Assembly (NCBI GenBank): GCA_029007885.1
Contig: JAQXIR010000022.1
Span: 1-58,035 of the forward strand
From: Lachnospiraceae bacterium
Lineage (GTDB): Bacteria; Bacillota; Clostridia; Lachnospirales; Lachnospiraceae
Length of the DNA: 58,035 nt
Direction of reading: 5' to 3'
The first letter of the stretch is position 1. Each line of letters begins with the position of its first letter. Under the pieces are notes generated by a model. It was given only the letters and a program-made list of their open reading frames with translations, was not told the DNA's origin and ran no database searches. Position numbers and translations under genes: made by a program. Below are positions 1 to 58,035 of this stretch, in pieces.

Positions 1-14
1 TCTGCACTAACATG

Positions 15-650
15 TTATTCTCCTTCTTTCTTGAATACTGCAATATATGCTTTTACAACTTTAATCAGTTCTTCGTAGCTCATGGAAGTCGTATTCAGGC
101 ATAGATCGTAATTGCGCGCATCATTCCATTCATTTCCGGTATAGTATTTATAGTAGTCCGCACGGTGTTTATCAATGCGCTGAATTTTTTTAATAATCTC
201 TTTTTCACTCAGTCCGCTTAGTTTTCGTTCCCTCTCAATACAATCTGTCAAAGGTGCATAACAGTACAAACGAATTACATTCGGATGATCTTTCAGTACA
301 TAATCCGCGCATCGCCCGATAATCACACAGTCTTCTTCCTCTGCCAGTTCTTTAATCACTTTCGCCTGAAAGCGGAAAAGATTATCATTGGAAACAAAGT
401 CATCGCTGTCTGCGGAAATCGGTTCTCCGTCATATGCTTTTTTGGCAATCCTGAAAAGAGAAGTCGATTTTAATTTTTCATCCGCCTCTCCAAATAAGCT
501 TTCGTTAATTCCGCTCTTGTCAGATGCAAGCCGCAGAAGTTCCCGGTCATAATACTTGATGCCAAGTTCTTTTGCCAGCATCTTTCCCATGGTTCTTCCG
601 CCGCTTCCGTAACTTCTTGCAATTGTAATCACCATTTTCCCCATATCCAT
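15..650 (-). CDS. Cytidylate kinase-like family protein
   Basis: A 211-residue P-loop nucleotide kinase of the Cytidylate_kin2 type common in Clostridia. The N-terminus reads VITIARSYGSGGRTMGKMLA, where GSGGRT replaces a classical GxxxxGKS loop, as is usual in this subfamily; YYDRELL and the CVIIGRCADYVL strand follow, and RIDKHRADYYKYYTG fits the arginine-rich lid. It is about 15 residues shorter than housekeeping Cmk. The true substrate is not established; family members are often annotated as cytidylate kinases by similarity only. It lies 26 bp downstream of livF on the same strand and may be co-transcribed, with no obvious functional link. The family call is secure, the activity inferred. 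Confidence 0.85.
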   Translation of the reverse strand: MDMGKMVITIARSYGSGGRTMGKMLAKELGIKYYDRELLRLASDKSGINESLFGEADEKLKSTSLFRIAKKAYDGEPISADSDDFVSNDNLFRFQAKVIKELAEEEDCVIIGRCADYVLKDHPNVIRLYCYAPLTDCIERERKLSGLSEKEIIKKIQRIDKHRADYYKYYTGNEWNDARNYDLCLNTTSMSYEELIKVVKAYIAVFKKEGE

Positions 651-676
651 TCTCCCATCTAACGCATAAACGCTTT

Positions 677-1387
677 TTATTCTCCGAGATATGCCTTTTT
701 CACCGATTCATCGTTCATCAGTTCTTTTGCATCTCCCGACAATGTAATATTTCCGGTCTCCAGTACATAAGCACGATTTGCAATAGAAAGTGCCTTTTTC
801 GCATTCTGCTCTACCAAAAGCACCGTTGTTCCGGATGCCGAAATATCACGAATAATCTTAAATATTTCCTCAACAAGAATTGGGGAAAGTCCCATTGACG
901 GTTCATCCATTAACACAATTTTCGGATGTGACATCAACGCACGTCCCATTGCCAGCATCTGTTGTTCACCGCCCGAGAGTGTTCCCGCCGTCTGGTTTTT
1001 ACGTTCTTTCAAACGCGGAAAACGCTCATATACCATATTCAATGTCTCTTCTATTTCATTTTTATCATTTCTGGTGTAAGCACCCAGTTTTAGATTTTCA
1101 TATACCGACAATTGGGAAAATACACGTCTTCCTTCCGGTACATGTGCCATTCCTAACGACACAATTTTACAAGCCGGTACTTTTGTAATATCCTTTCCTT
1201 CAAACAAAACCGTTCCCCGGCTCGGGCTTAACAGTCCGCTGATTGTGTGAAGAATCGTGGTCTTTCCGGCACCATTGGCACCGATTAATGCGATGACTTC
1301 TCCTTCATTTACCTCAAAAGAAACACCTTTTATCGCTTTAATCACGCCATAATGAACTTCCAAGTCTTTTACTTCCAGCATTGACAT
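677..1387 (-). CDS. livF: Branched-chain amino acid ABC transporter ATPase LivF
   Basis: One of two cytoplasmic ATPases powering import of leucine, isoleucine and valine through LivH-LivM. The 236 residues hold a Walker A (GANGAGKTT), the signature LSGGEQQ, a Walker B ending MDEPSMGL and the switch histidine region replaced by the LivF-typical VEQNAKKAL. VPEGRRVF is also characteristic of LivF. The start is set by GGAGG eight bases upstream. It is the last lov-numbered gene of the liv operon here, 19 bp after livG. The order livK-livH-livM-livG-livF matches the classical importer. Confidence 0.95.
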   Translation of the reverse strand: MSMLEVKDLEVHYGVIKAIKGVSFEVNEGEVIALIGANGAGKTTILHTISGLLSPSRGTVLFEGKDITKVPACKIVSLGMAHVPEGRRVFSQLSVYENLKLGAYTRNDKNEIEETLNMVYERFPRLKERKNQTAGTLSGGEQQMLAMGRALMSHPKIVLMDEPSMGLSPILVEEIFKIIRDISASGTTVLLVEQNAKKALSIANRAYVLETGNITLSGDAKELMNDESVKKAYLGE

Positions 1388-1406
1388 TTTCTCATCCTCC
1401 TGCCTG

Positions 1407-2165
1407 CTATTCGCCCAAATATGCTTTGATTACCTGCGGATCATTCAATACGTCACTCGTTTTTCCCTGTGCAAGGACCTGACCAAAATTCAGTACAGTC
1501 AGTTCTTCACAAATACCGGAGACAAGTTTCATATCATGCTCAATCAAGAGAATGGTCATATCGAATTTATCCCGAATTAAGCGAATTGTGTCCATCAGTT
1601 CTTTCGTTTCATTCGGATTCATGCCGGCCGCCGGCTCATCTAACAACAAAAGTTTCGGATTCGTGGCAAGTGCCCTTGCAATCTCCAGTTTTCTTTGTTT
1701 GCCGTACGGCAGATTGGATGCAAGATACGTTGCTTCATTTTCCAGTCCGAATACTTCAAGCAACTCCATCGCACGTTCATCCATTGCTTTTTCCGTTTTA
1801 TAATATTTAGGCAGGCGTAAAATTCCTGTCATCACAGAATACGGATAATCATTGTGAAGGCCGGCCTTTACATTATCAAGAACCGTCAATTCTTTAAAAA
1901 GGCGGATATTTTGAAACGTTCTTGCGATTCCTTCGCGATTAATCTGAATCGTCTTCTGTCCGGTAATATTTTTACCGTCCAGAACAATTTTCCCATCCGT
2001 CGGTTTATAAACGCCCGTCAACATATTAAATACGGTTGTCTTTCCGGCACCGTTTGGTCCGATCAGTCCGTATAACTGTCCTTTCTCTATGTGGACTTCA
2101 AAAGAATCCACCGCACGTAATCCCCCAAAGGAAATGCCTAAATTTGTTACATCCAGTAAAGCCAT
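1407..2165 (-). CDS. livG: Branched-chain amino acid ABC transporter ATPase LivG
   Basis: Second ATPase of the LivFGHM-type importer, 252 residues from the chosen start. Walker A is GPNGAGKTT and Walker B runs into LLDEPAAGMNP, a LivG hallmark; IARTFQNIRLF is the Q-loop region typical of this subunit. An upstream ATG would add 12 basic residues (start 2201), but GGAGG lies nine bases before the ATG at 2165 and directly abuts the intermediate ATG, so 2165 is preferred. It begins 37 bp after livM ends and shares its transcript. Confidence 0.94.
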   Translation of the reverse strand: MALLDVTNLGISFGGLRAVDSFEVHIEKGQLYGLIGPNGAGKTTVFNMLTGVYKPTDGKIVLDGKNITGQKTIQINREGIARTFQNIRLFKELTVLDNVKAGLHNDYPYSVMTGILRLPKYYKTEKAMDERAMELLEVFGLENEATYLASNLPYGKQRKLEIARALATNPKLLLLDEPAAGMNPNETKELMDTIRLIRDKFDMTILLIEHDMKLVSGICEELTVLNFGQVLAQGKTSDVLNDPQVIKAYLGE

Positions 2166-2202
2166 CTTACGCATCCTCCTTTCCGGTTTTCTTTTTCGCA
2201 AT

Positions 2203-3234
2203 CTAATTTTTTAAAGAATATTTATCTCTGAGTTCCCTTGCTTTCGGGCTCCAGTTAAAGAGCATAACTGCAATCAAAACAATGGAATAAATTAACATTC
2301 TGTAATCCGCAAAGCTTCGAAGGAGTTCCGGAAGTGCCGTAAGCAACATGGCTGCAATAATCGAACCCCTGATATTTCCGATTCCGCCAAGTACAACGTA
2401 TACCAGAATCATAATGGACATATTGTAACCGAAGTTTTTCGGAAGTGCCGTAAGCGTCGACAGGTTGTGTGCATAAAGTGCACCTGCCGCTCCCGCCATA
2501 GAAGCAGAAATAGCAAAGGCCAGCAGCTTATAGGCGGAAATATTGATTCCGACCGACTCTGCCGCAATCCGGTTATCTCTGATTGCCATAACTGCACGTC
2601 CTGCTCTGGAATTTACAAAATTTAAAATAATAAATAACGTGATTAACAGGATGATAATTCCTGCCGTAAATGTAGAATTGTTCGGAGTTCCCGTGATTCC
2701 CTGCGCTCCATTTATAATTAGCTTTCCGGTTTCATCCATCTGAAGCTGTGATGCACTTTTTATAGAAACATGTAATCCGCTTCCGTCTACTCCGACATAT
2801 AAAACGTTCATGATATTTTTAATAATTTCACCGAATGCCAGCGTAACGATTGCGAGGTAGTCACCTCTAAGGCGAAGTACCGGAATACCGATTAAGATTC
2901 CAAATATAGCTGCCACCAGTGCACCGATTAAAATGGCAATCACAAAGCGAATCGCTCCGTTTGTAATTGTCTCTTTGGTACACATGGAAAAGAATGCGGA
3001 AGCAAAAGCACCTACACACATAAATCCGGCATGGCCAAGACTCAGTTCTCCCAGAATGCCGACTGTCAGATTTAGTGATACTGCCATAATGGAATAGATA
3101 CACAAAGGAACCAAAAGTCCTTTTAATAAGCTGGACAGAGAACCGGTTCCTGCCATAATCTGCATGACAATATAAAATACAATTACAATTCCATATGTAA
3201 TTAAATTACTTTTCGTTGTTTTTTTCATTTTCAT
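2203..3234 (-). CDS. livM: Branched-chain amino acid ABC transporter permease LivM
   Basis: Integral-membrane subunit of the branched-chain amino acid importer, 343 residues with roughly eight to nine hydrophobic segments. Family signatures are SLNLTVGILGELSLGHAGF near residue 55, LRGDYLAIVTLAFGEI near 125 (the cytoplasmic loop coupling to the ATPases) and GGIGNIRGSIIAA near 285. GGAG sits nine bases before the ATG. It follows livH by 38 bp and precedes livG directly. Confidence 0.95.
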   Translation of the reverse strand: MKMKKTTKSNLITYGIVIVFYIVMQIMAGTGSLSSLLKGLLVPLCIYSIMAVSLNLTVGILGELSLGHAGFMCVGAFASAFFSMCTKETITNGAIRFVIAILIGALVAAIFGILIGIPVLRLRGDYLAIVTLAFGEIIKNIMNVLYVGVDGSGLHVSIKSASQLQMDETGKLIINGAQGITGTPNNSTFTAGIIILLITLFIILNFVNSRAGRAVMAIRDNRIAAESVGINISAYKLLAFAISASMAGAAGALYAHNLSTLTALPKNFGYNMSIMILVYVVLGGIGNIRGSIIAAMLLTALPELLRSFADYRMLIYSIVLIAVMLFNWSPKARELRDKYSLKN

Positions 3235-3272
3235 AACTGCAATCTCCTACTTTTAATCCTGTTTTCTGTCAC

Positions 3273-4154
3273 TTATACTTTCTCGCTTATTTTCTTTCCG
3301 AGGATACCGGTAGGTTTTACAAGCAGTACGATAATCAGAACAGAAAATACGATTGCATCTGATAATTGGGAAGAAATATAGGCTTTGCTTAAGTTTTCGA
3401 TTACGCCCAACAGAATGCCGCCGATGAATGCACCCGGAATGGAACCGATTCCTCCGAATACTGCCGCAACAAATGCCTTAATACCGGGCATTGCTCCCGT
3501 ATAGGGATTCAGTGTCGGATATGCGGAGCATAACAAAACTCCTGCAATTGCCGCAAGTCCGGAACCGATTGCAAACGTGAGGGAAATTGTCTTATTGACA
3601 TTTACACCCATCAGTTCTGCCGCACCTTTATCTTCCGATACAGCAAGCATTGCCTGACCGGACTTTGTCTTTTTAATGAACAATGAAAGCACAATCATGA
3701 TTACAATGCAGGCAAGAATCGTAACGATTGTCTCGCCCGTAATCAGGATTTGGCCTTCAGCAAGACTTAAATCCGGGACATTAACTACAGAACTGAATAA
3801 TTTTGTATCGCTTCCGAATACCAGCAGTGCTACATTCTGTAAGAAATAGCTGACCCCAATCGCCGTAATCAAAACCGCCAAAGGAGTTGCCTTACGCAAC
3901 GGTTTGTAAGCAATTTTTTCTATTGCAATACCAAGTGCCGTACAGATTACGATGGAAATGAGCACAGAAAGAAGCGGAGAGATACCAAGTGTTGTAATTG
4001 CGGTAAATGCTACAAATCCGCCCACCATAATAACATCTCCATGCGCAAAATTCAGCATTTTGGCAATTCCGTATACCATGGTATATCCAAGTGCAATGAT
4101 TGCATATACACTTCCCAAACTAATACCATTAATTAAATAGGTAATAAAACTCAT
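3273..4154 (-). CDS. livH: Branched-chain amino acid ABC transporter permease LivH
   Basis: Partner permease of LivM, 293 residues, almost entirely hydrophobic. It begins with the typical LINGISLGSVYAIIALGYTMVYG and carries LNFAHGDVIMVG and the C-terminal coupling stretch FGGIGSIPGAFIGGI. The start has GGAGG nine bases upstream. A terminator hairpin lies between livK and this gene, so LivHMGF is probably made in smaller amounts than the binding protein. Confidence 0.95.
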   Translation of the reverse strand: MSFITYLINGISLGSVYAIIALGYTMVYGIAKMLNFAHGDVIMVGGFVAFTAITTLGISPLLSVLISIVICTALGIAIEKIAYKPLRKATPLAVLITAIGVSYFLQNVALLVFGSDTKLFSSVVNVPDLSLAEGQILITGETIVTILACIVIMIVLSLFIKKTKSGQAMLAVSEDKGAAELMGVNVNKTISLTFAIGSGLAAIAGVLLCSAYPTLNPYTGAMPGIKAFVAAVFGGIGSIPGAFIGGILLGVIENLSKAYISSQLSDAIVFSVLIIVLLVKPTGILGKKISEKV

Positions 4155-4208
4155 AATTTGTTTCCTCCGTTTTCCGTTTCCGGCTCAATCTCTATTTACA
4201 TATTATAG

Positions 4209-4240
4209 AAAAAAGGGCTGCCCACGGCAACCCTTTTTTG
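4209..4240 (-). terminator. Intergenic terminator between livK and livH
   Basis: A GC-rich hairpin (AAGGGYTGCC paired around a CAC loop) ends in six U residues on the minus strand, 11 bp after the livK stop and 55 bp before livH. As the genes belong to one transport system, this is probably a partial terminator that lets most transcripts end after livK, giving excess binding protein. It is nearly symmetrical and could act on both strands. Confidence 0.8.
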
Positions 4241-4250
4241 AGTTGTATCA

Positions 4251-5432
4251 TTACATTGCTGTGTAGACACCATCTACAATTTTAACTGCTTTCGGTGCTT
4301 TGTTTACTTCACCGTCAGCTGTCCAGGTCATACCTTCACCTGTCAGGCCGTTCAGTTCAATTTCCGTAATACCTTTCTTTAATGCTTCGCAAAGGTCCGA
4401 TACACTCATATCTGCTGTTGCACCGCTCTGTTCGATTGCTGCTTTAATTGCATAGATTGCATCATAAGCATCTGCTGCGAACTGATTCGGGATTTCACCG
4501 TATTTTTCCTGATATTTTGCTACAAATGCCTGTGTTGCCTCATCAGCTGAATCTGCTGCGAAAGGAGTTAACAGCATAACGCCTTCTGCAAGAGACTTAT
4601 CAAAGTTTTCAACTGCAAGAATACCATCAAGTCCGTCACATCCGAAGAACAGCGGAGCATATCCCATGGAATTTGCCTGAGATAAAATCAAAGTTGCTTC
4701 CTGATAGTAAATCGGCAGGAATACAAGTTCAGCGCCTGCATCTTTTGCCTGTAATAACTGCGTTGTAAAGTCTGTCTTATTATCAGCTGTGAAACTTCCT
4801 TCTGCAACTACTTCAATTCCCTGATTCGGAGCTTCTGCTACGAATGTATCTTTAATACCGGAAGAATAAACATCTGAACTGTCGAAAATAACTGCAACTT
4901 TTGTAGCCAGTTTGTTTTCACCGATATACTGTGCACTCTTCGTACCCTGGTTCGGGTCTGAGAAGCATACGCGGAATGCGTTATCATACTGTACACATGC
5001 TACTGCAGAACCTGAAGGTGTTAACTGGAACATATTGTCTTCTTTTGTCTTTTCGGAAACCGCAATACTCGGTGTAGAAGTTACAGTACCCATTAAAATC
5101 TGCATATTCCAGTCTTTCAATGTGTTATAAGCATTTACTGATTTCTCTGCATCATGTTCATCATCTTCAAAACGATATTCAATCGGTGTTCCGTTGATAC
5201 CGCCTGCTTCATTAATCTCATCTACTGCAATCTGTGCTGCATTCTTAACAGCTGTTCCGTATACTGCCGCACCACCTGTAATCGGTCCGATACCGCCGAT
5301 TTTAAAAGCTGCACCATCTGCTGTTGTGGTAGATTCTGCTGCACTGTCACTTGTTGTTGCCGTATTACCGCATCCAACCAGTAAAGAGGCAACCATTGCA
5401 GTTGCTAAAAATAAACTTGCTATTTTTTTCAT
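4251..5432 (-). CDS. livK: Branched-chain amino acid substrate-binding lipoprotein LivK/LivJ
   Basis: Extracellular ligand receptor of the liv importer, a 393-residue lipoprotein. The signal peptide ends in the lipobox LLVGC with Cys21 as lipidation site, followed by a Ser/Thr-rich linker. The mature part is a type I periplasmic-binding fold (Peripla_BP_6): FKIGGIGPITGGAAVYG, AAQIAVDEINEAGGINGTPIEY, and a closing lobe with GYAPLFFGCDG. Several acidic or amino acid ligands are possible within this family, so leucine specificity is inferred from the adjacent LivHMGF genes. It is the first gene of the operon and has its own promoter and a leader hairpin. Confidence 0.93.
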   Translation of the reverse strand: MKKIASLFLATAMVASLLVGCGNTATTSDSAAESTTTADGAAFKIGGIGPITGGAAVYGTAVKNAAQIAVDEINEAGGINGTPIEYRFEDDEHDAEKSVNAYNTLKDWNMQILMGTVTSTPSIAVSEKTKEDNMFQLTPSGSAVACVQYDNAFRVCFSDPNQGTKSAQYIGENKLATKVAVIFDSSDVYSSGIKDTFVAEAPNQGIEVVAEGSFTADNKTDFTTQLLQAKDAGAELVFLPIYYQEATLILSQANSMGYAPLFFGCDGLDGILAVENFDKSLAEGVMLLTPFAADSADEATQAFVAKYQEKYGEIPNQFAADAYDAIYAIKAAIEQSGATADMSVSDLCEALKKGITEIELNGLTGEGMTWTADGEVNKAPKAVKIVDGVYTAM

Positions 5433-5460
5433 AATACTCTCCTCCTTAAATATAAATAAA

Positions 5461-5487
5461 AAAAGTCTACCTATATCTGTAGACCTT
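5461..5487 (-). terminator. Early terminator hairpin in the livK leader
   Basis: On the minus strand GGTCTAC and GTAGAC pair around an eight-base loop and are followed directly by seven Ts, 10-35 bases after the predicted start site and before the livK ribosome binding site. Since no gene ends here in this direction, it is best read as an attenuator. No T-box or known riboswitch core is visible in the short leader, so the signal is unknown. Confidence 0.65.
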
Positions 5488-5503
5488 CTTTAATCTTTCT
5501 CTT

Positions 5504-5532
5504 ACAATACTATTTTCATTTGTTTTTGTCAA
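5504..5532 (-). promoter_or_regulatory. Sigma-A promoter of livK operon
   Basis: Minus-strand TTGACA (5527-5532) and TATTGT (5504-5509) are separated by 17 bp. The predicted start near 5497 gives a leader of about 65 bases to the livK ATG. Confidence 0.75.
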
Positions 5533-5593
5533 CGATACACCTATACGGATTAGTTATTTCTGTTATAACCCAAGGGAATATCATGGCTTTATT

Positions 5594-6361
5594 CTACCAC
5601 CACTGCTTATAGGCAATCAGTGCTGCAAGCGGAATTGCGACTTCACAAACCTGCACAAAAAATCCGGCACTGTCTTCCGTAATACCCCCAAAATGTTTGT
5701 AACTGATTACCCAGTAATAGAGGAAAGAAAGACCTGCCCCAATCAGACATGCGGTTGCTACATGTGCATTCAGACGCAGCATAAAGAATGCACAAATGAC
5801 AATATATGCAATCTGAATCAAAATCTGAACATACTTAGCTACACCTTCCGGAATATAAAGAGTGCATTTGCTTTCTTTTGCATGCTTTAATGTCAAAATG
5901 GAAAATCCATATAATGCACGGGAGATTACAAACCCAAATGCAAGAATAAATAAACCGTCTATCGGCATTTCACTCCAAATACCGATGGCCAGCATAAAAT
6001 AGCAGACACATACAATAATTGCAAAATATCCGCCATGAGAGTCTTCCAGAATCTGCAGTTTTCGTTCCCTTGTCTGGTGTGAACACAGCGCATCTACTGT
6101 ACGGAAAAAGCCATCCAGATGTGAGCCTCCCGATAGAATACTGGGGATAACAGCTCCTACAACTGCCGGAAGTACCGCATAACTGCAAAGGTACGGGTAA
6201 CCGATTGCCCATCTGTTTATCACAAATCCGATAACCGCTCCAATCCAGGGAATAAAAATCAATATCCATGATGTATTTTCCCGATTCCGTTCCATCTGAG
6301 TTTTCGGACTGATGGAGTACATTGAAAATGCCATCAGAAAACTATTCCATATTTTTTTCAT
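5594..6361 (-). CDS. cobS: Adenosylcobinamide-GDP ribazoletransferase CobS
   Basis: Membrane enzyme joining adenosylcobinamide-GDP to alpha-ribazole in the last step of cobalamin nucleotide-loop assembly. The 255 residues have five to six hydrophobic helices and the CobS signature GGSHLDGFFRTVDAL near residue 78, followed by RKLQILEDSHGGYFAI, the counterpart of the family's KDSRxGxFG segment. No other cob gene and no cobalamin riboswitch is visible nearby, so it is an isolated member of the pathway here. It lies 24 bp after the DUF3048 gene in the same direction. Conserved motifs make the call solid despite some divergence. Confidence 0.85.
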   Translation of the reverse strand: MKKIWNSFLMAFSMYSISPKTQMERNRENTSWILIFIPWIGAVIGFVINRWAIGYPYLCSYAVLPAVVGAVIPSILSGGSHLDGFFRTVDALCSHQTRERKLQILEDSHGGYFAIIVCVCYFMLAIGIWSEMPIDGLFILAFGFVISRALYGFSILTLKHAKESKCTLYIPEGVAKYVQILIQIAYIVICAFFMLRLNAHVATACLIGAGLSFLYYWVISYKHFGGITEDSAGFFVQVCEVAIPLAALIAYKQWW

Positions 6362-6385
6362 ACTGTTCCTTTCCGGAGTAATCTC

Positions 6386-7483
6386 TTATTCGATTACTAC
6401 ATCCTGGCCATATTCGTCCCAGATAATGCAGACCCATGTTTTGCCCGGATTCAATTTTATCGGATTTCCGTTTTTGTCAAGATACTGTGCCGGTGTATTA
6501 TCACTCTCACGTTTCCAGGTTCCTTCTACCATTTTGCCACCGGTAAACACCTGAACTTTATAACCGTTATCACCATGACAGCCAAATGCGAGATAATCAT
6601 TTTCATCACGGACTTCTCCGTGACAATATTGGAAAATAACATTTGTAACCGCAAGCTGGTTGCCGGTTGTCTCATCGATGTGCTTGTCTCCGTATTGGAA
6701 TCGATAATATAACTGATCCTCAGGATTGTATTCAAATCTGGCCTGCACATGGGAATATCCGTTTGCTGCATCGGAGCTCTTTCCTCCCGGATACAAAACA
6801 GACGCATCCTTTAGTGATGCATATTCTTCATCTGTTCCTTCCGTCGCAAAAGTAAACTTCGGTGTGAATCCTTCCTGATATTCTGTGCGGTAACCAAATT
6901 TCTCAATGTCTTTTGTGACACCCTTCATGTCCAAATATACGTTATGCGGCGGTTTTCTGTCCGATGAACGGAAAAATGAATTTGCAGCCGGTTTCTCAAT
7001 TCCCGATACAGCACCGCTTAAATTATCCACACGATCCGAGTTCAAAAGGTCCCCGACATATGCGGTAGCCTGTCCGAAGTGCGCATACAAAGCATCATAT
7101 TCCAGCGCAAAATAGACAAAATAATCTCTGCTGCTGCGAATAGAACCGATTTTCTCGACTTTTGTATAATCTTCAAAAATTCCCATCAATCTGGTAATTC
7201 TTCCTTCGACAGGAGCTTCATAAATGATTGCAGCATCTTCTGTCCCCGATTGCGGGCATCCTTCTTTTATATTATTCAGCATTACCGCAAGAGGTCGTTT
7301 TTGTAACGCTTCCTGCGTAACCGGCAGTCCGGTCAGATAACTTCTGGCAGTTAAATCTTCTTCTGCCACAGTTTCCTCTTCTTCTGCCGTACTTTCTTCC
7401 GGTGCCGTACTTTTCATATTACCACATGCTGTCAAAGCAAGTGCCCAAATAAGCACTGTCACACCTAGAAATCTCTTATGCAT
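6386..7483 (-). CDS. DUF3048 domain lipoprotein (YerB-like)
   Basis: A secreted lipoprotein of 365 residues. The signal peptide ends at LTAC (Cys20), followed by an acidic Glu-rich linker. The conserved N-terminal domain reads LPVTQEALQKRPLAVMLNN, then IYEAPVEGRITRLMGIF, SIRSSRDYFVYFA and FFRSSDRKPPHNVYLD, all typical of DUF3048/YerB. The C-terminal domain (FQYGDKH to KTWVCIIW) is the DUF3048_C part. The function is not known; B. subtilis YerB is an uncharacterised lipoprotein. Start 7483 is chosen over an ATG 18 bp upstream because GGGGAG lies seven bases before it. Confidence 0.85.
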   Translation of the reverse strand: MHKRFLGVTVLIWALALTACGNMKSTAPEESTAEEEETVAEEDLTARSYLTGLPVTQEALQKRPLAVMLNNIKEGCPQSGTEDAAIIYEAPVEGRITRLMGIFEDYTKVEKIGSIRSSRDYFVYFALEYDALYAHFGQATAYVGDLLNSDRVDNLSGAVSGIEKPAANSFFRSSDRKPPHNVYLDMKGVTKDIEKFGYRTEYQEGFTPKFTFATEGTDEEYASLKDASVLYPGGKSSDAANGYSHVQARFEYNPEDQLYYRFQYGDKHIDETTGNQLAVTNVIFQYCHGEVRDENDYLAFGCHGDNGYKVQVFTGGKMVEGTWKRESDNTPAQYLDKNGNPIKLNPGKTWVCIIWDEYGQDVVIE

Positions 7484-7558
7484 ACCTATTCTCCCCTGCA
7501 TGAATATTATTACATCATATTATTTTACATCCAGATACGTAAAAAATCCACTTAATTT

Positions 7559-9226
7559 TTATTTAAGAACACGCAATTTAACCGCAACCCGTAATAAAGT
7601 GGTACCTTTTGGCATTTTTTTCAGTTCTTTTTTTGTAACAACTCCCATTTTTAAAATCATAACAAAATAAAAAATTGCTGCAATTGCAATTGCCGGTACA
7701 AGACATAAAACATTGTTTATTCCCGCAATTTCCATCTGCGGATCTTTATCAATCAGCCTAATCAGATAAGCCAGCCCCCAGTATACTCCAAAGGCAGCAA
7801 GCCCCATCCAGAAAGAAGAAACCACCGGCAAAAGGAATGTTCTCATCATCTCCTGATGATAACCCAAATGTTTTCGCACCGAAATTCCGTTTAACAGGCA
7901 CATCAAAAAAGAATATACCACTGTCGCAATACATAATGAATACAGATTAAAATCGGTAAAAAATAAAAGAACCAGTAATACCGCAGATTGCAACAGCCAC
8001 GAAACCGCTGCATGCACAACCGGCAGATTTACTTTTCCGATTCCCTGTAAAACGGCATTGGTAAGCGTTGATAACCCGTAGAATACAACCGTCACACTTA
8101 AAACTCTGATTAAAGAAGCAACCATATCTACCGTTGCCCGTTGCGGATACAGCAGCATCACTACCGGCTTTGCAAGCACAAACAAACCGACTGCGGATGG
8201 TATGGAAATTAGCATTGTCACTTTAATCGCCTGTGCGATTTTTCTGTTTGTCTCTCCATACGCCTGCATTTCAAACGTACTTGCAATCGTCGGAATTACT
8301 GCTGCCGACATCGCAGAAGCCAGAGCAATCGGAATATTAATAATCTGCATTGCCTTTCCCGAAAACAGACCATAACCTGTTGTTGCCTGCTCTTCTGTAT
8401 AGTTTTTAAAAATCTGCATCACTTCCTGATATATTTTTAAGTTGGAAGCCGTATTCAGATTGTAGATAAATGTACTGAGTACAACCGGTGTAACCATAAG
8501 AATAATGATTTTGAAAATTTCACCGTATGATAATAAAGATGTTGATTGATCCGATTGTAATCTTTTTTGAAAAATCGGTCTATTTAATAAATAAATCATC
8601 CACATGAATATCAGGGCAATCAGTACTCCGCTGCCTGTACCGAGAGCACTTCCGATTGCGCCGTATATTGCCTGTGTTGTCGCATCTTTTCCTACCACCA
8701 TCTGCATCAAAAGATATGCAGCCAGAATGCTGACCACAGCATTTAAAATCTGTTCAATAATCTGAGAAAAGGAAGTCTGCAGCATTGTCTTATGCGCCTG
8801 AAAATATCCCCGCAGTACTCCTAAAAGTCCCGACAGAAAAATTGTCGGGGCAAATACACGCAGCACCATTGCCGAACTTACTCCGACAAGCCACCCTGCT
8901 CCGAAAAAGCAGACCAGGCTTCCGATTCCTCCGACAATTATGACGTAAATAAATGAGCATAGAAATATTCTGTGTGCATTTTTATATTCGTGTACGGCAA
9001 GTCGCGCGGCAATCACCTTGGAAATTGCCGCAGGAATACTATAGGAAGAAATCAGGAGAATAATCGTATAGATATTATAAGCCGTATTATAATAGCCATT
9101 CCCTTCATCCCCGATAATTGCTACCAGCGGACTTCTATATAAAATTCCAATGATTCGGACGATAATTCCGGCAGCGGCAAGAATCCCCGCCTGCATGATG
9201 AATCCGCCTTTTTTATTCTGACCCAT
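7559..9226 (-). CDS. MurJ/SpoVB-type polysaccharide or lipid flippase
   Basis: A 555-residue MOP-superfamily transporter with about 14 hydrophobic helices. The N-terminus GGFIMQAGILAAAGIIVRIIGILYRSPL and the segment GYYNTAYNIYTIILLISSYSIPAAISK are typical of the Clostridia/Bacillus branch (SpoVB, YtgP, YabM). These proteins are lipid II or polysaccharide-intermediate flippases or sporulation proteins; which role applies cannot be told from sequence. It stands alone behind a good promoter and ends 57 bp before the DUF3048 gene. Confidence 0.82.
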   Translation of the reverse strand: MGQNKKGGFIMQAGILAAAGIIVRIIGILYRSPLVAIIGDEGNGYYNTAYNIYTIILLISSYSIPAAISKVIAARLAVHEYKNAHRIFLCSFIYVIIVGGIGSLVCFFGAGWLVGVSSAMVLRVFAPTIFLSGLLGVLRGYFQAHKTMLQTSFSQIIEQILNAVVSILAAYLLMQMVVGKDATTQAIYGAIGSALGTGSGVLIALIFMWMIYLLNRPIFQKRLQSDQSTSLLSYGEIFKIIILMVTPVVLSTFIYNLNTASNLKIYQEVMQIFKNYTEEQATTGYGLFSGKAMQIINIPIALASAMSAAVIPTIASTFEMQAYGETNRKIAQAIKVTMLISIPSAVGLFVLAKPVVMLLYPQRATVDMVASLIRVLSVTVVFYGLSTLTNAVLQGIGKVNLPVVHAAVSWLLQSAVLLVLLFFTDFNLYSLCIATVVYSFLMCLLNGISVRKHLGYHQEMMRTFLLPVVSSFWMGLAAFGVYWGLAYLIRLIDKDPQMEIAGINNVLCLVPAIAIAAIFYFVMILKMGVVTKKELKKMPKGTTLLRVAVKLRVLK

Positions 9227-9263
9227 TCACTCATAACTCCATGCGTTAACGGTTTCATTGATG

Positions 9264-9292
9264 ATTATAAGCCGAAACAAAAAACAATTCAA
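9264..9292 (-). promoter_or_regulatory. Sigma-A promoter of the flippase gene
   Basis: TTGAAT (9287-9292) and TATAAT (9264-9269) on the minus strand are spaced by exactly 17 bp, placing the start about 30 bases before the ATG at 9226. Confidence 0.75.
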
Positions 9293-9301
9293 TCCCATAC
9301 G

Positions 9302-9340
9302 AAAAAGAAACCCCTGGGCGGTGGAAGCACCCAGGGATTT
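9302..9340 (-). terminator. Terminator of the ammonium transporter gene
   Basis: A seven-base-pair CCCTGGG stem, extended by AAA/TTT pairs, is followed on the minus strand by TTTCTTTTT. It lies about 70 bp after the amt stop; the stretch between holds a second small inverted repeat (CTGCCATAGGCAG around 9382). Confidence 0.8.
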
Positions 9341-9412
9341 CCTTCACAAAAACTAAACTATTAGGGATATAGGTAACAACTGCCATAGGCAGTGGGAACC
9401 ACTTAGTCAGAA

Positions 9413-11158
9413 CTATTCAACATCCTGTAATGCCAAATAGTCTTCTTCACCGGTACGTACTTTTACAACTCTCTGTACGTTGTATACGAAGATCTTACCA
9501 TCTCCGATATGACCTGTATAAAGTGCTTTCTTAGCAGCTTCAATAACATCTTCAACCGGTATCTTGCTTACTACTACTTCAACTTTTACTTTCGGGATTA
9601 AGGTTGCATCCACTTCAACACCACGATATTTCTCGCCGGCGCCCTTCTGAACACCACATCCCATAACCTGTGTAACGGTCATACCTGTTACACCAAGTTC
9701 GTTCATCGCTTTCTTCAGATGATCGTATCTGGAAAGTCTGGATACGATTACAACTTTTGAAATTCCTGTTGCCGGTTCTATGCTCTGAACAACCGGAACT
9801 GCAGCATCTTTCTTAGTTTCTGAAGCCGCATCATAATCGGATTCACCAAGATCTGTATTTTCATTTACTTCCATTGTCATTGTGTTAGATACATCCATGA
9901 TGCTGAATCCTGAGTATGCAGATGCAAGACCATGCTCACAACTGTCAAGACCAACGATTTCTTCTTCCTCTGTAACACGTAATCCAACTGTTTTCTTGAT
10001 AACAAGGAATGCAATCGTAATTGTAACTGCCGTCCATGCTGCAACAGCCGCAAAACCAATCAGCTGAATTCCCAACTGACCGAATCCGCCACCGTAGAAT
10101 AAACCTACGACACTGTCATTTCCCGGTGCAGAAGTTGTTGCAAAAAGACCGACTGCGATAGTACCCCAGATACCGTTTAAGCAGTGAACTGCAACGGCAC
10201 CTACAGGGTCATCGATGTGTAACTTGTAATCAAGGAGCCAAACACCGAATACAACCAGTAATCCGGAAACAATACCGATGATACTTGCACCGAGAGCATC
10301 TGTTACATCACAGGGAGCGGTGATGCCGACAAGACCTGCCAAAGATGCATTCAGACACATGGAGATATCCGGTTTGCCATATTTAATCCAAGTGAAAATC
10401 ATACATACAACGGTTGCAACTGCCGGAGCAATTGTCGTTGTTAAGAAAATGGAACCTAACTGATCAACGCTTGTTGCAGCTGCACCGTTAAATCCGTACC
10501 AGCCAAGCCACAGGATGAAAACACCAAGGCAGCCAAGCGGAAGGTTATGTCCCGGGAAAGCATTTACTTTTGTTACTTTTCCGTTTTTATCTTTTGCAAA
10601 TTTTCCGATACGGGGACCAAGTATTGCGGCACCAACCAATGCTGCGATACCACCTACCATATGGATGGCACAGGAACCTGCAAAATCATGGAAGCCAATC
10701 TGTGCTAACCAGCCGCCACCCCAGATCCAGTGTGCTTCAATCGGATAAATCAATGCCGAAATAATACCGGAATAAATACAATAGGATAAGAATTTTGTTC
10801 TCTCTGCCATCGCACCGGAAACAATTGTTGCCGTTGTGGCACAGAATACAAGGTTAAATACAAAATTTGAAAAATCAAAATTTTCATATGCTGTGAAGAT
10901 ATCAAATCCCGGTTTACCAATCAGACCGATCATATCTTCACCAAGTAACAAACTGAAACCAATCAGGATGAATACAACCGTACCGATACAGAAATCCATA
11001 AGGTTCTTCATCAAAATGTTTCCTGTGTTCTTTGCTCTGGTGAAACCTGCCTCTACCATAGCGAAGCCTGCCTGCATCCAGAACACCAATGCTGCACCGA
11101 TCAAAAACCAGACAGCAAAGACTTGCCCATCAACTGCGCTTAAAATTTCTTCTGTCAT
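9413..11158 (-). CDS. amt: Ammonium transporter with C-terminal PII domain (Amt-GlnK fusion)
   Basis: A 581-residue fusion. Residues 1 to about 410 form an Amt/Mep/Rh ammonium channel of 11 helices: FWMQAGFAMVEAGFTRAKN near the N-terminus, the pore histidine stretches EAHWIWGGGWL and VGAVAVHCLNGIWGT, and FILWLGWYGFNG. After a linker, residues about 470-581 form a PII signal protein: VVIVSRLSRYDHLKKAMNEL, a T-loop with QKGAGEKYRG (the uridylylatable Tyr is kept) and TGHIGDGKIFVY. Free PII normally plugs the channel when nitrogen is plentiful; here the regulator is tethered. An upstream ATG (11218) is rejected because GAGGAGG precedes the ATG at 11158 and the upstream one lies in the leader terminator. 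Confidence 0.95.
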   Translation of the reverse strand: MTEEILSAVDGQVFAVWFLIGAALVFWMQAGFAMVEAGFTRAKNTGNILMKNLMDFCIGTVVFILIGFSLLLGEDMIGLIGKPGFDIFTAYENFDFSNFVFNLVFCATTATIVSGAMAERTKFLSYCIYSGIISALIYPIEAHWIWGGGWLAQIGFHDFAGSCAIHMVGGIAALVGAAILGPRIGKFAKDKNGKVTKVNAFPGHNLPLGCLGVFILWLGWYGFNGAAATSVDQLGSIFLTTTIAPAVATVVCMIFTWIKYGKPDISMCLNASLAGLVGITAPCDVTDALGASIIGIVSGLLVVFGVWLLDYKLHIDDPVGAVAVHCLNGIWGTIAVGLFATTSAPGNDSVVGLFYGGGFGQLGIQLIGFAAVAAWTAVTITIAFLVIKKTVGLRVTEEEEIVGLDSCEHGLASAYSGFSIMDVSNTMTMEVNENTDLGESDYDAASETKKDAAVPVVQSIEPATGISKVVIVSRLSRYDHLKKAMNELGVTGMTVTQVMGCGVQKGAGEKYRGVEVDATLIPKVKVEVVVSKIPVEDVIEAAKKALYTGHIGDGKIFVYNVQRVVKVRTGEEDYLALQDVE

Positions 11159-11177
11159 TTCAATCTCCTCCTCACAT

Positions 11178-11228
11178 AAAAAAAGCAGAGCAAGAATTCG
11201 GAAATCAGTTCCGAGCACCTTTGCTCTG
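11178..11228 (-). terminator. Leader terminator 2 before amt, overlapped by a small AAAGGU-loop hairpin
   Basis: On the minus strand CAGAGCAA (11221-11228) pairs with TTGCTCTG (11186-11193) around an inner hairpin (TCGGAA/TTCCGA), then seven Ts, ending 20 bases before the amt start codon. The 5' arm can alternatively form GAGC-AAAGGU-GCUC (11213-11226). A terminator placed between promoter and gene, with an alternative hairpin on its 5' arm, is the hallmark of antitermination control. Confidence 0.75.
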
Positions 11229-11295
11229 TCTTTTTTATATTTTTATTTTTCCGACTATCCCTAATACTGTCACAAAATTATGTACCAATCGGAAA

Positions 11296-11338
11296 TAAAA
11301 AGAAAAGTGCTAGGGAAATTTTCCTTAGCACCTTTGCT
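11296..11338 (-). terminator. Leader terminator 1 before amt, overlapped by a small AAAGGU-loop hairpin
   Basis: GTGCTA and TAGCAC (stem 11307-11331, with inner GGAA/TTCC pairs) are followed by TTTTCTTTTT on the minus strand. The sequence AGCAAAGGTGCT at 11327-11338 overlaps its 5' arm and can form an alternative three-base-pair hairpin with an AAAGGU hexaloop. The same 12 bases recur at 11214-11225 before leader terminator 2. Confidence 0.65.
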
Positions 11339-11351
11339 TTGTATGTTTTGG

Positions 11352-11380
11352 AGTCTATCACTTAATTTTTTAGGTGTCAA
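11352..11380 (-). promoter_or_regulatory. Sigma-A promoter of amt
   Basis: A perfect TTGACA (11375-11380), 17 bp, and TAGACT (11352-11357) on the minus strand. The predicted start near 11345 leaves a leader of about 185 bases containing two terminators. Confidence 0.8.
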
Positions 11381-11397
11381 CACTTTTTTCGAAAATT

Positions 11398-12258
11398 TTA
11401 TAAACTTTTTTCTTGCCTCTTAGTTTCATCATACAAAAAACGCTGATATTTTCGCTGTTCCAGCGTTACCTCTTCGGTATAAACAAATCCTAATTTTTTT
11501 AGTAATTTTATCGATGATATGTTTTCCGGTTCTGCAAGCGCCTGAATTTTTTCAAATCCGTACGCTTCTTTGGCTAACGTAAGAATGCAGCTGCATACCT
11601 CATATGCATATCCCTGTTTCTGATACTCTTTTCCCAGCATAAATCCCAGTTCAGGTTCTTCAAACCCTACTCGATAATTAAGACCCGCCCGTCCAATCAG
11701 TTTTCCGTCACTTTTACGAATAATCATCCATGTTCCGAAACCAAAATACATATAGATGTTTCTAATATAATTGCGGATGTAATCCCGTTCCATTTCCCTG
11801 TCTTCAAACAGTCCTTCCATATAACGGGTAACTTCCGGATCTTGATAAATTTGATAAAGGTCATCCAGATCCTCTTCTGTCATTTCGCGGATTTCACAAC
11901 GGGATGTATCTACAATATGCCATGGCCTTTTTGTAAAACGCTGCCACACTTTAATAAAGAAATCCGTTTCCAGTTCATCCACTTCCTCTACCGCATATGG
12001 AAATCCAAAAAAATCTTCTTCTCTATTTTTTTCATGGCATACCACTATTACAAACCAACCGCTTTGCCGTAGACGTTCTGCCGTCTTCCTTTTGTCACAA
12101 AGAACGAGTGCTTCTTGTTGTCCATGCCGTATTTCTGTCATCTTTTCTATCTCTAAAGGCAAAATTTGTTTCCATCCGATTCCGTCCTTTTTCAATCGAT
12201 TAGCAAGTTCTTGTGTTGTCTTAGGTTCATCACAGCAATCATAAATCGCATGCAGCAT
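11398..12258 (-). CDS. GNAT family N-acetyltransferase with N-terminal extension
   Basis: A 286-residue protein. Residues from about 115 on form a RimJ/RimL-like acetyltransferase: IREMTEEDLDDLYQIYQDPEVTRYME, LIGRAGLNYR, ELGFMLGKEYQKQGYAYEV (acetyl-CoA pyrophosphate loop) and SIKLLKKLGFVY. The first 110 residues are a separate domain; ALVLCDKRKTAERLRQSGWFVIVV suggests a degenerate HAD-like or Rossmann-type fold, a combination often seen in Clostridia. The substrate is unknown. It is a single gene between the amt leader and ppiB, transcribed away from ppiB. Confidence 0.8.
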   Translation of the reverse strand: MLHAIYDCCDEPKTTQELANRLKKDGIGWKQILPLEIEKMTEIRHGQQEALVLCDKRKTAERLRQSGWFVIVVCHEKNREEDFFGFPYAVEEVDELETDFFIKVWQRFTKRPWHIVDTSRCEIREMTEEDLDDLYQIYQDPEVTRYMEGLFEDREMERDYIRNYIRNIYMYFGFGTWMIIRKSDGKLIGRAGLNYRVGFEEPELGFMLGKEYQKQGYAYEVCSCILTLAKEAYGFEKIQALAEPENISSIKLLKKLGFVYTEEVTLEQRKYQRFLYDETKRQEKSL

Positions 12259-12355
12259 AAATATCCTCTCCGAATCTTTACGTTTCTTCTATATTAAGGT
12301 AAAATAAAAAGCAATTACTTATTCATATCATATCAGAAAGGAAGGACCAAGTACA

Positions 12356-12880
12356 ATGGCACAAAATCCGATTGTTACAATTACTCTGGAAAACGGTGAT
12401 GTCATGAAAGCAGAACTGTATCCGGAGATTGCTCCAAACACCGTTAATAATTTTATTTCCCTGATTCAGAAAAATTTTTATGACGGACTTATCTTTCACC
12501 GCATTATCAAAGGCTTTATGATTCAGGGCGGATGTCCGGACGGAACCGGCATGGGCGGTCCCGGATATTCGATTAAAGGAGAATTCTCTCAGAACGGTTT
12601 TACAAATGATTTAAAACATACGAAAGGTGTTCTTTCCATGGCAAGAGCCATGCATCCGGACTCCGCAGGTTCCCAGTTCTTTATCATGCATGAGAATGCG
12701 CCGCATCTTGACGGCTCATATGCCGCATTCGGAAAAGTAACAGACGGACTTGACATCGTAGATAAACTGGCAAGTGTCAAAACAACTTATTATGATGACA
12801 GACCGGTGGAAGATCAACGCATCAAGTCAGTAACTGTCGAAACGTTCGGCATTTCTTATCCGGAACCGGAAAAAATATAG
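12356..12880 (+). CDS. ppiB: Cyclophilin-type peptidyl-prolyl cis-trans isomerase
   Basis: Cytoplasmic proline isomerase, 174 residues without a signal peptide. The cyclophilin core is complete: FHRIIKGFMIQGGCPDGTGMGGPGYSIKGEF, then LSMARAMHPDSAGSQFFIM with the active-site Phe/Gln region, and LDGSYAAFGKVTDGLDIVDKL. The start follows AAAGGAAGG. It is a monocistronic gene divergent from the GNAT gene and ends in its own terminator. Confidence 0.93.
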   Translation: MAQNPIVTITLENGDVMKAELYPEIAPNTVNNFISLIQKNFYDGLIFHRIIKGFMIQGGCPDGTGMGGPGYSIKGEFSQNGFTNDLKHTKGVLSMARAMHPDSAGSQFFIMHENAPHLDGSYAAFGKVTDGLDIVDKLASVKTTYYDDRPVEDQRIKSVTVETFGISYPEPEKI

Positions 12881-12891
12881 TGATTACAGAG

Positions 12892-12931
12892 CACCGCACG
12901 GACAAATCTATTCCGGCGGTGTTCATTTTTT
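12892..12931 (+). terminator. Terminator of ppiB
   Basis: CACCGC (12892-12897) pairs with GCGGTG (12916-12921), extended by CGG/CCG inside, and is followed by TTCATTTTTT, 11 bp after the ppiB stop. Confidence 0.75.
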
Positions 12932-13037
12932 GTTCATATTTAATTTAAAAAAACTTAATTTACATAACATTTTTTATCCATTTTTACCCGTTATACTTCA
13001 AGTATAAGATAAATCTACAAGACAGTCACAAAGTGCT

Positions 13038-13138
13038 TATAATAACTTTTTCATAATAAATGCCAAGCAAAAAGCCTTTGCTTGGCATCCTCCCTTTCTC
13101 TAAAGGTTCTGTGATTTCATAATACAGAATCTTTTTTA
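13038..13138 (+). ncRNA. Candidate small RNA with own promoter and terminator
   Basis: Within the gap 12932-13239, a TATAAT (13038-13043) with a weak TCTACA 18 bp upstream could start a transcript near 13050. It would hold a perfect 10-bp hairpin (13062-13071 with 13077-13086), a single-stranded CU-rich stretch CCTCCCTTTCTCT (13089-13101) and an eight-base-pair terminator stem (13105-13112 with 13124-13131) followed by TTTTTT. The unit is closed on both sides: ppiB has its own terminator upstream and the next promoter starts right after the T run. The CU-rich loop is complementary to Shine-Dalgarno sequences. No RNA family was recognised; this is inference from structure. Confidence 0.4.
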
Positions 13139-13167
13139 TTGACAACTATTGTATGCTGGTATACAAT
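13139..13167 (+). promoter_or_regulatory. Sigma-A promoter of the AGCS symporter
   Basis: TTGACA (13139-13144), 17 bp, TACAAT (13162-13167). The -35 hexamer abuts the preceding terminator's T run. Confidence 0.8.
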
Positions 13168-13173
13168 GAATGC

Positions 13174-13214
13174 GTTACAAAGGGCGTAGCATATCTTATG
13201 TTACGTCTTTTTCT
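13174..13214 (+). terminator. Leader terminator/antiterminator-like hairpins before the AGCS symporter
   Basis: An 11-base-pair stem (13183-13193 with 13197-13207, including G-U pairs) and TTTTT at 13208-13212 form a terminator 25 bases before the start codon. Its 5' arm can instead pair in a smaller hairpin, GUUAC (13174-13178) with GUAGC (13186-13190) around an AAAGGGC loop. The layout resembles the amt leader. Confidence 0.55.
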
Positions 13215-13239
13215 ATATTAATACGAGGGGAGAAATACT

Positions 13240-14685
13240 ATGGAACATTTCGCCGAAACCGTTGCCAAAGTAAACGGTGTTTTAAACAATTTTATCTGGG
13301 GCCCCTACATGCTTGCCGCATTTTTACTTGTCGGCTTCATGTTTACCGTAAGAACGGGTGTTTTTCAGATTAGTCACTTCAAGTCATGGATTAATGTCAC
13401 ATTTTTACAATTATTCCGTAAAGACAAACATAAAGTCTTAAAAACGGATGATAAGCATTCCATTTCTCAGTTTCAATCACTTTGTACAGCTCTTGCCGCA
13501 ACAATCGGAACCGGTAATATTGCCGGAGTTGCAACAGCAATTGCCGCAGGTGGTCCGGGTGCCGTATTCTGGATGTGGTTATCTGCTTTCTTAGGTATGA
13601 TGACAAACTACGCAGAAAATACACTGGGTATCAAATATCGCTATAAGAATGAAAAAGGAGACTGGATTGGAGGTGCTTTTGTCTATATCGAAAGAGGACT
13701 CGGTAAAAGTTGGAAATGGCTTGCCGTACTCTTTGCAATCTTCTGCGGACTTGCATCTTTCGGTATCGGTAACATGACACAGGTTAACTCCATTGCAAAC
13801 GGTCTGAGCAGTTCTTTCCATATTGATCCGCGTATCACCGCTGTGATTCTGATGATTTTTGTAGCTCTTGTAATCATCGGCGGTATCAAGCGAATTGCCA
13901 GTGTTACGGAAAAAATTGTTCCTTTCATGGCTTTCCTTTATATTATCGGAGGTCTTGTTATTATCTGCTGCAACATCACAGCCGTGCCTGCCGCTTTCCG
14001 TTTAATTTTTACCGAAGCCTTCAATTTCAAGGCAATGGGCGGCGGTGTTTTGGGATACGGTGTTATGCTTGCCATGAGAAAAGGTATTTCAAGAGGTGTA
14101 TTCAGTAATGAAGCCGGTCTTGGTTCTTCCGTTATGGTACATTCCGCATCCGATGTAAAAGAACCTGTTATTCAGGGTATGTGGGGTATCTTCGAAGTAT
14201 TTGCCGACACATTGATTGTCTGCACAATTACAGCCCTTACCATTTTAACAAGCGGTGTTTACGATATGGATACATACCTTACGGCAATTGCCGCAGGAGA
14301 AGAAGTTGTTTCCGGAACGGCTCTGACCAGTGCAGCCTTTTCTTCGGTCATTCCGTTCGGTGATAAATTTGTTGCAATCAGCATCATGCTCTTTGCATTC
14401 TCGACTGTCCTCGGCTGGTCCTATTACGGAGAACGCGCGATTGAATATTTGTTTGGAATCAAAGCAATTCTCCCATATAAAATTGTATTTATTTGTGCTA
14501 TCTATTTGGGATGTACAGCATCTTTAAACCTTGTTTGGGATATCGCCGATACCTTAAACGGTTTCATGGCTCTTCCGAACTTAATTGCAATTACACTCTT
14601 ATCCGGTGAAGTCGTTAAGATGACAAAAGATTACATTGCACGTGTTAAATCCGGAAAAGAAACCGAAGAGGGTGAAGAACTGTAA
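13240..14685 (+). CDS. AGCS family sodium:alanine/glycine/glutamine symporter
   Basis: A 481-residue secondary transporter with about 11 helices that imports small neutral amino acids with Na+. Family motifs are FWMWLSAFLGMMTNYAEN with TLGIKYR, ALAATIGTGNIAGVATAI (the AGCS signature, GTGN) near residue 90, and RGVFSNEAGLGSSVMVHS near 285. The start is fixed by AGGGGAG nine bases upstream. B. subtilis AlsT transports glutamine, but the substrate here cannot be decided. It is monocistronic, with a leader terminator and a strong downstream terminator. Confidence 0.92.
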   Translation: MEHFAETVAKVNGVLNNFIWGPYMLAAFLLVGFMFTVRTGVFQISHFKSWINVTFLQLFRKDKHKVLKTDDKHSISQFQSLCTALAATIGTGNIAGVATAIAAGGPGAVFWMWLSAFLGMMTNYAENTLGIKYRYKNEKGDWIGGAFVYIERGLGKSWKWLAVLFAIFCGLASFGIGNMTQVNSIANGLSSSFHIDPRITAVILMIFVALVIIGGIKRIASVTEKIVPFMAFLYIIGGLVIICCNITAVPAAFRLIFTEAFNFKAMGGGVLGYGVMLAMRKGISRGVFSNEAGLGSSVMVHSASDVKEPVIQGMWGIFEVFADTLIVCTITALTILTSGVYDMDTYLTAIAAGEEVVSGTALTSAAFSSVIPFGDKFVAISIMLFAFSTVLGWSYYGERAIEYLFGIKAILPYKIVFICAIYLGCTASLNLVWDIADTLNGFMALPNLIAITLLSGEVVKMTKDYIARVKSGKETEEGEEL

Positions 14686-14703
14686 AACAGAAAGAAAAAC
14701 AGA

Positions 14704-14738
14704 AACAGGCTGTGGCATTTGCCACAGCCTGTTTTTTT
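14704..14738. terminator. Bidirectional terminator between symporter and aldolase genes
   Basis: A 13-base-pair perfect stem (AACAGGCTGTGGC paired around ATTT) with T runs on both strands separates the two convergent genes. Confidence 0.9.
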
Positions 14739-14753
14739 CTATTACGGCTATTC

Positions 14754-15617
14754 TCAAGCTTTGTCGATAGAACCGAAGATTTCCATTTTTTCTTTTACTT
14801 TTGCTTTGATAGCATCAAATCCCGGTGCTAAGAGTTTACGAGGATCGAATCCTTTTCCTTCCTGATCTTTGCCTGCTTCAATATATTTACGTGTAGCTTC
14901 AGCAAATACTAACTGACACTCTGTATTTACATTGATTTTTGCAACACCAAGAGAAATTGCTTTTTTAATCATTTCATCCGGAATACCTGTACCACCGTGA
15001 AGAACTAACGGTAAGTCACCTGTCTTCTGCTGAACAGCGTCTAATACGTCGAACTGTAATCCTGCCCAGTTTTCAGGATATTTTCCATGGATGTTACCGA
15101 TACCTGCTGCTAAGAAATCTACGCCTAAATCAGCAATTTTCTTGCATTCTTCAGGGTCTGCACATTCGCCCATTCCTACAACACCATCTTCTTCTCCGCC
15201 GATGGAACCAACTTCTGCTTCAACAGAGATTCCTTTTGCGTGAGCTGCTGCTACGATTTCTTTTGTTTTCTCAACATTCTCTTCGATAGAATATTTAGAA
15301 CCGTCGAACATGATTGACGGGAATCCTGCTTCGATACATTTGTAGCAGTGATCATAAGAACCATGGTCAAGATGTACTGCAACCGGAACAGTAATGTTCT
15401 GATCTTTGATAAGACCGTTAACCATTCCCATAACAACATCATATCCGCCCATGTATTTTCCTGCGCCTTCGGATACACCTAAGATTACAGGAGAGTTGCA
15501 TTCCTGAGCTGTAAGTAAAATAGCTTTTGTCCACTCTAAGTTGTTAATGTTGAACTGTCCAACTGCATAATGGCCAGCTTTTGCTTTTTTAAGCATTTCT
15601 GTTGCTGATACTAACAT
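14754..15617 (-). CDS. fba: Class II fructose-1,6-bisphosphate aldolase
   Basis: Zinc-dependent glycolytic enzyme splitting fructose-1,6-bisphosphate, 287 residues. Metal ligands are visible in VHLDHGSYD near residue 83, AGIGNIHGKY near 175 and LHGGTGIPDEMI near 207; the C-terminus holds GVAKINVNTEC. The longer frame (to 15680) is rejected: GGAGG lies nine bases before the ATG at 15617, and family proteins start MLVSxxEML. It is a single gene, convergent with the symporter. Confidence 0.96.
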   Translation of the reverse strand: MLVSATEMLKKAKAGHYAVGQFNINNLEWTKAILLTAQECNSPVILGVSEGAGKYMGGYDVVMGMVNGLIKDQNITVPVAVHLDHGSYDHCYKCIEAGFPSIMFDGSKYSIEENVEKTKEIVAAAHAKGISVEAEVGSIGGEEDGVVGMGECADPEECKKIADLGVDFLAAGIGNIHGKYPENWAGLQFDVLDAVQQKTGDLPLVLHGGTGIPDEMIKKAISLGVAKINVNTECQLVFAEATRKYIEAGKDQEGKGFDPRKLLAPGFDAIKAKVKEKMEIFGSIDKA

Positions 15618-15717
15618 GTTTTTTTCCTCCATTATTTCTGTATAAATTTTTTCGTACCTATTATAACCTAAGTATGCCAAAAAAGAAACAGAAAATGCGA
15701 ATTTTATTTCCTATACA

Positions 15718-16626
15718 TCAGTCTTTTTTCATTTCCGTCGGAATCATAATCCTAATAGCCTGTTTTCTGTTTTTAATCGTAACTTTCTTCTGCTCACCGC
15801 CAAATTCCCCGTCAAGTGTCCAGGGTATTTTTTCATCCGATTCAAAAATCACCTTTTTTGTTTTAAAGCAATACATCAATTCGGTATCAATATCCCCTAC
15901 TAACAGTGCCGCCATAATCGTATTTAACTCAACCGGATTTTTTGGTATTTTAATTAATGTCACTTCAAACACACCGTCATCCAGTTCCACATATTTCCCG
16001 GTTATCCTTTTAAATCCACCAACCGAAACAGAATTTGTAACCATACCGAAAATAAAATCATCTTCTATGGTATTGCCATCATAGGTTACTTTAAAATGAA
16101 ACGCTTTTGTAACCGGCAATCGTTTCATTCCTTCCAGAAGATATGCCATATGTCCCAGAATGTTCTTCATCTGTTGATTTGTCTCATATGATACATCCGT
16201 AAATAGTCCAAACGCTGCAATGTACACAAAAAAATCTTTATTAAACGCTCCGACATCACACAGAAACTCTTTTCCGTTTACTGCCACATTAGCTGCTTTG
16301 ACCATACTCTTCGGAATATGAAGACTGTTTGCAAAGTCATTTGTAGAGCCTGCCGGTATATAACCGATTGTTGTCCTGTTTTCACAATGCATGATACCGG
16401 TAACCACTTCATCAAGTGTCCCGTCTCCTCCGCTGCATACAACAAGGTCATACCTTTCCTGCATCTTTTCTGCCGCCTCTATAGCATCTCCCGCATATTG
16501 TGTCGGATATACCGTGATTTCATACCCGTTCTTTGCAAAAGTATTCAAGATGTCTGATAAACGCATCCGAATCTGTTCTTTTCCTGCTTTTGGATTGTAA
16601 ATAAACAATAATTTCTTTCTGTCCAT
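15718..16626 (-). CDS. Diacylglycerol/lipid kinase family protein (YegS/BmrU-like)
   Basis: A soluble lipid kinase of about 302 residues that phosphorylates diacylglycerol or a related lipid. The DAGK catalytic motifs are present: LLFIYNPKAGKEQ at the start, VVCSGGDGTLDEVVTGI near residue 58 and IPAGSTNDFANSL near 90. The C-terminal beta domain (DDGVFEVTLIK, WTLDGEFGG) is complete. Two in-frame ATGs (16626 and 16632) fit; AGGGTG sits about eight bases before 16626. It starts 85 bp after the Crh-like gene ends. Confidence 0.88.
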   Translation of the reverse strand: MDRKKLLFIYNPKAGKEQIRMRLSDILNTFAKNGYEITVYPTQYAGDAIEAAEKMQERYDLVVCSGGDGTLDEVVTGIMHCENRTTIGYIPAGSTNDFANSLHIPKSMVKAANVAVNGKEFLCDVGAFNKDFFVYIAAFGLFTDVSYETNQQMKNILGHMAYLLEGMKRLPVTKAFHFKVTYDGNTIEDDFIFGMVTNSVSVGGFKRITGKYVELDDGVFEVTLIKIPKNPVELNTIMAALLVGDIDTELMYCFKTKKVIFESDEKIPWTLDGEFGGEQKKVTIKNRKQAIRIMIPTEMKKD

Positions 16627-16711
16627 ATCCATCACCCTACTGTCCTGATATGAAAAAGGCTGCCAAAAACGCCTCCATTCCGTTTTTAACAACCTTTCAA
16701 TTCTGTCATTC

Positions 16712-16966
16712 TTACTTGCCGCTTAAATACTTTTCAATTTCTTCTATTGCTTCTTCTTCGTCTTTTCCCTCTACGAAAGCAGTTACTTTTTCTCCGGTAT
16801 CAAGCCCTAAACTCATCATTCCCATAATACTCTTCGCATTTACTTTTTTGTTTCCTGATTCCAAATAAATATTGCTTTCAAAACGATTGGCAATATTAAT
16901 CAGTAAAGCTACCGGTCTGGGCTCAAGTCCATTTTCCAGACGGATTTCAATTTCCCTGCTAATCAT
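16712..16966 (-). CDS. crh: Crh-like HPr paralog with Glu15 and Ser46
   Basis: An 84-residue HPr-fold protein. In true HPr, His15 in GLHARP carries the PTS phosphate; here the segment is GLEPRP, with Glu at position 15. The regulatory serine is kept in KSIMGMMSLG (Ser46), the target of HPr kinase. That is the pattern of B. subtilis Crh, where Gln replaces His15, and the position next to whiA and rapZ is also the position of crh in B. subtilis. It should therefore be unable to transfer PTS phosphate but able to act, when Ser-phosphorylated, with a CcpA-type repressor. hprK lies only 4 kb upstream. Annotation as plain HPr would be misleading. The symbol is by synteny and residue pattern. Confidence 0.8.
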   Translation of the reverse strand: MISREIEIRLENGLEPRPVALLINIANRFESNIYLESGNKKVNAKSIMGMMSLGLDTGEKVTAFVEGKDEEEAIEEIEKYLSGK

Positions 16967-16978
16967 AATGTCTCCTCC

Positions 16979-17899
16979 TTATTTTTTAAACTCCTCTGCA
17001 ATCTCACTAAGTTTTCTGAGTCTATGATTTACACCGCTTTTTCCAACCGGCGGATTTAAATATTGTCCCAATTCTTTTAAAGTAGCATCCGGATGCTCCA
17101 GACGCACTTCTGCCATTTCCCTCAAATTTTCGGGAAGATTTTCAAATCCGTAAGTTTTCTGCAGCATGGTAATATCCGCTATCTGTTTAGCCGCTGCGTT
17201 CACTGTCTTTGTAATGTTAGCGGCTTCACAATTCACACGTCGATTAATGGAATTGCGCATTTCCTTTACAATACGGAGATTTTCAAAATTCATCAGTGAA
17301 ACATGCGCTTCACAGATATTAAGAAAGTCAACAATATTAGAACCTTCTTTTAAATATACAACAAAATACTTCTTTCTTGGAATCACTTTGGCATCCAATT
17401 CAAAATCCCACAGAATCTGTTGAATCTGTCCTGCCTGCTTTTCCGTTCCGGTTACCAGTTCCAGATGATACCCTTTTGCCGGATCACTCATAGAGCCCGC
17501 ACACAAAAACACACCTCTTAAAAAAGAACGTTTACAACATGCGTTCTTAATCAAAATCGGGCTGACCGGTTCCGTGAATCCATGAAAAGTACCGTCATCT
17601 CCAATCAATCGGGTTGTTTTAAAAATATTCCATACATCTTCGCGATCGGTAATTTGAAGAATGCTGTCATTCCCTTCCGAACCTACAGCCTCTATATTAA
17701 ATGTTTTCCTTAATAAAGTAAAGCACTTTCTTAAGACAGCCTCATTTTCGGTTTCCAGCAGTAAAACATTGCTTCCGTCATTTTGTCTTTTAATTCTGCC
17801 ACAAAAATGTAAGATGGCAGCAAATTCTGCAATTTGGCAATGCCTTGCGGGGCTTATGTGTTTTGCCAGTTCTTCCTTTACATCCGATGAAAAAGACAT
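16979..17899 (-). CDS. whiA: DNA-binding protein WhiA
   Basis: A 306-residue protein with an N-terminal LAGLIDADG-like half (FAAILHFCGRI, CCKRSFLRGVFLCAGSM) and a C-terminal helix-turn-helix (ADITMLQKTYGFENLPENLREMAEVRLEHPDATLKELG, then KSGVNHRLRKL). In Bacillus it affects division and chromosome segregation; in actinobacteria it controls sporulation. GGGAGGTGAT is an almost perfect ribosome binding site. It sits between rapZ and the Crh-like gene as in B. subtilis, except that the usual yvcK/mgfK gene between rapZ and whiA is missing. Confidence 0.94.
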   Translation of the reverse strand: MSFSSDVKEELAKHISPARHCQIAEFAAILHFCGRIKRQNDGSNVLLLETENEAVLRKCFTLLRKTFNIEAVGSEGNDSILQITDREDVWNIFKTTRLIGDDGTFHGFTEPVSPILIKNACCKRSFLRGVFLCAGSMSDPAKGYHLELVTGTEKQAGQIQQILWDFELDAKVIPRKKYFVVYLKEGSNIVDFLNICEAHVSLMNFENLRIVKEMRNSINRRVNCEAANITKTVNAAAKQIADITMLQKTYGFENLPENLREMAEVRLEHPDATLKELGQYLNPPVGKSGVNHRLRKLSEIAEEFKK

Positions 17900-17917
17900 C
17901 CAATCACCTCCCGGTTA

Positions 17918-18778
17918 CTACCTGATATCACGGTGACTGATATTCAGACCATAGTTTCCTTTGTCTTTCATACGCCGGTACAATTCATTTGCCAAAGTCA
18001 CAGACCGGTGTTGTCCTCCCGTACATCCAATCGCAATAACAAGTTGGTATTTTCCTTCTTTTACATATCCCGGTAACAGAAATTCCAGAAAATCTGCAAG
18101 TTTTGCAAGAAATTCCTCTGCCTGCGGGAAATTCATAACATAATCCTGAACCGGTTTATCATTTCCGGTCATCGGTTTTAATTCTTCGATATAAAATGGA
18201 TTCGGCAGAAATCGCACGTCAAATACAAGGTCAGCATCTGCCGGAATTCCGTTCTTATACCCAAATGATACAATATTAATCATCAGGCTGTTATATTCTT
18301 CGTTATTTACAAAGATTTTATCCAGTTCTTCTTTCAATTCTCTTGTCAGGAGTTTGGAAGTATCGATAATATAGTCGGATTTTTCCTTAATCCCCTGCAA
18401 AATCTTACGTTCTCTTTTGATTCCGTCTTCAATTCTACCGTTCGGTGTATTGGAGAGCGGATGCATTCTTCTGCTTTCTTTGTAACGTCTGATTAACGTT
18501 TCGTCATTTGCATCCATAAACAGAATTTCAAAGAAATATCCTTTTTCCCGTAAAGTCTCGAGACTTTTCTGCGCATCTCCGAAATTCTGGTCGGCACGGA
18601 CGTCTAAACCGAGTGCGACTTTCTGAAGTTCCGCATTCGGAGTTGCAATCAGTTCTACAAATTTTCCGATGAGCGGAACCGGAAGATTATCTACACAGTA
18701 AAAACCGGTATCTTCCAATAATTTTAATGCCGTTCTTTTTCCGCCGCCGCTCATTCCTGTCACAATGACAAATCTCAT
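17918..18778 (-). CDS. rapZ: RapZ (YvcJ) nucleotide-binding protein
   Basis: A 286-residue P-loop protein of the RapZ/YvcJ family. RapZ guides RNase E to a small RNA in E. coli; in Firmicutes YvcJ affects competence and its RNA role is unproven. N-terminal VTGMSGGGKRTALKLLED is the P-loop; Gly8 and Lys14 are kept but the next residue is Arg15 instead of Ser/Thr, with Thr16 after it. FCVDNLPV, the RRMHPLS loop and C-terminal IGCTGGQHRSVTLANEL (GCTGGxHRS, family signature) are intact. Its ATG overlaps the murB stop by four bases, so the two are translationally coupled. Confidence 0.93.
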   Translation of the reverse strand: MRFVIVTGMSGGGKRTALKLLEDTGFYCVDNLPVPLIGKFVELIATPNAELQKVALGLDVRADQNFGDAQKSLETLREKGYFFEILFMDANDETLIRRYKESRRMHPLSNTPNGRIEDGIKRERKILQGIKEKSDYIIDTSKLLTRELKEELDKIFVNNEEYNSLMINIVSFGYKNGIPADADLVFDVRFLPNPFYIEELKPMTGNDKPVQDYVMNFPQAEEFLAKLADFLEFLLPGYVKEGKYQLVIAIGCTGGQHRSVTLANELYRRMKDKGNYGLNISHRDIR

Positions 18779-19692
18779 TCAAATTCTCCCAAAAAGATAA
18801 CTTCCGGTTCCAGGTTGATTCCGGAAGTCTCTTTTACCTGCCTCTGTATTTTCTGCATCAGACAATAAATATCCGTTGCTGTTGCGTTATCCCGATTTAT
18901 CACAAAACCACAATGTTTTTCGGAAACCTGTGCACCACCGACCATAGCTCCGCTAAGACCGGCTTCCATAATCAGTTTTCCTGCGAAATTCCCTGCCGGC
19001 CGCTTAAAAGTAGAACCCGCACTCGGATATTCAAGCGGCTGCTTTTCTCTTCTCCTGGCAGCAAAATCTGCCATTTTAGCTGTAATACCATCTTGGTCAC
19101 CCGGTATTAATTGCAGTTTTACCGAAAGAACGATACCCGCTTCTCTTTTTAAGATGCTTGTCCGATAACCAAATTCCATTTCTTCATCGGTGAGCGTCCT
19201 TATCTCTCCTTCTGCTGTCAGAAGCGTTACTTCCCGGACAATCTGCTTCATTTCTCCGTCATATGCCCCGGCATTCATGACGATGGCTCCACCGATGCTT
19301 CCCGGAATTCCGGATGCAAATTCCATCCCCGATAATTCTGCTTTCATTGCCTCTTTTGCCACTACAGCAAGCAATGCCCCTGCCTGTGCACACACGCAAT
19401 CCTCTTCTATGGAAATCTTCGACATTTCTCTCCCGATTTCCAACACCGCGCCGCGATAACCGTTATCGGAAACAAGAAGGTTACTTCCGTTCCCGATGAC
19501 AAAATAGGAAATGGATTTTTCCCGCAAGAAGGCAATTGTATTACGCAGCTGCTCTATATTTTGCACCACTACATACGCATCTGCATTTCCCCCGACACGA
19601 AACGTCGTATGCCTGCTCATAGGTTCCTCTGTAAGCACTGTGCCTTTGGGAAGAATGGTTTTCAGTTCTTCTGTCCAAGTTGTGTCTGTCAT
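18775..19692 (-). CDS. murB: UDP-N-acetylenolpyruvoylglucosamine reductase MurB
   Basis: FAD enzyme making UDP-N-acetylmuramate for peptidoglycan, 305 residues. The FAD-binding domain shows SRHTTFRVGGNADAYV, YFVIGNGSNLLVSDNGYRGAVL and SGIPGSIGGAIVMNAGAYDGEM; the catalytic serine lies in EYPSAGSTFKRPAGNFAGKLI, and the last Glu in EPEVIFLG. This is a type II MurB by length. It heads the murB-rapZ-whiA-crh cluster, 92 bp after glcK. Confidence 0.96.
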   Translation of the reverse strand: MTDTTWTEELKTILPKGTVLTEEPMSRHTTFRVGGNADAYVVVQNIEQLRNTIAFLREKSISYFVIGNGSNLLVSDNGYRGAVLEIGREMSKISIEEDCVCAQAGALLAVVAKEAMKAELSGMEFASGIPGSIGGAIVMNAGAYDGEMKQIVREVTLLTAEGEIRTLTDEEMEFGYRTSILKREAGIVLSVKLQLIPGDQDGITAKMADFAARRREKQPLEYPSAGSTFKRPAGNFAGKLIMEAGLSGAMVGGAQVSEKHCGFVINRDNATATDIYCLMQKIQRQVKETSGINLEPEVIFLGEFE

Positions 19693-19784
19693 ACTTTATT
19701 TCCTGTCCAAATTCCTATCGGTATTTTCCTTTTACTGTATGATACTTCTTCTTTGTTTATTCATACTTTACAAAAGAAAATCCT

Positions 19785-20720
19785 TTAGCCGATAACAAGT
19801 TTTGCGGAACCATAGATTCCGGCATCATTTCCAAGTGTTGCTAAGGCAAATTTTGCATTTTTTGCTCCCGGAAATGCATATTTATCAAAGTAAGGTTTCA
19901 TATAATCAATTACCACTTCTCCGGCTTTGGAAACACCTCCGCCGATTACAAAGATTTCGGGATTTACGACGCTTGCAACATTGGCAAGTCCTTTTCCAAG
20001 GTACTTTCCATACATTTCAGCAATCTCTTTTGCCAGTTCATCGCCCGCCTTTACAGCATCCCATACGCTCTTTGCTGTTACTTCTTCGTTGCGCAATACA
20101 CTTTCCTTGCTGCTGTCAGCCAGTTTCTTTTTCGCAAGTCTTACAATACCGGTAGCTGATGCGTACTGCTCTAAACATCCTGTATTTCCACATCCGCAGG
20201 ATTCCGTTTCTTCATCATTCAGATGAATATGTCCGATTTCACCGCCCGCTCCGTTGGAACCGCAGATAATCTGTCCGTTTAAAATAATGCCGCCGCCGAC
20301 GCCGGTACCAAGCGTTACCGCTACCATATTGGCATGTCCCTGACCGCCGCCTTTCCACATTTCACCGAGAGCCGCTACGTTTGCATCGTTACCGGTTTTT
20401 ACGGGAACGCCTAAGAGTTCTCCCAGTTCTTTATTTGGATTATACATATTCCATCCTAAATTGGCTGCCATTAAAACCGTTCCGTCATCCGTTACAGGAC
20501 CCGGAACACCAAGTCCTACGCCTGCGATATCTTTTTTAGCGATTCCTTCCTGTTTCATCTTAACTAAAATGCTTCCTGCAATATCCGGAATAATACTCTC
20601 TCCCTTGTTTTCCGTTCTTGTCGGAATCTCCCATTTATCCTTAAGATCTCCTTCCATATCGAAATATCCGAGTTTTACTGTTGTTCCTCCTACATCTACA
20701 CCAAATACATATTTGCTCAT
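19785..20720 (-). CDS. glcK: ROK family glucokinase
   Basis: Cytoplasmic glucose kinase, 311 residues. ATP-binding motif FGVDVGGTTVKLGYFD at the N-terminus, GLGVPGPV, and the ROK zinc motif CGCGNTGCLEQYAS near residue 172. VTLGTGVGGGIILNG and GNDANVAALGEMW (catalytic Asp in GNDANVA) match GlcK. No DNA-binding domain, so it is a kinase rather than a ROK repressor. GGAGG lies about ten bases before the ATG. Lying next to hprK and near crh, it forms part of a carbon-control neighbourhood. Confidence 0.93.
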   Translation of the reverse strand: MSKYVFGVDVGGTTVKLGYFDMEGDLKDKWEIPTRTENKGESIIPDIAGSILVKMKQEGIAKKDIAGVGLGVPGPVTDDGTVLMAANLGWNMYNPNKELGELLGVPVKTGNDANVAALGEMWKGGGQGHANMVAVTLGTGVGGGIILNGQIICGSNGAGGEIGHIHLNDEETESCGCGNTGCLEQYASATGIVRLAKKKLADSSKESVLRNEEVTAKSVWDAVKAGDELAKEIAEMYGKYLGKGLANVASVVNPEIFVIGGGVSKAGEVVIDYMKPYFDKYAFPGAKNAKFALATLGNDAGIYGSAKLVIG

Positions 20721-20744
20721 GCCCTAATCCTCCGATTTTTTTAT

Positions 20745-21683
20745 TTATTCTTCATCATCACGTTTTTTGGAAAGAGAAGCCTGTACTCTCTGGTACAATG
20801 CCTGTGCTGCGTTATAACCCATCTTCTTCTGACGATGGTTAACTGCTGCCGATTCACAAATAATTGCCAAGTTACGTCCCGGTCTTATCGGGATATTATG
20901 GCAGACTACCTTATTGCCAAGATACTCCGTATATTCTTCTTCCAGTCCGAGTCGGTCATATTCTTTATCTTTATCCCAGTCTTCAAGACGGATTACCAAA
21001 TCAATCGACTGTGTATCTTTAACGCTGGATACACCGTACAAGGTCTTTACATCAATAATTCCGATACCGCGCAATTCAATAAAATGTTTCGTAATGTCCG
21101 GTGCTGAACCAATCAGCGTATCATCACTGACTTTACGAATTTCCACAACATCGTCCGTAACAAGACGATGTCCACGTTTTACCAGTTCAAGTGCTGCTTC
21201 CGACTTACCGATGCCGCTTTCTCCCGTAATCAGGACACCTTCACCGTAAACATCGACAAGCACACCATGAACAGAAATACATGGAGCAAGTTTTACATTC
21301 AGCCAGCGGATAATCTCTGCCGTAAAAGCAGATGTTGCTTTTTTTGTCATTAAGAGGGGAACCCCTTTTTCAATCGCTTTTTTCAGAAAATACTTGTCCG
21401 GATGCAGCTCTCTGCAGAATACAATTCCCGGAATCGGATAGGAAAGAAGTTTTTCGTAAATCTCTTCCTTTCTCTTCGGGGAAAGCCCCTCCATATAAGT
21501 ATATTCCACAAATCCGATAATCTGCAGTCGTGATGCTTCATAGTGTTCAAAGTATCCCGCCAGCTGCAACGCCGGTCTGTTGATATCCGGCTGATTAATC
21601 TTAATCGTTTTGATATCAATTTCAGGAGTCAGATTCTCCAATTGCATTTTTTCAATTACTCGTAAAAGGCTGACACTTGCCAT
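20745..21683 (-). CDS. hprK: HPr kinase/phosphorylase
   Basis: Bifunctional enzyme that phosphorylates Ser46 of HPr and Crh with ATP and removes it again, setting catabolite repression. The 312 residues show an N-terminal HprK domain and a C-terminal kinase with Walker A GESGIGKSEAALELVKRGH near residue 155, DDVVEI, and the family signature IPIRPGRNLAIICESAAVNHRQKKMGYNA near 265. In this window its likely partner is the Ser46-containing Crh-like protein; a normal HPr must lie elsewhere. It starts 29 bp after uvrC ends. Confidence 0.95.
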   Translation of the reverse strand: MASVSLLRVIEKMQLENLTPEIDIKTIKINQPDINRPALQLAGYFEHYEASRLQIIGFVEYTYMEGLSPKRKEEIYEKLLSYPIPGIVFCRELHPDKYFLKKAIEKGVPLLMTKKATSAFTAEIIRWLNVKLAPCISVHGVLVDVYGEGVLITGESGIGKSEAALELVKRGHRLVTDDVVEIRKVSDDTLIGSAPDITKHFIELRGIGIIDVKTLYGVSSVKDTQSIDLVIRLEDWDKDKEYDRLGLEEEYTEYLGNKVVCHNIPIRPGRNLAIICESAAVNHRQKKMGYNAAQALYQRVQASLSKKRDDEE

Positions 21684-21712
21684 CTTTTCCCCTCCATTCC
21701 GATGTCTTTACG

Positions 21713-23593
21713 TCATTCTACCACAGAACCATGAAAAAAAGAATAGATTTCTTCTGCAATATTCCGCGGAATTCCTTCCACGGAAAGAAAAGTCTCCACA
21801 TCTGCATTTTTTATCTCTTCGATACTTCCAAAATGTCTCATCAATGCTTTTCTTCTGCTTGGTCCGATACCCGGTATTTCATCCAGAACCGAATGAACCT
21901 GGCTTTTGCTTCTTAAAGAACGATGATATTCAATTGCAAATCTGTGCGCCTCATCCTGAATTCTGGTAACAAGTTTAAACCCTTCCGAATTCCGGTCGAT
22001 GGGAATCTCTTCATTGTGATAATAAAGTCCTCTCGTGCGGTGGTTATCATCCTTAACCATTCCACACACCGGAATCGACAGATGCAGTTCATCAAGTACG
22101 GCCTGTGCAATATTGACCTGCCCCTTTCCGCCATCCATCAGAAGAAGATCCGGAAATTTCGTAAAACTGCCATACTCCGTCTCCAGCTGCTTTTGAGAGA
22201 GTTCTTTTGTCTCCTCCATTCCATGCACAAATCTTCTTGTCAGTACTTCTTTCATGCAGGCATAATCATCCGGTCCGCTGACTGTTTTGATTCTGAATTT
22301 CCGGTAGTCGCTCCGTTTTGGTTTTCCCTTTTCATAAACAACCATGGAACCGACGTTTTCAAATCCGCTGATATTGGAAATATCAAAAGCTTCCATACGA
22401 TTGATACCCGGAAGATGAAGGAGCGCTGCAATTTCTTTAACAGCTCCGATGGTTCTGCCTTCTTCCCGCTTCATCCGTTCTTTATCCTGATGTAAAATAA
22501 GCTGTGCATTCTTCCTTGCAAGTTCTACCAGTTTTTCCTTACTTCCTTTTTTAGGTACCCGCAGATAAACTCTTGCGTTTCTTTTTTGTGAAAGCCATTT
22601 TTCAATCACTTCCCCATCCTCAATCTCTTCCTGCAGCATAATCTCTCTGGGGATGTAAGGCGTTCCCGCATAAAACTGTTTTACAAAGCTTGACAGGGTA
22701 TCCTTGTGTTCACTTTCTCCTGCCGTTTTCATATAAAAATGCTCTCTTCCGATCAGTTTGCCTCCCCGCACAAAAAATACCTGTACAACCGTATCGCGAT
22801 CTTCTGACGCGAATGCCAGAATGTCACGATCTTCCTCTTCGCTGTCCGTTATTTTCTGTTTCTGGGCAATCTGTTTGACGCTTGCATAAAGATCCCGGTA
22901 TTGCGCTGCCTCTTCAAACTTAAGATTCTGCGATGCTTCCTGCATTTTCTTTTCCAGATCAGGTAAAATTTTCCCGTAGTTCCCGTTTAAGAAATCAAGC
23001 GCCTCATTGACCCGATTGCGATACTCTTCCTGCGATACATTTCCCTGACAGGGCGCAGTACACTGATGAATATGGAAATTCAGACAGGGTCTTCCCTGCC
23101 CGCAGTCCCGTGGCAGCACTTTGTTGCATGTCCGAAGTTTGTATAATTTATTAATCAGTTCAATCGTGTCTTTGACAGCTCCTGCACTTGTATACGGTCC
23201 GAAATACCGCGATTTGTCCTTTTTCATTTCCCGTGAAAAAAGTACTCTCGGATACGCTTCAGACACTGTAACCTTGATATAGGGATATGTCTTATCGTCC
23301 ACAAGCATGGTGTTATATTTCGGACGATGCTCTTTAATCAGATTATTCTCCAGCACCAATGCTTCCAGTTCAGAATCGGTAACAATATATTCAAACCTGG
23401 CTATCTTGCTCACCATTCTGTCAATCCACGGTCCTCTTCCGATATTTGCACGAAAATAAGAGCGTACCCTGTTTCTTAGGCTGATTGCCTTTCCCACGTA
23501 AATGATGGTATCGTCTTCATCCCGCATCAGGTATACGCCCGGTTTTGCCGGCAGTTTCTTCAATTCTTCGGCTATGTCAAAATGTTCATTCAT
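21713..23593 (-). CDS. uvrC: Excinuclease ABC subunit UvrC
   Basis: Nucleotide-excision-repair nuclease making both incisions around lesions, 626 residues. GIY-YIG domain at the N-terminus ([20 protein letters not shown]), a Cys-rich loop ([23 protein letters not shown]), the UvrB-interacting UVR motif near residue 210 ([11 protein letters not shown]), the RNase H-like endonuclease half ([15 protein letters not shown]) and a C-terminal helix-hairpin-helix pair ([18 protein letters not shown]). All domains are present. It begins three bases after ftsH ends; the ribosome binding site is weak, so translational coupling is likely. Confidence 0.96.
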
Positions 23594-23596
23594 ACC

Positions 23597-25597
23597 TTAA
23601 GCCATATCTGTCTTATTTTCCTCTTGCTTTTTGGATTCTTCCTCCGGTTCAGGAATTCCTTTCAGTTCTCGGAAAATCTTCATGAATTCCTTACCGGTAA
23701 TCGTTTCTTTTTCAATCAAAAACTCTGCCAGTTTATCCATTACTTCACGGTTTTCATTCAGAAGTTCTTTGGCTTTTGCATAACTTTCCGCCAGCATCTT
23801 CATAACTTCTTCGTCAACTGCTGCCGCAGTAACATCGGCACAGTTTAAGGTAGCAGTTCCGTTCAAATATTTACTCTCTACCGTAGCAAGACCAATCAGT
23901 CCGAATTTCTTGCTCATGCCGTACTGTGTTACCATGGATTTTGCAATGTCGGTTGCTTTTTCAATGTCATTGGAAGCACCTGTCGTGACTGTGTCAAATA
24001 CAATTTCTTCGGCCGCACGACCACCCAAAATGCTGACTAACATATCGCGAAGCTCCGCTTCCGTATTTAAGAATTTCTCTTCTTCCGGCACCTGCATTAC
24101 ATAGCCGAGGGCGCCCATGGTTCTGGGAACAATCGTAATCTTCTGTACCGGTTCTGAATTCTTCTGCAATGCGGAAATCAAAGCATGCCCGATTTCATGG
24201 TAGGAAACAATCCGTCTTTCTTCCTTGCTCATGATACGATCTTTCTTTTCTTTTCCGACAAGTACCTGTTCTACCGCATCAAATAAATCTTTTTGATTAA
24301 CAAATTCTCTCTTTTCCTTAACGGCGTTGATTGCCGCCTCATTAATCATATTGGCAAGATCCGATCCGACCGCACCGCTTGTTGCAAGAGCGATTGCATC
24401 AAAATCTACACTTTCATCCATCTTGACATCTTTGGCATGTACTTTTAAAATCTCAACTCTTCCCTTTAAATCCGGCTTATCCACAATAATTCTACGGTCG
24501 AAACGTCCGGGACGCAGTAATGCTTTGTCCAAGATTTCAGGTCTGTTGGTCGCTCCCAAAATCAAAATACCCTTGGAAGAATCGAAACCATCCATTTCGG
24601 AAAGTAACTGGTTTAATGTCTGTTCTCTTTCTTCGTTACCTCCGCCGTATTTGGAATCCCTGCTTCGTCCGATTGCATCAATTTCGTCGATAAAAATAAT
24701 ACATGGTGCGTTCTTATTGGCTTCTTTAAAAAGGTCACGCACACGGGATGCTCCTACTCCGACATATAATTCGATAAAATCAGAACCTGTCAGAGAAAAG
24801 AACGGCACATGCGCTTCTCCGGCAACTGCCTTTGCAAGTAATGTCTTACCTGTTCCGGGCGGTCCTACAAGCAATGCTCCTTTTGGAAGTTTGGCACCGA
24901 TTTTTACATATTTCCCCGGATTATGCAGAAAATCCACCACTTCCTGTAATGATTCTTTTGCTTCATCCTCACCGGCCACATCTTTAAATGTAACACCGGT
25001 TTCTTTCTGGACATATACCTTGGCAGTACTCTTTCCGACTCCCATGACGCCACCGCTTTTTGACATTTTGCGGTAGGCAAAACTAATCACAAACCACAAA
25101 AGCAGAATCGGTAAGATATATGTCAGCAGAATTGATAAAATCAATCCGGAACTATCCGGTATATCAGGGCTGAACTCTACCCCCGCCGCAAGGAGACGCT
25201 CGGATAGTGCGTCATCGCTCTCCGCTCTTCCGGTATAGTAAGTCATCTGTGGTTTATTCTGTGCAAAAAGAGGGTTCACATCCTTATCGGGCTCTTCTTC
25301 CTTTGGCGTGATATCAATCCTGTCAGAAGAAATCTGAACGCTCTCCACCTTGCCCTGTTCAAGCATCTCCACAAATTCGTTATAAGGAATCTCTTTTGTG
25401 GTTGCATTATCAAAGACTTTCATCAGATAACTCATGCAAAGCAATATAATCAGCGATGCAATCAGCAGGAATAACAGGCTCTGCTTCTTAGGCTGGTTAT
25501 TGTTCCCTTCATTGTTTCCCCCGGAGTTTCTGTTCTCTCCCTGTCCGTTGTTTCCGCCGGGATTCTGACCTCCGTTTAAATTCGTATTATTTTCCAT
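23597..25597 (-). CDS. ftsH: ATP-dependent zinc metalloprotease FtsH
   Basis: Membrane-anchored AAA+ protease, 666 residues. A Gly/Asn-rich N-terminal tail (about 35 residues) precedes the first membrane segment; the extracytoplasmic FtsH_ext domain and second membrane segment end near residue 175. The AAA domain has Walker A GPPGTGKTLLAKA, Walker B CIIFIDEIDAI and the second region of homology NRPEILDKALLRPGRFDR. The protease zinc site is SYHEIGHAL. The Gly/Asn-rich tail is a lineage feature rather than part of the fold. GAGGAG precedes the ATG. Confidence 0.97.
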   Translation of the reverse strand: MENNTNLNGGQNPGGNNGQGENRNSGGNNEGNNNQPKKQSLLFLLIASLIILLCMSYLMKVFDNATTKEIPYNEFVEMLEQGKVESVQISSDRIDITPKEEEPDKDVNPLFAQNKPQMTYYTGRAESDDALSERLLAAGVEFSPDIPDSSGLILSILLTYILPILLLWFVISFAYRKMSKSGGVMGVGKSTAKVYVQKETGVTFKDVAGEDEAKESLQEVVDFLHNPGKYVKIGAKLPKGALLVGPPGTGKTLLAKAVAGEAHVPFFSLTGSDFIELYVGVGASRVRDLFKEANKNAPCIIFIDEIDAIGRSRDSKYGGGNEEREQTLNQLLSEMDGFDSSKGILILGATNRPEILDKALLRPGRFDRRIIVDKPDLKGRVEILKVHAKDVKMDESVDFDAIALATSGAVGSDLANMINEAAINAVKEKREFVNQKDLFDAVEQVLVGKEKKDRIMSKEERRIVSYHEIGHALISALQKNSEPVQKITIVPRTMGALGYVMQVPEEEKFLNTEAELRDMLVSILGGRAAEEIVFDTVTTGASNDIEKATDIAKSMVTQYGMSKKFGLIGLATVESKYLNGTATLNCADVTAAAVDEEVMKMLAESYAKAKELLNENREVMDKLAEFLIEKETITGKEFMKIFRELKGIPEPEEESKKQEENKTDMA

Positions 25598-25747
25598 AAA
25601 TCTCCTCTATCCGCATCATTTTGTAAAAACACCTTAAAAGTATTTTCAGGTGCCGTTAGATGCTGTCTCTTCCATTATAGTGATGCATGAATTTAAAATC
25701 AACAAAATTTCTGTGAAAAAAGTATGGATTTTCCGTTCGATTCGATG

Positions 25748-25753
25748 TATAAT
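25748..25753 (+). promoter_or_regulatory. -10 element of the pyrG promoter
   Basis: A perfect TATAAT with only a weak -35 (TGGATT at 25725-25730, 17 bp upstream). The start would fall near 25759-25760, inside ACAGTTG, and not on the GGGC start needed for the B. subtilis type of pyrG control. Confidence 0.55.
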
Positions 25754-25768
25754 AACACAGTTGAAACA

Positions 25769-25809
25769 AGGGAGTTTGGACATAATATGTCCTAACTCCC
25801 TCTTTTTTT
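25769..25809 (+). terminator. Leader terminator before pyrG
   Basis: AGGGAGTT (25769-25776) and AACTCCCT (25794-25801) plus GGACAT/ATGTCC form a 14-base-pair stem with a single T-T mismatch and three-base loop, followed by seven Ts (25803-25809). It has a T run only on the plus strand and the flanking genes are divergent, so no upstream gene needs it. It therefore acts as a pyrG attenuator. Confidence 0.75.
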
Positions 25810-25872
25810 ATTTCAAATTTTAACTAACAGGGATATTCACGTAACAATTTAGCTGAAAAAGGAGAGAAAACT

Positions 25873-27480
25873 ATGGCTGTAAAATACGTATTTGTAACCG
25901 GAGGCGTTGTTTCCGGTCTTGGAAAAGGAATTACCGCCGCATCTTTAGGACGATTGTTAAAGGCCCGCGGCTATCAGGTAACGATGCAGAAATTTGACCC
26001 CTATATTAACATTGACCCGGGAACTATGAACCCAATTCAACACGGAGAAGTTTTTGTAACGGATGACGGGACGGAAACTGATTTGGATTTGGGGCATTAT
26101 GAGCGTTTTATTGATGAAAACTTAAATAAGAATTCTAATGTAACAACAGGAAAGGTTTACTGGTCTGTTTTGCAAAAAGAACGTCGTGGCGATTACGGTG
26201 GCGGTACGGTTCAGGTAATTCCCCATATTACGAATGAAATTAAAAGCCGTTTTTACAGCAACGACTCTGATTCCGATATGCGGATTGCGATTATTGAGGT
26301 CGGCGGCACGGTCGGTGATATTGAGAGCCAGCCTTTCTTAGAGGCCATCCGTCAGTTCCAGCATGAAGTCGGACATGAAAATGCCATTTTGATTCATGTA
26401 ACTTTGATTCCTTACCTGAGTGCTTCCCAGGAAATGAAGACGAAGCCTACACAGGCGAGTGTGAAGGAATTGCAGGGAATGGGAATCTGGCCGGATATTA
26501 TCGTATGTCGCAGTGAGCATCCTCTTACCGATGGTATTAAAGATAAAATTGCATTGTTTTGTAATGTCCCAAGCAGCCATGTTCTTCAGAATCTGGATGT
26601 GGAATATTTATATGAAGCACCGCTTGCCATGGAAAAAGAACACCTTGCGCAGGTTGTCTGCGAATGTCTGCATATTGAAGACAGAGAACCGGATCTTACG
26701 GATTGGAAAGAAATGGTGCAGGCATTGCGCACTCCCACAGATGATGTCACTGTTGCTTTAGTCGGAAAATATACCCAGCTGCACGATGCCTATATCAGTG
26801 TCGTGGAATCCTTAAAGCACGGCGGCATTTCCCAACACGCAACTGTAAATATCAAATGGATTGATTCCGAAATCGTGACAGAAGAAAATGTTGAGCAGCT
26901 TCTTTCCGATGTAAACGGCATCCTTGTGCCGGGTGGTTTCGGTACAAGAGGCATTGAAGGTATGATTCTTGCGATTCGTTATGCAAGAGAAAACCGCATT
27001 CCTTTTCTTGGTCTCTGCCTCGGTATGCAGTTATCGATTGTGGAATATGCCAGAAATGTTGTCGGATACCGCGATGCTCACAGTATGGAATTAAACCCCG
27101 ACACTACACATCCCGTTATCGCACTGATGCCGGACCAAAACGGTGTGGAAGATATCGGTGGCACTTTGCGTCTCGGTTCTTATCCATGCGTACTTGACAA
27201 GACAACAAAAGCATATGCTCTTTACGGTGAAGAAACTATCCATGAACGTCACAGACACCGCTATGAAGTAAATAATGAATATCGGGATGTTTTAACAAGA
27301 AACGGCATGAAACTTTCCGGCACCTCTCCCGACGGCAGGATTGTTGAAATGTGCGAAATTCCTGATCATCCCTTTTTCCTTGCAACGCAGGCTCACCCGG
27401 AATTAAAATCACGGCCTAACCATCCGCATCCTTTATTCAAAGGCTTTGTGGAAGCTGCTTTAAAGCAGAAATATTCTTAA
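25873..27480 (+). CDS. pyrG: CTP synthase
   Basis: Glutamine-dependent synthesis of CTP from UTP, 535 residues. The synthetase domain begins [21 protein letters not shown] and holds [16 protein letters not shown] and [23 protein letters not shown]; the C-terminal class I amidotransferase has [10 protein letters not shown] with the nucleophilic Cys, and the HP-E pair in [22 protein letters not shown] lies eight bases before the ATG. It is a monocistronic gene divergent from ftsH. Confidence 0.97.
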
Positions 27481-27488
27481 ACAGCAGA

Positions 27489-27515
27489 AAAACGAGGGGA
27501 AATCCCCTCGTTTTT
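27489..27515. terminator. Bidirectional terminator of pyrG and the DUF378 gene
   Basis: AAAACGAGGGGA pairs with TCCCCTCGTTTT around a two-base loop with T runs on both strands, between convergent genes. Confidence 0.88.
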
Positions 27516-27517
27516 CT

Positions 27518-27730
27518 TTATTCCTGTTCTGACGGATTCATCTGTCCGAAAAATGTGATCAGATAAATACCACAGATTCCGACCAGAATATATACCACTC
27601 TTGTAAGCCATGTCATTTCCCCGAAAAGCACAGATACCAGATTAAATCCGAAAATCCCGATTAATCCCCAGTTTAAAGCACCGATAATGGCAATCGTCAG
27701 AGCAGTATAACTGATTGTTTTATATGCCAT
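27518..27730 (-). CDS. DUF378 family small membrane protein (YuzA-like)
   Basis: Seventy residues with two hydrophobic helices. ALTIAIIGALNWGLIGIFGFNLV and the second helix VVYILVGICGIYLI are the DUF378 pattern seen in B. subtilis YuzA. The function is unknown. It stands alone with its own ribosome binding site (AGGGAAG). Confidence 0.85.
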   Translation of the reverse strand: MAYKTISYTALTIAIIGALNWGLIGIFGFNLVSVLFGEMTWLTRVVYILVGICGIYLITFFGQMNPSEQE

Positions 27731-27893
27731 ATTCTTCCCTGCCTTTCAAACATTTTTTTCGCATTTGCTTTTTGTGGCATTTATAGTATTCTTATCTTTT
27801 AAAAAAAATATTCTTTTGCTATAATAAACTAGAATTCATATTAGGGAAAAAAATAGGAAACAACGCGTAATGATACGCAGATGGGAGCCATTC

Positions 27894-29381
27894 ATGAAAA
27901 TCGGATTTGACAATGATAAATATCTGACAATGCAATCGGAGCATATCAGAGAACGAATCGCACAATTTGACAATAAGCTTTACCTGGAATTTGGCGGAAA
28001 ACTTTTTGACGACTATCACGCATCCCGTGTACTTCCGGGATTTATGCCGGATTCCAAACTTCGGATGCTGCTTCAGTTAAAAGACCAGGCAGAAATCGTT
28101 ATTGTTATCAGTGCAGAAGACATCGAAGGAAACAAAATCCGCGGTGATCTCGGTATCACATATGACCTTGATGTCCTTCGTCTGATTGATGCCTTTCAGG
28201 AAATCGGACTGTTTGTAGGAAGTGTCTGCATCACAAAATATGCCGGTCAGGCAGCTGCAGACCAATTTAAGAAACGCCTTGCCGACTTAAATATCCGTTC
28301 TTACAATCATTATAAAATTCCGGGGTATCCGAGTGATGTGAATCGGATTGTAAGTGATGAGGGATACGGAAAAAATGAATATATCGAAACGCAGAGACCT
28401 CTTGTTGTCATAACGGCACCGGGACCGGGCAGCGGTAAGATGGCAACATGCCTTTCCCAGTTATATCATGAACACAAGCGGGGAATTAAAGCCGGTTACG
28501 CCAAGTTTGAAACCTTCCCCTTTTGTAATTTGCCGCTAAAGCATCCGGTTAACATCGCATATGAAGCAGCACCGGCAGATCTAAACGATGTCAATTTGAT
28601 TGATCCGTTCCATTTGGAAGCATATGGTGAAACGACCGTAAATTATAACCGCGATGTGGAGATTTTCCCCGTTTTAAATGCTATGTTTGAACAGATTCTC
28701 GGGAAGAGTCCATACAAATCTCCTACTGACATGGGTGTCAATATGGCAGGAAACTGCATTATCGATGATGACATCTGTCGTCAGGCATCCGAACAGGAAA
28801 TTATCCGCAGGTATTATCAGGCGCTCTGTGATTTAAAACGCGGTCGCGGTTCAAAAGACATTTTATATAAATTGGAATTATTAATGAAACAAGCCTATAT
28901 CACCGTAGAGGACCGTAGTGTTGTCAATGCTGCTTTAGATCGGGAAGCTGCAACAGGACACCCTGCTGTAGCAATAGAACTTCCTGATGGTACATTGGTA
29001 ACGGGAAAGACAACCCCTCTTTTGGGAGCATCGGCTGCCGCACTTTTAAATTCCTTAAAAGTGCTCGGCAATATTGACCACGAAATTCATCTTGTATCTC
29101 CAAAATCCATCGAGCCGATTCAGCGGTTGAAGACGGATTATCTGGGCAGCCAGAATCCTCGTCTTCATACCGATGAGATTTTAATCGCGCTTTCTACTTC
29201 GGCAGCATCCGATAAAAATGCAGAATCTGCCCTTACACAAATTCCGAAGTTAAAAGGCTGTGAAGCACATTCTTCCGTTCTTCTTTCTTCAGTCGATGAG
29301 CAGATTTTCAAACGTCTCGGATTGCATCTGACATGTGAACCGAAGTACGAGTCCAAAAATCGGAAATACCACAAGCACTAA
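27894..29381 (+). CDS. DUF1846 domain-containing protein
   Basis: A 495-residue soluble protein conserved almost full length in Firmicutes. It begins [20 protein letters not shown], and has a P-loop-like [17 protein letters not shown] near residue 180 and [21 protein letters not shown] near 280. A nucleotide-binding or kinase-like role is often supposed but not shown. Start 27894 is chosen over an ATG 24 bp upstream because family members start at MKIGFDN and GGGAG sits eight bases before it. Confidence 0.9.
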
Positions 29382-29391
29382 GGATAAAAAT

Positions 29392-29441
29392 ACGGCACAG
29401 GCAGCAGCCTCTAAATGGCAATCTGCCTGTGCCGTTTTTTT
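29392..29441. terminator. Bidirectional terminator of DUF1846 and pdaA genes
   Basis: ACGGCACAGGCAG (29392-29404) and CTGCCTGTGCCGT (29423-29435) form a perfect 13-base-pair stem followed by seven Ts on the plus strand; the T run overlaps the pdaA stop codon on the other strand. Confidence 0.88.
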
Positions 29442-30240
29442 ATAGTTCTTTCAGGGTTCCGAAGGAATACCCCATTTCTCTCCATTTTCCGATTAATTCT
29501 CCCAATATCTCACCATTGGTTTTCGAAGTGGAATGCAGCAGCACAACTGCTCCGGGATGAATTCTTCCAAGTAATTTTTCAAATGCCTGCTCTTTTGTGG
29601 GCTGATTATCGTCATACCAGTCAACATAGGCAAGGCTCCAGAAAATTGTTTTATATCCCATCTCATCTGCCATTTTGAGACTGTTTTCACTGTACTTTCC
29701 CTGTGGCGGACGATAAAATTTTTCCGATTCCTTTCCTGTAATTTCTTTCAATTTTGTTTCAAAGTCCGTCAGTTCTTTTGCAAATTCTTCCTTGCCCATA
29801 CATGACATGTCACGATGATGATAGGTATGATTACCAATCATATGACCTTCATTTACCATTCTTTTTACCAATTCCGGTTCTGTTTCCAGATAATTTCCCA
29901 CTAAAAAGAACGTGGCAGAGACATTACACTCTTTCAAGGTGTTCAAAATACTTTCCATATACCCATTTTCATAACCACAGTCAAACGTCAGATAAATGGT
30001 CTTTTTATTCTGATTTCCTATGTAATAAGCGTGAAATCGCTCCATTTCTTCCGGCGTACTGTTAGCCGTCGGTGCTTTCCCCTCTTCCGAAAAGCCGAGT
30101 CCCCAGTTTTCGGCTGCTTTTGCTCCCGCAGACATTGTTTCATAGTAACTGACTCCTTTTGCGATTGCAAATCCGAGCATCATCAGCGAAATCATTGCCG
30201 TAAATACACGCAACGGTGTTTTTTGCATGCTCTGTTCCAT
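29440..30240 (-). CDS. pdaA: PdaA-type polysaccharide deacetylase (muramic delta-lactam biosynthesis)
   Basis: A 266-residue NodB-fold deacetylase with an N-terminal signal/anchor helix. Catalytic motifs are IYLTFDCGYENGY (Asp base; PdaA of B. subtilis has TFDNGYENG), GNHTYHHRDMS (metal His), FYRPPQGKYSE and VVLLHSTSKTNGE. This pattern fits PdaA, which removes the acetyl group in forming muramic delta-lactam of spore cortex, better than chitin or PgdA deacetylases. The chosen ATG has GGAG six bases upstream. An in-frame ATG at 30294 overlaps the MATE stop but has no ribosome binding site and would lie inside a terminator hairpin. Confidence 0.88.
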   Translation of the reverse strand: MEQSMQKTPLRVFTAMISLMMLGFAIAKGVSYYETMSAGAKAAENWGLGFSEEGKAPTANSTPEEMERFHAYYIGNQNKKTIYLTFDCGYENGYMESILNTLKECNVSATFFLVGNYLETEPELVKRMVNEGHMIGNHTYHHRDMSCMGKEEFAKELTDFETKLKEITGKESEKFYRPPQGKYSENSLKMADEMGYKTIFWSLAYVDWYDDNQPTKEQAFEKLLGRIHPGAVVLLHSTSKTNGEILGELIGKWREMGYSFGTLKEL

Positions 30241-30284
30241 AAAAAACTCCAATATATCTGTTATTCCAGTATATTGGAGTTTTT
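30241..30284. terminator. Terminator of the MATE gene that contains the pdaA ribosome binding site
   Basis: AACTCCAATATA (30245-30256) and its complement (30270-30281) form a perfect 12-base-pair stem with a 13-base loop and T runs on both strands. It lies seven bases after the MATE stop. The GGAG used by pdaA is in the minus-strand 3' arm, so the folded stem both ends transcription and hides the ribosome binding site. Confidence 0.75.
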
Positions 30285-30290
30285 TCTCAT

Positions 30291-31640
30291 TCATTCACAA
30301 TATTTTGCTTTCTGTGCGTTTGCCCACGGTCCTTTCCGATAAAACATGACAGAGAGAACGGTTGCCGTACTCCAGCCGATTGGCCATGCCAGCCAGATTC
30401 CGGTTGCACCAAGGCTGCTTTTGGAAAATACAATTGCAAGCACTACCCTTAAAATCAAATCTGTAAAAGTAGCTGCCATAAACCGTTCCATAAGTCCCGA
30501 GCCGCGCAGTACTCCGTCTGCTACCAGTTTCATGGATACGACAAAATAGAACGGTGCCACAATCCGTAAAAAGATTACTCCTGTGTCCATTGCAGCATCC
30601 GTCGGTTCATTCATAAAGAGCAGCACCAGATAACGTCCTGCCAAGAGATACAGCAAAACAAGCGGGATGCAAAGCATCCATACCATTTTGATACCGGCAC
30701 GAAAGCCTTCCTTAATCCGATACAGCTTATTAGCTCCTAAGTTTTGTGCCGTAAAATTAGAGATTCCGTTTGCCAGTGTCGTGAAAGAAGTAATGACAAG
30801 ATTATTTAATTTAATTGCTGCCGAATATCCCGCAATAACACCGGAGCCAAATCCGTTAATGACACTCTGGATTACAATATTTCCCACAGAAATAAAACTT
30901 TGCTGTAAAATGCTCGGTACTGCCACTCTTGCAAATTTTGCAAAAAGTGTCCAGGAGTAGATGGGATATTTCCCCCGGGTATGCATTCCTGCCAGTCTTT
31001 TAAAAACAACAACCATCGCCAGTATACAGCTGACTCCCTGGCAAAGAAATGTCGCCCACGCAACACCTGCCACACCCATATGTAAAGACTGTACAAAGAA
31101 GATATCGACCGCAATATTGGCTGTCGAAGAAATTGCCAAAAAAATAAACGGTGTTTTGGAATCACCGAGTGCTGAAAAGATTCCTGTTGCAATGTTATAA
31201 AAAAACATGAACGGAAGTCCCCATATATAGATTGTAAGATATAAAGCGGAATCTGTAAAAATATTCTCCGGAGTCCGTATCAAATACAGTAAATCTTTTC
31301 CAAACAAGATGCCTGACACCATCAGGATTGCACATGTTACTCCGCTTGCAATCAAAGCTGTATAAACACCTGTTTTCATTTCCTCTATTTTCTTTGCTCC
31401 GAATAACTGTGATACGATAACGGAGCAGCCGATGTTGCATCCGACTGCAAAAGCCAGAAAAATCAAAGTAATCTCATAACTGTTTCCGACTGCTGCCAAT
31501 GCGTTTTCTCCAATCAGTTTTCCGGCAATCAAACTGTCAGCAATATTATATAGCTGTTGAAAAATAACACTTCCAAATAAAGGAATGCAGAATTTCCAGA
31601 GAACATTCTCTGCTTTCCCCACTGTAAGATCTTTATTCAT
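30291..31640 (-). CDS. MATE family efflux transporter
   Basis: A 449-residue multidrug-and-toxin-extrusion type transporter with 12 helices. KFCIPLFGSVIFQQLYNIADSLIAGKLIGENALAAVGNSYEI at the start of helix 1-2 and the internal repeat SFTTLANGISNFTAQNLGAN are typical of the NorM/DinF-like group. The substrate is unknown. It follows the glycosyltransferase gene by 27 bp and ends in a hairpin terminator. In this cluster it could export a lipid-linked product, which is only a guess. Confidence 0.88.
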   Translation of the reverse strand: MNKDLTVGKAENVLWKFCIPLFGSVIFQQLYNIADSLIAGKLIGENALAAVGNSYEITLIFLAFAVGCNIGCSVIVSQLFGAKKIEEMKTGVYTALIASGVTCAILMVSGILFGKDLLYLIRTPENIFTDSALYLTIYIWGLPFMFFYNIATGIFSALGDSKTPFIFLAISSTANIAVDIFFVQSLHMGVAGVAWATFLCQGVSCILAMVVVFKRLAGMHTRGKYPIYSWTLFAKFARVAVPSILQQSFISVGNIVIQSVINGFGSGVIAGYSAAIKLNNLVITSFTTLANGISNFTAQNLGANKLYRIKEGFRAGIKMVWMLCIPLVLLYLLAGRYLVLLFMNEPTDAAMDTGVIFLRIVAPFYFVVSMKLVADGVLRGSGLMERFMAATFTDLILRVVLAIVFSKSSLGATGIWLAWPIGWSTATVLSVMFYRKGPWANAQKAKYCE

Positions 31641-31667
31641 TTGTTCCTCCGAGTCATTCTCTTTTGT

Positions 31668-32774
31668 CTATATTTGATTCTCAATAAAATCACAAATCCT
31701 TTTTGCGGAATCAGACAGAATATTTTCTTTTTGTTTCATAATCATTTCATTGGCAAGTGTTTTGTCATGCATTAACACAAGCCCCTGTTCTATCTGTCCT
31801 TTGATTGTCATGGCACTCCTGCTCATGCCAAATTTTGTGAAAAATTTCCGGTTCGCTGTTTCACAACCCGGTATCGGATCGGTATGTACGATAGGAATCC
31901 CTGCTACTGCTGCCTCCGTAGAAGTCAGACCGCCCGGTTTTGTAAAGAGTACATCGCATGCTTTTAAGTACAGCGGCATCTGAGTCGTAAAGCCCAGTAT
32001 GGTAATCCTTTCACTTTTTCCGTATCGTTTACGCATATTACGCTCCACTTTCCGGTTATTTCCGCAAACAATTAAAATCTGTTCCTCGTTGCTCTCTTTT
32101 AGAAGTGTTCCTACCAGCTTAACCATATCCCCGGCACCCATGCTTCCGCCGACTACCAAGAAATATTTTCCGTCTTCTGCCAGTCCCAGTTTCTTTCTTG
32201 CATCCGCCTTGGAGATTGTACGCCTGCAGGCACGTGATACGGGAATTCCCAGATTAACCAGTTTTTCCTGTGGTATGCCACGTTTAACGCAGGATTTTTT
32301 CAGTTTTGCATGCGGGAGAATATAATAATCGCATTCTGTTTCCTCCCAAAATGGAATACAGGTATAGTCTGTCATGACCGCAATTGTGAGCGGCAGCTGC
32401 ATTCCTTTTTGTTTCATATATGTAATAGTTTCTGCCGGATAAAGATGCGGCATAATAATGACGTCCACCGGGTTTTCCCTGATATAGGTATCCAGATATT
32501 TCGCCATTCTTCCATTCACATAATAGACCGGTGATTTTTTCATCAGTCTGCTTACCAGCATTCCTATTTTGTAAATAATCCCGAATAATGCCGGTGTCTT
32601 CTTTACAATCTGCACATATCCGTCTCCGACAAGTTTGGAAACACCTTCCCCCGCAAGGCAAAGATAATCCAGCACGTATGCCTCATCACCACGTTCCAGC
32701 AATTCTTCGGCAATTGCTTTTCCTGCGGAATTATGGCCTCCACCGGTATTACAGGACAAAATCAACGCTTTCAT
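31668..32774 (-). CDS. MGDG synthase/UgtP-like glycosyltransferase (GT28)
   Basis: A 368-residue glycosyltransferase that should add sugar to diacylglycerol or a related lipid at the inner membrane face. KALILSCNTGGGHNSAGKAI is the MGDG_synth N-terminal motif; the GT28 C-terminal half has VVGGSMGAGDM, GFTTQMPLYLKACDVLFTKPGGLTSTEAAVAGIP and IPGCETANRKF (nucleotide-sugar pocket). ATG at 32774 overlaps the stop of the preceding PlsY-like gene (ATGA) with GGAG six bases before it; a GTG at 32786 is the alternative. Coupled to a PlsY-like acyltransferase, it suggests a glycolipid pathway. Confidence 0.88.
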   Translation of the reverse strand: MKALILSCNTGGGHNSAGKAIAEELLERGDEAYVLDYLCLAGEGVSKLVGDGYVQIVKKTPALFGIIYKIGMLVSRLMKKSPVYYVNGRMAKYLDTYIRENPVDVIIMPHLYPAETITYMKQKGMQLPLTIAVMTDYTCIPFWEETECDYYILPHAKLKKSCVKRGIPQEKLVNLGIPVSRACRRTISKADARKKLGLAEDGKYFLVVGGSMGAGDMVKLVGTLLKESNEEQILIVCGNNRKVERNMRKRYGKSERITILGFTTQMPLYLKACDVLFTKPGGLTSTEAAVAGIPIVHTDPIPGCETANRKFFTKFGMSRSAMTIKGQIEQGLVLMHDKTLANEMIMKQKENILSDSAKRICDFIENQI

Positions 32775-33394
32775 TCCATTCTCCACTTCCTTCTGCTTTC
32801 TTCCTGTCGTTCCTTTGCTGTTTGTGCCATATAATGCTTATAGACAACCACTGCACAAATAAACAGGATTCCATAGAGCACCGCCTTCTCTTTCACCCAA
32901 AACAGACTCACCGCTGCAAAACACAGATAGGCAATCATGCTCCGTTTTGCATGAGATTTTATCGGCAGCAACAGGGAAAATAAGAGGTAGCATATAATTA
33001 GAAGTAACAACGGACGATAAAACGGAAGTAATCCAATTAATACGCCAAACGAAACCGCTATCGCTTTTCCTCCGTGATAATGGTGAAAAACGGAAAAGGC
33101 ATGTCCAAGAACAGGTGCTGCCATCACAAACATAAACCAAAGGGAAGCCATTCCCAGTTTATTTCTGCACATTGCTACCGGAATGATTCCTTTTAATAAA
33201 TCTGCAAGCAGTGTAAAAATGCCACAGCCGATTCCGCCGCAGACAAATGCATTAAATGTTCCCGGATTGCCATCCTCTGCATCTTCCCTGATATCGATTC
33301 CTTTCCAGATTTTCGGTATCTCATATCCGAAGAGAATGCTTCCCGATAAATATCCGAGAAGAATATAAAACAAATAGCTAAGGTCAGTTCTCAT
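32771..33394 (-). CDS. Divergent PlsY-like glycerol-3-phosphate acyltransferase
   Basis: A 207-residue membrane protein with five to six helices. PlsY transfers acyl groups from acyl-phosphate to glycerol-3-phosphate. The three signature loops are recognisable but changed: SGSILFGYEI, DGNPGTFNAFVCGG (PlsY normally GSGNPGATN) and HHYHGGKAIAVSFGVLIGL (normally GGKGVAT). Divergence this strong suggests a paralog with another acceptor, with a canonical PlsY elsewhere. The start at 33394 has AGAGGGATGG upstream and overlaps the end of the hybrid kinase gene by 11 bp. Confidence 0.8.
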   Translation of the reverse strand: MRTDLSYLFYILLGYLSGSILFGYEIPKIWKGIDIREDAEDGNPGTFNAFVCGGIGCGIFTLLADLLKGIIPVAMCRNKLGMASLWFMFVMAAPVLGHAFSVFHHYHGGKAIAVSFGVLIGLLPFYRPLLLLIICYLLFSLLLPIKSHAKRSMIAYLCFAAVSLFWVKEKAVLYGILFICAVVVYKHYMAQTAKERQEESRRKWRME

Positions 33395-35495
33395 ATTCCA
33401 TCCCTCTTTTGTATGGTGCAAGAATTTCATATAGTGCCGCCGGTTCAATCGGTTTTTCCAGATATGCTTGAATTCCTGCTTTTTGAAATCCTTTGATATC
33501 TTCTGTACAAATACTTGCCGTCATAGCAATAATCGGTATTTTTTCAGCATCTTTGCGGTCAAATCCTCTAATCAATTCTGCTGCCCGGATACCATCCATT
33601 ACAGGCATCATCACATCCATCAAAATTGCGTCAAACGTTTGCTCTGCGGATTTTGCAAAAATATCGACTGCCGCCTGTCCGTGTGATGCGCATACTACAG
33701 AAGCTCCCAATTCTTCCAATTCATACTGTATGATTTCCATATTCAATTCATTATCCTCAGCCAAAAGTATTTTCATACCGGCTAAATCAGAATCCTTCTT
33801 ATCAGTTTCCTCCGTCTTTTCTATATTGTCAATATCAAATGATAACGTTACGATAAAAGTCGTGCCTTTCTGTAATTTGCTGTCTATCTGGATATCGCCG
33901 CCCATCATATCTAATTCATGGAACAGATACTTTTGGAATTCTTCACTTATTCCGATTCCGTTATCCTGTATTTCAAAACGAATAACCGCAATTTTCTCAT
34001 TCGATTCTATTTCCGTTGCACGGAAGGAAACAATTCCTTCCTGCGGTGTAACCTTAATTGCATTGTCTAAAATGTTATCTAAAATCCGGCACAGTCTCTC
34101 TTTATCCCCCAGCAAATAGGAATGAAGAATATTTTCATCCTGCACCGTAAACACCATTTTTTTCTTTTCGACTTTATCTTTTACGGAGTCTGCACAATCC
34201 TGCAGGACACGGTGTATGTCCATCGGCGTCTTTGTAATGATTCCCTTTCCCGACTCCAGTCGATTGATTGCCATCACATCGTTAATCAAGGCAAGCATCT
34301 GTGCACAGGAGGAAGATACTTTGCCCAGGCAATCCCGAATTCGATCCGGGTCCTCCATATTTTTCAATGCGATATCCGTCATATCGATAATTCCGTTAAT
34401 CGGAGTTCTGATGTCCTGTGATATCTGCGACAGAAATCTCCGTTTGGCAGCACTTGCCTCATCCGCTTCTTTAATCGCCTGCTCCAGAACCAGATTTTCC
34501 GCTTCCCGGTGCTTCAGTTTCTGTTTGCTGTCATGGAAGGAATTAGAATAAACTACGGCAAATGATAAAAGTGCAATCAACGCAACGGCAATCAGTCCCA
34601 TCGCTATTGTGGTAAAATTCATCAAAGCCTCTGTATTGGTACTCAATACGTCCGTCGGAACAAACAGCATCAGCGACCATTTGTCCGAATATACGGGTGC
34701 ACACGCCAAAAAATATTTTCTCTCTCCCGTTGCAAATTCCACACTCCCGGGAATTCCTTCCCTTAGATTCTGTCTTACTTCTTCAGCCGTTCCATTATGC
34801 AAGAAATTTTTTCCTTCCAGTTTCTTTTGCAAGAGATTTTCCGTTTTGACATTGTCATCCGGTCCCCAACCATAAAAAGCGTTGCCTTCTCTGTCTGTCA
34901 GATAGATTTCACATTCGGAGGTAAATTCAGATTCTCCGAATATTTCCTGAAAGGTTTCCATATCTCTTGACAATCCGATATAAACCGCCTTTTCTCCTTG
35001 CGAAAGCACAATCGGCTGTTTTAACGGTACCAGAAATAACATACTTGTTTTCTCTTCAATCTGTCTAATAAGAACCTGTTCATTTTTAGAATCTGTATTC
35101 CATTCTTCTAAAATACCTGTTTTTCCATCCATACACAGGTACTTTCCTTCTTCATCCACAATAAGAGTGCCTACTTCATCCGGAAGAAGATTGGTCTGTA
35201 TCTGCGTAAGCCGCTCCATAAGTGTTTCTTCAGATTCCGTGGAAGTGGTATCTATATGAAGAACAATCTGGTTAGAAAACTTCAGATACTCTGATATTAC
35301 AAGATCCACGGTATGTGCCGTTTTCTCCGTAATTTCATTCAAGTGCGAGCTACGATCCTCATACAGACGCTTATCCATAGAAGAATAGAATAACAGGATT
35401 GCAAAAATGCAGATACCCGCCAACACTGCAATCGGCAGCAGCGCATTTGATGAAAAATCTTCTCTTCCCTTTTGTTCCCGGCTCTCTTTTTTCAT
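33384..35495 (-). CDS. Degenerate hybrid sensor histidine kinase/receiver protein
   Basis: A 703-residue membrane receptor. Two membrane segments (about residues 18-38 and 288-312) bracket an extracellular dCache-like sensor domain. The dimerisation helix reads FLSQISQDIRTPINGI; the phospho-acceptor His of SHEIRTP is Gln360. The ATPase domain keeps an N box (NILDNAIK) and DNGIGI near 510, but the F box and glycine-rich G2 lid are missing: DNGIGIS leads within about 20 residues into MMGGDIQIDS. The C-terminal receiver is intact (LLAEDNE, phospho-Asp627 in ILMDVMMPVMDG, and EKPIEP). It cannot autophosphorylate in the usual way. It has its own promoter and heads the lipid cluster. Confidence 0.88.
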   Translation of the reverse strand: MKKESREQKGREDFSSNALLPIAVLAGICIFAILLFYSSMDKRLYEDRSSHLNEITEKTAHTVDLVISEYLKFSNQIVLHIDTTSTESEETLMERLTQIQTNLLPDEVGTLIVDEEGKYLCMDGKTGILEEWNTDSKNEQVLIRQIEEKTSMLFLVPLKQPIVLSQGEKAVYIGLSRDMETFQEIFGESEFTSECEIYLTDREGNAFYGWGPDDNVKTENLLQKKLEGKNFLHNGTAEEVRQNLREGIPGSVEFATGERKYFLACAPVYSDKWSLMLFVPTDVLSTNTEALMNFTTIAMGLIAVALIALLSFAVVYSNSFHDSKQKLKHREAENLVLEQAIKEADEASAAKRRFLSQISQDIRTPINGIIDMTDIALKNMEDPDRIRDCLGKVSSSCAQMLALINDVMAINRLESGKGIITKTPMDIHRVLQDCADSVKDKVEKKKMVFTVQDENILHSYLLGDKERLCRILDNILDNAIKVTPQEGIVSFRATEIESNEKIAVIRFEIQDNGIGISEEFQKYLFHELDMMGGDIQIDSKLQKGTTFIVTLSFDIDNIEKTEETDKKDSDLAGMKILLAEDNELNMEIIQYELEELGASVVCASHGQAAVDIFAKSAEQTFDAILMDVMMPVMDGIRAAELIRGFDRKDAEKIPIIAMTASICTEDIKGFQKAGIQAYLEKPIEPAALYEILAPYKRGMEYEN

Positions 35496-35549
35496 GCTGA
35501 TTCCCCTGTCATCATTTGTAAAAATGATAGATCGTTTATTATGATACCC

Positions 35550-35578
35550 ATTATATAGAATAAGTACCCTGTTTTCAA
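35550..35578 (-). promoter_or_regulatory. Sigma-A promoter of the hybrid kinase cluster
   Basis: TTGAAA (35573-35578), 17 bp, TATAAT (35550-35555) on the minus strand, about 55 bp before the start codon of the hybrid kinase gene. Confidence 0.8.
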
Positions 35579-35635
35579 ACCAACATTACAAATTTTGACA
35601 GGAACTCATCGACATTATTCGCAAAATAAACTCCT

Positions 35636-35698
35636 TTCCAAAAAATAACGTGTAGACATGTCTGCCGGATTTACGCAGTCATGCTACACGCTCTTTTT
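35636..35698. terminator. Terminator downstream of sstT
   Basis: CGTGTAG (35648-35654) pairs with CTACACG (35683-35689), extended by CATG/CATG and CTGC/GCAG, with TTATTTTTT on the minus strand and CTCTTTTTT on the plus strand. It ends sstT 44 bp after its stop. The rest of the gap 35496-35741 holds only the kinase promoter. Confidence 0.8.
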
Positions 35699-35741
35699 TC
35701 AGTATACTGTTTTTATCTTCGAATTGCAAAAGGAATTTTCA

Positions 35742-36965
35742 CTAAAATTTTACTTCTTTTCCTTCTTTCATCCATTCCCTATATTCTGCCGTTGCCGCAA
35801 AAATAACATCACCGGAAGAATTAATCGCTGTCTCCAAAGAATCCTGAACAACACCAATGATAAATCCTACACCTACCATCTGCATTGCAACATCCTGCGG
35901 TACGCCCAGAAGGGAACATGCCATCGGTATCAGAAGAAGGGAACCACCGGCAACACCGGAAGCTCCACAAGCACCAAGTGTCGCTACAAAGCTTAAAATA
36001 ATTGCAAGGAAAATATTAACCTGGATTCCCTGAGAAAATGCAGCTGCCAGAGACATAACCGTGATGGTGATTGCGGCACCGTCCATATTGATGGTTGCTC
36101 CCAGAGGAATTGCTACAGAGTAGTATTCCTTATCCAATCCAAGTTTTTCACACAGTTTCATATTGACCGGAATGTTGGCAGCGGAACTCCTTGTAAAGAA
36201 TGCCGTCACTCCCGATTCTTTAAAGCATTTAAATACCAACGGGTAGGGATTTCTTCTTAAAGAAATTGCTACAATCAGCGGATCTACCACAAATGCCACC
36301 AAAAGCATACATCCGACCAATACCAGTAAAAGTTTTCCGTATGTCGTAAAGATTTCAACTCCATATTCATCTACAAACGTAAATACCAGACCCATAATAC
36401 CGAACGGAGCAAGTTGGATGACCCAGCCAACCACTTTTGATACCGCATTTGACAAATCCTTCAAAACCAGTTTTGTTTCATCGGAAGCATAGTTTCTGAC
36501 TGCCAGTCCCAATACAACTGCCCATGTAAGGATTCCTACATAATTTGCGTTCATCAGGGAAGCAACCGGATTGGCAACCATATTGGTAAGCAGCGTTCTA
36601 AACACCTCGCCAAGTCCTGTCGGAGCCGCCTTTTCTACCGCATCCGTCAGCGGAATCACTACCGGGAATAAATAACTGGCAAAAACTGCACAAACTGCAG
36701 CAAAAAATGTACTGAGCATATAGAACACGATAACCGTAGAGAATCTCTTTCCGATTCCCGTTCCGGCGCTTGCTAAAGAACTGATAACCAGAATAAATAC
36801 AAGAACCGGTGCAATCGCTTTCAATGCGCCTACAAAGATATCTCCAAGTATCGCAACAAAAGATGCCTGCGGCACCCAGATGCCAAGAATCACGCCGATG
36901 ATAAGGCCGATTAAAATTCTAAGAATCAATGGTGTGTTTGCGTATTTTTTTACAATGTTTTTCAT
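35742..36965 (-). CDS. sstT: Serine/threonine:sodium symporter SstT
   Basis: A 407-residue dicarboxylate/amino acid:cation symporter (DAACS). It has eight or more helices and the re-entrant loop signature [15 protein letters not shown] (SSAAN) near residue 245, then [26 protein letters not shown] and [24 protein letters not shown], all typical of SstT. It imports serine and threonine with Na+. It is monocistronic with GGAAAGGA before the ATG. Confidence 0.93.
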
Positions 36966-37031
36966 AAGTATCCTTTCCTTTATCCCTTAGTATTTTACAT
37001 TGTATCATACTTTTGCTCGCTTTTATATATT

Positions 37032-37829
37032 TTAGGAGATTCTTTTTCCTATCACTACAAATCTTCCGTCTTCCACATGATAGGAGCAGGTAGACAATGT
37101 AATGAATTCATCTCCGAATTTTGCCGTTACACCCGTATCATATAGGGACATTTGTTTAATGTTCCGGTACCATGTTTTAAACTCTTCCCGGGTATCTGCC
37201 TGAAAAAACTGATAATACTTGAACATATCTTCCTTTTCGTAGAAAACTTTGGAATAGAATACGGCAATTAATTCATATTCTCTTTTTTCATACAAAGAAT
37301 CAAAGTGAATAATATTGTGTGCCATGCCGTATTCTTTACTTTCATACTTACCCAAATCTCCAAACATCTGTCCGGATTGCATGTTATGACCATGGATAAT
37401 CAGATTGGTCGACGGCTTTATTCCGTTTCTGTATTTCTTTTTTGCCGTTCCGATTCCTACCTGTGAATCAGTATCCATAATCAGGCTCCCGTTCTCATTT
37501 TTTTCCTTATAAAAGTCAAGGTGTAAATAATACTCCTCATCCTCCGGAGTCTGCATTACAGGATAGTCAATTACCGTATCTTCAATAGAAAGCCACCCAA
37601 TCAGGTCGTGATTTTGTTCATACAGTTCCCGATATTCCGGGAGCATAATATCCGGGTTTGCCTCCGCTTCTTTCTGCTGATTTTTATTTTGGGCTGTAAC
37701 CGTCTGTTCCATGCGGCGATTTAGCAATCGCTCCTTAAAGACCCAGCCTGTCAAAAGAAGCAGGGCAAATAGGAGAATGGCGGCAGGAATCAGGCGTTTT
37801 TTTGAAATTTTATTCTGATCGAATATCAT
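37032..37829 (-). CDS. srtB: Class B sortase
   Basis: Membrane-anchored cysteine transpeptidase of 265 residues that joins surface proteins to the cell wall or to each other. A basic N-terminus and hydrophobic helix (residues 12-30) give a type II topology. The catalytic set is His148 in IHGHNM, Cys248 in TLSTCSY and Arg256 in GRFVVIG; the extra N-terminal helices and the spacing before Cys are those of class B. Its ATG overlaps the stop of the giant Cna_B gene (ATGA), so translation is coupled and that protein is the likely substrate. No ribosome binding site other than GAGG eight bases upstream. Confidence 0.9.
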   Translation of the reverse strand: MIFDQNKISKKRLIPAAILLFALLLLTGWVFKERLLNRRMEQTVTAQNKNQQKEAEANPDIMLPEYRELYEQNHDLIGWLSIEDTVIDYPVMQTPEDEEYYLHLDFYKEKNENGSLIMDTDSQVGIGTAKKKYRNGIKPSTNLIIHGHNMQSGQMFGDLGKYESKEYGMAHNIIHFDSLYEKREYELIAVFYSKVFYEKEDMFKYYQFFQADTREEFKTWYRNIKQMSLYDTGVTAKFGDEFITLSTCSYHVEDGRFVVIGKRIS

Positions 37830-40800
37830 TCCTTATCCTCCCCATCACCCGTCTTAGGTACATCATCTTTCTTTCCCAGATCAGGTAATGCCATCACAGG
37901 AATATTGCGGTTGCTTCCGGTAGTGCCCTCACCGGGTCCACCATCTTCCGGTTCATTTTCAGAACCCGGTGCAGGCAAAGCAGGTGCTTTCACAAACAAA
38001 ACTCCGATATCTACCGGAATCGGCAGTTCTTCTAATGTTATGGCAATTTCACAAGGATAGCCGCTCATTTCTTTCTTTAGAACGGTAACTTTTCCCTTAA
38101 TTGTGTATTGATCCTCTCTTCCCGCTATGGTGTAAGGCAGTTCGATACTGAATGTCTTTCCTTTATCCAAAACCAGAGTTTTCTTATCGCTGAGTGCCTG
38201 TGCACGCATATTGATAGACTCCGCAGTAACCGGCATATCTATTGTGTCTACATTTCCGATTTCGATTTTTGACAGATCAATTCTGTATCCTTTGTCCGCC
38301 TTTGCGTACACTTTTGTTTCCGGATATCGCTTATCCGCAGTATCACTAAACTGCCCGTTTTCTACTCTTACCTGACCTCCGGCATTTTCTTCGGTTGTGT
38401 TGATGACTGCGATTGTCGGTTTAAACGATACATCGACCTTGCTTAAATAAGGCATACCGTCTACGATATTGGAAAGTATTAAGAGAACGGAACCGTCTTC
38501 TTTTTGGCTGATTCTCATATTTGGATAGCGTTCTTTCAAATTATCATAACAGCTGTCGCTAAGATCTTTTGGCGTACCGTCTTCCTTTAGGAATCCTTCT
38601 ACCGTAATGGTATGATCGCTTCCGCCTCCCACACTGCCGTCATATTCTCTGTAAACAATCGTAAAGGAATCCTTAAACTGCCAGTCTTTTTCCGGTTTCC
38701 AGAATACCGCAAGTTCGCCCTTCTGATACTCTATCTTATCATATGCTTCACTTGCATCGTCTCCTGTTCCGATTCCGACAATACCGCCGGCATTGTTTGG
38801 TTTACTGCCTTCCGAATAATTGTTACCGTCATTTTCCGTCTGATTTTCAATCGCTGTATAGATGTTAGCATCGTTTCGGATAGCTGCCTGTATTGTCTGA
38901 TTTTCGATAATCGTTCCGTCCTGTGCCGTATAAGTAGGAATATATTGCACAGTATCCCCGAGTTTTATCAGTTCTTCTTCAAGATGATAGGTCGCACCTT
39001 TCGGCAATACCAGTTTCGCATATTCTCCGCCTTTGATATTGACATATCCGTCCGATGCCTGTACATCCTCCAAAAGAAGGACATCATTTTTGTCATACAC
39101 ATCATACGTATCTTTAAATATGGTTTCCTGACCGTTATATGTCAGTTTCACCTGAATACGGAATGTAGCATTTTGCGCACCGCCTACATTGGTCTTGCTG
39201 ATTTTTAAAGTACCTGCCGGAGTAAGTTCGGATGCCGTATTGGTAATCGTCTGCGACAACGCGTTCCCATTTTCCGAAACCTGAGAATATTCTGTCTTGT
39301 AATATGCTCCCAGATTTGCAGGTAAAACCTCTGTCTCTTCGACAAAATAAAGTAACTTTTTGACTATAATTGAGCCGTCTTCTTTTTGATAGTCATGAGT
39401 TGGAAGGTCTTCATAAGTATAATAATAAGAATCCGTATCCTTCGAAATTGTAAATGTGATTGGTTCCCTTACGGCAATCTTATCGCTGCTGCCTTCAAGC
39501 TGTTTATATAGTTGCAAAGTCACCTGCAAAGGACGTATGCTGTTTTTCCATTCTTCATCTTTCTCAAATACTTTTGTCACTGCAAAGGAGCACCAGTCAC
39601 TCGTATTTTCTACAACAATCACAGGAATTTCTTCGTTTTCATCCAGAGAAACTTCTTTTGGCGGATTCACTAATTTTGTTTCTCCCGTTTCCGTAACCGT
39701 AAAGTAAATCAGGTCTGTCAGATAGGTATAGCCTTCCGGAGCTGTCGTCTCCTGTATCTGATAGGTAAACAAATCAACACCTTCCGTAGTTCCCGTTGAC
39801 GCAATCAGTTTTCCTTTCAGACTTTCCGTAAACGTATCTACCGTCAATCCGTTTATGGTGGTAGCCGCATTATCCTTTGCTCCGTTTGAGCCAAATATTC
39901 CGCTAACCGAAAATTCTGCCCCGGTCAGCTGCAGATGATTGTTATTCTCATCAAATTTATCCGCATCCACTTTTCGAATGGCAAGTTGAATCGGTTCGTC
40001 TTTCATTATCACCTGATGATCTGTCCAAGGTGTTGTTTTTTCTTTGTCTTTAAAAATTTCCCCGTACTGATCAATCGTAAATGCCACAGGCACTGTATTT
40101 TTCTGATATCCGGCAGGTGCCGAGAGTTCTTCGATTTCATAATCTCCCACGGGCAGTCCGTAAATCGTATCGTTTGCGCTCAGCCGGTTTTTCGCTGCAC
40201 TCGTATCCGATGCTGCCGTATCAAAAGAAACCTCTTCTTTTCCCGCATCCGTCACTTTTAAAATCCGGTAAACACCACCGTTTAAAGTAACATCCTGTGT
40301 TGACTGTTTGATAAACTGTATTTTATTTCTGTAATTCTTTATGATGTTGCCATCCTGCAGTGAAGCTGCGTCAGCAGTTGAAGTCAGTTCAATCGGATTG
40401 CTTACATTATCGGCTTTCACCGTAAAGAAATAATCATCCTTCGTCAAGCCATAGCCTTCTAATGTTGCAGTCTCAACCAGCTTATATTCTCCCCAGGTAA
40501 GCCCCTCTATGATTGTCTTATTATCTGTGGTGGACTCACCCGTTACGGCAAATACCGTATATTTCTTTCCGGTTATGAAATTCCATATGTTCTGCCAGAT
40601 ATTGTCACCTTCATTTTTCTTATAAAGGGTAAATTCCACATCGTTTAGTGCCCTGTCCGTATCGCCATCCTGCTTATAGATCACGAGCGTTCCTGTTTTT
40701 CTTTCATTGTCAAGTGTCAGTGTACGCGTCTGGCGGAAATCCGCATCCTCCACGGTAAAGAAATAATCAAACGGTGTACTACCGAGCTCATATCCTGTTG

Positions 40801-43800
40801 TAGGAGTCACTTCTATCAGTTCATATGCGCCGGTCTTTTGAATTTCAATCGCAATCCTGCCGTTTTCATCTGTCGTATAGGAAACACCGGCTACATCCGT
40901 TTTTCTGCTGTAAGTATCCGTTGCTGAATCATATTCTGCTTCATACAGCATAAATACCGTACCGGCAAGCGGCGACTGATCCTCTATATCCGACTTTTGT
41001 AATGTGATTAATAAATCAAGTGTATTGGTTATTGTAAATTCCCATTCTCCGTTTTCTCCCACCGGTACACTCGAATCAATCTTTGCAAAATACCGCTTGA
41101 TTGTGTCTTCTTTCAGAGAATAAATGATTTCTGTCGTTCCGTCTGCTGCATAACGGGGCAGACCCGTAACAGAAGCTTTCCATTCATCCGGGTCGGTTTT
41201 ATCCCATGTGAGTGTATATTTAGAAGTTTCCACTGTTACCGGAGCGCCACTTCCGCTACCGTCATAATCAGCATATAAGGTCAGCTTAATATCTGTCGGT
41301 CTTACCTCTCCTGCATTCTCATTATCATCCCAAATCTTTGTGATTTGAATCGGTACGGTAATCAGCGTATTGGTAATGTCACTATGTGTATCCTGATGGT
41401 TGTATGTAACCTGATACGATTTTGACGGTTCCGCTACCGGTTCCCCGGTTGTTGCATCCGCAACTGCAACGCCGTTTACCTGTGTTTCGATTCCACGGTA
41501 ATAAATTCTGATACCATCCTGCGTATATCTGGGCAGATTTTTAAACGTAACGCTTTTGGTCGTACTGTCATCTAAGGTAAATGTTTTTGCTCCGGATGCA
41601 TCGGTTACCGTCTCCCATGTTCCAGCATCGCCGATCTTCTGCTGCAGCACACCTTTTGAAAGGAACTTTTGCTGTCCGTTTTTCAATCCGTTCTGATTAT
41701 TTTCCCAGTTTTTATTTACCGTAAAATTCATTAATTGCACATTGGTACAGGTATACACTGCTTTCTTGTCTGTTACGACCGGTTCTGAAAGACTGCTGCT
41801 GTATCTTGTGTCGGTTGTTTTCTCAATTACACGGTATGTAATCTCATCTCCGCTTGCATTGATTGCCGGAAGATTATCAAACGTCACCTCATTTCCCGCG
41901 TCTGCTTTTAAGATTGTTTTTTCCACCGCCGGATCAAAGGACTTAAATTCTCCGGTACCTTCTTTTTTCTGTAATTCAAAAGTTACATCATAAGCAGGCG
42001 TACCCGCATTATCGTTACGCCAAATCTTTTTCACCGTTACTGTATTAACCGATTCGGAAATAATCAATTTATTGGTAATGGTGCTTTCGTTTCTGCCGGC
42101 ATCAATATTATATTGCCATACAGACGCATCATTAACCGTACTGCCATCTTCTGTTACAAGATAGTTTTTGTAAACCGTTTCGCCGCTCTTCGGATTCTTT
42201 TTTCCATCCGCAGTTTCTTCCGTAATCTCTACCGCACGATAATACAGAGTCATTACCTGATTATCCTGTTCCTCACTAACCGGCAGCGAATCAAAGGTTT
42301 TTATCCATGTGCTTTTATCGGTACTGTTATCTGCCGTCATGGTAATAACAATATCATTTCCTTCCGCATCCTTTGCATTTACCCAGTCGTTTTCACCGGG
42401 ATTCTGAGAAGTTGTCTTCTGCAGCAGGAAATTCAGGCTTTCCGGTCTTGTCTGATACAGGTTCTCCTCATCTTCCCATACTTTTTTGACCTGCAGGCTG
42501 GTAGATTCCATGCTGTTTGCAATGACCGTATTGTTCTTTGTCTGTGATGTATATGTTCTTGTATAGGAACCAATTGTTGCTGTTTCTTCATCCGGTGCTT
42601 CCGTAAATGAAACCGTTCCAATCTTGGTTTCCACACAACGATACTGATATTCTAAAGGTGTTACTTCATCTCCTTCCAGTTTCTTATACTTGGGAAGGTT
42701 TAAAAAAGTATACTGCCAGGAACTGTTATTGGTATTAGGTATTGCTTTTTGTGAAGTTAGCACCACCTGCATATCGCTATCTACCTGATTTGGATCCGGC
42801 ATGTTCTCCCAGGTAATGCCATCCGTGCTTCTTTGCAGTACGATGGTAACACTCGTCGGACGGAACCCGTATTTATTGTCACCGTCAATCCAGTTTTTGC
42901 GTACATAACAGCTTGCCGCAAACTTGTTTGTGCAGTTGTTCATCGTAATGTTTCCATCCGTATTCTGCTTATTCTGATTGATTGTAATGTTTCCCGTTCC
43001 GTAGTACCCGTTATCATCCTGCTGTTCCACAAGTCTGTAGACATAGGTCTCCCCATTCGGTGCATAACGACGTAAATTATAAATCGTATACGTCCAGGTA
43101 TCGTTTCCACTCGGATTTTCTGTCTTTGTCCATACAATATAAGGTTTTCCCTGTTCTCTTCCCTGTTCTTCATCCGTTAACAATTCTACCGGAACAGTTG
43201 TGATTGCATTCTGCTGTCCTGCCTGAGAACCGGTATAGCGGGATAATAAAACAGTAATCGTATCCGGTCTGTATCCGAAGGCATCATGATAATCATCCCA
43301 AATTTTGGTTCCCGTTAATTCAATTGTCTCGTATTCCTGATAAGTGTTTTTAATTGATACTTTCGTTGTCTTATCGGTAGTTGTCAGATTCATGGTATCA
43401 ATAATATCGATACCGCCTTCACTTTCGGTTCCTTGTGCTGCATCCTCGGAAATATAGTATTCTGTCAGATATCCCTTAATCGGTTCTTCCTCAATATAGT
43501 AGTAATACTTACTTCCGTTCGGAGAGTAAATCAGCACATCTTCAAAAGCAGCCGTAACAGTTGTGCCTGCTTTTTCTGCTGCTTCAAAGTCCGTAGCATT
43601 GATTGTTTTGGTCGCAAGAATGCCGTCTGCTTTTTTCTCGTCTGCCGTAAGCGTTGCTGTCCCATCCTCCGGTTTTATGTAACGATACAGATTCAGGGTC
43701 ACCGCCGGATATTCCTGTTCCTGCAAATCAGAAGGCACTTTGCTTCTGTTCCAATATTTTGTTACATAAATACTTCTGCTGTTTTTCTCAACGTCAAATA

Positions 43801-46800
43801 TATTGGTAAGTGAATTATTTTTATGCTCCTTTGTATAAAGACTGACATTCTCATTTAACGGAATATCCTCCCGTAAGAAGTAAATATAGCGCTCGCCTTC
43901 CAAAGAATATTTTGGTAAAGGATTCCCATCTTTATCAGCCGTAAAAATGAATTTTGTCTTGGTGGTGTCCCCGTAATTCTTTTCATTCGACTGCTGTCCC
44001 TGTCCATCCAAAGAAAGGCTTGCAACCGCCATATCCGGTGTCAACAGGGCTTCTTCCGGTTCTGCTTCTGATTCTAAACGTCGATATAAGTAAATCGTCG
44101 GGTTCGGTAAATCATCCACTTTAAAGTTTTGGGTGTTTTTCCAGATTTTTTCTCCTTCGATAATCATATTATCAGAGATCGTATTTACAATATAATCTCC
44201 GTTATAAGCCCTGTTTAGTGCATTCGGATTGTCCAGATCGGGACCGCCGCCGATTGCCGGCTTGCAGTAGGACGTTTTATACTGCACACCGTTAGAAGAG
44301 CCATCATCGTTCATGGTCTCCACTACATAGTATTCATAAGGATATCCCGCTTCATTGTATGCCGGCAATTTCTCTATGGTAATTTTCCAGTTATAATTAT
44401 CAATTGCACCACTTCCGGGCTCCCAGGTCTGATTATTATAATCCGTATAGGTCAAATCAGTACTGCTCTGCGTATCAATCCTGTGAAGTGTCAGATAAAT
44501 ATCAGGTCTGGTCTTTCCTTCTGTTGCCAAATCATTCCATCGCTTGTATACCGTAAAGTCAATTTGCGCCTGCAGTCTGTTGGTACAACTATAGCGAAGA
44601 ACTGCTTTTGTCGTTCCGTTTCCTTCCGTATAAGTTGTAACAGCTGAAATCTGCTGATACAAATCTTCTGAATTTGCCGCTTCCGATGTCTCTTCTTCCA
44701 CCGTATAGGACAACAATTTGCCATTGTCATCGTATTTTGGTAAATCTGTAACGACTGTTTTCCATTGATTCGTCGTACCGGCCACTAAATCTGCTTCTGT
44801 CAGTGTCACCGGAATCTCCGTGCTGCCTCCCCGAATCTTAAAGGAAATCGAATCCGGTCTGGTTCCGGATACATTATCTCCGTCAAGCCAAGTTTTTGTG
44901 ATGACAACATCCATCTTTCCGGTTCTGGTGTTGGTAATCCGTGTCCCGTTGTATTTGATATTATAGGCGCAGGAATCTGTTGTAACCGAATCTTCCTGCA
45001 CTTCATATTGTCCAACCTTTACTTCTTTAATGGTATAATTGACAGTCGCGGGGTCTTTGTCAACTGCAATACTGCTCCTCCAAAGATTGCTTTGGCTTAA
45101 TATTGCCTGTCCCACATCCGTTCCGTTTCCATCAAATACATGTACCTCAACCGGAAGCCTGTGGTCTGCATCCCCATCATCATTCCAAACTTTTTCTATA
45201 TAGACAGAATAGGATTCACCCTTTGTAACATAATTGGATACGATAGTTTTGCTGTCTGTATAAGAATGATTGGTATAATCCCATGTTCTGTCTGCTTCTG
45301 CCGGAATATTTTCTACCGCACGATAATTAATCAGATATCCGTTATCATCATACATCGGCAGAACATCTGTGATTTTAGTTGTCCATACTGTCCAGTCACC
45401 GGACTCTGTCTCCGAATAGGTATATGATTTTTCTACTCCGTCCACTATAAGTGTAACCGTATGGTCCTCATTTTTGTGGAACGTTACCTGATATGTCTTG
45501 GAAAATGGTGCAGTCGGAGCAATTGATTCTGCTTTCAGCGAAAAAGTCAGATCCTGCGTCATGACACCTTTGCCCGTTTCCCAACGTTTTTCAATTGTAT
45601 AATCTTTATATTTTTCAATGCTGTTAGAAACCTGATAGGTATATAGTTTAGCATCATAACGCGCAGAAGTTCCGACGACCGGATCACTGCATGTTCCGAT
45701 ATAACGATTGTCGCCAATCATAAAAGTTACTTTCGTAGGGTCATTTGCATCAACCGTAAGGCTGTTTTCTTCAATACCTTCAATTTCCTTTTCCTGAATA
45801 CCAAGTATTTCATACAGCACACCATATTCATCATAAGGATTGATCAAAAACTCTGTTGAGGCAGTTGTCTGCTCTTTTCCAAATCCTGAAACCTGGGCGC
45901 TGCCTTCCAGTAAAGGAATCTCTTCGATATTTCCCTTACTGTCTTTTCCAATCAGCGCAAATGTAATCTTCTTTCCTTCCAAATCCTTCAGTGCAGAGGC
46001 CGCATTCCACTGTTTATTGACTCTTATTGCAAGTTTGTCCACTTTTGTATTGACAATCCTTCCACCGTCAAACGTTCCGATACTTGTTTGTGTATCGTCG
46101 CTCCAATAAGTTGTATTGTACCGGCTGCTTGCGCTTTCTTCTATCGTTTCCTGAACGAAGTAACAGTATTTTCTTCCCAGTTCATCATATTTGGGAAACT
46201 CATAACCGTCCTGAAGACTACTTTCAAAATGTTTTAGGAAATCGATTGTTTCCGTACTATCTGCCGCATTATTGCCCGTGTTTGACGTGGAAAGCTGATA
46301 TGACATGAGAATATCTCCCGTCTTCCCCTGTACAATCACGCGTGCACAACGGCTCATATCAATTTCAGTGTCATCTTCATTTTTCATCGAGTATCGCCAA
46401 AGAGTTACCGTTGCAGCCGGTCTTTCCTTTCCGTCTCCGTCTTTCCATTCCTTTGTTGCCGTAAACGTGGTCGTACCCGTTAATTTTTCAATAATCGTCT
46501 GTCCGTTATAGCACTTGTCGGTAATATTGGCAAAAGAGCCTGTCCCGTTATCATAAATTGTCTGATAGGGATTAAGTGGCGCCTGTGTCACTGTACCATC
46601 TTCCGCGATGGTTCCCTGTACCAGCACATATGTCAGACTTTCGTTGTCCTTTGTATATTGGGGTAACGCCCTGTTAACGGTTACTTTCCAATTCTTTTCG
46701 TCCTCAACGGAAAGTGTCATTTCCTCTTCACTTAAAATAACTTCCTCATACTTTTCATCTGTATAGTAATACAGTTTCAAAAGAGATTTTACTGTATCCG

Positions 46801-48136
46801 GATTGGGGCGCATGTCCGTTTCGGAAGCATCTGACCATTTTATGACAGCAGAAAAGACCGAAGCATTTGTAAAAGTTACGATGCTTTGGTCATCATTCCA
46901 CTCTATTAAATAATTGCTTTCCGTTTCATCTGCCCAATCGACCGTCACACGATATGTAACCGCCTTCCCGTCAATTGTCGTTGACGGAAGTTTCGTAAAG
47001 TAGTATCGTTCCGTATCCTGTTCTGTTAAATCCGTCTGCTTTTTCTCTGCTGTGGGTACTGTTGACAAGCCCAGAAGAGTCAGATTTTCCTCTACAGGCT
47101 GATACACCGAGTCTCCCTCAACAAGAAACTCCAGTTTAAAAACAGGATTCGGTCTGCCTTGAAAACGGTGGTTATCCACCCACTTTACCAGCCATTCTTT
47201 CGTCTGGTTACAAGCAGCATTTACTACCGTTACAGGGTATACTCCGTCTGCATCTGTAACCTGAATACTACAACTGCTGCCGGTTATTTTACTCCTGTCG
47301 TCACCTTCTGTGAATTCGTAATATAAGAGAGAATACCCTTCCTTTCCTGTCTCTTTCAGAGTATATGTGTATCCTGCCGGGACAGAAATATCTACTGTTT
47401 TTCCCGCCGATACATTCACTTTCTTCTCTGCGCTTTTACCGTTTGCCGATACGGAAGCCTTCATTTCAAAAGAAGCAGTGGATTCCGCTCCTTCTCCCAG
47501 CACTTGTTTCGTTACCCGTATTTTTCCCGTTATCGGTTTTCTTACTAAATCAACACCTGCAAAGAGGGTTTCCTGTCCTGCTATTCCGTCGGCAGTATTT
47601 ACTGATTCCAGATACCCTGCCCCCTGCGGAATACTGACACGATAACTGTCGACATCTACGCTTCCGTTATCTGTTGCAACTGTTACGGGCACGTTTACAA
47701 TTTCATAGGAACCGCCTCCGTTGCCGTCATGAACAAACTTAAGATAAAATGCATTTCCGGGATCGGTAGTCGTCTGATACGTTCCGATTTCATTTCCGTT
47801 TGCATCTAATGCCGTCATCTGTATCGTTCCCGAAAAAGTTACCGGTCTTATCAGCGCTTTCCAGTCACTGTCGTTTTCATATCTGACTGTTCCCTGAATC
47901 GATACCGTTCCGGATTTGGAGGTACTGTACACTTCATTTATGTTAAGGCTATTTTCCGATATAGTGCCGGTGTTTTCCTCAATTGCACTGTCATTTTCGG
48001 ATATCGTACCATCATTTTCAGAAACTGTATGATCATTCTCCGCCCTGCTTATGAATGTATTTCCGTCCACCATCTGTATCATAAGCAATATTGCAAGCAT
48101 ACATGCTATCATTCTCTGCCATTTTTTTCTTGTCAT
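37826..48136 (-). CDS. Giant Cna_B-repeat surface protein (about 3,436 residues)
   Basis: A secreted adhesin-like protein of 10.3 kb. After a signal peptide comes a short Ser-Glu-Asn repeat stretch (SENDGTISEND), then about sixteen Cna_B-type domains of roughly 110-170 residues, each opening with a V-x-K-x-W strand and RP-[DENT]-S/T motif and closing with LPxYxxxGxxxxYxVxE; the Lys and Glu would form isopeptide bonds. From about residue 2,430 four SpaA-type prealbumin-like domains follow (TLQKSDIED, VIYKQDGDTDRA, FIKQSTQD, IRKVDADKFD), then another Cna_B domain and a non-repetitive part. The C-terminus is DDVPKTGDGEDKE: an LPxTG-like VPKTG, but with no hydrophobic helix or basic tail. Start 48136 has GAGGAG nine bases upstream; another ATG lies at 48142. 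Confidence 0.9.
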   Translation of the reverse strand: MTRKKWQRMIACMLAILLMIQMVDGNTFISRAENDHTVSENDGTISENDSAIEENTGTISENSLNINEVYSTSKSGTVSIQGTVRYENDSDWKALIRPVTFSGTIQMTALDANGNEIGTYQTTTDPGNAFYLKFVHDGNGGGSYEIVNVPVTVATDNGSVDVDSYRVSIPQGAGYLESVNTADGIAGQETLFAGVDLVRKPITGKIRVTKQVLGEGAESTASFEMKASVSANGKSAEKKVNVSAGKTVDISVPAGYTYTLKETGKEGYSLLYYEFTEGDDRSKITGSSCSIQVTDADGVYPVTVVNAACNQTKEWLVKWVDNHRFQGRPNPVFKLEFLVEGDSVYQPVEENLTLLGLSTVPTAEKKQTDLTEQDTERYYFTKLPSTTIDGKAVTYRVTVDWADETESNYLIEWNDDQSIVTFTNASVFSAVIKWSDASETDMRPNPDTVKSLLKLYYYTDEKYEEVILSEEEMTLSVEDEKNWKVTVNRALPQYTKDNESLTYVLVQGTIAEDGTVTQAPLNPYQTIYDNGTGSFANITDKCYNGQTIIEKLTGTTTFTATKEWKDGDGKERPAATVTLWRYSMKNEDDTEIDMSRCARVIVQGKTGDILMSYQLSTSNTGNNAADSTETIDFLKHFESSLQDGYEFPKYDELGRKYCYFVQETIEESASSRYNTTYWSDDTQTSIGTFDGGRIVNTKVDKLAIRVNKQWNAASALKDLEGKKITFALIGKDSKGNIEEIPLLEGSAQVSGFGKEQTTASTEFLINPYDEYGVLYEILGIQEKEIEGIEENSLTVDANDPTKVTFMIGDNRYIGTCSDPVVGTSARYDAKLYTYQVSNSIEKYKDYTIEKRWETGKGVMTQDLTFSLKAESIAPTAPFSKTYQVTFHKNEDHTVTLIVDGVEKSYTYSETESGDWTVWTTKITDVLPMYDDNGYLINYRAVENIPAEADRTWDYTNHSYTDSKTIVSNYVTKGESYSVYIEKVWNDDGDADHRLPVEVHVFDGNGTDVGQAILSQSNLWRSSIAVDKDPATVNYTIKEVKVGQYEVQEDSVTTDSCAYNIKYNGTRITNTRTGKMDVVITKTWLDGDNVSGTRPDSISFKIRGGSTEIPVTLTEADLVAGTTNQWKTVVTDLPKYDDNGKLLSYTVEEETSEAANSEDLYQQISAVTTYTEGNGTTKAVLRYSCTNRLQAQIDFTVYKRWNDLATEGKTRPDIYLTLHRIDTQSSTDLTYTDYNNQTWEPGSGAIDNYNWKITIEKLPAYNEAGYPYEYYVVETMNDDGSSNGVQYKTSYCKPAIGGGPDLDNPNALNRAYNGDYIVNTISDNMIIEGEKIWKNTQNFKVDDLPNPTIYLYRRLESEAEPEEALLTPDMAVASLSLDGQGQQSNEKNYGDTTKTKFIFTADKDGNPLPKYSLEGERYIYFLREDIPLNENVSLYTKEHKNNSLTNIFDVEKNSRSIYVTKYWNRSKVPSDLQEQEYPAVTLNLYRYIKPEDGTATLTADEKKADGILATKTINATDFEAAEKAGTTVTAAFEDVLIYSPNGSKYYYYIEEEPIKGYLTEYYISEDAAQGTESEGGIDIIDTMNLTTTDKTTKVSIKNTYQEYETIELTGTKIWDDYHDAFGYRPDTITVLLSRYTGSQAGQQNAITTVPVELLTDEEQGREQGKPYIVWTKTENPSGNDTWTYTIYNLRRYAPNGETYVYRLVEQQDDNGYYGTGNITINQNKQNTDGNITMNNCTNKFAASCYVRKNWIDGDNKYGFRPTSVTIVLQRSTDGITWENMPDPNQVDSDMQVVLTSQKAIPNTNNSSWQYTFLNLPKYKKLEGDEVTPLEYQYRCVETKIGTVSFTEAPDEETATIGSYTRTYTSQTKNNTVIANSMESTSLQVKKVWEDEENLYQTRPESLNFLLQKTTSQNPGENDWVNAKDAEGNDIVITMTADNSTDKSTWIKTFDSLPVSEEQDNQVMTLYYRAVEITEETADGKKNPKSGETVYKNYLVTEDGSTVNDASVWQYNIDAGRNESTITNKLIISESVNTVTVKKIWRNDNAGTPAYDVTFELQKKEGTGEFKSFDPAVEKTILKADAGNEVTFDNLPAINASGDEITYRVIEKTTDTRYSSSLSEPVVTDKKAVYTCTNVQLMNFTVNKNWENNQNGLKNGQQKFLSKGVLQQKIGDAGTWETVTDASGAKTFTLDDSTTKSVTFKNLPRYTQDGIRIYYRGIETQVNGVAVADATTGEPVAEPSKSYQVTYNHQDTHSDITNTLITVPIQITKIWDDNENAGEVRPTDIKLTLYADYDGSGSGAPVTVETSKYTLTWDKTDPDEWKASVTGLPRYAADGTTEIIYSLKEDTIKRYFAKIDSSVPVGENGEWEFTITNTLDLLITLQKSDIEDQSPLAGTVFMLYEAEYDSATDTYSRKTDVAGVSYTTDENGRIAIEIQKTGAYELIEVTPTTGYELGSTPFDYFFTVEDADFRQTRTLTLDNERKTGTLVIYKQDGDTDRALNDVEFTLYKKNEGDNIWQNIWNFITGKKYTVFAVTGESTTDNKTIIEGLTWGEYKLVETATLEGYGLTKDDYFFTVKADNVSNPIELTSTADAASLQDGNIIKNYRNKIQFIKQSTQDVTLNGGVYRILKVTDAGKEEVSFDTAASDTSAAKNRLSANDTIYGLPVGDYEIEELSAPAGYQKNTVPVAFTIDQYGEIFKDKEKTTPWTDHQVIMKDEPIQLAIRKVDADKFDENNNHLQLTGAEFSVSGIFGSNGAKDNAATTINGLTVDTFTESLKGKLIASTGTTEGVDLFTYQIQETTAPEGYTYLTDLIYFTVTETGETKLVNPPKEVSLDENEEIPVIVVENTSDWCSFAVTKVFEKDEEWKNSIRPLQVTLQLYKQLEGSSDKIAVREPITFTISKDTDSYYYTYEDLPTHDYQKEDGSIIVKKLLYFVEETEVLPANLGAYYKTEYSQVSENGNALSQTITNTASELTPAGTLKISKTNVGGAQNATFRIQVKLTYNGQETIFKDTYDVYDKNDVLLLEDVQASDGYVNIKGGEYAKLVLPKGATYHLEEELIKLGDTVQYIPTYTAQDGTIIENQTIQAAIRNDANIYTAIENQTENDGNNYSEGSKPNNAGGIVGIGTGDDASEAYDKIEYQKGELAVFWKPEKDWQFKDSFTIVYREYDGSVGGGSDHTITVEGFLKEDGTPKDLSDSCYDNLKERYPNMRISQKEDGSVLLILSNIVDGMPYLSKVDVSFKPTIAVINTTEENAGGQVRVENGQFSDTADKRYPETKVYAKADKGYRIDLSKIEIGNVDTIDMPVTAESINMRAQALSDKKTLVLDKGKTFSIELPYTIAGREDQYTIKGKVTVLKKEMSGYPCEIAITLEELPIPVDIGVLFVKAPALPAPGSENEPEDGGPGEGTTGSNRNIPVMALPDLGKKDDVPKTGDGEDKE

Positions 48137-48188
48137 TTCCATCTGCTCCTCAAAATCCGTAATCCCAATTGATTACTTTCGACTGAAG

Positions 48189-48222
48189 ATTTTAGCAGAT
48201 GAAGTGTAACCAAAGCGTAACC
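48189..48222 (-). promoter_or_regulatory. Candidate response-regulator operator and promoter of the Cna_B gene
   Basis: On the minus strand GGTTACGCTT and GGTTACACTT form tandem 10-base direct repeats with an 11-bp period (48202-48222). A TAAAAT -10 (48189-48194) lies downstream and its -35 position (48212-48217, CGCTTT) has no consensus and falls within the repeats. Direct repeats one helical turn apart over a poor -35 are typical of activation by OmpR/PhoB-family regulators. Confidence 0.5.
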
Positions 48223-48252
48223 GCAGAGAGTTCATGTATACGTCGAGTATCA

Positions 48253-49452
48253 TCAATTTTTTCTACCCTTTTTCAACAACGCCCATGATTTTTCTGCCAC
48301 AGTATTTACATACATAATTTCGTCTACAGCACCAACAATCGCGCCGCCACACGAATGACACTGGTCTTTTACTATTTTCTTTGCGAGTGCTACCATCAGT
48401 TTCCCTTCATGAACCTCCATGGTACAATTTTTAAGGTCTCCATAATGTATGGATTTTCTCACACGTTCCATTTTTTTGATGCTTTTTGATGGCAATCCCA
48501 TATCAGGCAGGCTATCTGCATGAATAAACGGTTTACTGCTTTTGGAAAAAAACTCTGCGCAGATATTTGCTGTGATAATACTGCGGACTCTCTTTATTCC
48601 GATAATTACAAGCGGCGTAAATACAACCACCATCATCATAGCAAACAATATAGAGTCCAGAATATCTGCCTTAATTAATTCATAAGAATAAAGATGATTA
48701 TTTGCAGAAAGCAAAATCTCCTTCTGATATTCTTTATCAAAGTAATATGAAGTTTCAGAAATCGCCATTAATAATCCTATAAACGCAATCAAAATACCGA
48801 ATCCCGTCAGAATCAGATAAAGAATTTTCTTCACCATTAAATGTTTGGACAAGTAAAATTTCGGATTTTTCTCACCGCTTTTTGCATCCGTCACAATACT
48901 GTAAAAACGATTATCAGCTAACACCTTTGCAAACAAATCCGAACCATTACAATATGGGCATGTTCCGGTAAAAAAGATACGTTTTTCAATTGTTGCTCCA
49001 CAGTTTCTGCACTCGCAAAGCACCTTTTTGCTATAAAGTTTCGCAACCATTTCTCCCTTTTCTTCCAAAAGTTCAAACTTGTGCATATAGCGCTTTCGGA
49101 AGCAAATCATCTGTTTCCTGATACTAACATCTTTGTGTCCTACTACCTTTGCAAGATCATTGCTTTTTACCAGACCATCCAGGCTTCCTTCAAAATAACC
49201 CGAAAAGAAAGTTGCCTTCCCAATCAAATTACGAGAAGTAAGTGCGTGTATTAGTAAAACGGAACCTACAATAAACAGTACAATGGAACTTACCATAGAT
49301 TTTGCATGCCATGCCGTGTAAAGATCATCCCTATAATACATAAATTCGGAAACAATATAATAACCGCATGTAAAAACATAGAATAAGCCCAGACAAACAA
49401 GAAGTGCATTTTTTACCTGTAGCTTCTTAATTTTTTTCTCTCTTAAATACAT
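48253..49452 (-). CDS. Uncharacterised membrane protein with zinc-ribbon motifs
   Basis: A 399-residue protein with no family I recognise. Residues about 10-75 contain two hydrophobic helices; a zinc ribbon follows near residue 145 (CRNCGATIEKRIFFTGTCPYC: two CxxC pairs), then two more membrane helices around 205-290, and a second CxxC knuckle near the C-terminus (CHSCGGAIVG). The segment between resembles a PCI/DUF-type cytosolic module, without a firm match. It lies upstream of the giant Cna_B gene on the same strand, 110 bp away, and so may share regulation. Function unknown. Confidence 0.7.
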   Translation of the reverse strand: MYLREKKIKKLQVKNALLVCLGLFYVFTCGYYIVSEFMYYRDDLYTAWHAKSMVSSIVLFIVGSVLLIHALTSRNLIGKATFFSGYFEGSLDGLVKSNDLAKVVGHKDVSIRKQMICFRKRYMHKFELLEEKGEMVAKLYSKKVLCECRNCGATIEKRIFFTGTCPYCNGSDLFAKVLADNRFYSIVTDAKSGEKNPKFYLSKHLMVKKILYLILTGFGILIAFIGLLMAISETSYYFDKEYQKEILLSANNHLYSYELIKADILDSILFAMMMVVVFTPLVIIGIKRVRSIITANICAEFFSKSSKPFIHADSLPDMGLPSKSIKKMERVRKSIHYGDLKNCTMEVHEGKLMVALAKKIVKDQCHSCGGAIVGAVDEIMYVNTVAEKSWALLKKGRKN

Positions 49453-49525
49453 TCTTCTTCTCCTTGTTTTTGATGAATAAGTATCAAGCGCGATATGATG
49501 TGTATTACGTTAGGACGGTTCATAC

Positions 49526-50068
49526 TTACTCATGATTATGCCACTCGTCCTTAGTAAGATAAGTGAAGTGCTCTGTTCTTACATCATTCATCAAGGTACA
49601 TGGCTTATTTTCTTCAGTATGATGATACTTAAATCCACACTTTTCCTGACAACGTTTTGATTTTTCGTTACCATCATAGTATCCGCACCACATTGCATTA
49701 CATCCTAAATCTTCAAACGCATGTCTTTGCATTTCTCTGACTGCTTCGGGTATGTATCCGTGTCCCCAGAAAGGCACACCTATCCAGTATCCGACCTCTA
49801 TCTCATCTTTGGCAGCAGTTGTATGCGACTGCATGGGCGGTATCAGCCCTATACTGCCGATTGCTCTGTTATCTTCTTTTAAACACACAGCATATGTTTC
49901 TTCTGCTGACAGGACATTTCTTATAATTTCAAGACTGTTTTCAACACTCGTATGTACAGGCCACCCTGCAATCGGTCCGACTTCCGGGTCTTTGGCATAT
50001 TCATATAAACTTCTGGCATCCGATTCTTTCCACGGACGAAGTATCAATCTTTCTGTTCTGAATTCCAT
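49526..50068 (-). CDS. GNAT family N-acetyltransferase (RimJ/RimL type)
   Basis: A 180-residue acetyltransferase. FRTERLILRPWKESDARSLYEYAKDPEV is the classical start; IGSIGLI, EVGYWIGVPFWGHGYIPEA (acetyl-CoA loop) and EKSKRCQEKCGFKYH follow. The substrate could be a ribosomal protein, an amino acid or an antibiotic. GGGGAG lies nine bases before the ATG. Confidence 0.88.
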   Translation of the reverse strand: MEFRTERLILRPWKESDARSLYEYAKDPEVGPIAGWPVHTSVENSLEIIRNVLSAEETYAVCLKEDNRAIGSIGLIPPMQSHTTAAKDEIEVGYWIGVPFWGHGYIPEAVREMQRHAFEDLGCNAMWCGYYDGNEKSKRCQEKCGFKYHHTEENKPCTLMNDVRTEHFTYLTKDEWHNHE

Positions 50069-50098
50069 AAATCTGTTCTCCCCTTATTCTTCTATTTA

Positions 50099-50722
50099 CT
50101 AAATTTTACCCTGAATCCATTTATCCAAAAATTTCATCTGTTCATCTGTATGAAACCAATGCTCTCCACCTTGCATAATTGTAAGGGAAGCTTTATGTTT
50201 TTCTGTGAATTCTTCAATTGTACTGATATCCGTAAGATGATCCTCACTTCCATACAGAATATCTGTAGGAACACTCCACTTTATCGGATTGCTTTTTACA
50301 TAGCAGAGATAATCCCACGACAATTCTTCTCCAAAGTCAGTATGTATGATTCCCCTTTCCTGTAAATCTGCTTCTGTTACGTTGGCCCAACCCATCATAT
50401 CGGATATTAGTTTTTCCATATTTACAATGGGAGAAATGAAATATGCATGGCTTATCTTATCATTGATATTTGTATTCATGGAAAAGAAAGCACCGATACT
50501 GTTTGCAATCAGAATTACTTCCCTATATTTGTTCTTCAGAGTTTTTACCTCTTCTTCTATTTCTTTTCCTGTTTCCCACGGCGTAAAGGTACGATAGTCC
50601 ATCCCAATGACATCACAGGATGGAAAAAGAGAGTTGTAATGCTCTGCTTCTTTCGCGCTTCCGCCCTTTCCATGGATATACAAAATAGCGGATGATTTTT
50701 TGTCTTTATCTAAGTTATTCAT
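50099..50722 (-). CDS. Alpha/beta-hydrolase fold protein
   Basis: A 207-residue small hydrolase. ILYIHGKGGSAKEAEHY gives the oxyanion HG motif, LIANSIGAFFSMN the nucleophile elbow (Ser in NSIGA), ILYGSEDHLTDI the acid and MQGGEHWFHTDEQ the catalytic His. It resembles the YqiA/esterase-like group; no substrate can be inferred. The ribosome binding site is weak (GGAG 14 bases upstream). Confidence 0.8.
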   Translation of the reverse strand: MNNLDKDKKSSAILYIHGKGGSAKEAEHYNSLFPSCDVIGMDYRTFTPWETGKEIEEEVKTLKNKYREVILIANSIGAFFSMNTNINDKISHAYFISPIVNMEKLISDMMGWANVTEADLQERGIIHTDFGEELSWDYLCYVKSNPIKWSVPTDILYGSEDHLTDISTIEEFTEKHKASLTIMQGGEHWFHTDEQMKFLDKWIQGKI

Positions 50723-50769
50723 ATTTTTTACAAAAGCTCCTTCCTGAATTGCCGCAAATGTAATTAGGC

Positions 50770-51483
50770 TTATCTAAATTTTTTCTCAAACCGCCAAAAC
50801 AAGATCGTTATCCACAATACAAATTGAATCAATGCTATTACAAGTTTTACATATCCGCCGGATAATGTCCACTCTCCTATCCAGAACATCGGGAACAGGA
50901 AAAACACATACTTGATTATCCCACTTATTACCAGCGGCACAAAAAAGGTTACGCCAAACAGACCTGATAACTTTCCAATTGCCATTCCCTCAACTTTATT
51001 TGTGGAAATGGCAACAACAAGCATAGCTGTAACAATTCCGCTTAACATAGTAGATATTGTCATTACAATCAGTTTAACCGGACCAATTTGTGTAAGAGAA
51101 AATATAGGCACACATACCAGTGTAACGACACCTGAAATTAATGCAGGCATCAGGATTCTTGAAAATAAATATCCTCTCATTCCAACAGGTGTTACTATAA
51201 TATACTTTGCTACATTATCGTCTATTTCTCCCAGCACTACTAATCCACCAACAAAAGCAAACAGCATTCCTGTCAGCATGGCAAGAAGCCAACTGAAATA
51301 TTCATAATAAGGGCCCAATATTCCCTCTAACCCATAATGAATTAAAACTTTATCTTCCAGTAGCGGTATTCCCAATCTAAAAAATATTCCCGCTAAAACG
51401 GGCGCAATCGCAAGCATAATCATCATCATTTCTTGGGTAATCTGTTTTACCATATAGATAAACATTTTATTAATTGCTTTCAT
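50770..51483 (-). CDS. ABC exporter permease (ABC-2 type), subunit 1
   Basis: A 237-residue integral membrane protein with six hydrophobic segments, resembling permeases annotated as fluoroquinolone or drug exporters in Clostridia. VNKMFIYMVKQI-like basic N-terminus, then GLVVLGEIDDNVAKYIIVTPVGMRGYLFSRI in a loop typical of ABC-2 permeases. Start 51483 is preferred (GGGAG eight bases upstream) over a GTG three codons earlier. It is the last gene of a tetR-ATPase-permease-permease operon. Confidence 0.8.
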   Translation of the reverse strand: MKAINKMFIYMVKQITQEMMMIMLAIAPVLAGIFFRLGIPLLEDKVLIHYGLEGILGPYYEYFSWLLAMLTGMLFAFVGGLVVLGEIDDNVAKYIIVTPVGMRGYLFSRILMPALISGVVTLVCVPIFSLTQIGPVKLIVMTISTMLSGIVTAMLVVAISTNKVEGMAIGKLSGLFGVTFFVPLVISGIIKYVFFLFPMFWIGEWTLSGGYVKLVIALIQFVLWITILFWRFEKKFR

Positions 51484-51498
51484 ATGCTTCACTCCCTA

Positions 51499-52188
51499 TT
51501 ACAATTTTGTTCCGGCGGATGTTTGAAACATTTTTCTTACAGATAAATCGGCTATTATAAATAAAACCGCGAGCCAAACAGCAATACTAAGTAACGAGAG
51601 CAGTGCCAAATCCATATTACCCTCCAGAAGCTGCATAATGCCGCACCCTGGATGCAAAAGTGCCAGTTTGTTATTCCACATAATGCCTCCCCTATAAATG
51701 ATTACGGGAACAAATCCTACGATTTCAAAGGGGACTGTCCATACGATATACTGGTTTAAACTTTCGATTTTTGATCCAACGATAATTCCGCAAAGGCTAA
51801 AAATCATGGAGCCTGTAAATATTCCTACACTGCAAAGAATAAAATTTTTGGTATTGCCTTGCATCATCAAAAGCACGCCTACTATTTCAGAAATGATTCC
51901 AATTGACAGTACCTTGCCTAATATGTATTCTTCTGGCGTCACCGGAGAAATTGCAATTGAATTGGTGATTCTCTGACTTTTCTCCAGAAGAATAAGCGCT
52001 CCCATAAAAAACATTCCCATTGCAGCCGGATCTGAATATACGCAAATGGAGATAATCATATTTTTTACGTCACCCTTAAAAAATGAAAAAATAACCAGAT
52101 AAATGATAAGCACCAAGAAATAAAGAGCGTAAAATCCATATTTCCATTGAAATATTACGTCACCTTTTATTACATTAACTTTTCTCAT
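51499..52188 (-). CDS. ABC exporter permease-like protein, subunit 2
   Basis: A 229-residue membrane protein with about six helices. ITNSIAISPVTPEEYILGKVLSIGIISE is the same kind of ABC-2 loop as in the neighbouring permease, so the two probably form a heterodimer. It starts 15 bp after the ATPase gene with GGAGG upstream and ends 15 bp before subunit 1. Confidence 0.8.
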   Translation of the reverse strand: MRKVNVIKGDVIFQWKYGFYALYFLVLIIYLVIFSFFKGDVKNMIISICVYSDPAAMGMFFMGALILLEKSQRITNSIAISPVTPEEYILGKVLSIGIISEIVGVLLMMQGNTKNFILCSVGIFTGSMIFSLCGIIVGSKIESLNQYIVWTVPFEIVGFVPVIIYRGGIMWNNKLALLHPGCGIMQLLEGNMDLALLSLLSIAVWLAVLFIIADLSVRKMFQTSAGTKL

Positions 52189-52203
52189 AATCAGGGTCCT
52201 CCA

Positions 52204-53073
52204 TTAGTCTAACTGTGCTCCTGTAAGTTCAATAAAAATATCACTTAATGTGGGTTCTGCACTATGAATGGATGTTATCCTGTTCTCAGATATCAGTTTC
52301 TTAAGCAGCTCATCACTACTAATCTCTGTTAACGTAGTGGTTTTCACCTGTTCTTTACCATGTTCCATAAAAGTATACGTCACTTTTGCAGCGCCCTTTT
52401 TCATAATGAAATTGTGTGGCGTATCAATTGCCTTCATCTGTCCGTTCACAATGAAAACCACTCTGTCACAGAGTTCTGTGGCATCTTGCATGTTGTGAGT
52501 CGTGATAATGATTGTTTTTCCTTTATCGCGCTCCTTTAGAATCATGTCTTTCATAATCTTTGCATTATTGGGATCCAGACCGCTTGTAGGCTCATCCAAA
52601 AACAAAATCTGCGGATCATGAACCAGAGACTTGATAAAATTAAGTCTGGACTTCATGCCTTTTGAAAAAGCTGAAACTTTTTTGTCTGCGTGTTCAAAAA
52701 GCCCCACTTCTTTCAGCAGTTCGTCGATATCCCTTTTGTCTCCTCTATATAAAGATGCAAAGTAATCAAGATTTTCTCTTGCTGTTAACTTTTCGAATAA
52801 GCTGGGAAATTCAAAATCCACGCCTATGTTTTCGTAGAATTCTTTGCCATGTTTATTGCTGTCTGTATCAAGTATTCTGGCTGTCCCCCGATAATTTGTG
52901 CAGAGGCCTGTCAATACTTTTTGAAGGGTACTTTTTCCGGCTCCGGATGGTCCTAAAAATCCAAATATTTCACCTTGATTTACAGAAAAACTGATATCCG
53001 TCAAAAATGGATGCTTCGTATAGCTAAAATATAAGTTACGAACCTCTATAACCGTTTCTTTCTTCTTTTCCAT
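52204..53073 (-). CDS. ABC exporter ATP-binding protein
   Basis: A 289-residue ATPase. Walker A GPSGAGKSTLQKVL, signature FSKGMKSRL (SKGM instead of SGGQ, common in exporters of this group), Walker B ILFLDEPTSGLDPNNA and switch His in IITTHNMQDA. The C-terminal extension after residue 220 is typical of drug or lantibiotic exporters. It sits 26 bp after the TetR gene and drives the two permeases. The substrate is unknown. Confidence 0.9.
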   Translation of the reverse strand: MEKKKETVIEVRNLYFSYTKHPFLTDISFSVNQGEIFGFLGPSGAGKSTLQKVLTGLCTNYRGTARILDTDSNKHGKEFYENIGVDFEFPSLFEKLTARENLDYFASLYRGDKRDIDELLKEVGLFEHADKKVSAFSKGMKSRLNFIKSLVHDPQILFLDEPTSGLDPNNAKIMKDMILKERDKGKTIIITTHNMQDATELCDRVVFIVNGQMKAIDTPHNFIMKKGAAKVTYTFMEHGKEQVKTTTLTEISSDELLKKLISENRITSIHSAEPTLSDIFIELTGAQLD

Positions 53074-53099
53074 AATCTGTTTTCTCCCTACCGACTTAT

Positions 53100-53726
53100 T
53101 TATTTACTGACAAGTTGAATTACGATGCCTTTTATAAGCAATCGCATGCTTTCTTTCCAGTTTTGCTCGCCAACTTCCCGCTTGTACATTCCTCCAAAGA
53201 TGATCATCATAAATGAACCTACCAAAGTTTCCACACTCATACCATTTTTTGTGGCAAGTTCCTTGAATAATCCCTCTCCAAAATCACTGTCATTTTTCCG
53301 GTGCTTTTCTAAAACCTCATCAGGAATCTTTGATAAGATAAGATTCATCGACTCCGGCTCTAAAAGAACCTTAAGACAGGAATTATACGTGATTTCCATT
53401 GCTCCAAGAATGACATCCGTAATCTCATTCACACAGTCAGAAAAATCAAGATTATTCTTTGTCATATTTTTGTCTATGATAATCTTTTGAAATCCATTTG
53501 CTATATACTGATCTACCTGTTCATGAAAATCCTGCGACACATCAAACAACAGCATCTCCTTTGACGGATAAAACAGATAAAAAGTTCCCTTTGGAATACC
53601 TGCTCTTTTGACCAATTCATCAACTGTAGTTTTCTTAACACCCTTTTCCTGCATGAGAACATTTGCTTCCAGCTTAAGCTTCTCAATAATTTGTTTCTTT
53701 TCTTCATCAGAATACATTTTTGGCAT
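53100..53726 (-). CDS. TetR/AcrR family repressor of the ABC exporter
   Basis: A 208-residue regulator. The N-terminal helix-turn-helix reads KKTTVDELVKRAGIPKGTFYLFYPSKEMLLFDV, the standard TetR pattern; the C-terminal domain is a ligand-binding helical bundle of unknown specificity. It is the first gene of the exporter operon and a palindrome lies over its promoter, so it probably represses its own operon until the drug-like ligand binds. Confidence 0.9.
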   Translation of the reverse strand: MPKMYSDEEKKQIIEKLKLEANVLMQEKGVKKTTVDELVKRAGIPKGTFYLFYPSKEMLLFDVSQDFHEQVDQYIANGFQKIIIDKNMTKNNLDFSDCVNEITDVILGAMEITYNSCLKVLLEPESMNLILSKIPDEVLEKHRKNDSDFGEGLFKELATKNGMSVETLVGSFMMIIFGGMYKREVGEQNWKESMRLLIKGIVIQLVSK

Positions 53727-53741
53727 TTCATTTTTCCTTTT

Positions 53742-53765
53742 TGACTAATTATAATATTTTAGTCA
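53742..53765. promoter_or_regulatory. Palindromic operator over the tetR-exporter promoter
   Basis: TGACTAA-N10-TTAGTCA is a perfect 24-bp inverted repeat 16 bp upstream of the tetR start, and the AT-rich spacer contains a TATAAT on the minus strand. Symmetry, size and position fit a TetR-family autorepression site. Confidence 0.7.
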
Positions 53766-53773
53766 TTATAATA

Positions 53774-54145
53774 TTAAAAAAATATTCTGTCAAGAAATAA
53801 TATCCGCCTCTCCATACAAATGATTTGACAGTGCAAGCAGCTTCCCATACCTCGTTTATTTTCACTAACGTTTAAAGTTGCAAATTGTGACTTTAAAGAA
53901 TCTGTAATTTCACTTGCTTCAAGCTGAAACATGAAATTCTCTGGAAATCTTATCGAATTACATTTTTCAAGCATTACTTGTTGTCCGCGAATTAAATACA
54001 TCTTATTACGAATATAATCTGTAAATAATAATTTCAAATTATGATGTGTAAAAATGAAAGAGCACTTACACATTATTTTATAATATCCTATATCAAATAC
54101 AATTAACTCATTGTCATGAAATGATTTGTAGCAGTAAAAATCCAT
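53774..54145 (-). pseudogene. Remnant of an ORF6N-domain (phage antirepressor-like) protein
   Basis: A 123-residue frame whose middle matches the ORF6N domain: NKMYLIRGQQVMLEK, then RFPENFMFQLEASE and LKSQFATLNVSENKRG. In intact proteins about 20 residues (the DLA-x-LY...VKRN stretch) separate VMLD from the RFP segment; here they are missing. After NKRG the frame loses similarity where the PYAFTEQG motif should follow. It is therefore an internally deleted and 3'-frameshifted remnant. ORF6N proteins come from phages and mobile elements. No ribosome binding site is evident. Confidence 0.6.
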
Positions 54146-54211
54146 TTTGTAGGTGTCATAACAAATCGATTTAATCCCGCTTCACTTCTAACCGTCTCGA
54201 ATTGCACACGG

Positions 54212-54400
54212 TTAAAAAATCTGGGGTCCTCTGAATTCTTCTCCATTATTCTCCCCCTTTTCTCTTACTAGTTCCTCATACTTGAGCTGATAAGCAATCA
54301 GTCTCGGTATATATTCCGGGGGAGTTCTTCTAGCTGCTTCCCAATCTTCTAATGTACGAACAGGGATGCCCGTGTGTTCTGAAAATTCTTTGCGAGTCAT
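54212..54400 (-). CDS. Short helix-turn-helix protein (possibly N-terminally truncated)
   Basis: Sixty-two residues: RKEFSEHTGIPVRTLEDWEAARRTPPEYIPRLIAYQL is a helix-turn-helix of the small XRE/HigA-like kind. Full-length relatives have a few more residues (LKELRESTGM) in front; in this frame LRESTG is present upstream of the ATG but a TAA precedes it, next to the end of the upstream gene. So the protein may start at the ATG with a weak GAGAAAG site or be slightly truncated. Regulator or antitoxin role is possible; no toxin partner is evident. Confidence 0.6.
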   Translation of the reverse strand: MTRKEFSEHTGIPVRTLEDWEAARRTPPEYIPRLIAYQLKYEELVREKGENNGEEFRGPQIF

Positions 54401-54422
54401 CCCTGTACTTTCTCTTAATTAC

Positions 54423-54962
54423 TTATATTTTTATAAGAAAATACCTCATATCTTTACAGCTCTTCCATTCGATATTATATTTTCCTTTCACACACACAAC
54501 TTCATCTTTCTTTCCTGTTGGTTTTATTATCTCGCCATGAATCGGTTCATGCCCCCTAAAATAGGCATACACCCCATCCTGTCTCTGACCAGAATAGAAG
54601 TTTTTATCTTGTACTAACGTCACGCAATATGTACTGTTAAACCCAGCCTCTTTCAATTCTTCCATAAACTTTATGTCTTTTATAAAAGAAAACATCTGCT
54701 CTGGATACTGCCCATTAAGAGGATACTTAAGTTCAATAGCTTGCTTTTCATAATCGCAATAAATCACAATATCGATCTCATGCTTTACAGTACCCGATAT
54801 TCCAAAAAACTTAGTATTTCTTTCAAACTGAACCTTATATCCTGTTAGCTTTGTACGTAGAAAAATCCCCAATTCATGCTGCAAGCTAAACTCGTTATAT
54901 ACTTCAACATCTCCTATAGCTACAAGCTCCATAAATTCATTCAATAATTGTTCTACGTTCAT
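54423..54962 (-). CDS. Possible PD-(D/E)XK nuclease-like protein
   Basis: A 179-residue soluble protein without a family name I can give. An N-terminal helix with Glu (SLQHELGIFL) is followed by KHEIDIVIYCDYEKQAIELKYP: Asp in EIDIVI and the Glu-x-Lys in AIELK are spaced as in PD-(D/E)XK nucleases, and QMFSFIKDIKFMEELKEAG follows as the next helix. This is a fold-level inference from motif and spacing, and no other nuclease-system gene is attached. It begins three bases after the decayed nuclease-like reading frame and lies upstream of the short HTH gene. Confidence 0.55.
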   Translation of the reverse strand: MNVEQLLNEFMELVAIGDVEVYNEFSLQHELGIFLRTKLTGYKVQFERNTKFFGISGTVKHEIDIVIYCDYEKQAIELKYPLNGQYPEQMFSFIKDIKFMEELKEAGFNSTYCVTLVQDKNFYSGQRQDGVYAYFRGHEPIHGEIIKPTGKKDEVVCVKGKYNIEWKSCKDMRYFLIKI

Positions 54963-54964
54963 AC

Positions 54965-55731
54965 TTACCTCGCCTTCGATATATCTCTTGCTTCTGAAAT
55001 AGTATCAGATGTAAGTAAAGTGTCCAGCATGGCCCACACTCTTCCATTTGGATATATCTTTCCGTTTTTTACTTCTTTCGGTGGAACAATTGCAGGACCA
55101 AGTTTATATACAAAAAAGTTACCGTCTTCCGTAACATCCGGCATTTCAGTATCTAAATGCTATATAATTTGGTGGTTCCTTTGGCCATCCATTTCCTCCA
55201 ATAGGATGAAAATACTTGTTATATTTCTTCACTATTTCAACCCATGTCAAATCACAATTATCTGGTTTCCCGCTGCCTAGTACAACAACATAAACCCAAT
55301 TTGAATCTTTGATTTGCATAGTCATTATCCCTCCAAGATATTCTTTTAGTTCTTCTAACAAATGCTTCACTGTTATCCCATTTACCTCAACAAAAGGCAA
55401 ATTATCCTTTGCATACTCAACACTGCATTCTGACATAGATACAATGGCTTTATTTTGAACTGCTGCCTTCCTAAAATCACTTCGCATTGAATACTTAGTA
55501 AGTTGCTCTGCGCCTGGAAGCAGCCAACCTCGTCTGGATCTACATTAATTCCAAATATTTCATAAACACTGGACATTTATTCAACGCCCACGCTATACTT
55601 TTTGTTATATCATTTTCCTTGTCTCCGATAAGCTGAAATATGCTAACTACCGCATCTCCATACACCGAATTTTGTTTTTTACACCCTAATAGTAATATGA
55701 CAGTCTCGTATCTTGTTGTATGTACAAACAA
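54965..55731 (-). pseudogene. Decayed nuclease-like gene split over three frames
   Basis: Pieces that read as one protein occur in different frames: VSIFQLIGDKENDITKSIAWALNKCPVF (55731-55570); YEIFGINVDPDE (about 55577-55530); RGWLLPGAEQLTKYSMRSDFRKAAV through GWPKEPPNYIAFRY (about 55532-55146, stop); and a 59-residue frame MPDVTEDGNFFVYKLGPAIVPPKEV to DTISEARDISKAR (55144-54965). Frameshifts or deletions lie near 55570, 55530 and 55146. The joint near 55530 removes the segment before RGWLLPG, where I would expect the E-x-K catalytic core of a PD-(D/E)XK nuclease. The last piece is shorter than 60 residues and would be missed by length filters. Family identity rests on memory of similar clostridial proteins. 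Confidence 0.6.
55675..55731 (-). repeat. rlmD 3'-end-like sequence A (possible attachment site)
   Basis: On the minus strand just after the Fic stop, the translation LFVHTTRYETVILL resembles the end of RlmD (F-P-x-T-x-H-V-E-T-V-V-L-L). The 15 bases GAGACTGTCATATTA (55693-55707) and 11 bases GGGTGTAAAAA (55676-55686) recur in copy B. Confidence 0.5.
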
Positions 55732-55733
55732 AA

Positions 55734-56822
55734 CTACATTTCAATCAATACCTTCCATTTTCCTTTCCGCTTTCCATTTTCGCGAACAATTAACCCTTTT
55801 TCCTGCATCTCAACAGTTCTTCTTTTTATTGTTCTCTCTGATTTTCCAGATAACTCAGCAATTCTTTTTTGAGTTGCAGATGGTTCGATTTTTAAAATTT
55901 TTAATATCGCTAATTCTTCTAGTGATAATTTCAAAGTGCCATTTTGGCACTTTGAAATACTATTCTTGGCACTTTGGATTGCACCTTCATTTTCAATATC
56001 AATATGCATATATCTATTCTTCAATTCATGTCCCGCATTCATCAAAAGATTTTCAAAGAATAATACCAAAAATTCTGTAGTAGCATGAACACCATTTTGC
56101 AAATCATTATAGTTAGCGCGAACTAAAGCATTTCTGAAATACCAGGAATTCTCTGCAAAGGTTTCATTACTCACTGAAAATCCAAATGTCTTCAGATACT
56201 TAATAATAAATACCGCTATTGACCTGGTATTACCTTCTCCAAATGGATGAATCTGCCATATTCCGGAAGTAAATTTTGCAATATGCCTAACCGATTCTTC
56301 TATCGATAATCCCTCATATGAAAAGTTTTTCTCTTGCTGAAAATCATAATCCAGGGTAGCTCTGATACTGTCATATGATGCATACATTACTGTATTGCCC
56401 TTCAATACCCACTCTTTTTTCGTGATATTGTAATCACGTATTTTTCCAGCATGACTGAATATTCCTTCAAACAGTTTACGATGAATATTCTGCCATTCTA
56501 CCGGTGAAAACTGGAATGTTTTCTCTCCAAGGAGCTTTGCAATTCGTACAGAAACAATGTCTGCTTCCTTAGTATCAGCCTCTATCTCACTTCTATCTCT
56601 TCGTTCTTCATAATAGTTGTGAATACGTTTATCCGCTTCAGATATCGTGATTTTTCCTTCGATATGTTCTTTTGCTGTTTCAATCAAATATTCAGAAGGC
56701 TTAAGGCCATCAACATCCTGAAGACCGATAGCCGTTTTCCAAGCATTACTTTTGTCTACCTTATCAGGCTCGCCTTGGCGTATATATTCATTTAGTTCTA
56801 ATTCCCAATTTTTATCAGTCAA
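55734..56822 (-). CDS. Fic/DOC domain protein with C-terminal winged helix
   Basis: A 362-residue (from the TTG at 56822) protein of the Fic family, which usually AMP-modifies target proteins. Catalytic motif HPFGEGNTR at about residue 192 keeps His and Arg; Asn is kept and the usual Gly of GNGR is Thr, as in many bacterial Fics. N-terminal RSEIEA (about 77-82) stands where class II Fics have the inhibitory SSxIEG, with the first Ser and the Gly changed. FRNALVRANYNDLQNG and a C-terminal winged-helix (TQKRIAELSGKSERTIKRRT) follow. SD GAGGTGAGG lies just before the TTG; another TTG at 56849 is possible. It appears intact within the decayed region. Confidence 0.85.
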   Translation of the reverse strand: MTDKNWELELNEYIRQGEPDKVDKSNAWKTAIGLQDVDGLKPSEYLIETAKEHIEGKITISEADKRIHNYYEERRDRSEIEADTKEADIVSVRIAKLLGEKTFQFSPVEWQNIHRKLFEGIFSHAGKIRDYNITKKEWVLKGNTVMYASYDSIRATLDYDFQQEKNFSYEGLSIEESVRHIAKFTSGIWQIHPFGEGNTRSIAVFIIKYLKTFGFSVSNETFAENSWYFRNALVRANYNDLQNGVHATTEFLVLFFENLLMNAGHELKNRYMHIDIENEGAIQSAKNSISKCQNGTLKLSLEELAILKILKIEPSATQKRIAELSGKSERTIKRRTVEMQEKGLIVRENGKRKGKWKVLIEM

Positions 56823-56920
56823 GAGCCTCACCTCAATTCTTTTTTCCAATAATCACAACATGATTGCTCATCTATTGTATATAAATCCTCTTTAAAAGTT
56901 GCACCATTCCAACGGACTTC

Positions 56921-57061
56921 TTATTTCTGCTCAATTCCAGGCAAATTACTTGACTCCAGACTACTAAGTGTTGTCATCTGCTGCACTGCTAATTCATGTA
57001 ACAACTGCATCCTTTCAGCCTGAGTCTTTTCTATTTTGATAAATGTAGATTCATCTCTCAT
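56921..57061 (-). pseudogene. C-terminal remnant of a KilA-N-type protein
   Basis: A 46-residue frame overlapping the Nudix stop. Its last 39 residues match the last 39 residues of the frame at the right edge of the window at 33 of 39 positions (shared QAERMQLL, ELAVQQMTTLSSLE, LPGIE). No N-terminal part is left, so it is a duplicated or recombined gene end. Confidence 0.65.
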
Positions 57062-57533
57062 CCGTTACAAAATACTTAACTTCTTTTTCCGGGCGAATGA
57101 GTTCTGTTCTAAAAAATTCAGGATAGTATCGAACAGGAGTATCCAAGTCAATCCAGCGTAGATATTCCTCCTGCCCATCCTCAGTAATACTTTTACATGT
57201 CAAAGGGAAATCATCAGGTTCCTTCATGTAAAAATAAAACGAAATTTCATAAATTAGTTTTCCCATATTAGTAGCTGTATCACCATAGAAATAATTTTCA
57301 TGGACAAATCCAAGTCTGTCAATTTCCATGTAAACACCGGTCTCTTCATATACTTCTCTTATTACAGTCTCTTTTGCAGTCTCACCAAACTGAATTCGTC
57401 CTCCGACAGAATATAAGTATTCCGGTCTTTTTTTATTTCCGATCATAAGCAACTGATTATTTTTCATAATGATTGCTCCAACCCGGAGATTAAGGAATCC
57501 ATTCTCACAAGGAACTGTCATATCTTTGCTCAT
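57051..57533 (-). CDS. Nudix hydrolase
   Basis: A 160-residue pyrophosphohydrolase. The Nudix box G-x5-E-x7-REUxEExGU is complete: GGRIQFGETAKETVIREVYEETG near residue 45. VRVGAIIMKNNQLLMIGNKKRPEYLYSVGGRI precedes it. Substrates of this group are varied nucleotides or sugars. The ATG at 57533 has GAGGAGG eight bases upstream; the longer frame (57590) is not used, since its first 19 codons read as an rlmD-like remnant in another frame. The end overlaps a KilA-N remnant. Confidence 0.88.
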   Translation of the reverse strand: MSKDMTVPCENGFLNLRVGAIIMKNNQLLMIGNKKRPEYLYSVGGRIQFGETAKETVIREVYEETGVYMEIDRLGFVHENYFYGDTATNMGKLIYEISFYFYMKEPDDFPLTCKSITEDGQEEYLRWIDLDTPVRYYPEFFRTELIRPEKEVKYFVTDER

Positions 57534-57568
57534 AAACGCTCCTCCTCTACTGTGACATTTTGGCTCAT

Positions 57569-57606
57569 GATTTTCTTCGTCATCAAGCACACACTTTCCA
57601 CATGCA
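57569..57606 (-). repeat. rlmD 3'-end-like sequence C
   Basis: In the frame that reads VSMHVESVCLMTKK the minus strand resembles the RlmD end motif HVETVVLL. It is about 40 bp before the Nudix start. No exact nucleotide match to copies A and B. Confidence 0.35.
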
Positions 57607-57650
57607 TTGAAACTTTACCTCGCATTAACATTCGCGCACGTGATTTTAGA

Positions 57651-57715
57651 TTTTTACACCCCTATTTTGAGGACAATAATATGACAGTCTCTATATCATA
57701 AGTCTGCGCAAACAT
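57651..57715 (-). repeat. rlmD 3'-end-like sequence B (possible attachment site)
   Basis: Just after the stop of the partial gene at the right edge, MFAQTYDIETVILLSSK then a stop reads like an RlmD C-terminus. GAGACTGTCATATTA (57677-57691) and GGGTGTAAAAA (57651-57661) are identical to copy A, both on the same strand about 1.98 kb apart. Confidence 0.5.
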
Positions 57716-57722
57716 CACAAAT

Positions 57723-58035
57723 CTATTTCTTCTCAATACCAGGCAGATCACTCAGTTCCAAACTACTAAGTGTTGTCATCTGCTGTACGGCTAGTTCATA
57801 TAACAACTGCATTCGTTCAGCTTGGGATTTTTCCTGTTTTATCAATATTGCATTGTAACTTTCCATGTTTGCGAGCACTAACAACTGATATAGCGTTGCA
57901 TTATCCCTTATATTACCTTTTTCATTAGGATTACTATCACGCCACTCTTTTGCAGTCTTTCCAAATAGTACAGTATTAAGCAAATCTGCTTCACTCGCAT
58001 AAGAATAAGAAATCTGTTGTGGTGTAAGTTTCTGG
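57723..58035 (-). CDS. C-terminal part of a KilA-N domain-type protein (runs off window)
   Basis: The reading frame is open to the right edge (QKLTPQQISYSYASEADLLNTVLFG); the apparent TTG start inside it is not real. The tail VLFGKTAKEWRDSNPNEKGNIRDNATLYQLLVLANMESYNAILI resembles the conserved C-terminus of KilA-N phage/mobile-element proteins (LFGxTAKEWR ... GNxRDxAT). The KilA-N domain itself would lie outside. The last 39 residues are duplicated at 56921-57061. Confidence 0.65.
   Translation of the reverse strand, partial: QKLTPQQISYSYASEADLLNTVLFGKTAKEWRDSNPNEKGNIRDNATLYQLLVLANMESYNAILIKQEKSQAERMQLLYELAVQQMTTLSSLELSDLPGIEKK

Follow-up and report, generated by a model that had tools for sequence, protein, structure and literature searches.

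Why should the same twelve bases stand at each of two intrinsic terminators that separate the promoter of an ammonium transporter gene from its start codon? The gene, amt, is encoded on the minus strand of a 58,035-nucleotide stretch of Lachnospiraceae DNA (contig JAQXIR010000022.1; the whole stretch is called the window below), and its leader spans the region from the promoter (11380-11352) to the ATG at 11158 (Table 1). An earlier note, made from the sequence alone, had proposed that the repeat folds into small hairpins of the kind recognized by ANTAR-domain antitermination proteins. The analysis presented here leads us to suggest, at a probability of about 0.7, that the leader consists of two serial attenuators with one hexaloop hairpin each, which would be read by a NitR-like ANTAR protein such that nitrogen shortage results in read-through into amt.

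Table 1. Features of the amt and pyrG regions of the window
Feature	Position	Strand	Description
amt promoter	11352..11380	(-)	TTGACA-17-TAGACT, extended TG -10; 10/12 consensus matches; predicted start ~11345
Hexaloop hairpin 1	11327..11338	(-)	AGC-AAAGGU-GCU; A1, G4, C-G closing pair
Intrinsic terminator 1 + U tract	11293..11331	(-)	5' arm = loop + 3' arm of hairpin 1
Hexaloop hairpin 2	11213..11226	(-)	GAGC-AAAGGU-GCUC, 4-bp stem; 12-mer identical to hairpin 1
Intrinsic terminator 2 + U tract	11178..11230	(-)	5' arm includes 5' arm of hairpin 2
Ammonium transporter gene (amt) with C-terminal PII domain	9413..11158	(-)	PF00909 5.8e-120, PF00543 7.7e-22
pyrG hexaloop hairpin	25764..25777	(+)	AAAC-AAGGGA-GUUU; -10 TATAAT ends 11 nt before 12-mer
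Terminator overlapping pyrG hairpin	25769..25809	(+)	z -4.6
pyrG, glutamine-hydrolysing CTP synthase	25873..27480	(+)	downstream of the pyrG hairpin

The repeat of the amt leader is a small hairpin

The 12-mer AGCAAAGGTGCT is present in two exact minus-strand copies, 11338-11327 and 11225-11214, each of which overlaps an intrinsic terminator; even with up to one mismatch these are its sole matches in the window, where 0.21 would be expected by chance. Three other GCAAAGGTGC sites in the genome apparently lie within coding sequence and were regarded as chance occurrences. The presence of two intrinsic terminators between promoter and gene, as read by the earlier note, is confirmed by their predicted folds, which reach -17.7 kcal/mol for terminator 1 (11344-11297; z -5.3 versus shuffled sequence) and -19.4 kcal/mol for terminator 2 (11232-11177; z -3.4). 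Between the end of the -10 box and hairpin 1 lie 13 nt, and the RNA would begin about 6-8 nt ahead of this hairpin, at a start site deduced from the promoter; hairpin 2 is located 101 nt further downstream with a terminator in between. Both copies show the A1/G4 hexaloop on a stem of at least three pairs.

At both amt sites the small hairpin and the terminator are mutually exclusive by pairing, but they are so in different registers. The 12-mer had been placed at the 5' arm of each terminator; both copies do overlap their terminator, but it is the loop plus 3' arm that enters terminator 1 and the 5' arm that enters terminator 2. The unit common to the two sites is therefore the small hairpin and not the terminator, and duplication of a terminator does not account for the repeat. 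With the gathering score as cut-off, no riboswitch or leader family of Rfam 15 matched the window, and relaxing the limit to E <= 10 gave weak, implausible matches only; likewise, no known riboswitch or leader family was found in 18 amt loci of relatives.

Conservation, covariation and doubling of the module

Two comparative sets were used, one consisting of the amt upstream regions of 61 related genomes (30 loci) and the other of 80 amt loci from named records, mostly Lachnospiraceae. A hairpin of the form NNC-AANGGN-GNN lies at most 300 nt upstream of amt in 24 of the 30 first-set loci, as compared to 0.2 in mononucleotide shuffles. The 31 hairpins of this set, which were preselected for pairing, give a covariation score of 0.743; shuffling brings it to 0.196 +/- 0.038, and slid versions do not exceed 0.20. 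For an unbiased stem test, sites in the second set were collected by the anchor C[AG]ANGGNG and a downstream T run, with no selection for pairing: stem positions 2, 3 and 4 are paired in 97, 92 and 76% of 86 sites, as opposed to 25, 44 and 46% for the identical anchor in gene bodies and downstream DNA. The stems observed comprise AGC/GCU, GAC/GUC, AAC/GUU, UAC/GUA, CAC/GUG, GGC/GCC, AUC/GAU and UGC/GCA, and 75 of the 78 second-set hairpins overlap a terminator stem. The small hairpin with A1 and G4 that the earlier note had drawn is thus conserved and covarying in relatives, and at hairpin 2 of the window its stem even extends by a fourth pair. In a minority of modules (hairpin plus terminator; leaders L019, L120, L142, L125 and L197) loop position 1 is G and not A, with no change at G4, G5 or the C-G closing pair. 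In the relative G002 the amt module is immediately preceded by a member of the orphan family Clostridiales-1 RNA (RF01699, 108.8 bits; L108 11318-11482, plus strand); this RNA was not found in 18 other amt loci.

The doubled layout, which had been expected to be unusual, is in fact common. Two hairpins are present in 20 of the relatives' 58 module-bearing amt leaders and two complete modules, spaced 49-229 nt apart, in 17; two thirds of the leaders carry a single hairpin only. In Desulfotomaculum acetoxidans at least 13 ANTAR elements are distributed over six transcription units (Ramesh 2012, PMC3369931), and ANTAR control of ammonium transporters has already been proposed in the same work. 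Two modules in series would plausibly lower leakage and steepen the response.

An ANTAR protein encoded next to glnA

The genome encodes one ANTAR protein, a 182-aa polypeptide whose gene (L002 8027-8575) is located directly downstream of glnA. It carries a C-terminal ANTAR domain (PF03861, E 7.9e-16), matches the Rv1626, EutV, NasR and AmiR chains and is NitR-like. In 26 of 29 ANTAR loci of relatives glnA is the neighbouring gene, and the three loci without adjoining glnA encode EutV-like proteins with a complete receiver. In alignments the glnA-linked proteins lack the phospho-acceptor Asp of the receiver, retain Met172 of EutV and in most cases have His at the position of Tyr164. In the AmiC-AmiR and NasS-NasT systems the ANTAR protein is paired with a sensor encoded next door. 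By this precedent glutamine synthetase, whose gene glnA is the regular neighbour, becomes a candidate for the sensor here, and one may speculate that it controls the ANTAR protein in a manner reminiscent of TnrA and glutamine synthetase in Bacillus.

Module and ANTAR protein occur together. At E <= 0.01 the module was found in 39 of 45 ANTAR-positive but in 3 of 16 ANTAR-negative genomes (Fisher p 1.6e-6, a value that ignores kinship among the genomes). The ANTAR-negative genomes G052, G016 and G060 give weak covariance-model matches, and the best of these, in G052, lacks the hairpin. Six relatives have a module upstream of the glnA-ANTAR operon itself; in the leader of glnA in the window's own genome no clear module was seen.

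Other genes preceded by the module

The covariance model of the module, derived from amt leaders, was scanned over the own genome and those of relatives. Its sites precede amt, glnA-ANTAR and genes for type III glutamine synthetase (named from sequence inspection, its NCBIfam match to GlnA being only weak) and glutamate synthase (gltB) as well as purF, pyrG, asnB and glnQ-like genes. This is a coherent ammonium/glutamine set, and the modules probably form a clade-wide ammonium/glutamine regulon under putative ANTAR control. In the window the amt-derived model finds the pyrG module (25764-25809, plus strand) at E 3.3e-4, and pyrG of relatives is preceded by a module too. On contig C182 of the own genome (L097 ~4340-4430, minus strand) the tandem modules AACGAAGGCGUU and AACAACGGCGUU stand behind a good promoter and precede a cytidylate-kinase-like gene that is frameshifted in the assembly. 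Where the model hit the own genome only weakly (E >= 0.19), in no case did a hexaloop stem occur together with a terminator, and the hits in L093, L095 and L096 and the second site in L106, being devoid of the hairpin, were excluded from the module counts.

One hairpin instead of two

The hexaloop rule invoked by the earlier note holds, but the note overlooked that the known ANTAR motif comprises two closely spaced hairpins, of which each terminator here has just one. The eut, nasF and amiE targets consist of two hexaloop hairpins; in eut the natural linker between them measures 5-12 nt, and induction of eutP was lost or fell drastically when P1 was deleted or when the linker measured 3 or 14 nt (PMC3369931). 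Extension of the eut linker by 20 nt led to loss of antitermination in vitro (PMC8934654). When the region 3-20 nt upstream was scanned for a partner hairpin, none of the 31 first-set amt hairpins had one, nor did any of 34 other modules, including the own-genome pyrG and C182 sites; two of 78 second-set hairpins did, those of L136 and L191. The upstream P1 candidates of L120 and L136 both fall inside the promoter and that of L191 is set off by a linker of 17 nt, so that across 143 hairpins no transcribed partner at canonical spacing was found. As a positive control, the same scan recovered a canonical dual-hexaloop site with a 12-nt linker in the relative G049 (L111 ~4745, minus strand), where it precedes eutS-like, eutP-like and EutV-like genes (names from sequence inspection).

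The position of the hairpin leaves no space for a partner either. Of the 35 amt leaders whose promoter agrees with the consensus at 10 or more of 12 positions, 32 have 6-14 nt between the end of the -10 box and the hairpin; if transcription starts ~7 nt past the -10 box of these predicted promoters, only 0-8 nt of RNA precede the hairpin, too little for a P1. The amt modules thus do not contain the tandem hairpins of canonical dual-hexaloop targets, and they do show the canonical exclusivity of the last hairpin with an intrinsic terminator. Judged by predicted start sites, they look like single-hexaloop sites that serve antitermination itself. Within the literature at hand, single-hairpin ANTAR antitermination was not found beyond a 2022 proposal of single-hexaloop binding sites. 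The layout of the Clostridium NitR target may already be known to be single, and we claim as new no more than the lone hairpin at the 5' terminus and how widely the putative regulon reaches.

A model for the amt leader and its alternatives

That the amt leader contains ANTAR-type hairpins exclusive with terminators, as originally proposed, is borne out by the ANTAR gene, the covariation, the occurrence in nitrogen-gene leaders and the co-occurrence with ANTAR proteins. Two outcomes that the earlier note had listed as refuting it, a genome devoid of ANTAR proteins and hairpins lacking covariation, did not turn up. How, then, might the leader work? Each attenuator would pit a hexaloop hairpin of 12-14 nt against its own intrinsic terminator. 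By default both terminators would form and transcription would stop. On nitrogen shortage the single NitR-like ANTAR protein would bind the hexaloop as it emerges from RNA polymerase, hold the small hairpin and thereby block the terminator, and amt would be read. What we infer in this model is the binding, the direction of regulation, the signal and the start of transcription. As a counterpoint, antitermination by a single hairpin conflicts with the tested mechanism of EutV, in which the first hairpin is essential (PMC3369931). The minority of loops with G1 and the own glnA leader, in which no clear module was seen, also speak against the model.

But could the two amt hairpins not be under dual control after all, either as a P1/P2 pair with a long linker or each with a cryptic P1 upstream? 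The targets of EutV, NasR and AmiR are dual (PMC3369931), and actinobacterial ANTAR targets have been accepted with linkers of 2-25 nt (PMC8164766). A distance of 101 nt interrupted by a terminator fits a P1/P2 pair poorly, however, as do the many relatives with one hairpin only, and a cryptic P1 is at odds with the lack of a transcribed partner at the tested spacing and with predicted starts that leave no room for it. Given that extension of the linker abolishes antitermination in eut (PMC3369931, PMC8934654), we consider dual control unlikely.

Nor do we think it probable that a reader of another kind, be it a different RNA-binding protein or a small ligand, recognizes the hairpin in place of an ANTAR protein. 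The weak matches in ANTAR-negative genomes and the leader of the own glnA-ANTAR genes, with no clear module, would be in line with such a reader, yet the A1/G4 hexaloop with its C-G closing pair conforms to the ANTAR rule (PMC3369931), the module is tied to glnA-ANTAR operons, the hairpin is missing from the best ANTAR-negative match, and no Rfam riboswitch matched. Hardly credible is the notion that these are ordinary leader terminators without a regulator, where the loop recurs as a side effect of terminator sequence. An AAAGG loop beside a terminator arm is indeed easily produced, given that CCUUU at the U tract offers it a pairing partner. Most terminators, however, have no need of the 5' arm of the small hairpin, which nonetheless covaries with the 3' arm, an identical hairpin serves two terminator registers, and the genes concerned are functionally coherent.

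Beyond the amt leader itself, it is a tentative thought, and one we would sooner doubt than rely on, that Lachnospiraceae and relatives possess a clade-wide nitrogen/glutamine regulon of single-hexaloop ANTAR attenuators at RNA 5' ends, with a dispensable recruitment hairpin and a glnA-linked pseudo-receiver ANTAR protein that is perhaps controlled by glutamine synthetase. The accepted eut model calls for two hairpins in close succession, one for recruitment and then one for antitermination. A conserved natural regulon of one-hairpin targets would, if true, mean that some ANTAR systems can do without a second hairpin. Such targets would escape published searches with dual-hairpin models (Ramesh 2012; the actinobacterial survey, PMC8164766), and gut and rumen Clostridia would gain a candidate system of global nitrogen control.

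Comparison with known ANTAR systems

With the dual-hexaloop ANTAR RNAs of eut, nasF and amiE (PMC3369931) the modules described here share the A1/G4 hexaloop, the short stem with its C-G closing pair, the overlap with an intrinsic terminator, the association with nitrogen genes including ammonium transporters and, in some species, several elements per operon. Unlike those RNAs, they show a single hairpin at each terminator rather than two at a distance of 5-12 nt; this hairpin usually sits at the predicted RNA start or close to it, and its loop is further conserved as AANGGN. A parallel on the protein side is NitR of C. saccharobutylicum, an ANTAR protein likewise tied to glutamine synthetase and ammonium assimilation, which is reported to induce the GS/GOGAT genes via antitermination on nitrogen limitation (PMC6316151). 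Compared with these targets, the putative regulon would extend to amt, pyrG, purF, asnB and glnQ-like genes. The own ANTAR protein is homologous (E 2e-5) to EutV of Enterococcus faecalis (PMC8934654; PDB 6wsh). Phosphorylation of Asp54 activates EutV, whose Tyr164 stacks on G4, whereas the glnA-linked proteins have no counterpart of this Asp and in most of them His takes the place of the Tyr. Finally, antitermination in eut requires both hexaloops whereas the amt modules have one each; the EutV dimer itself can bind P1 or P2 in isolation and touches a single hexaloop at any one time (PMC8934654).
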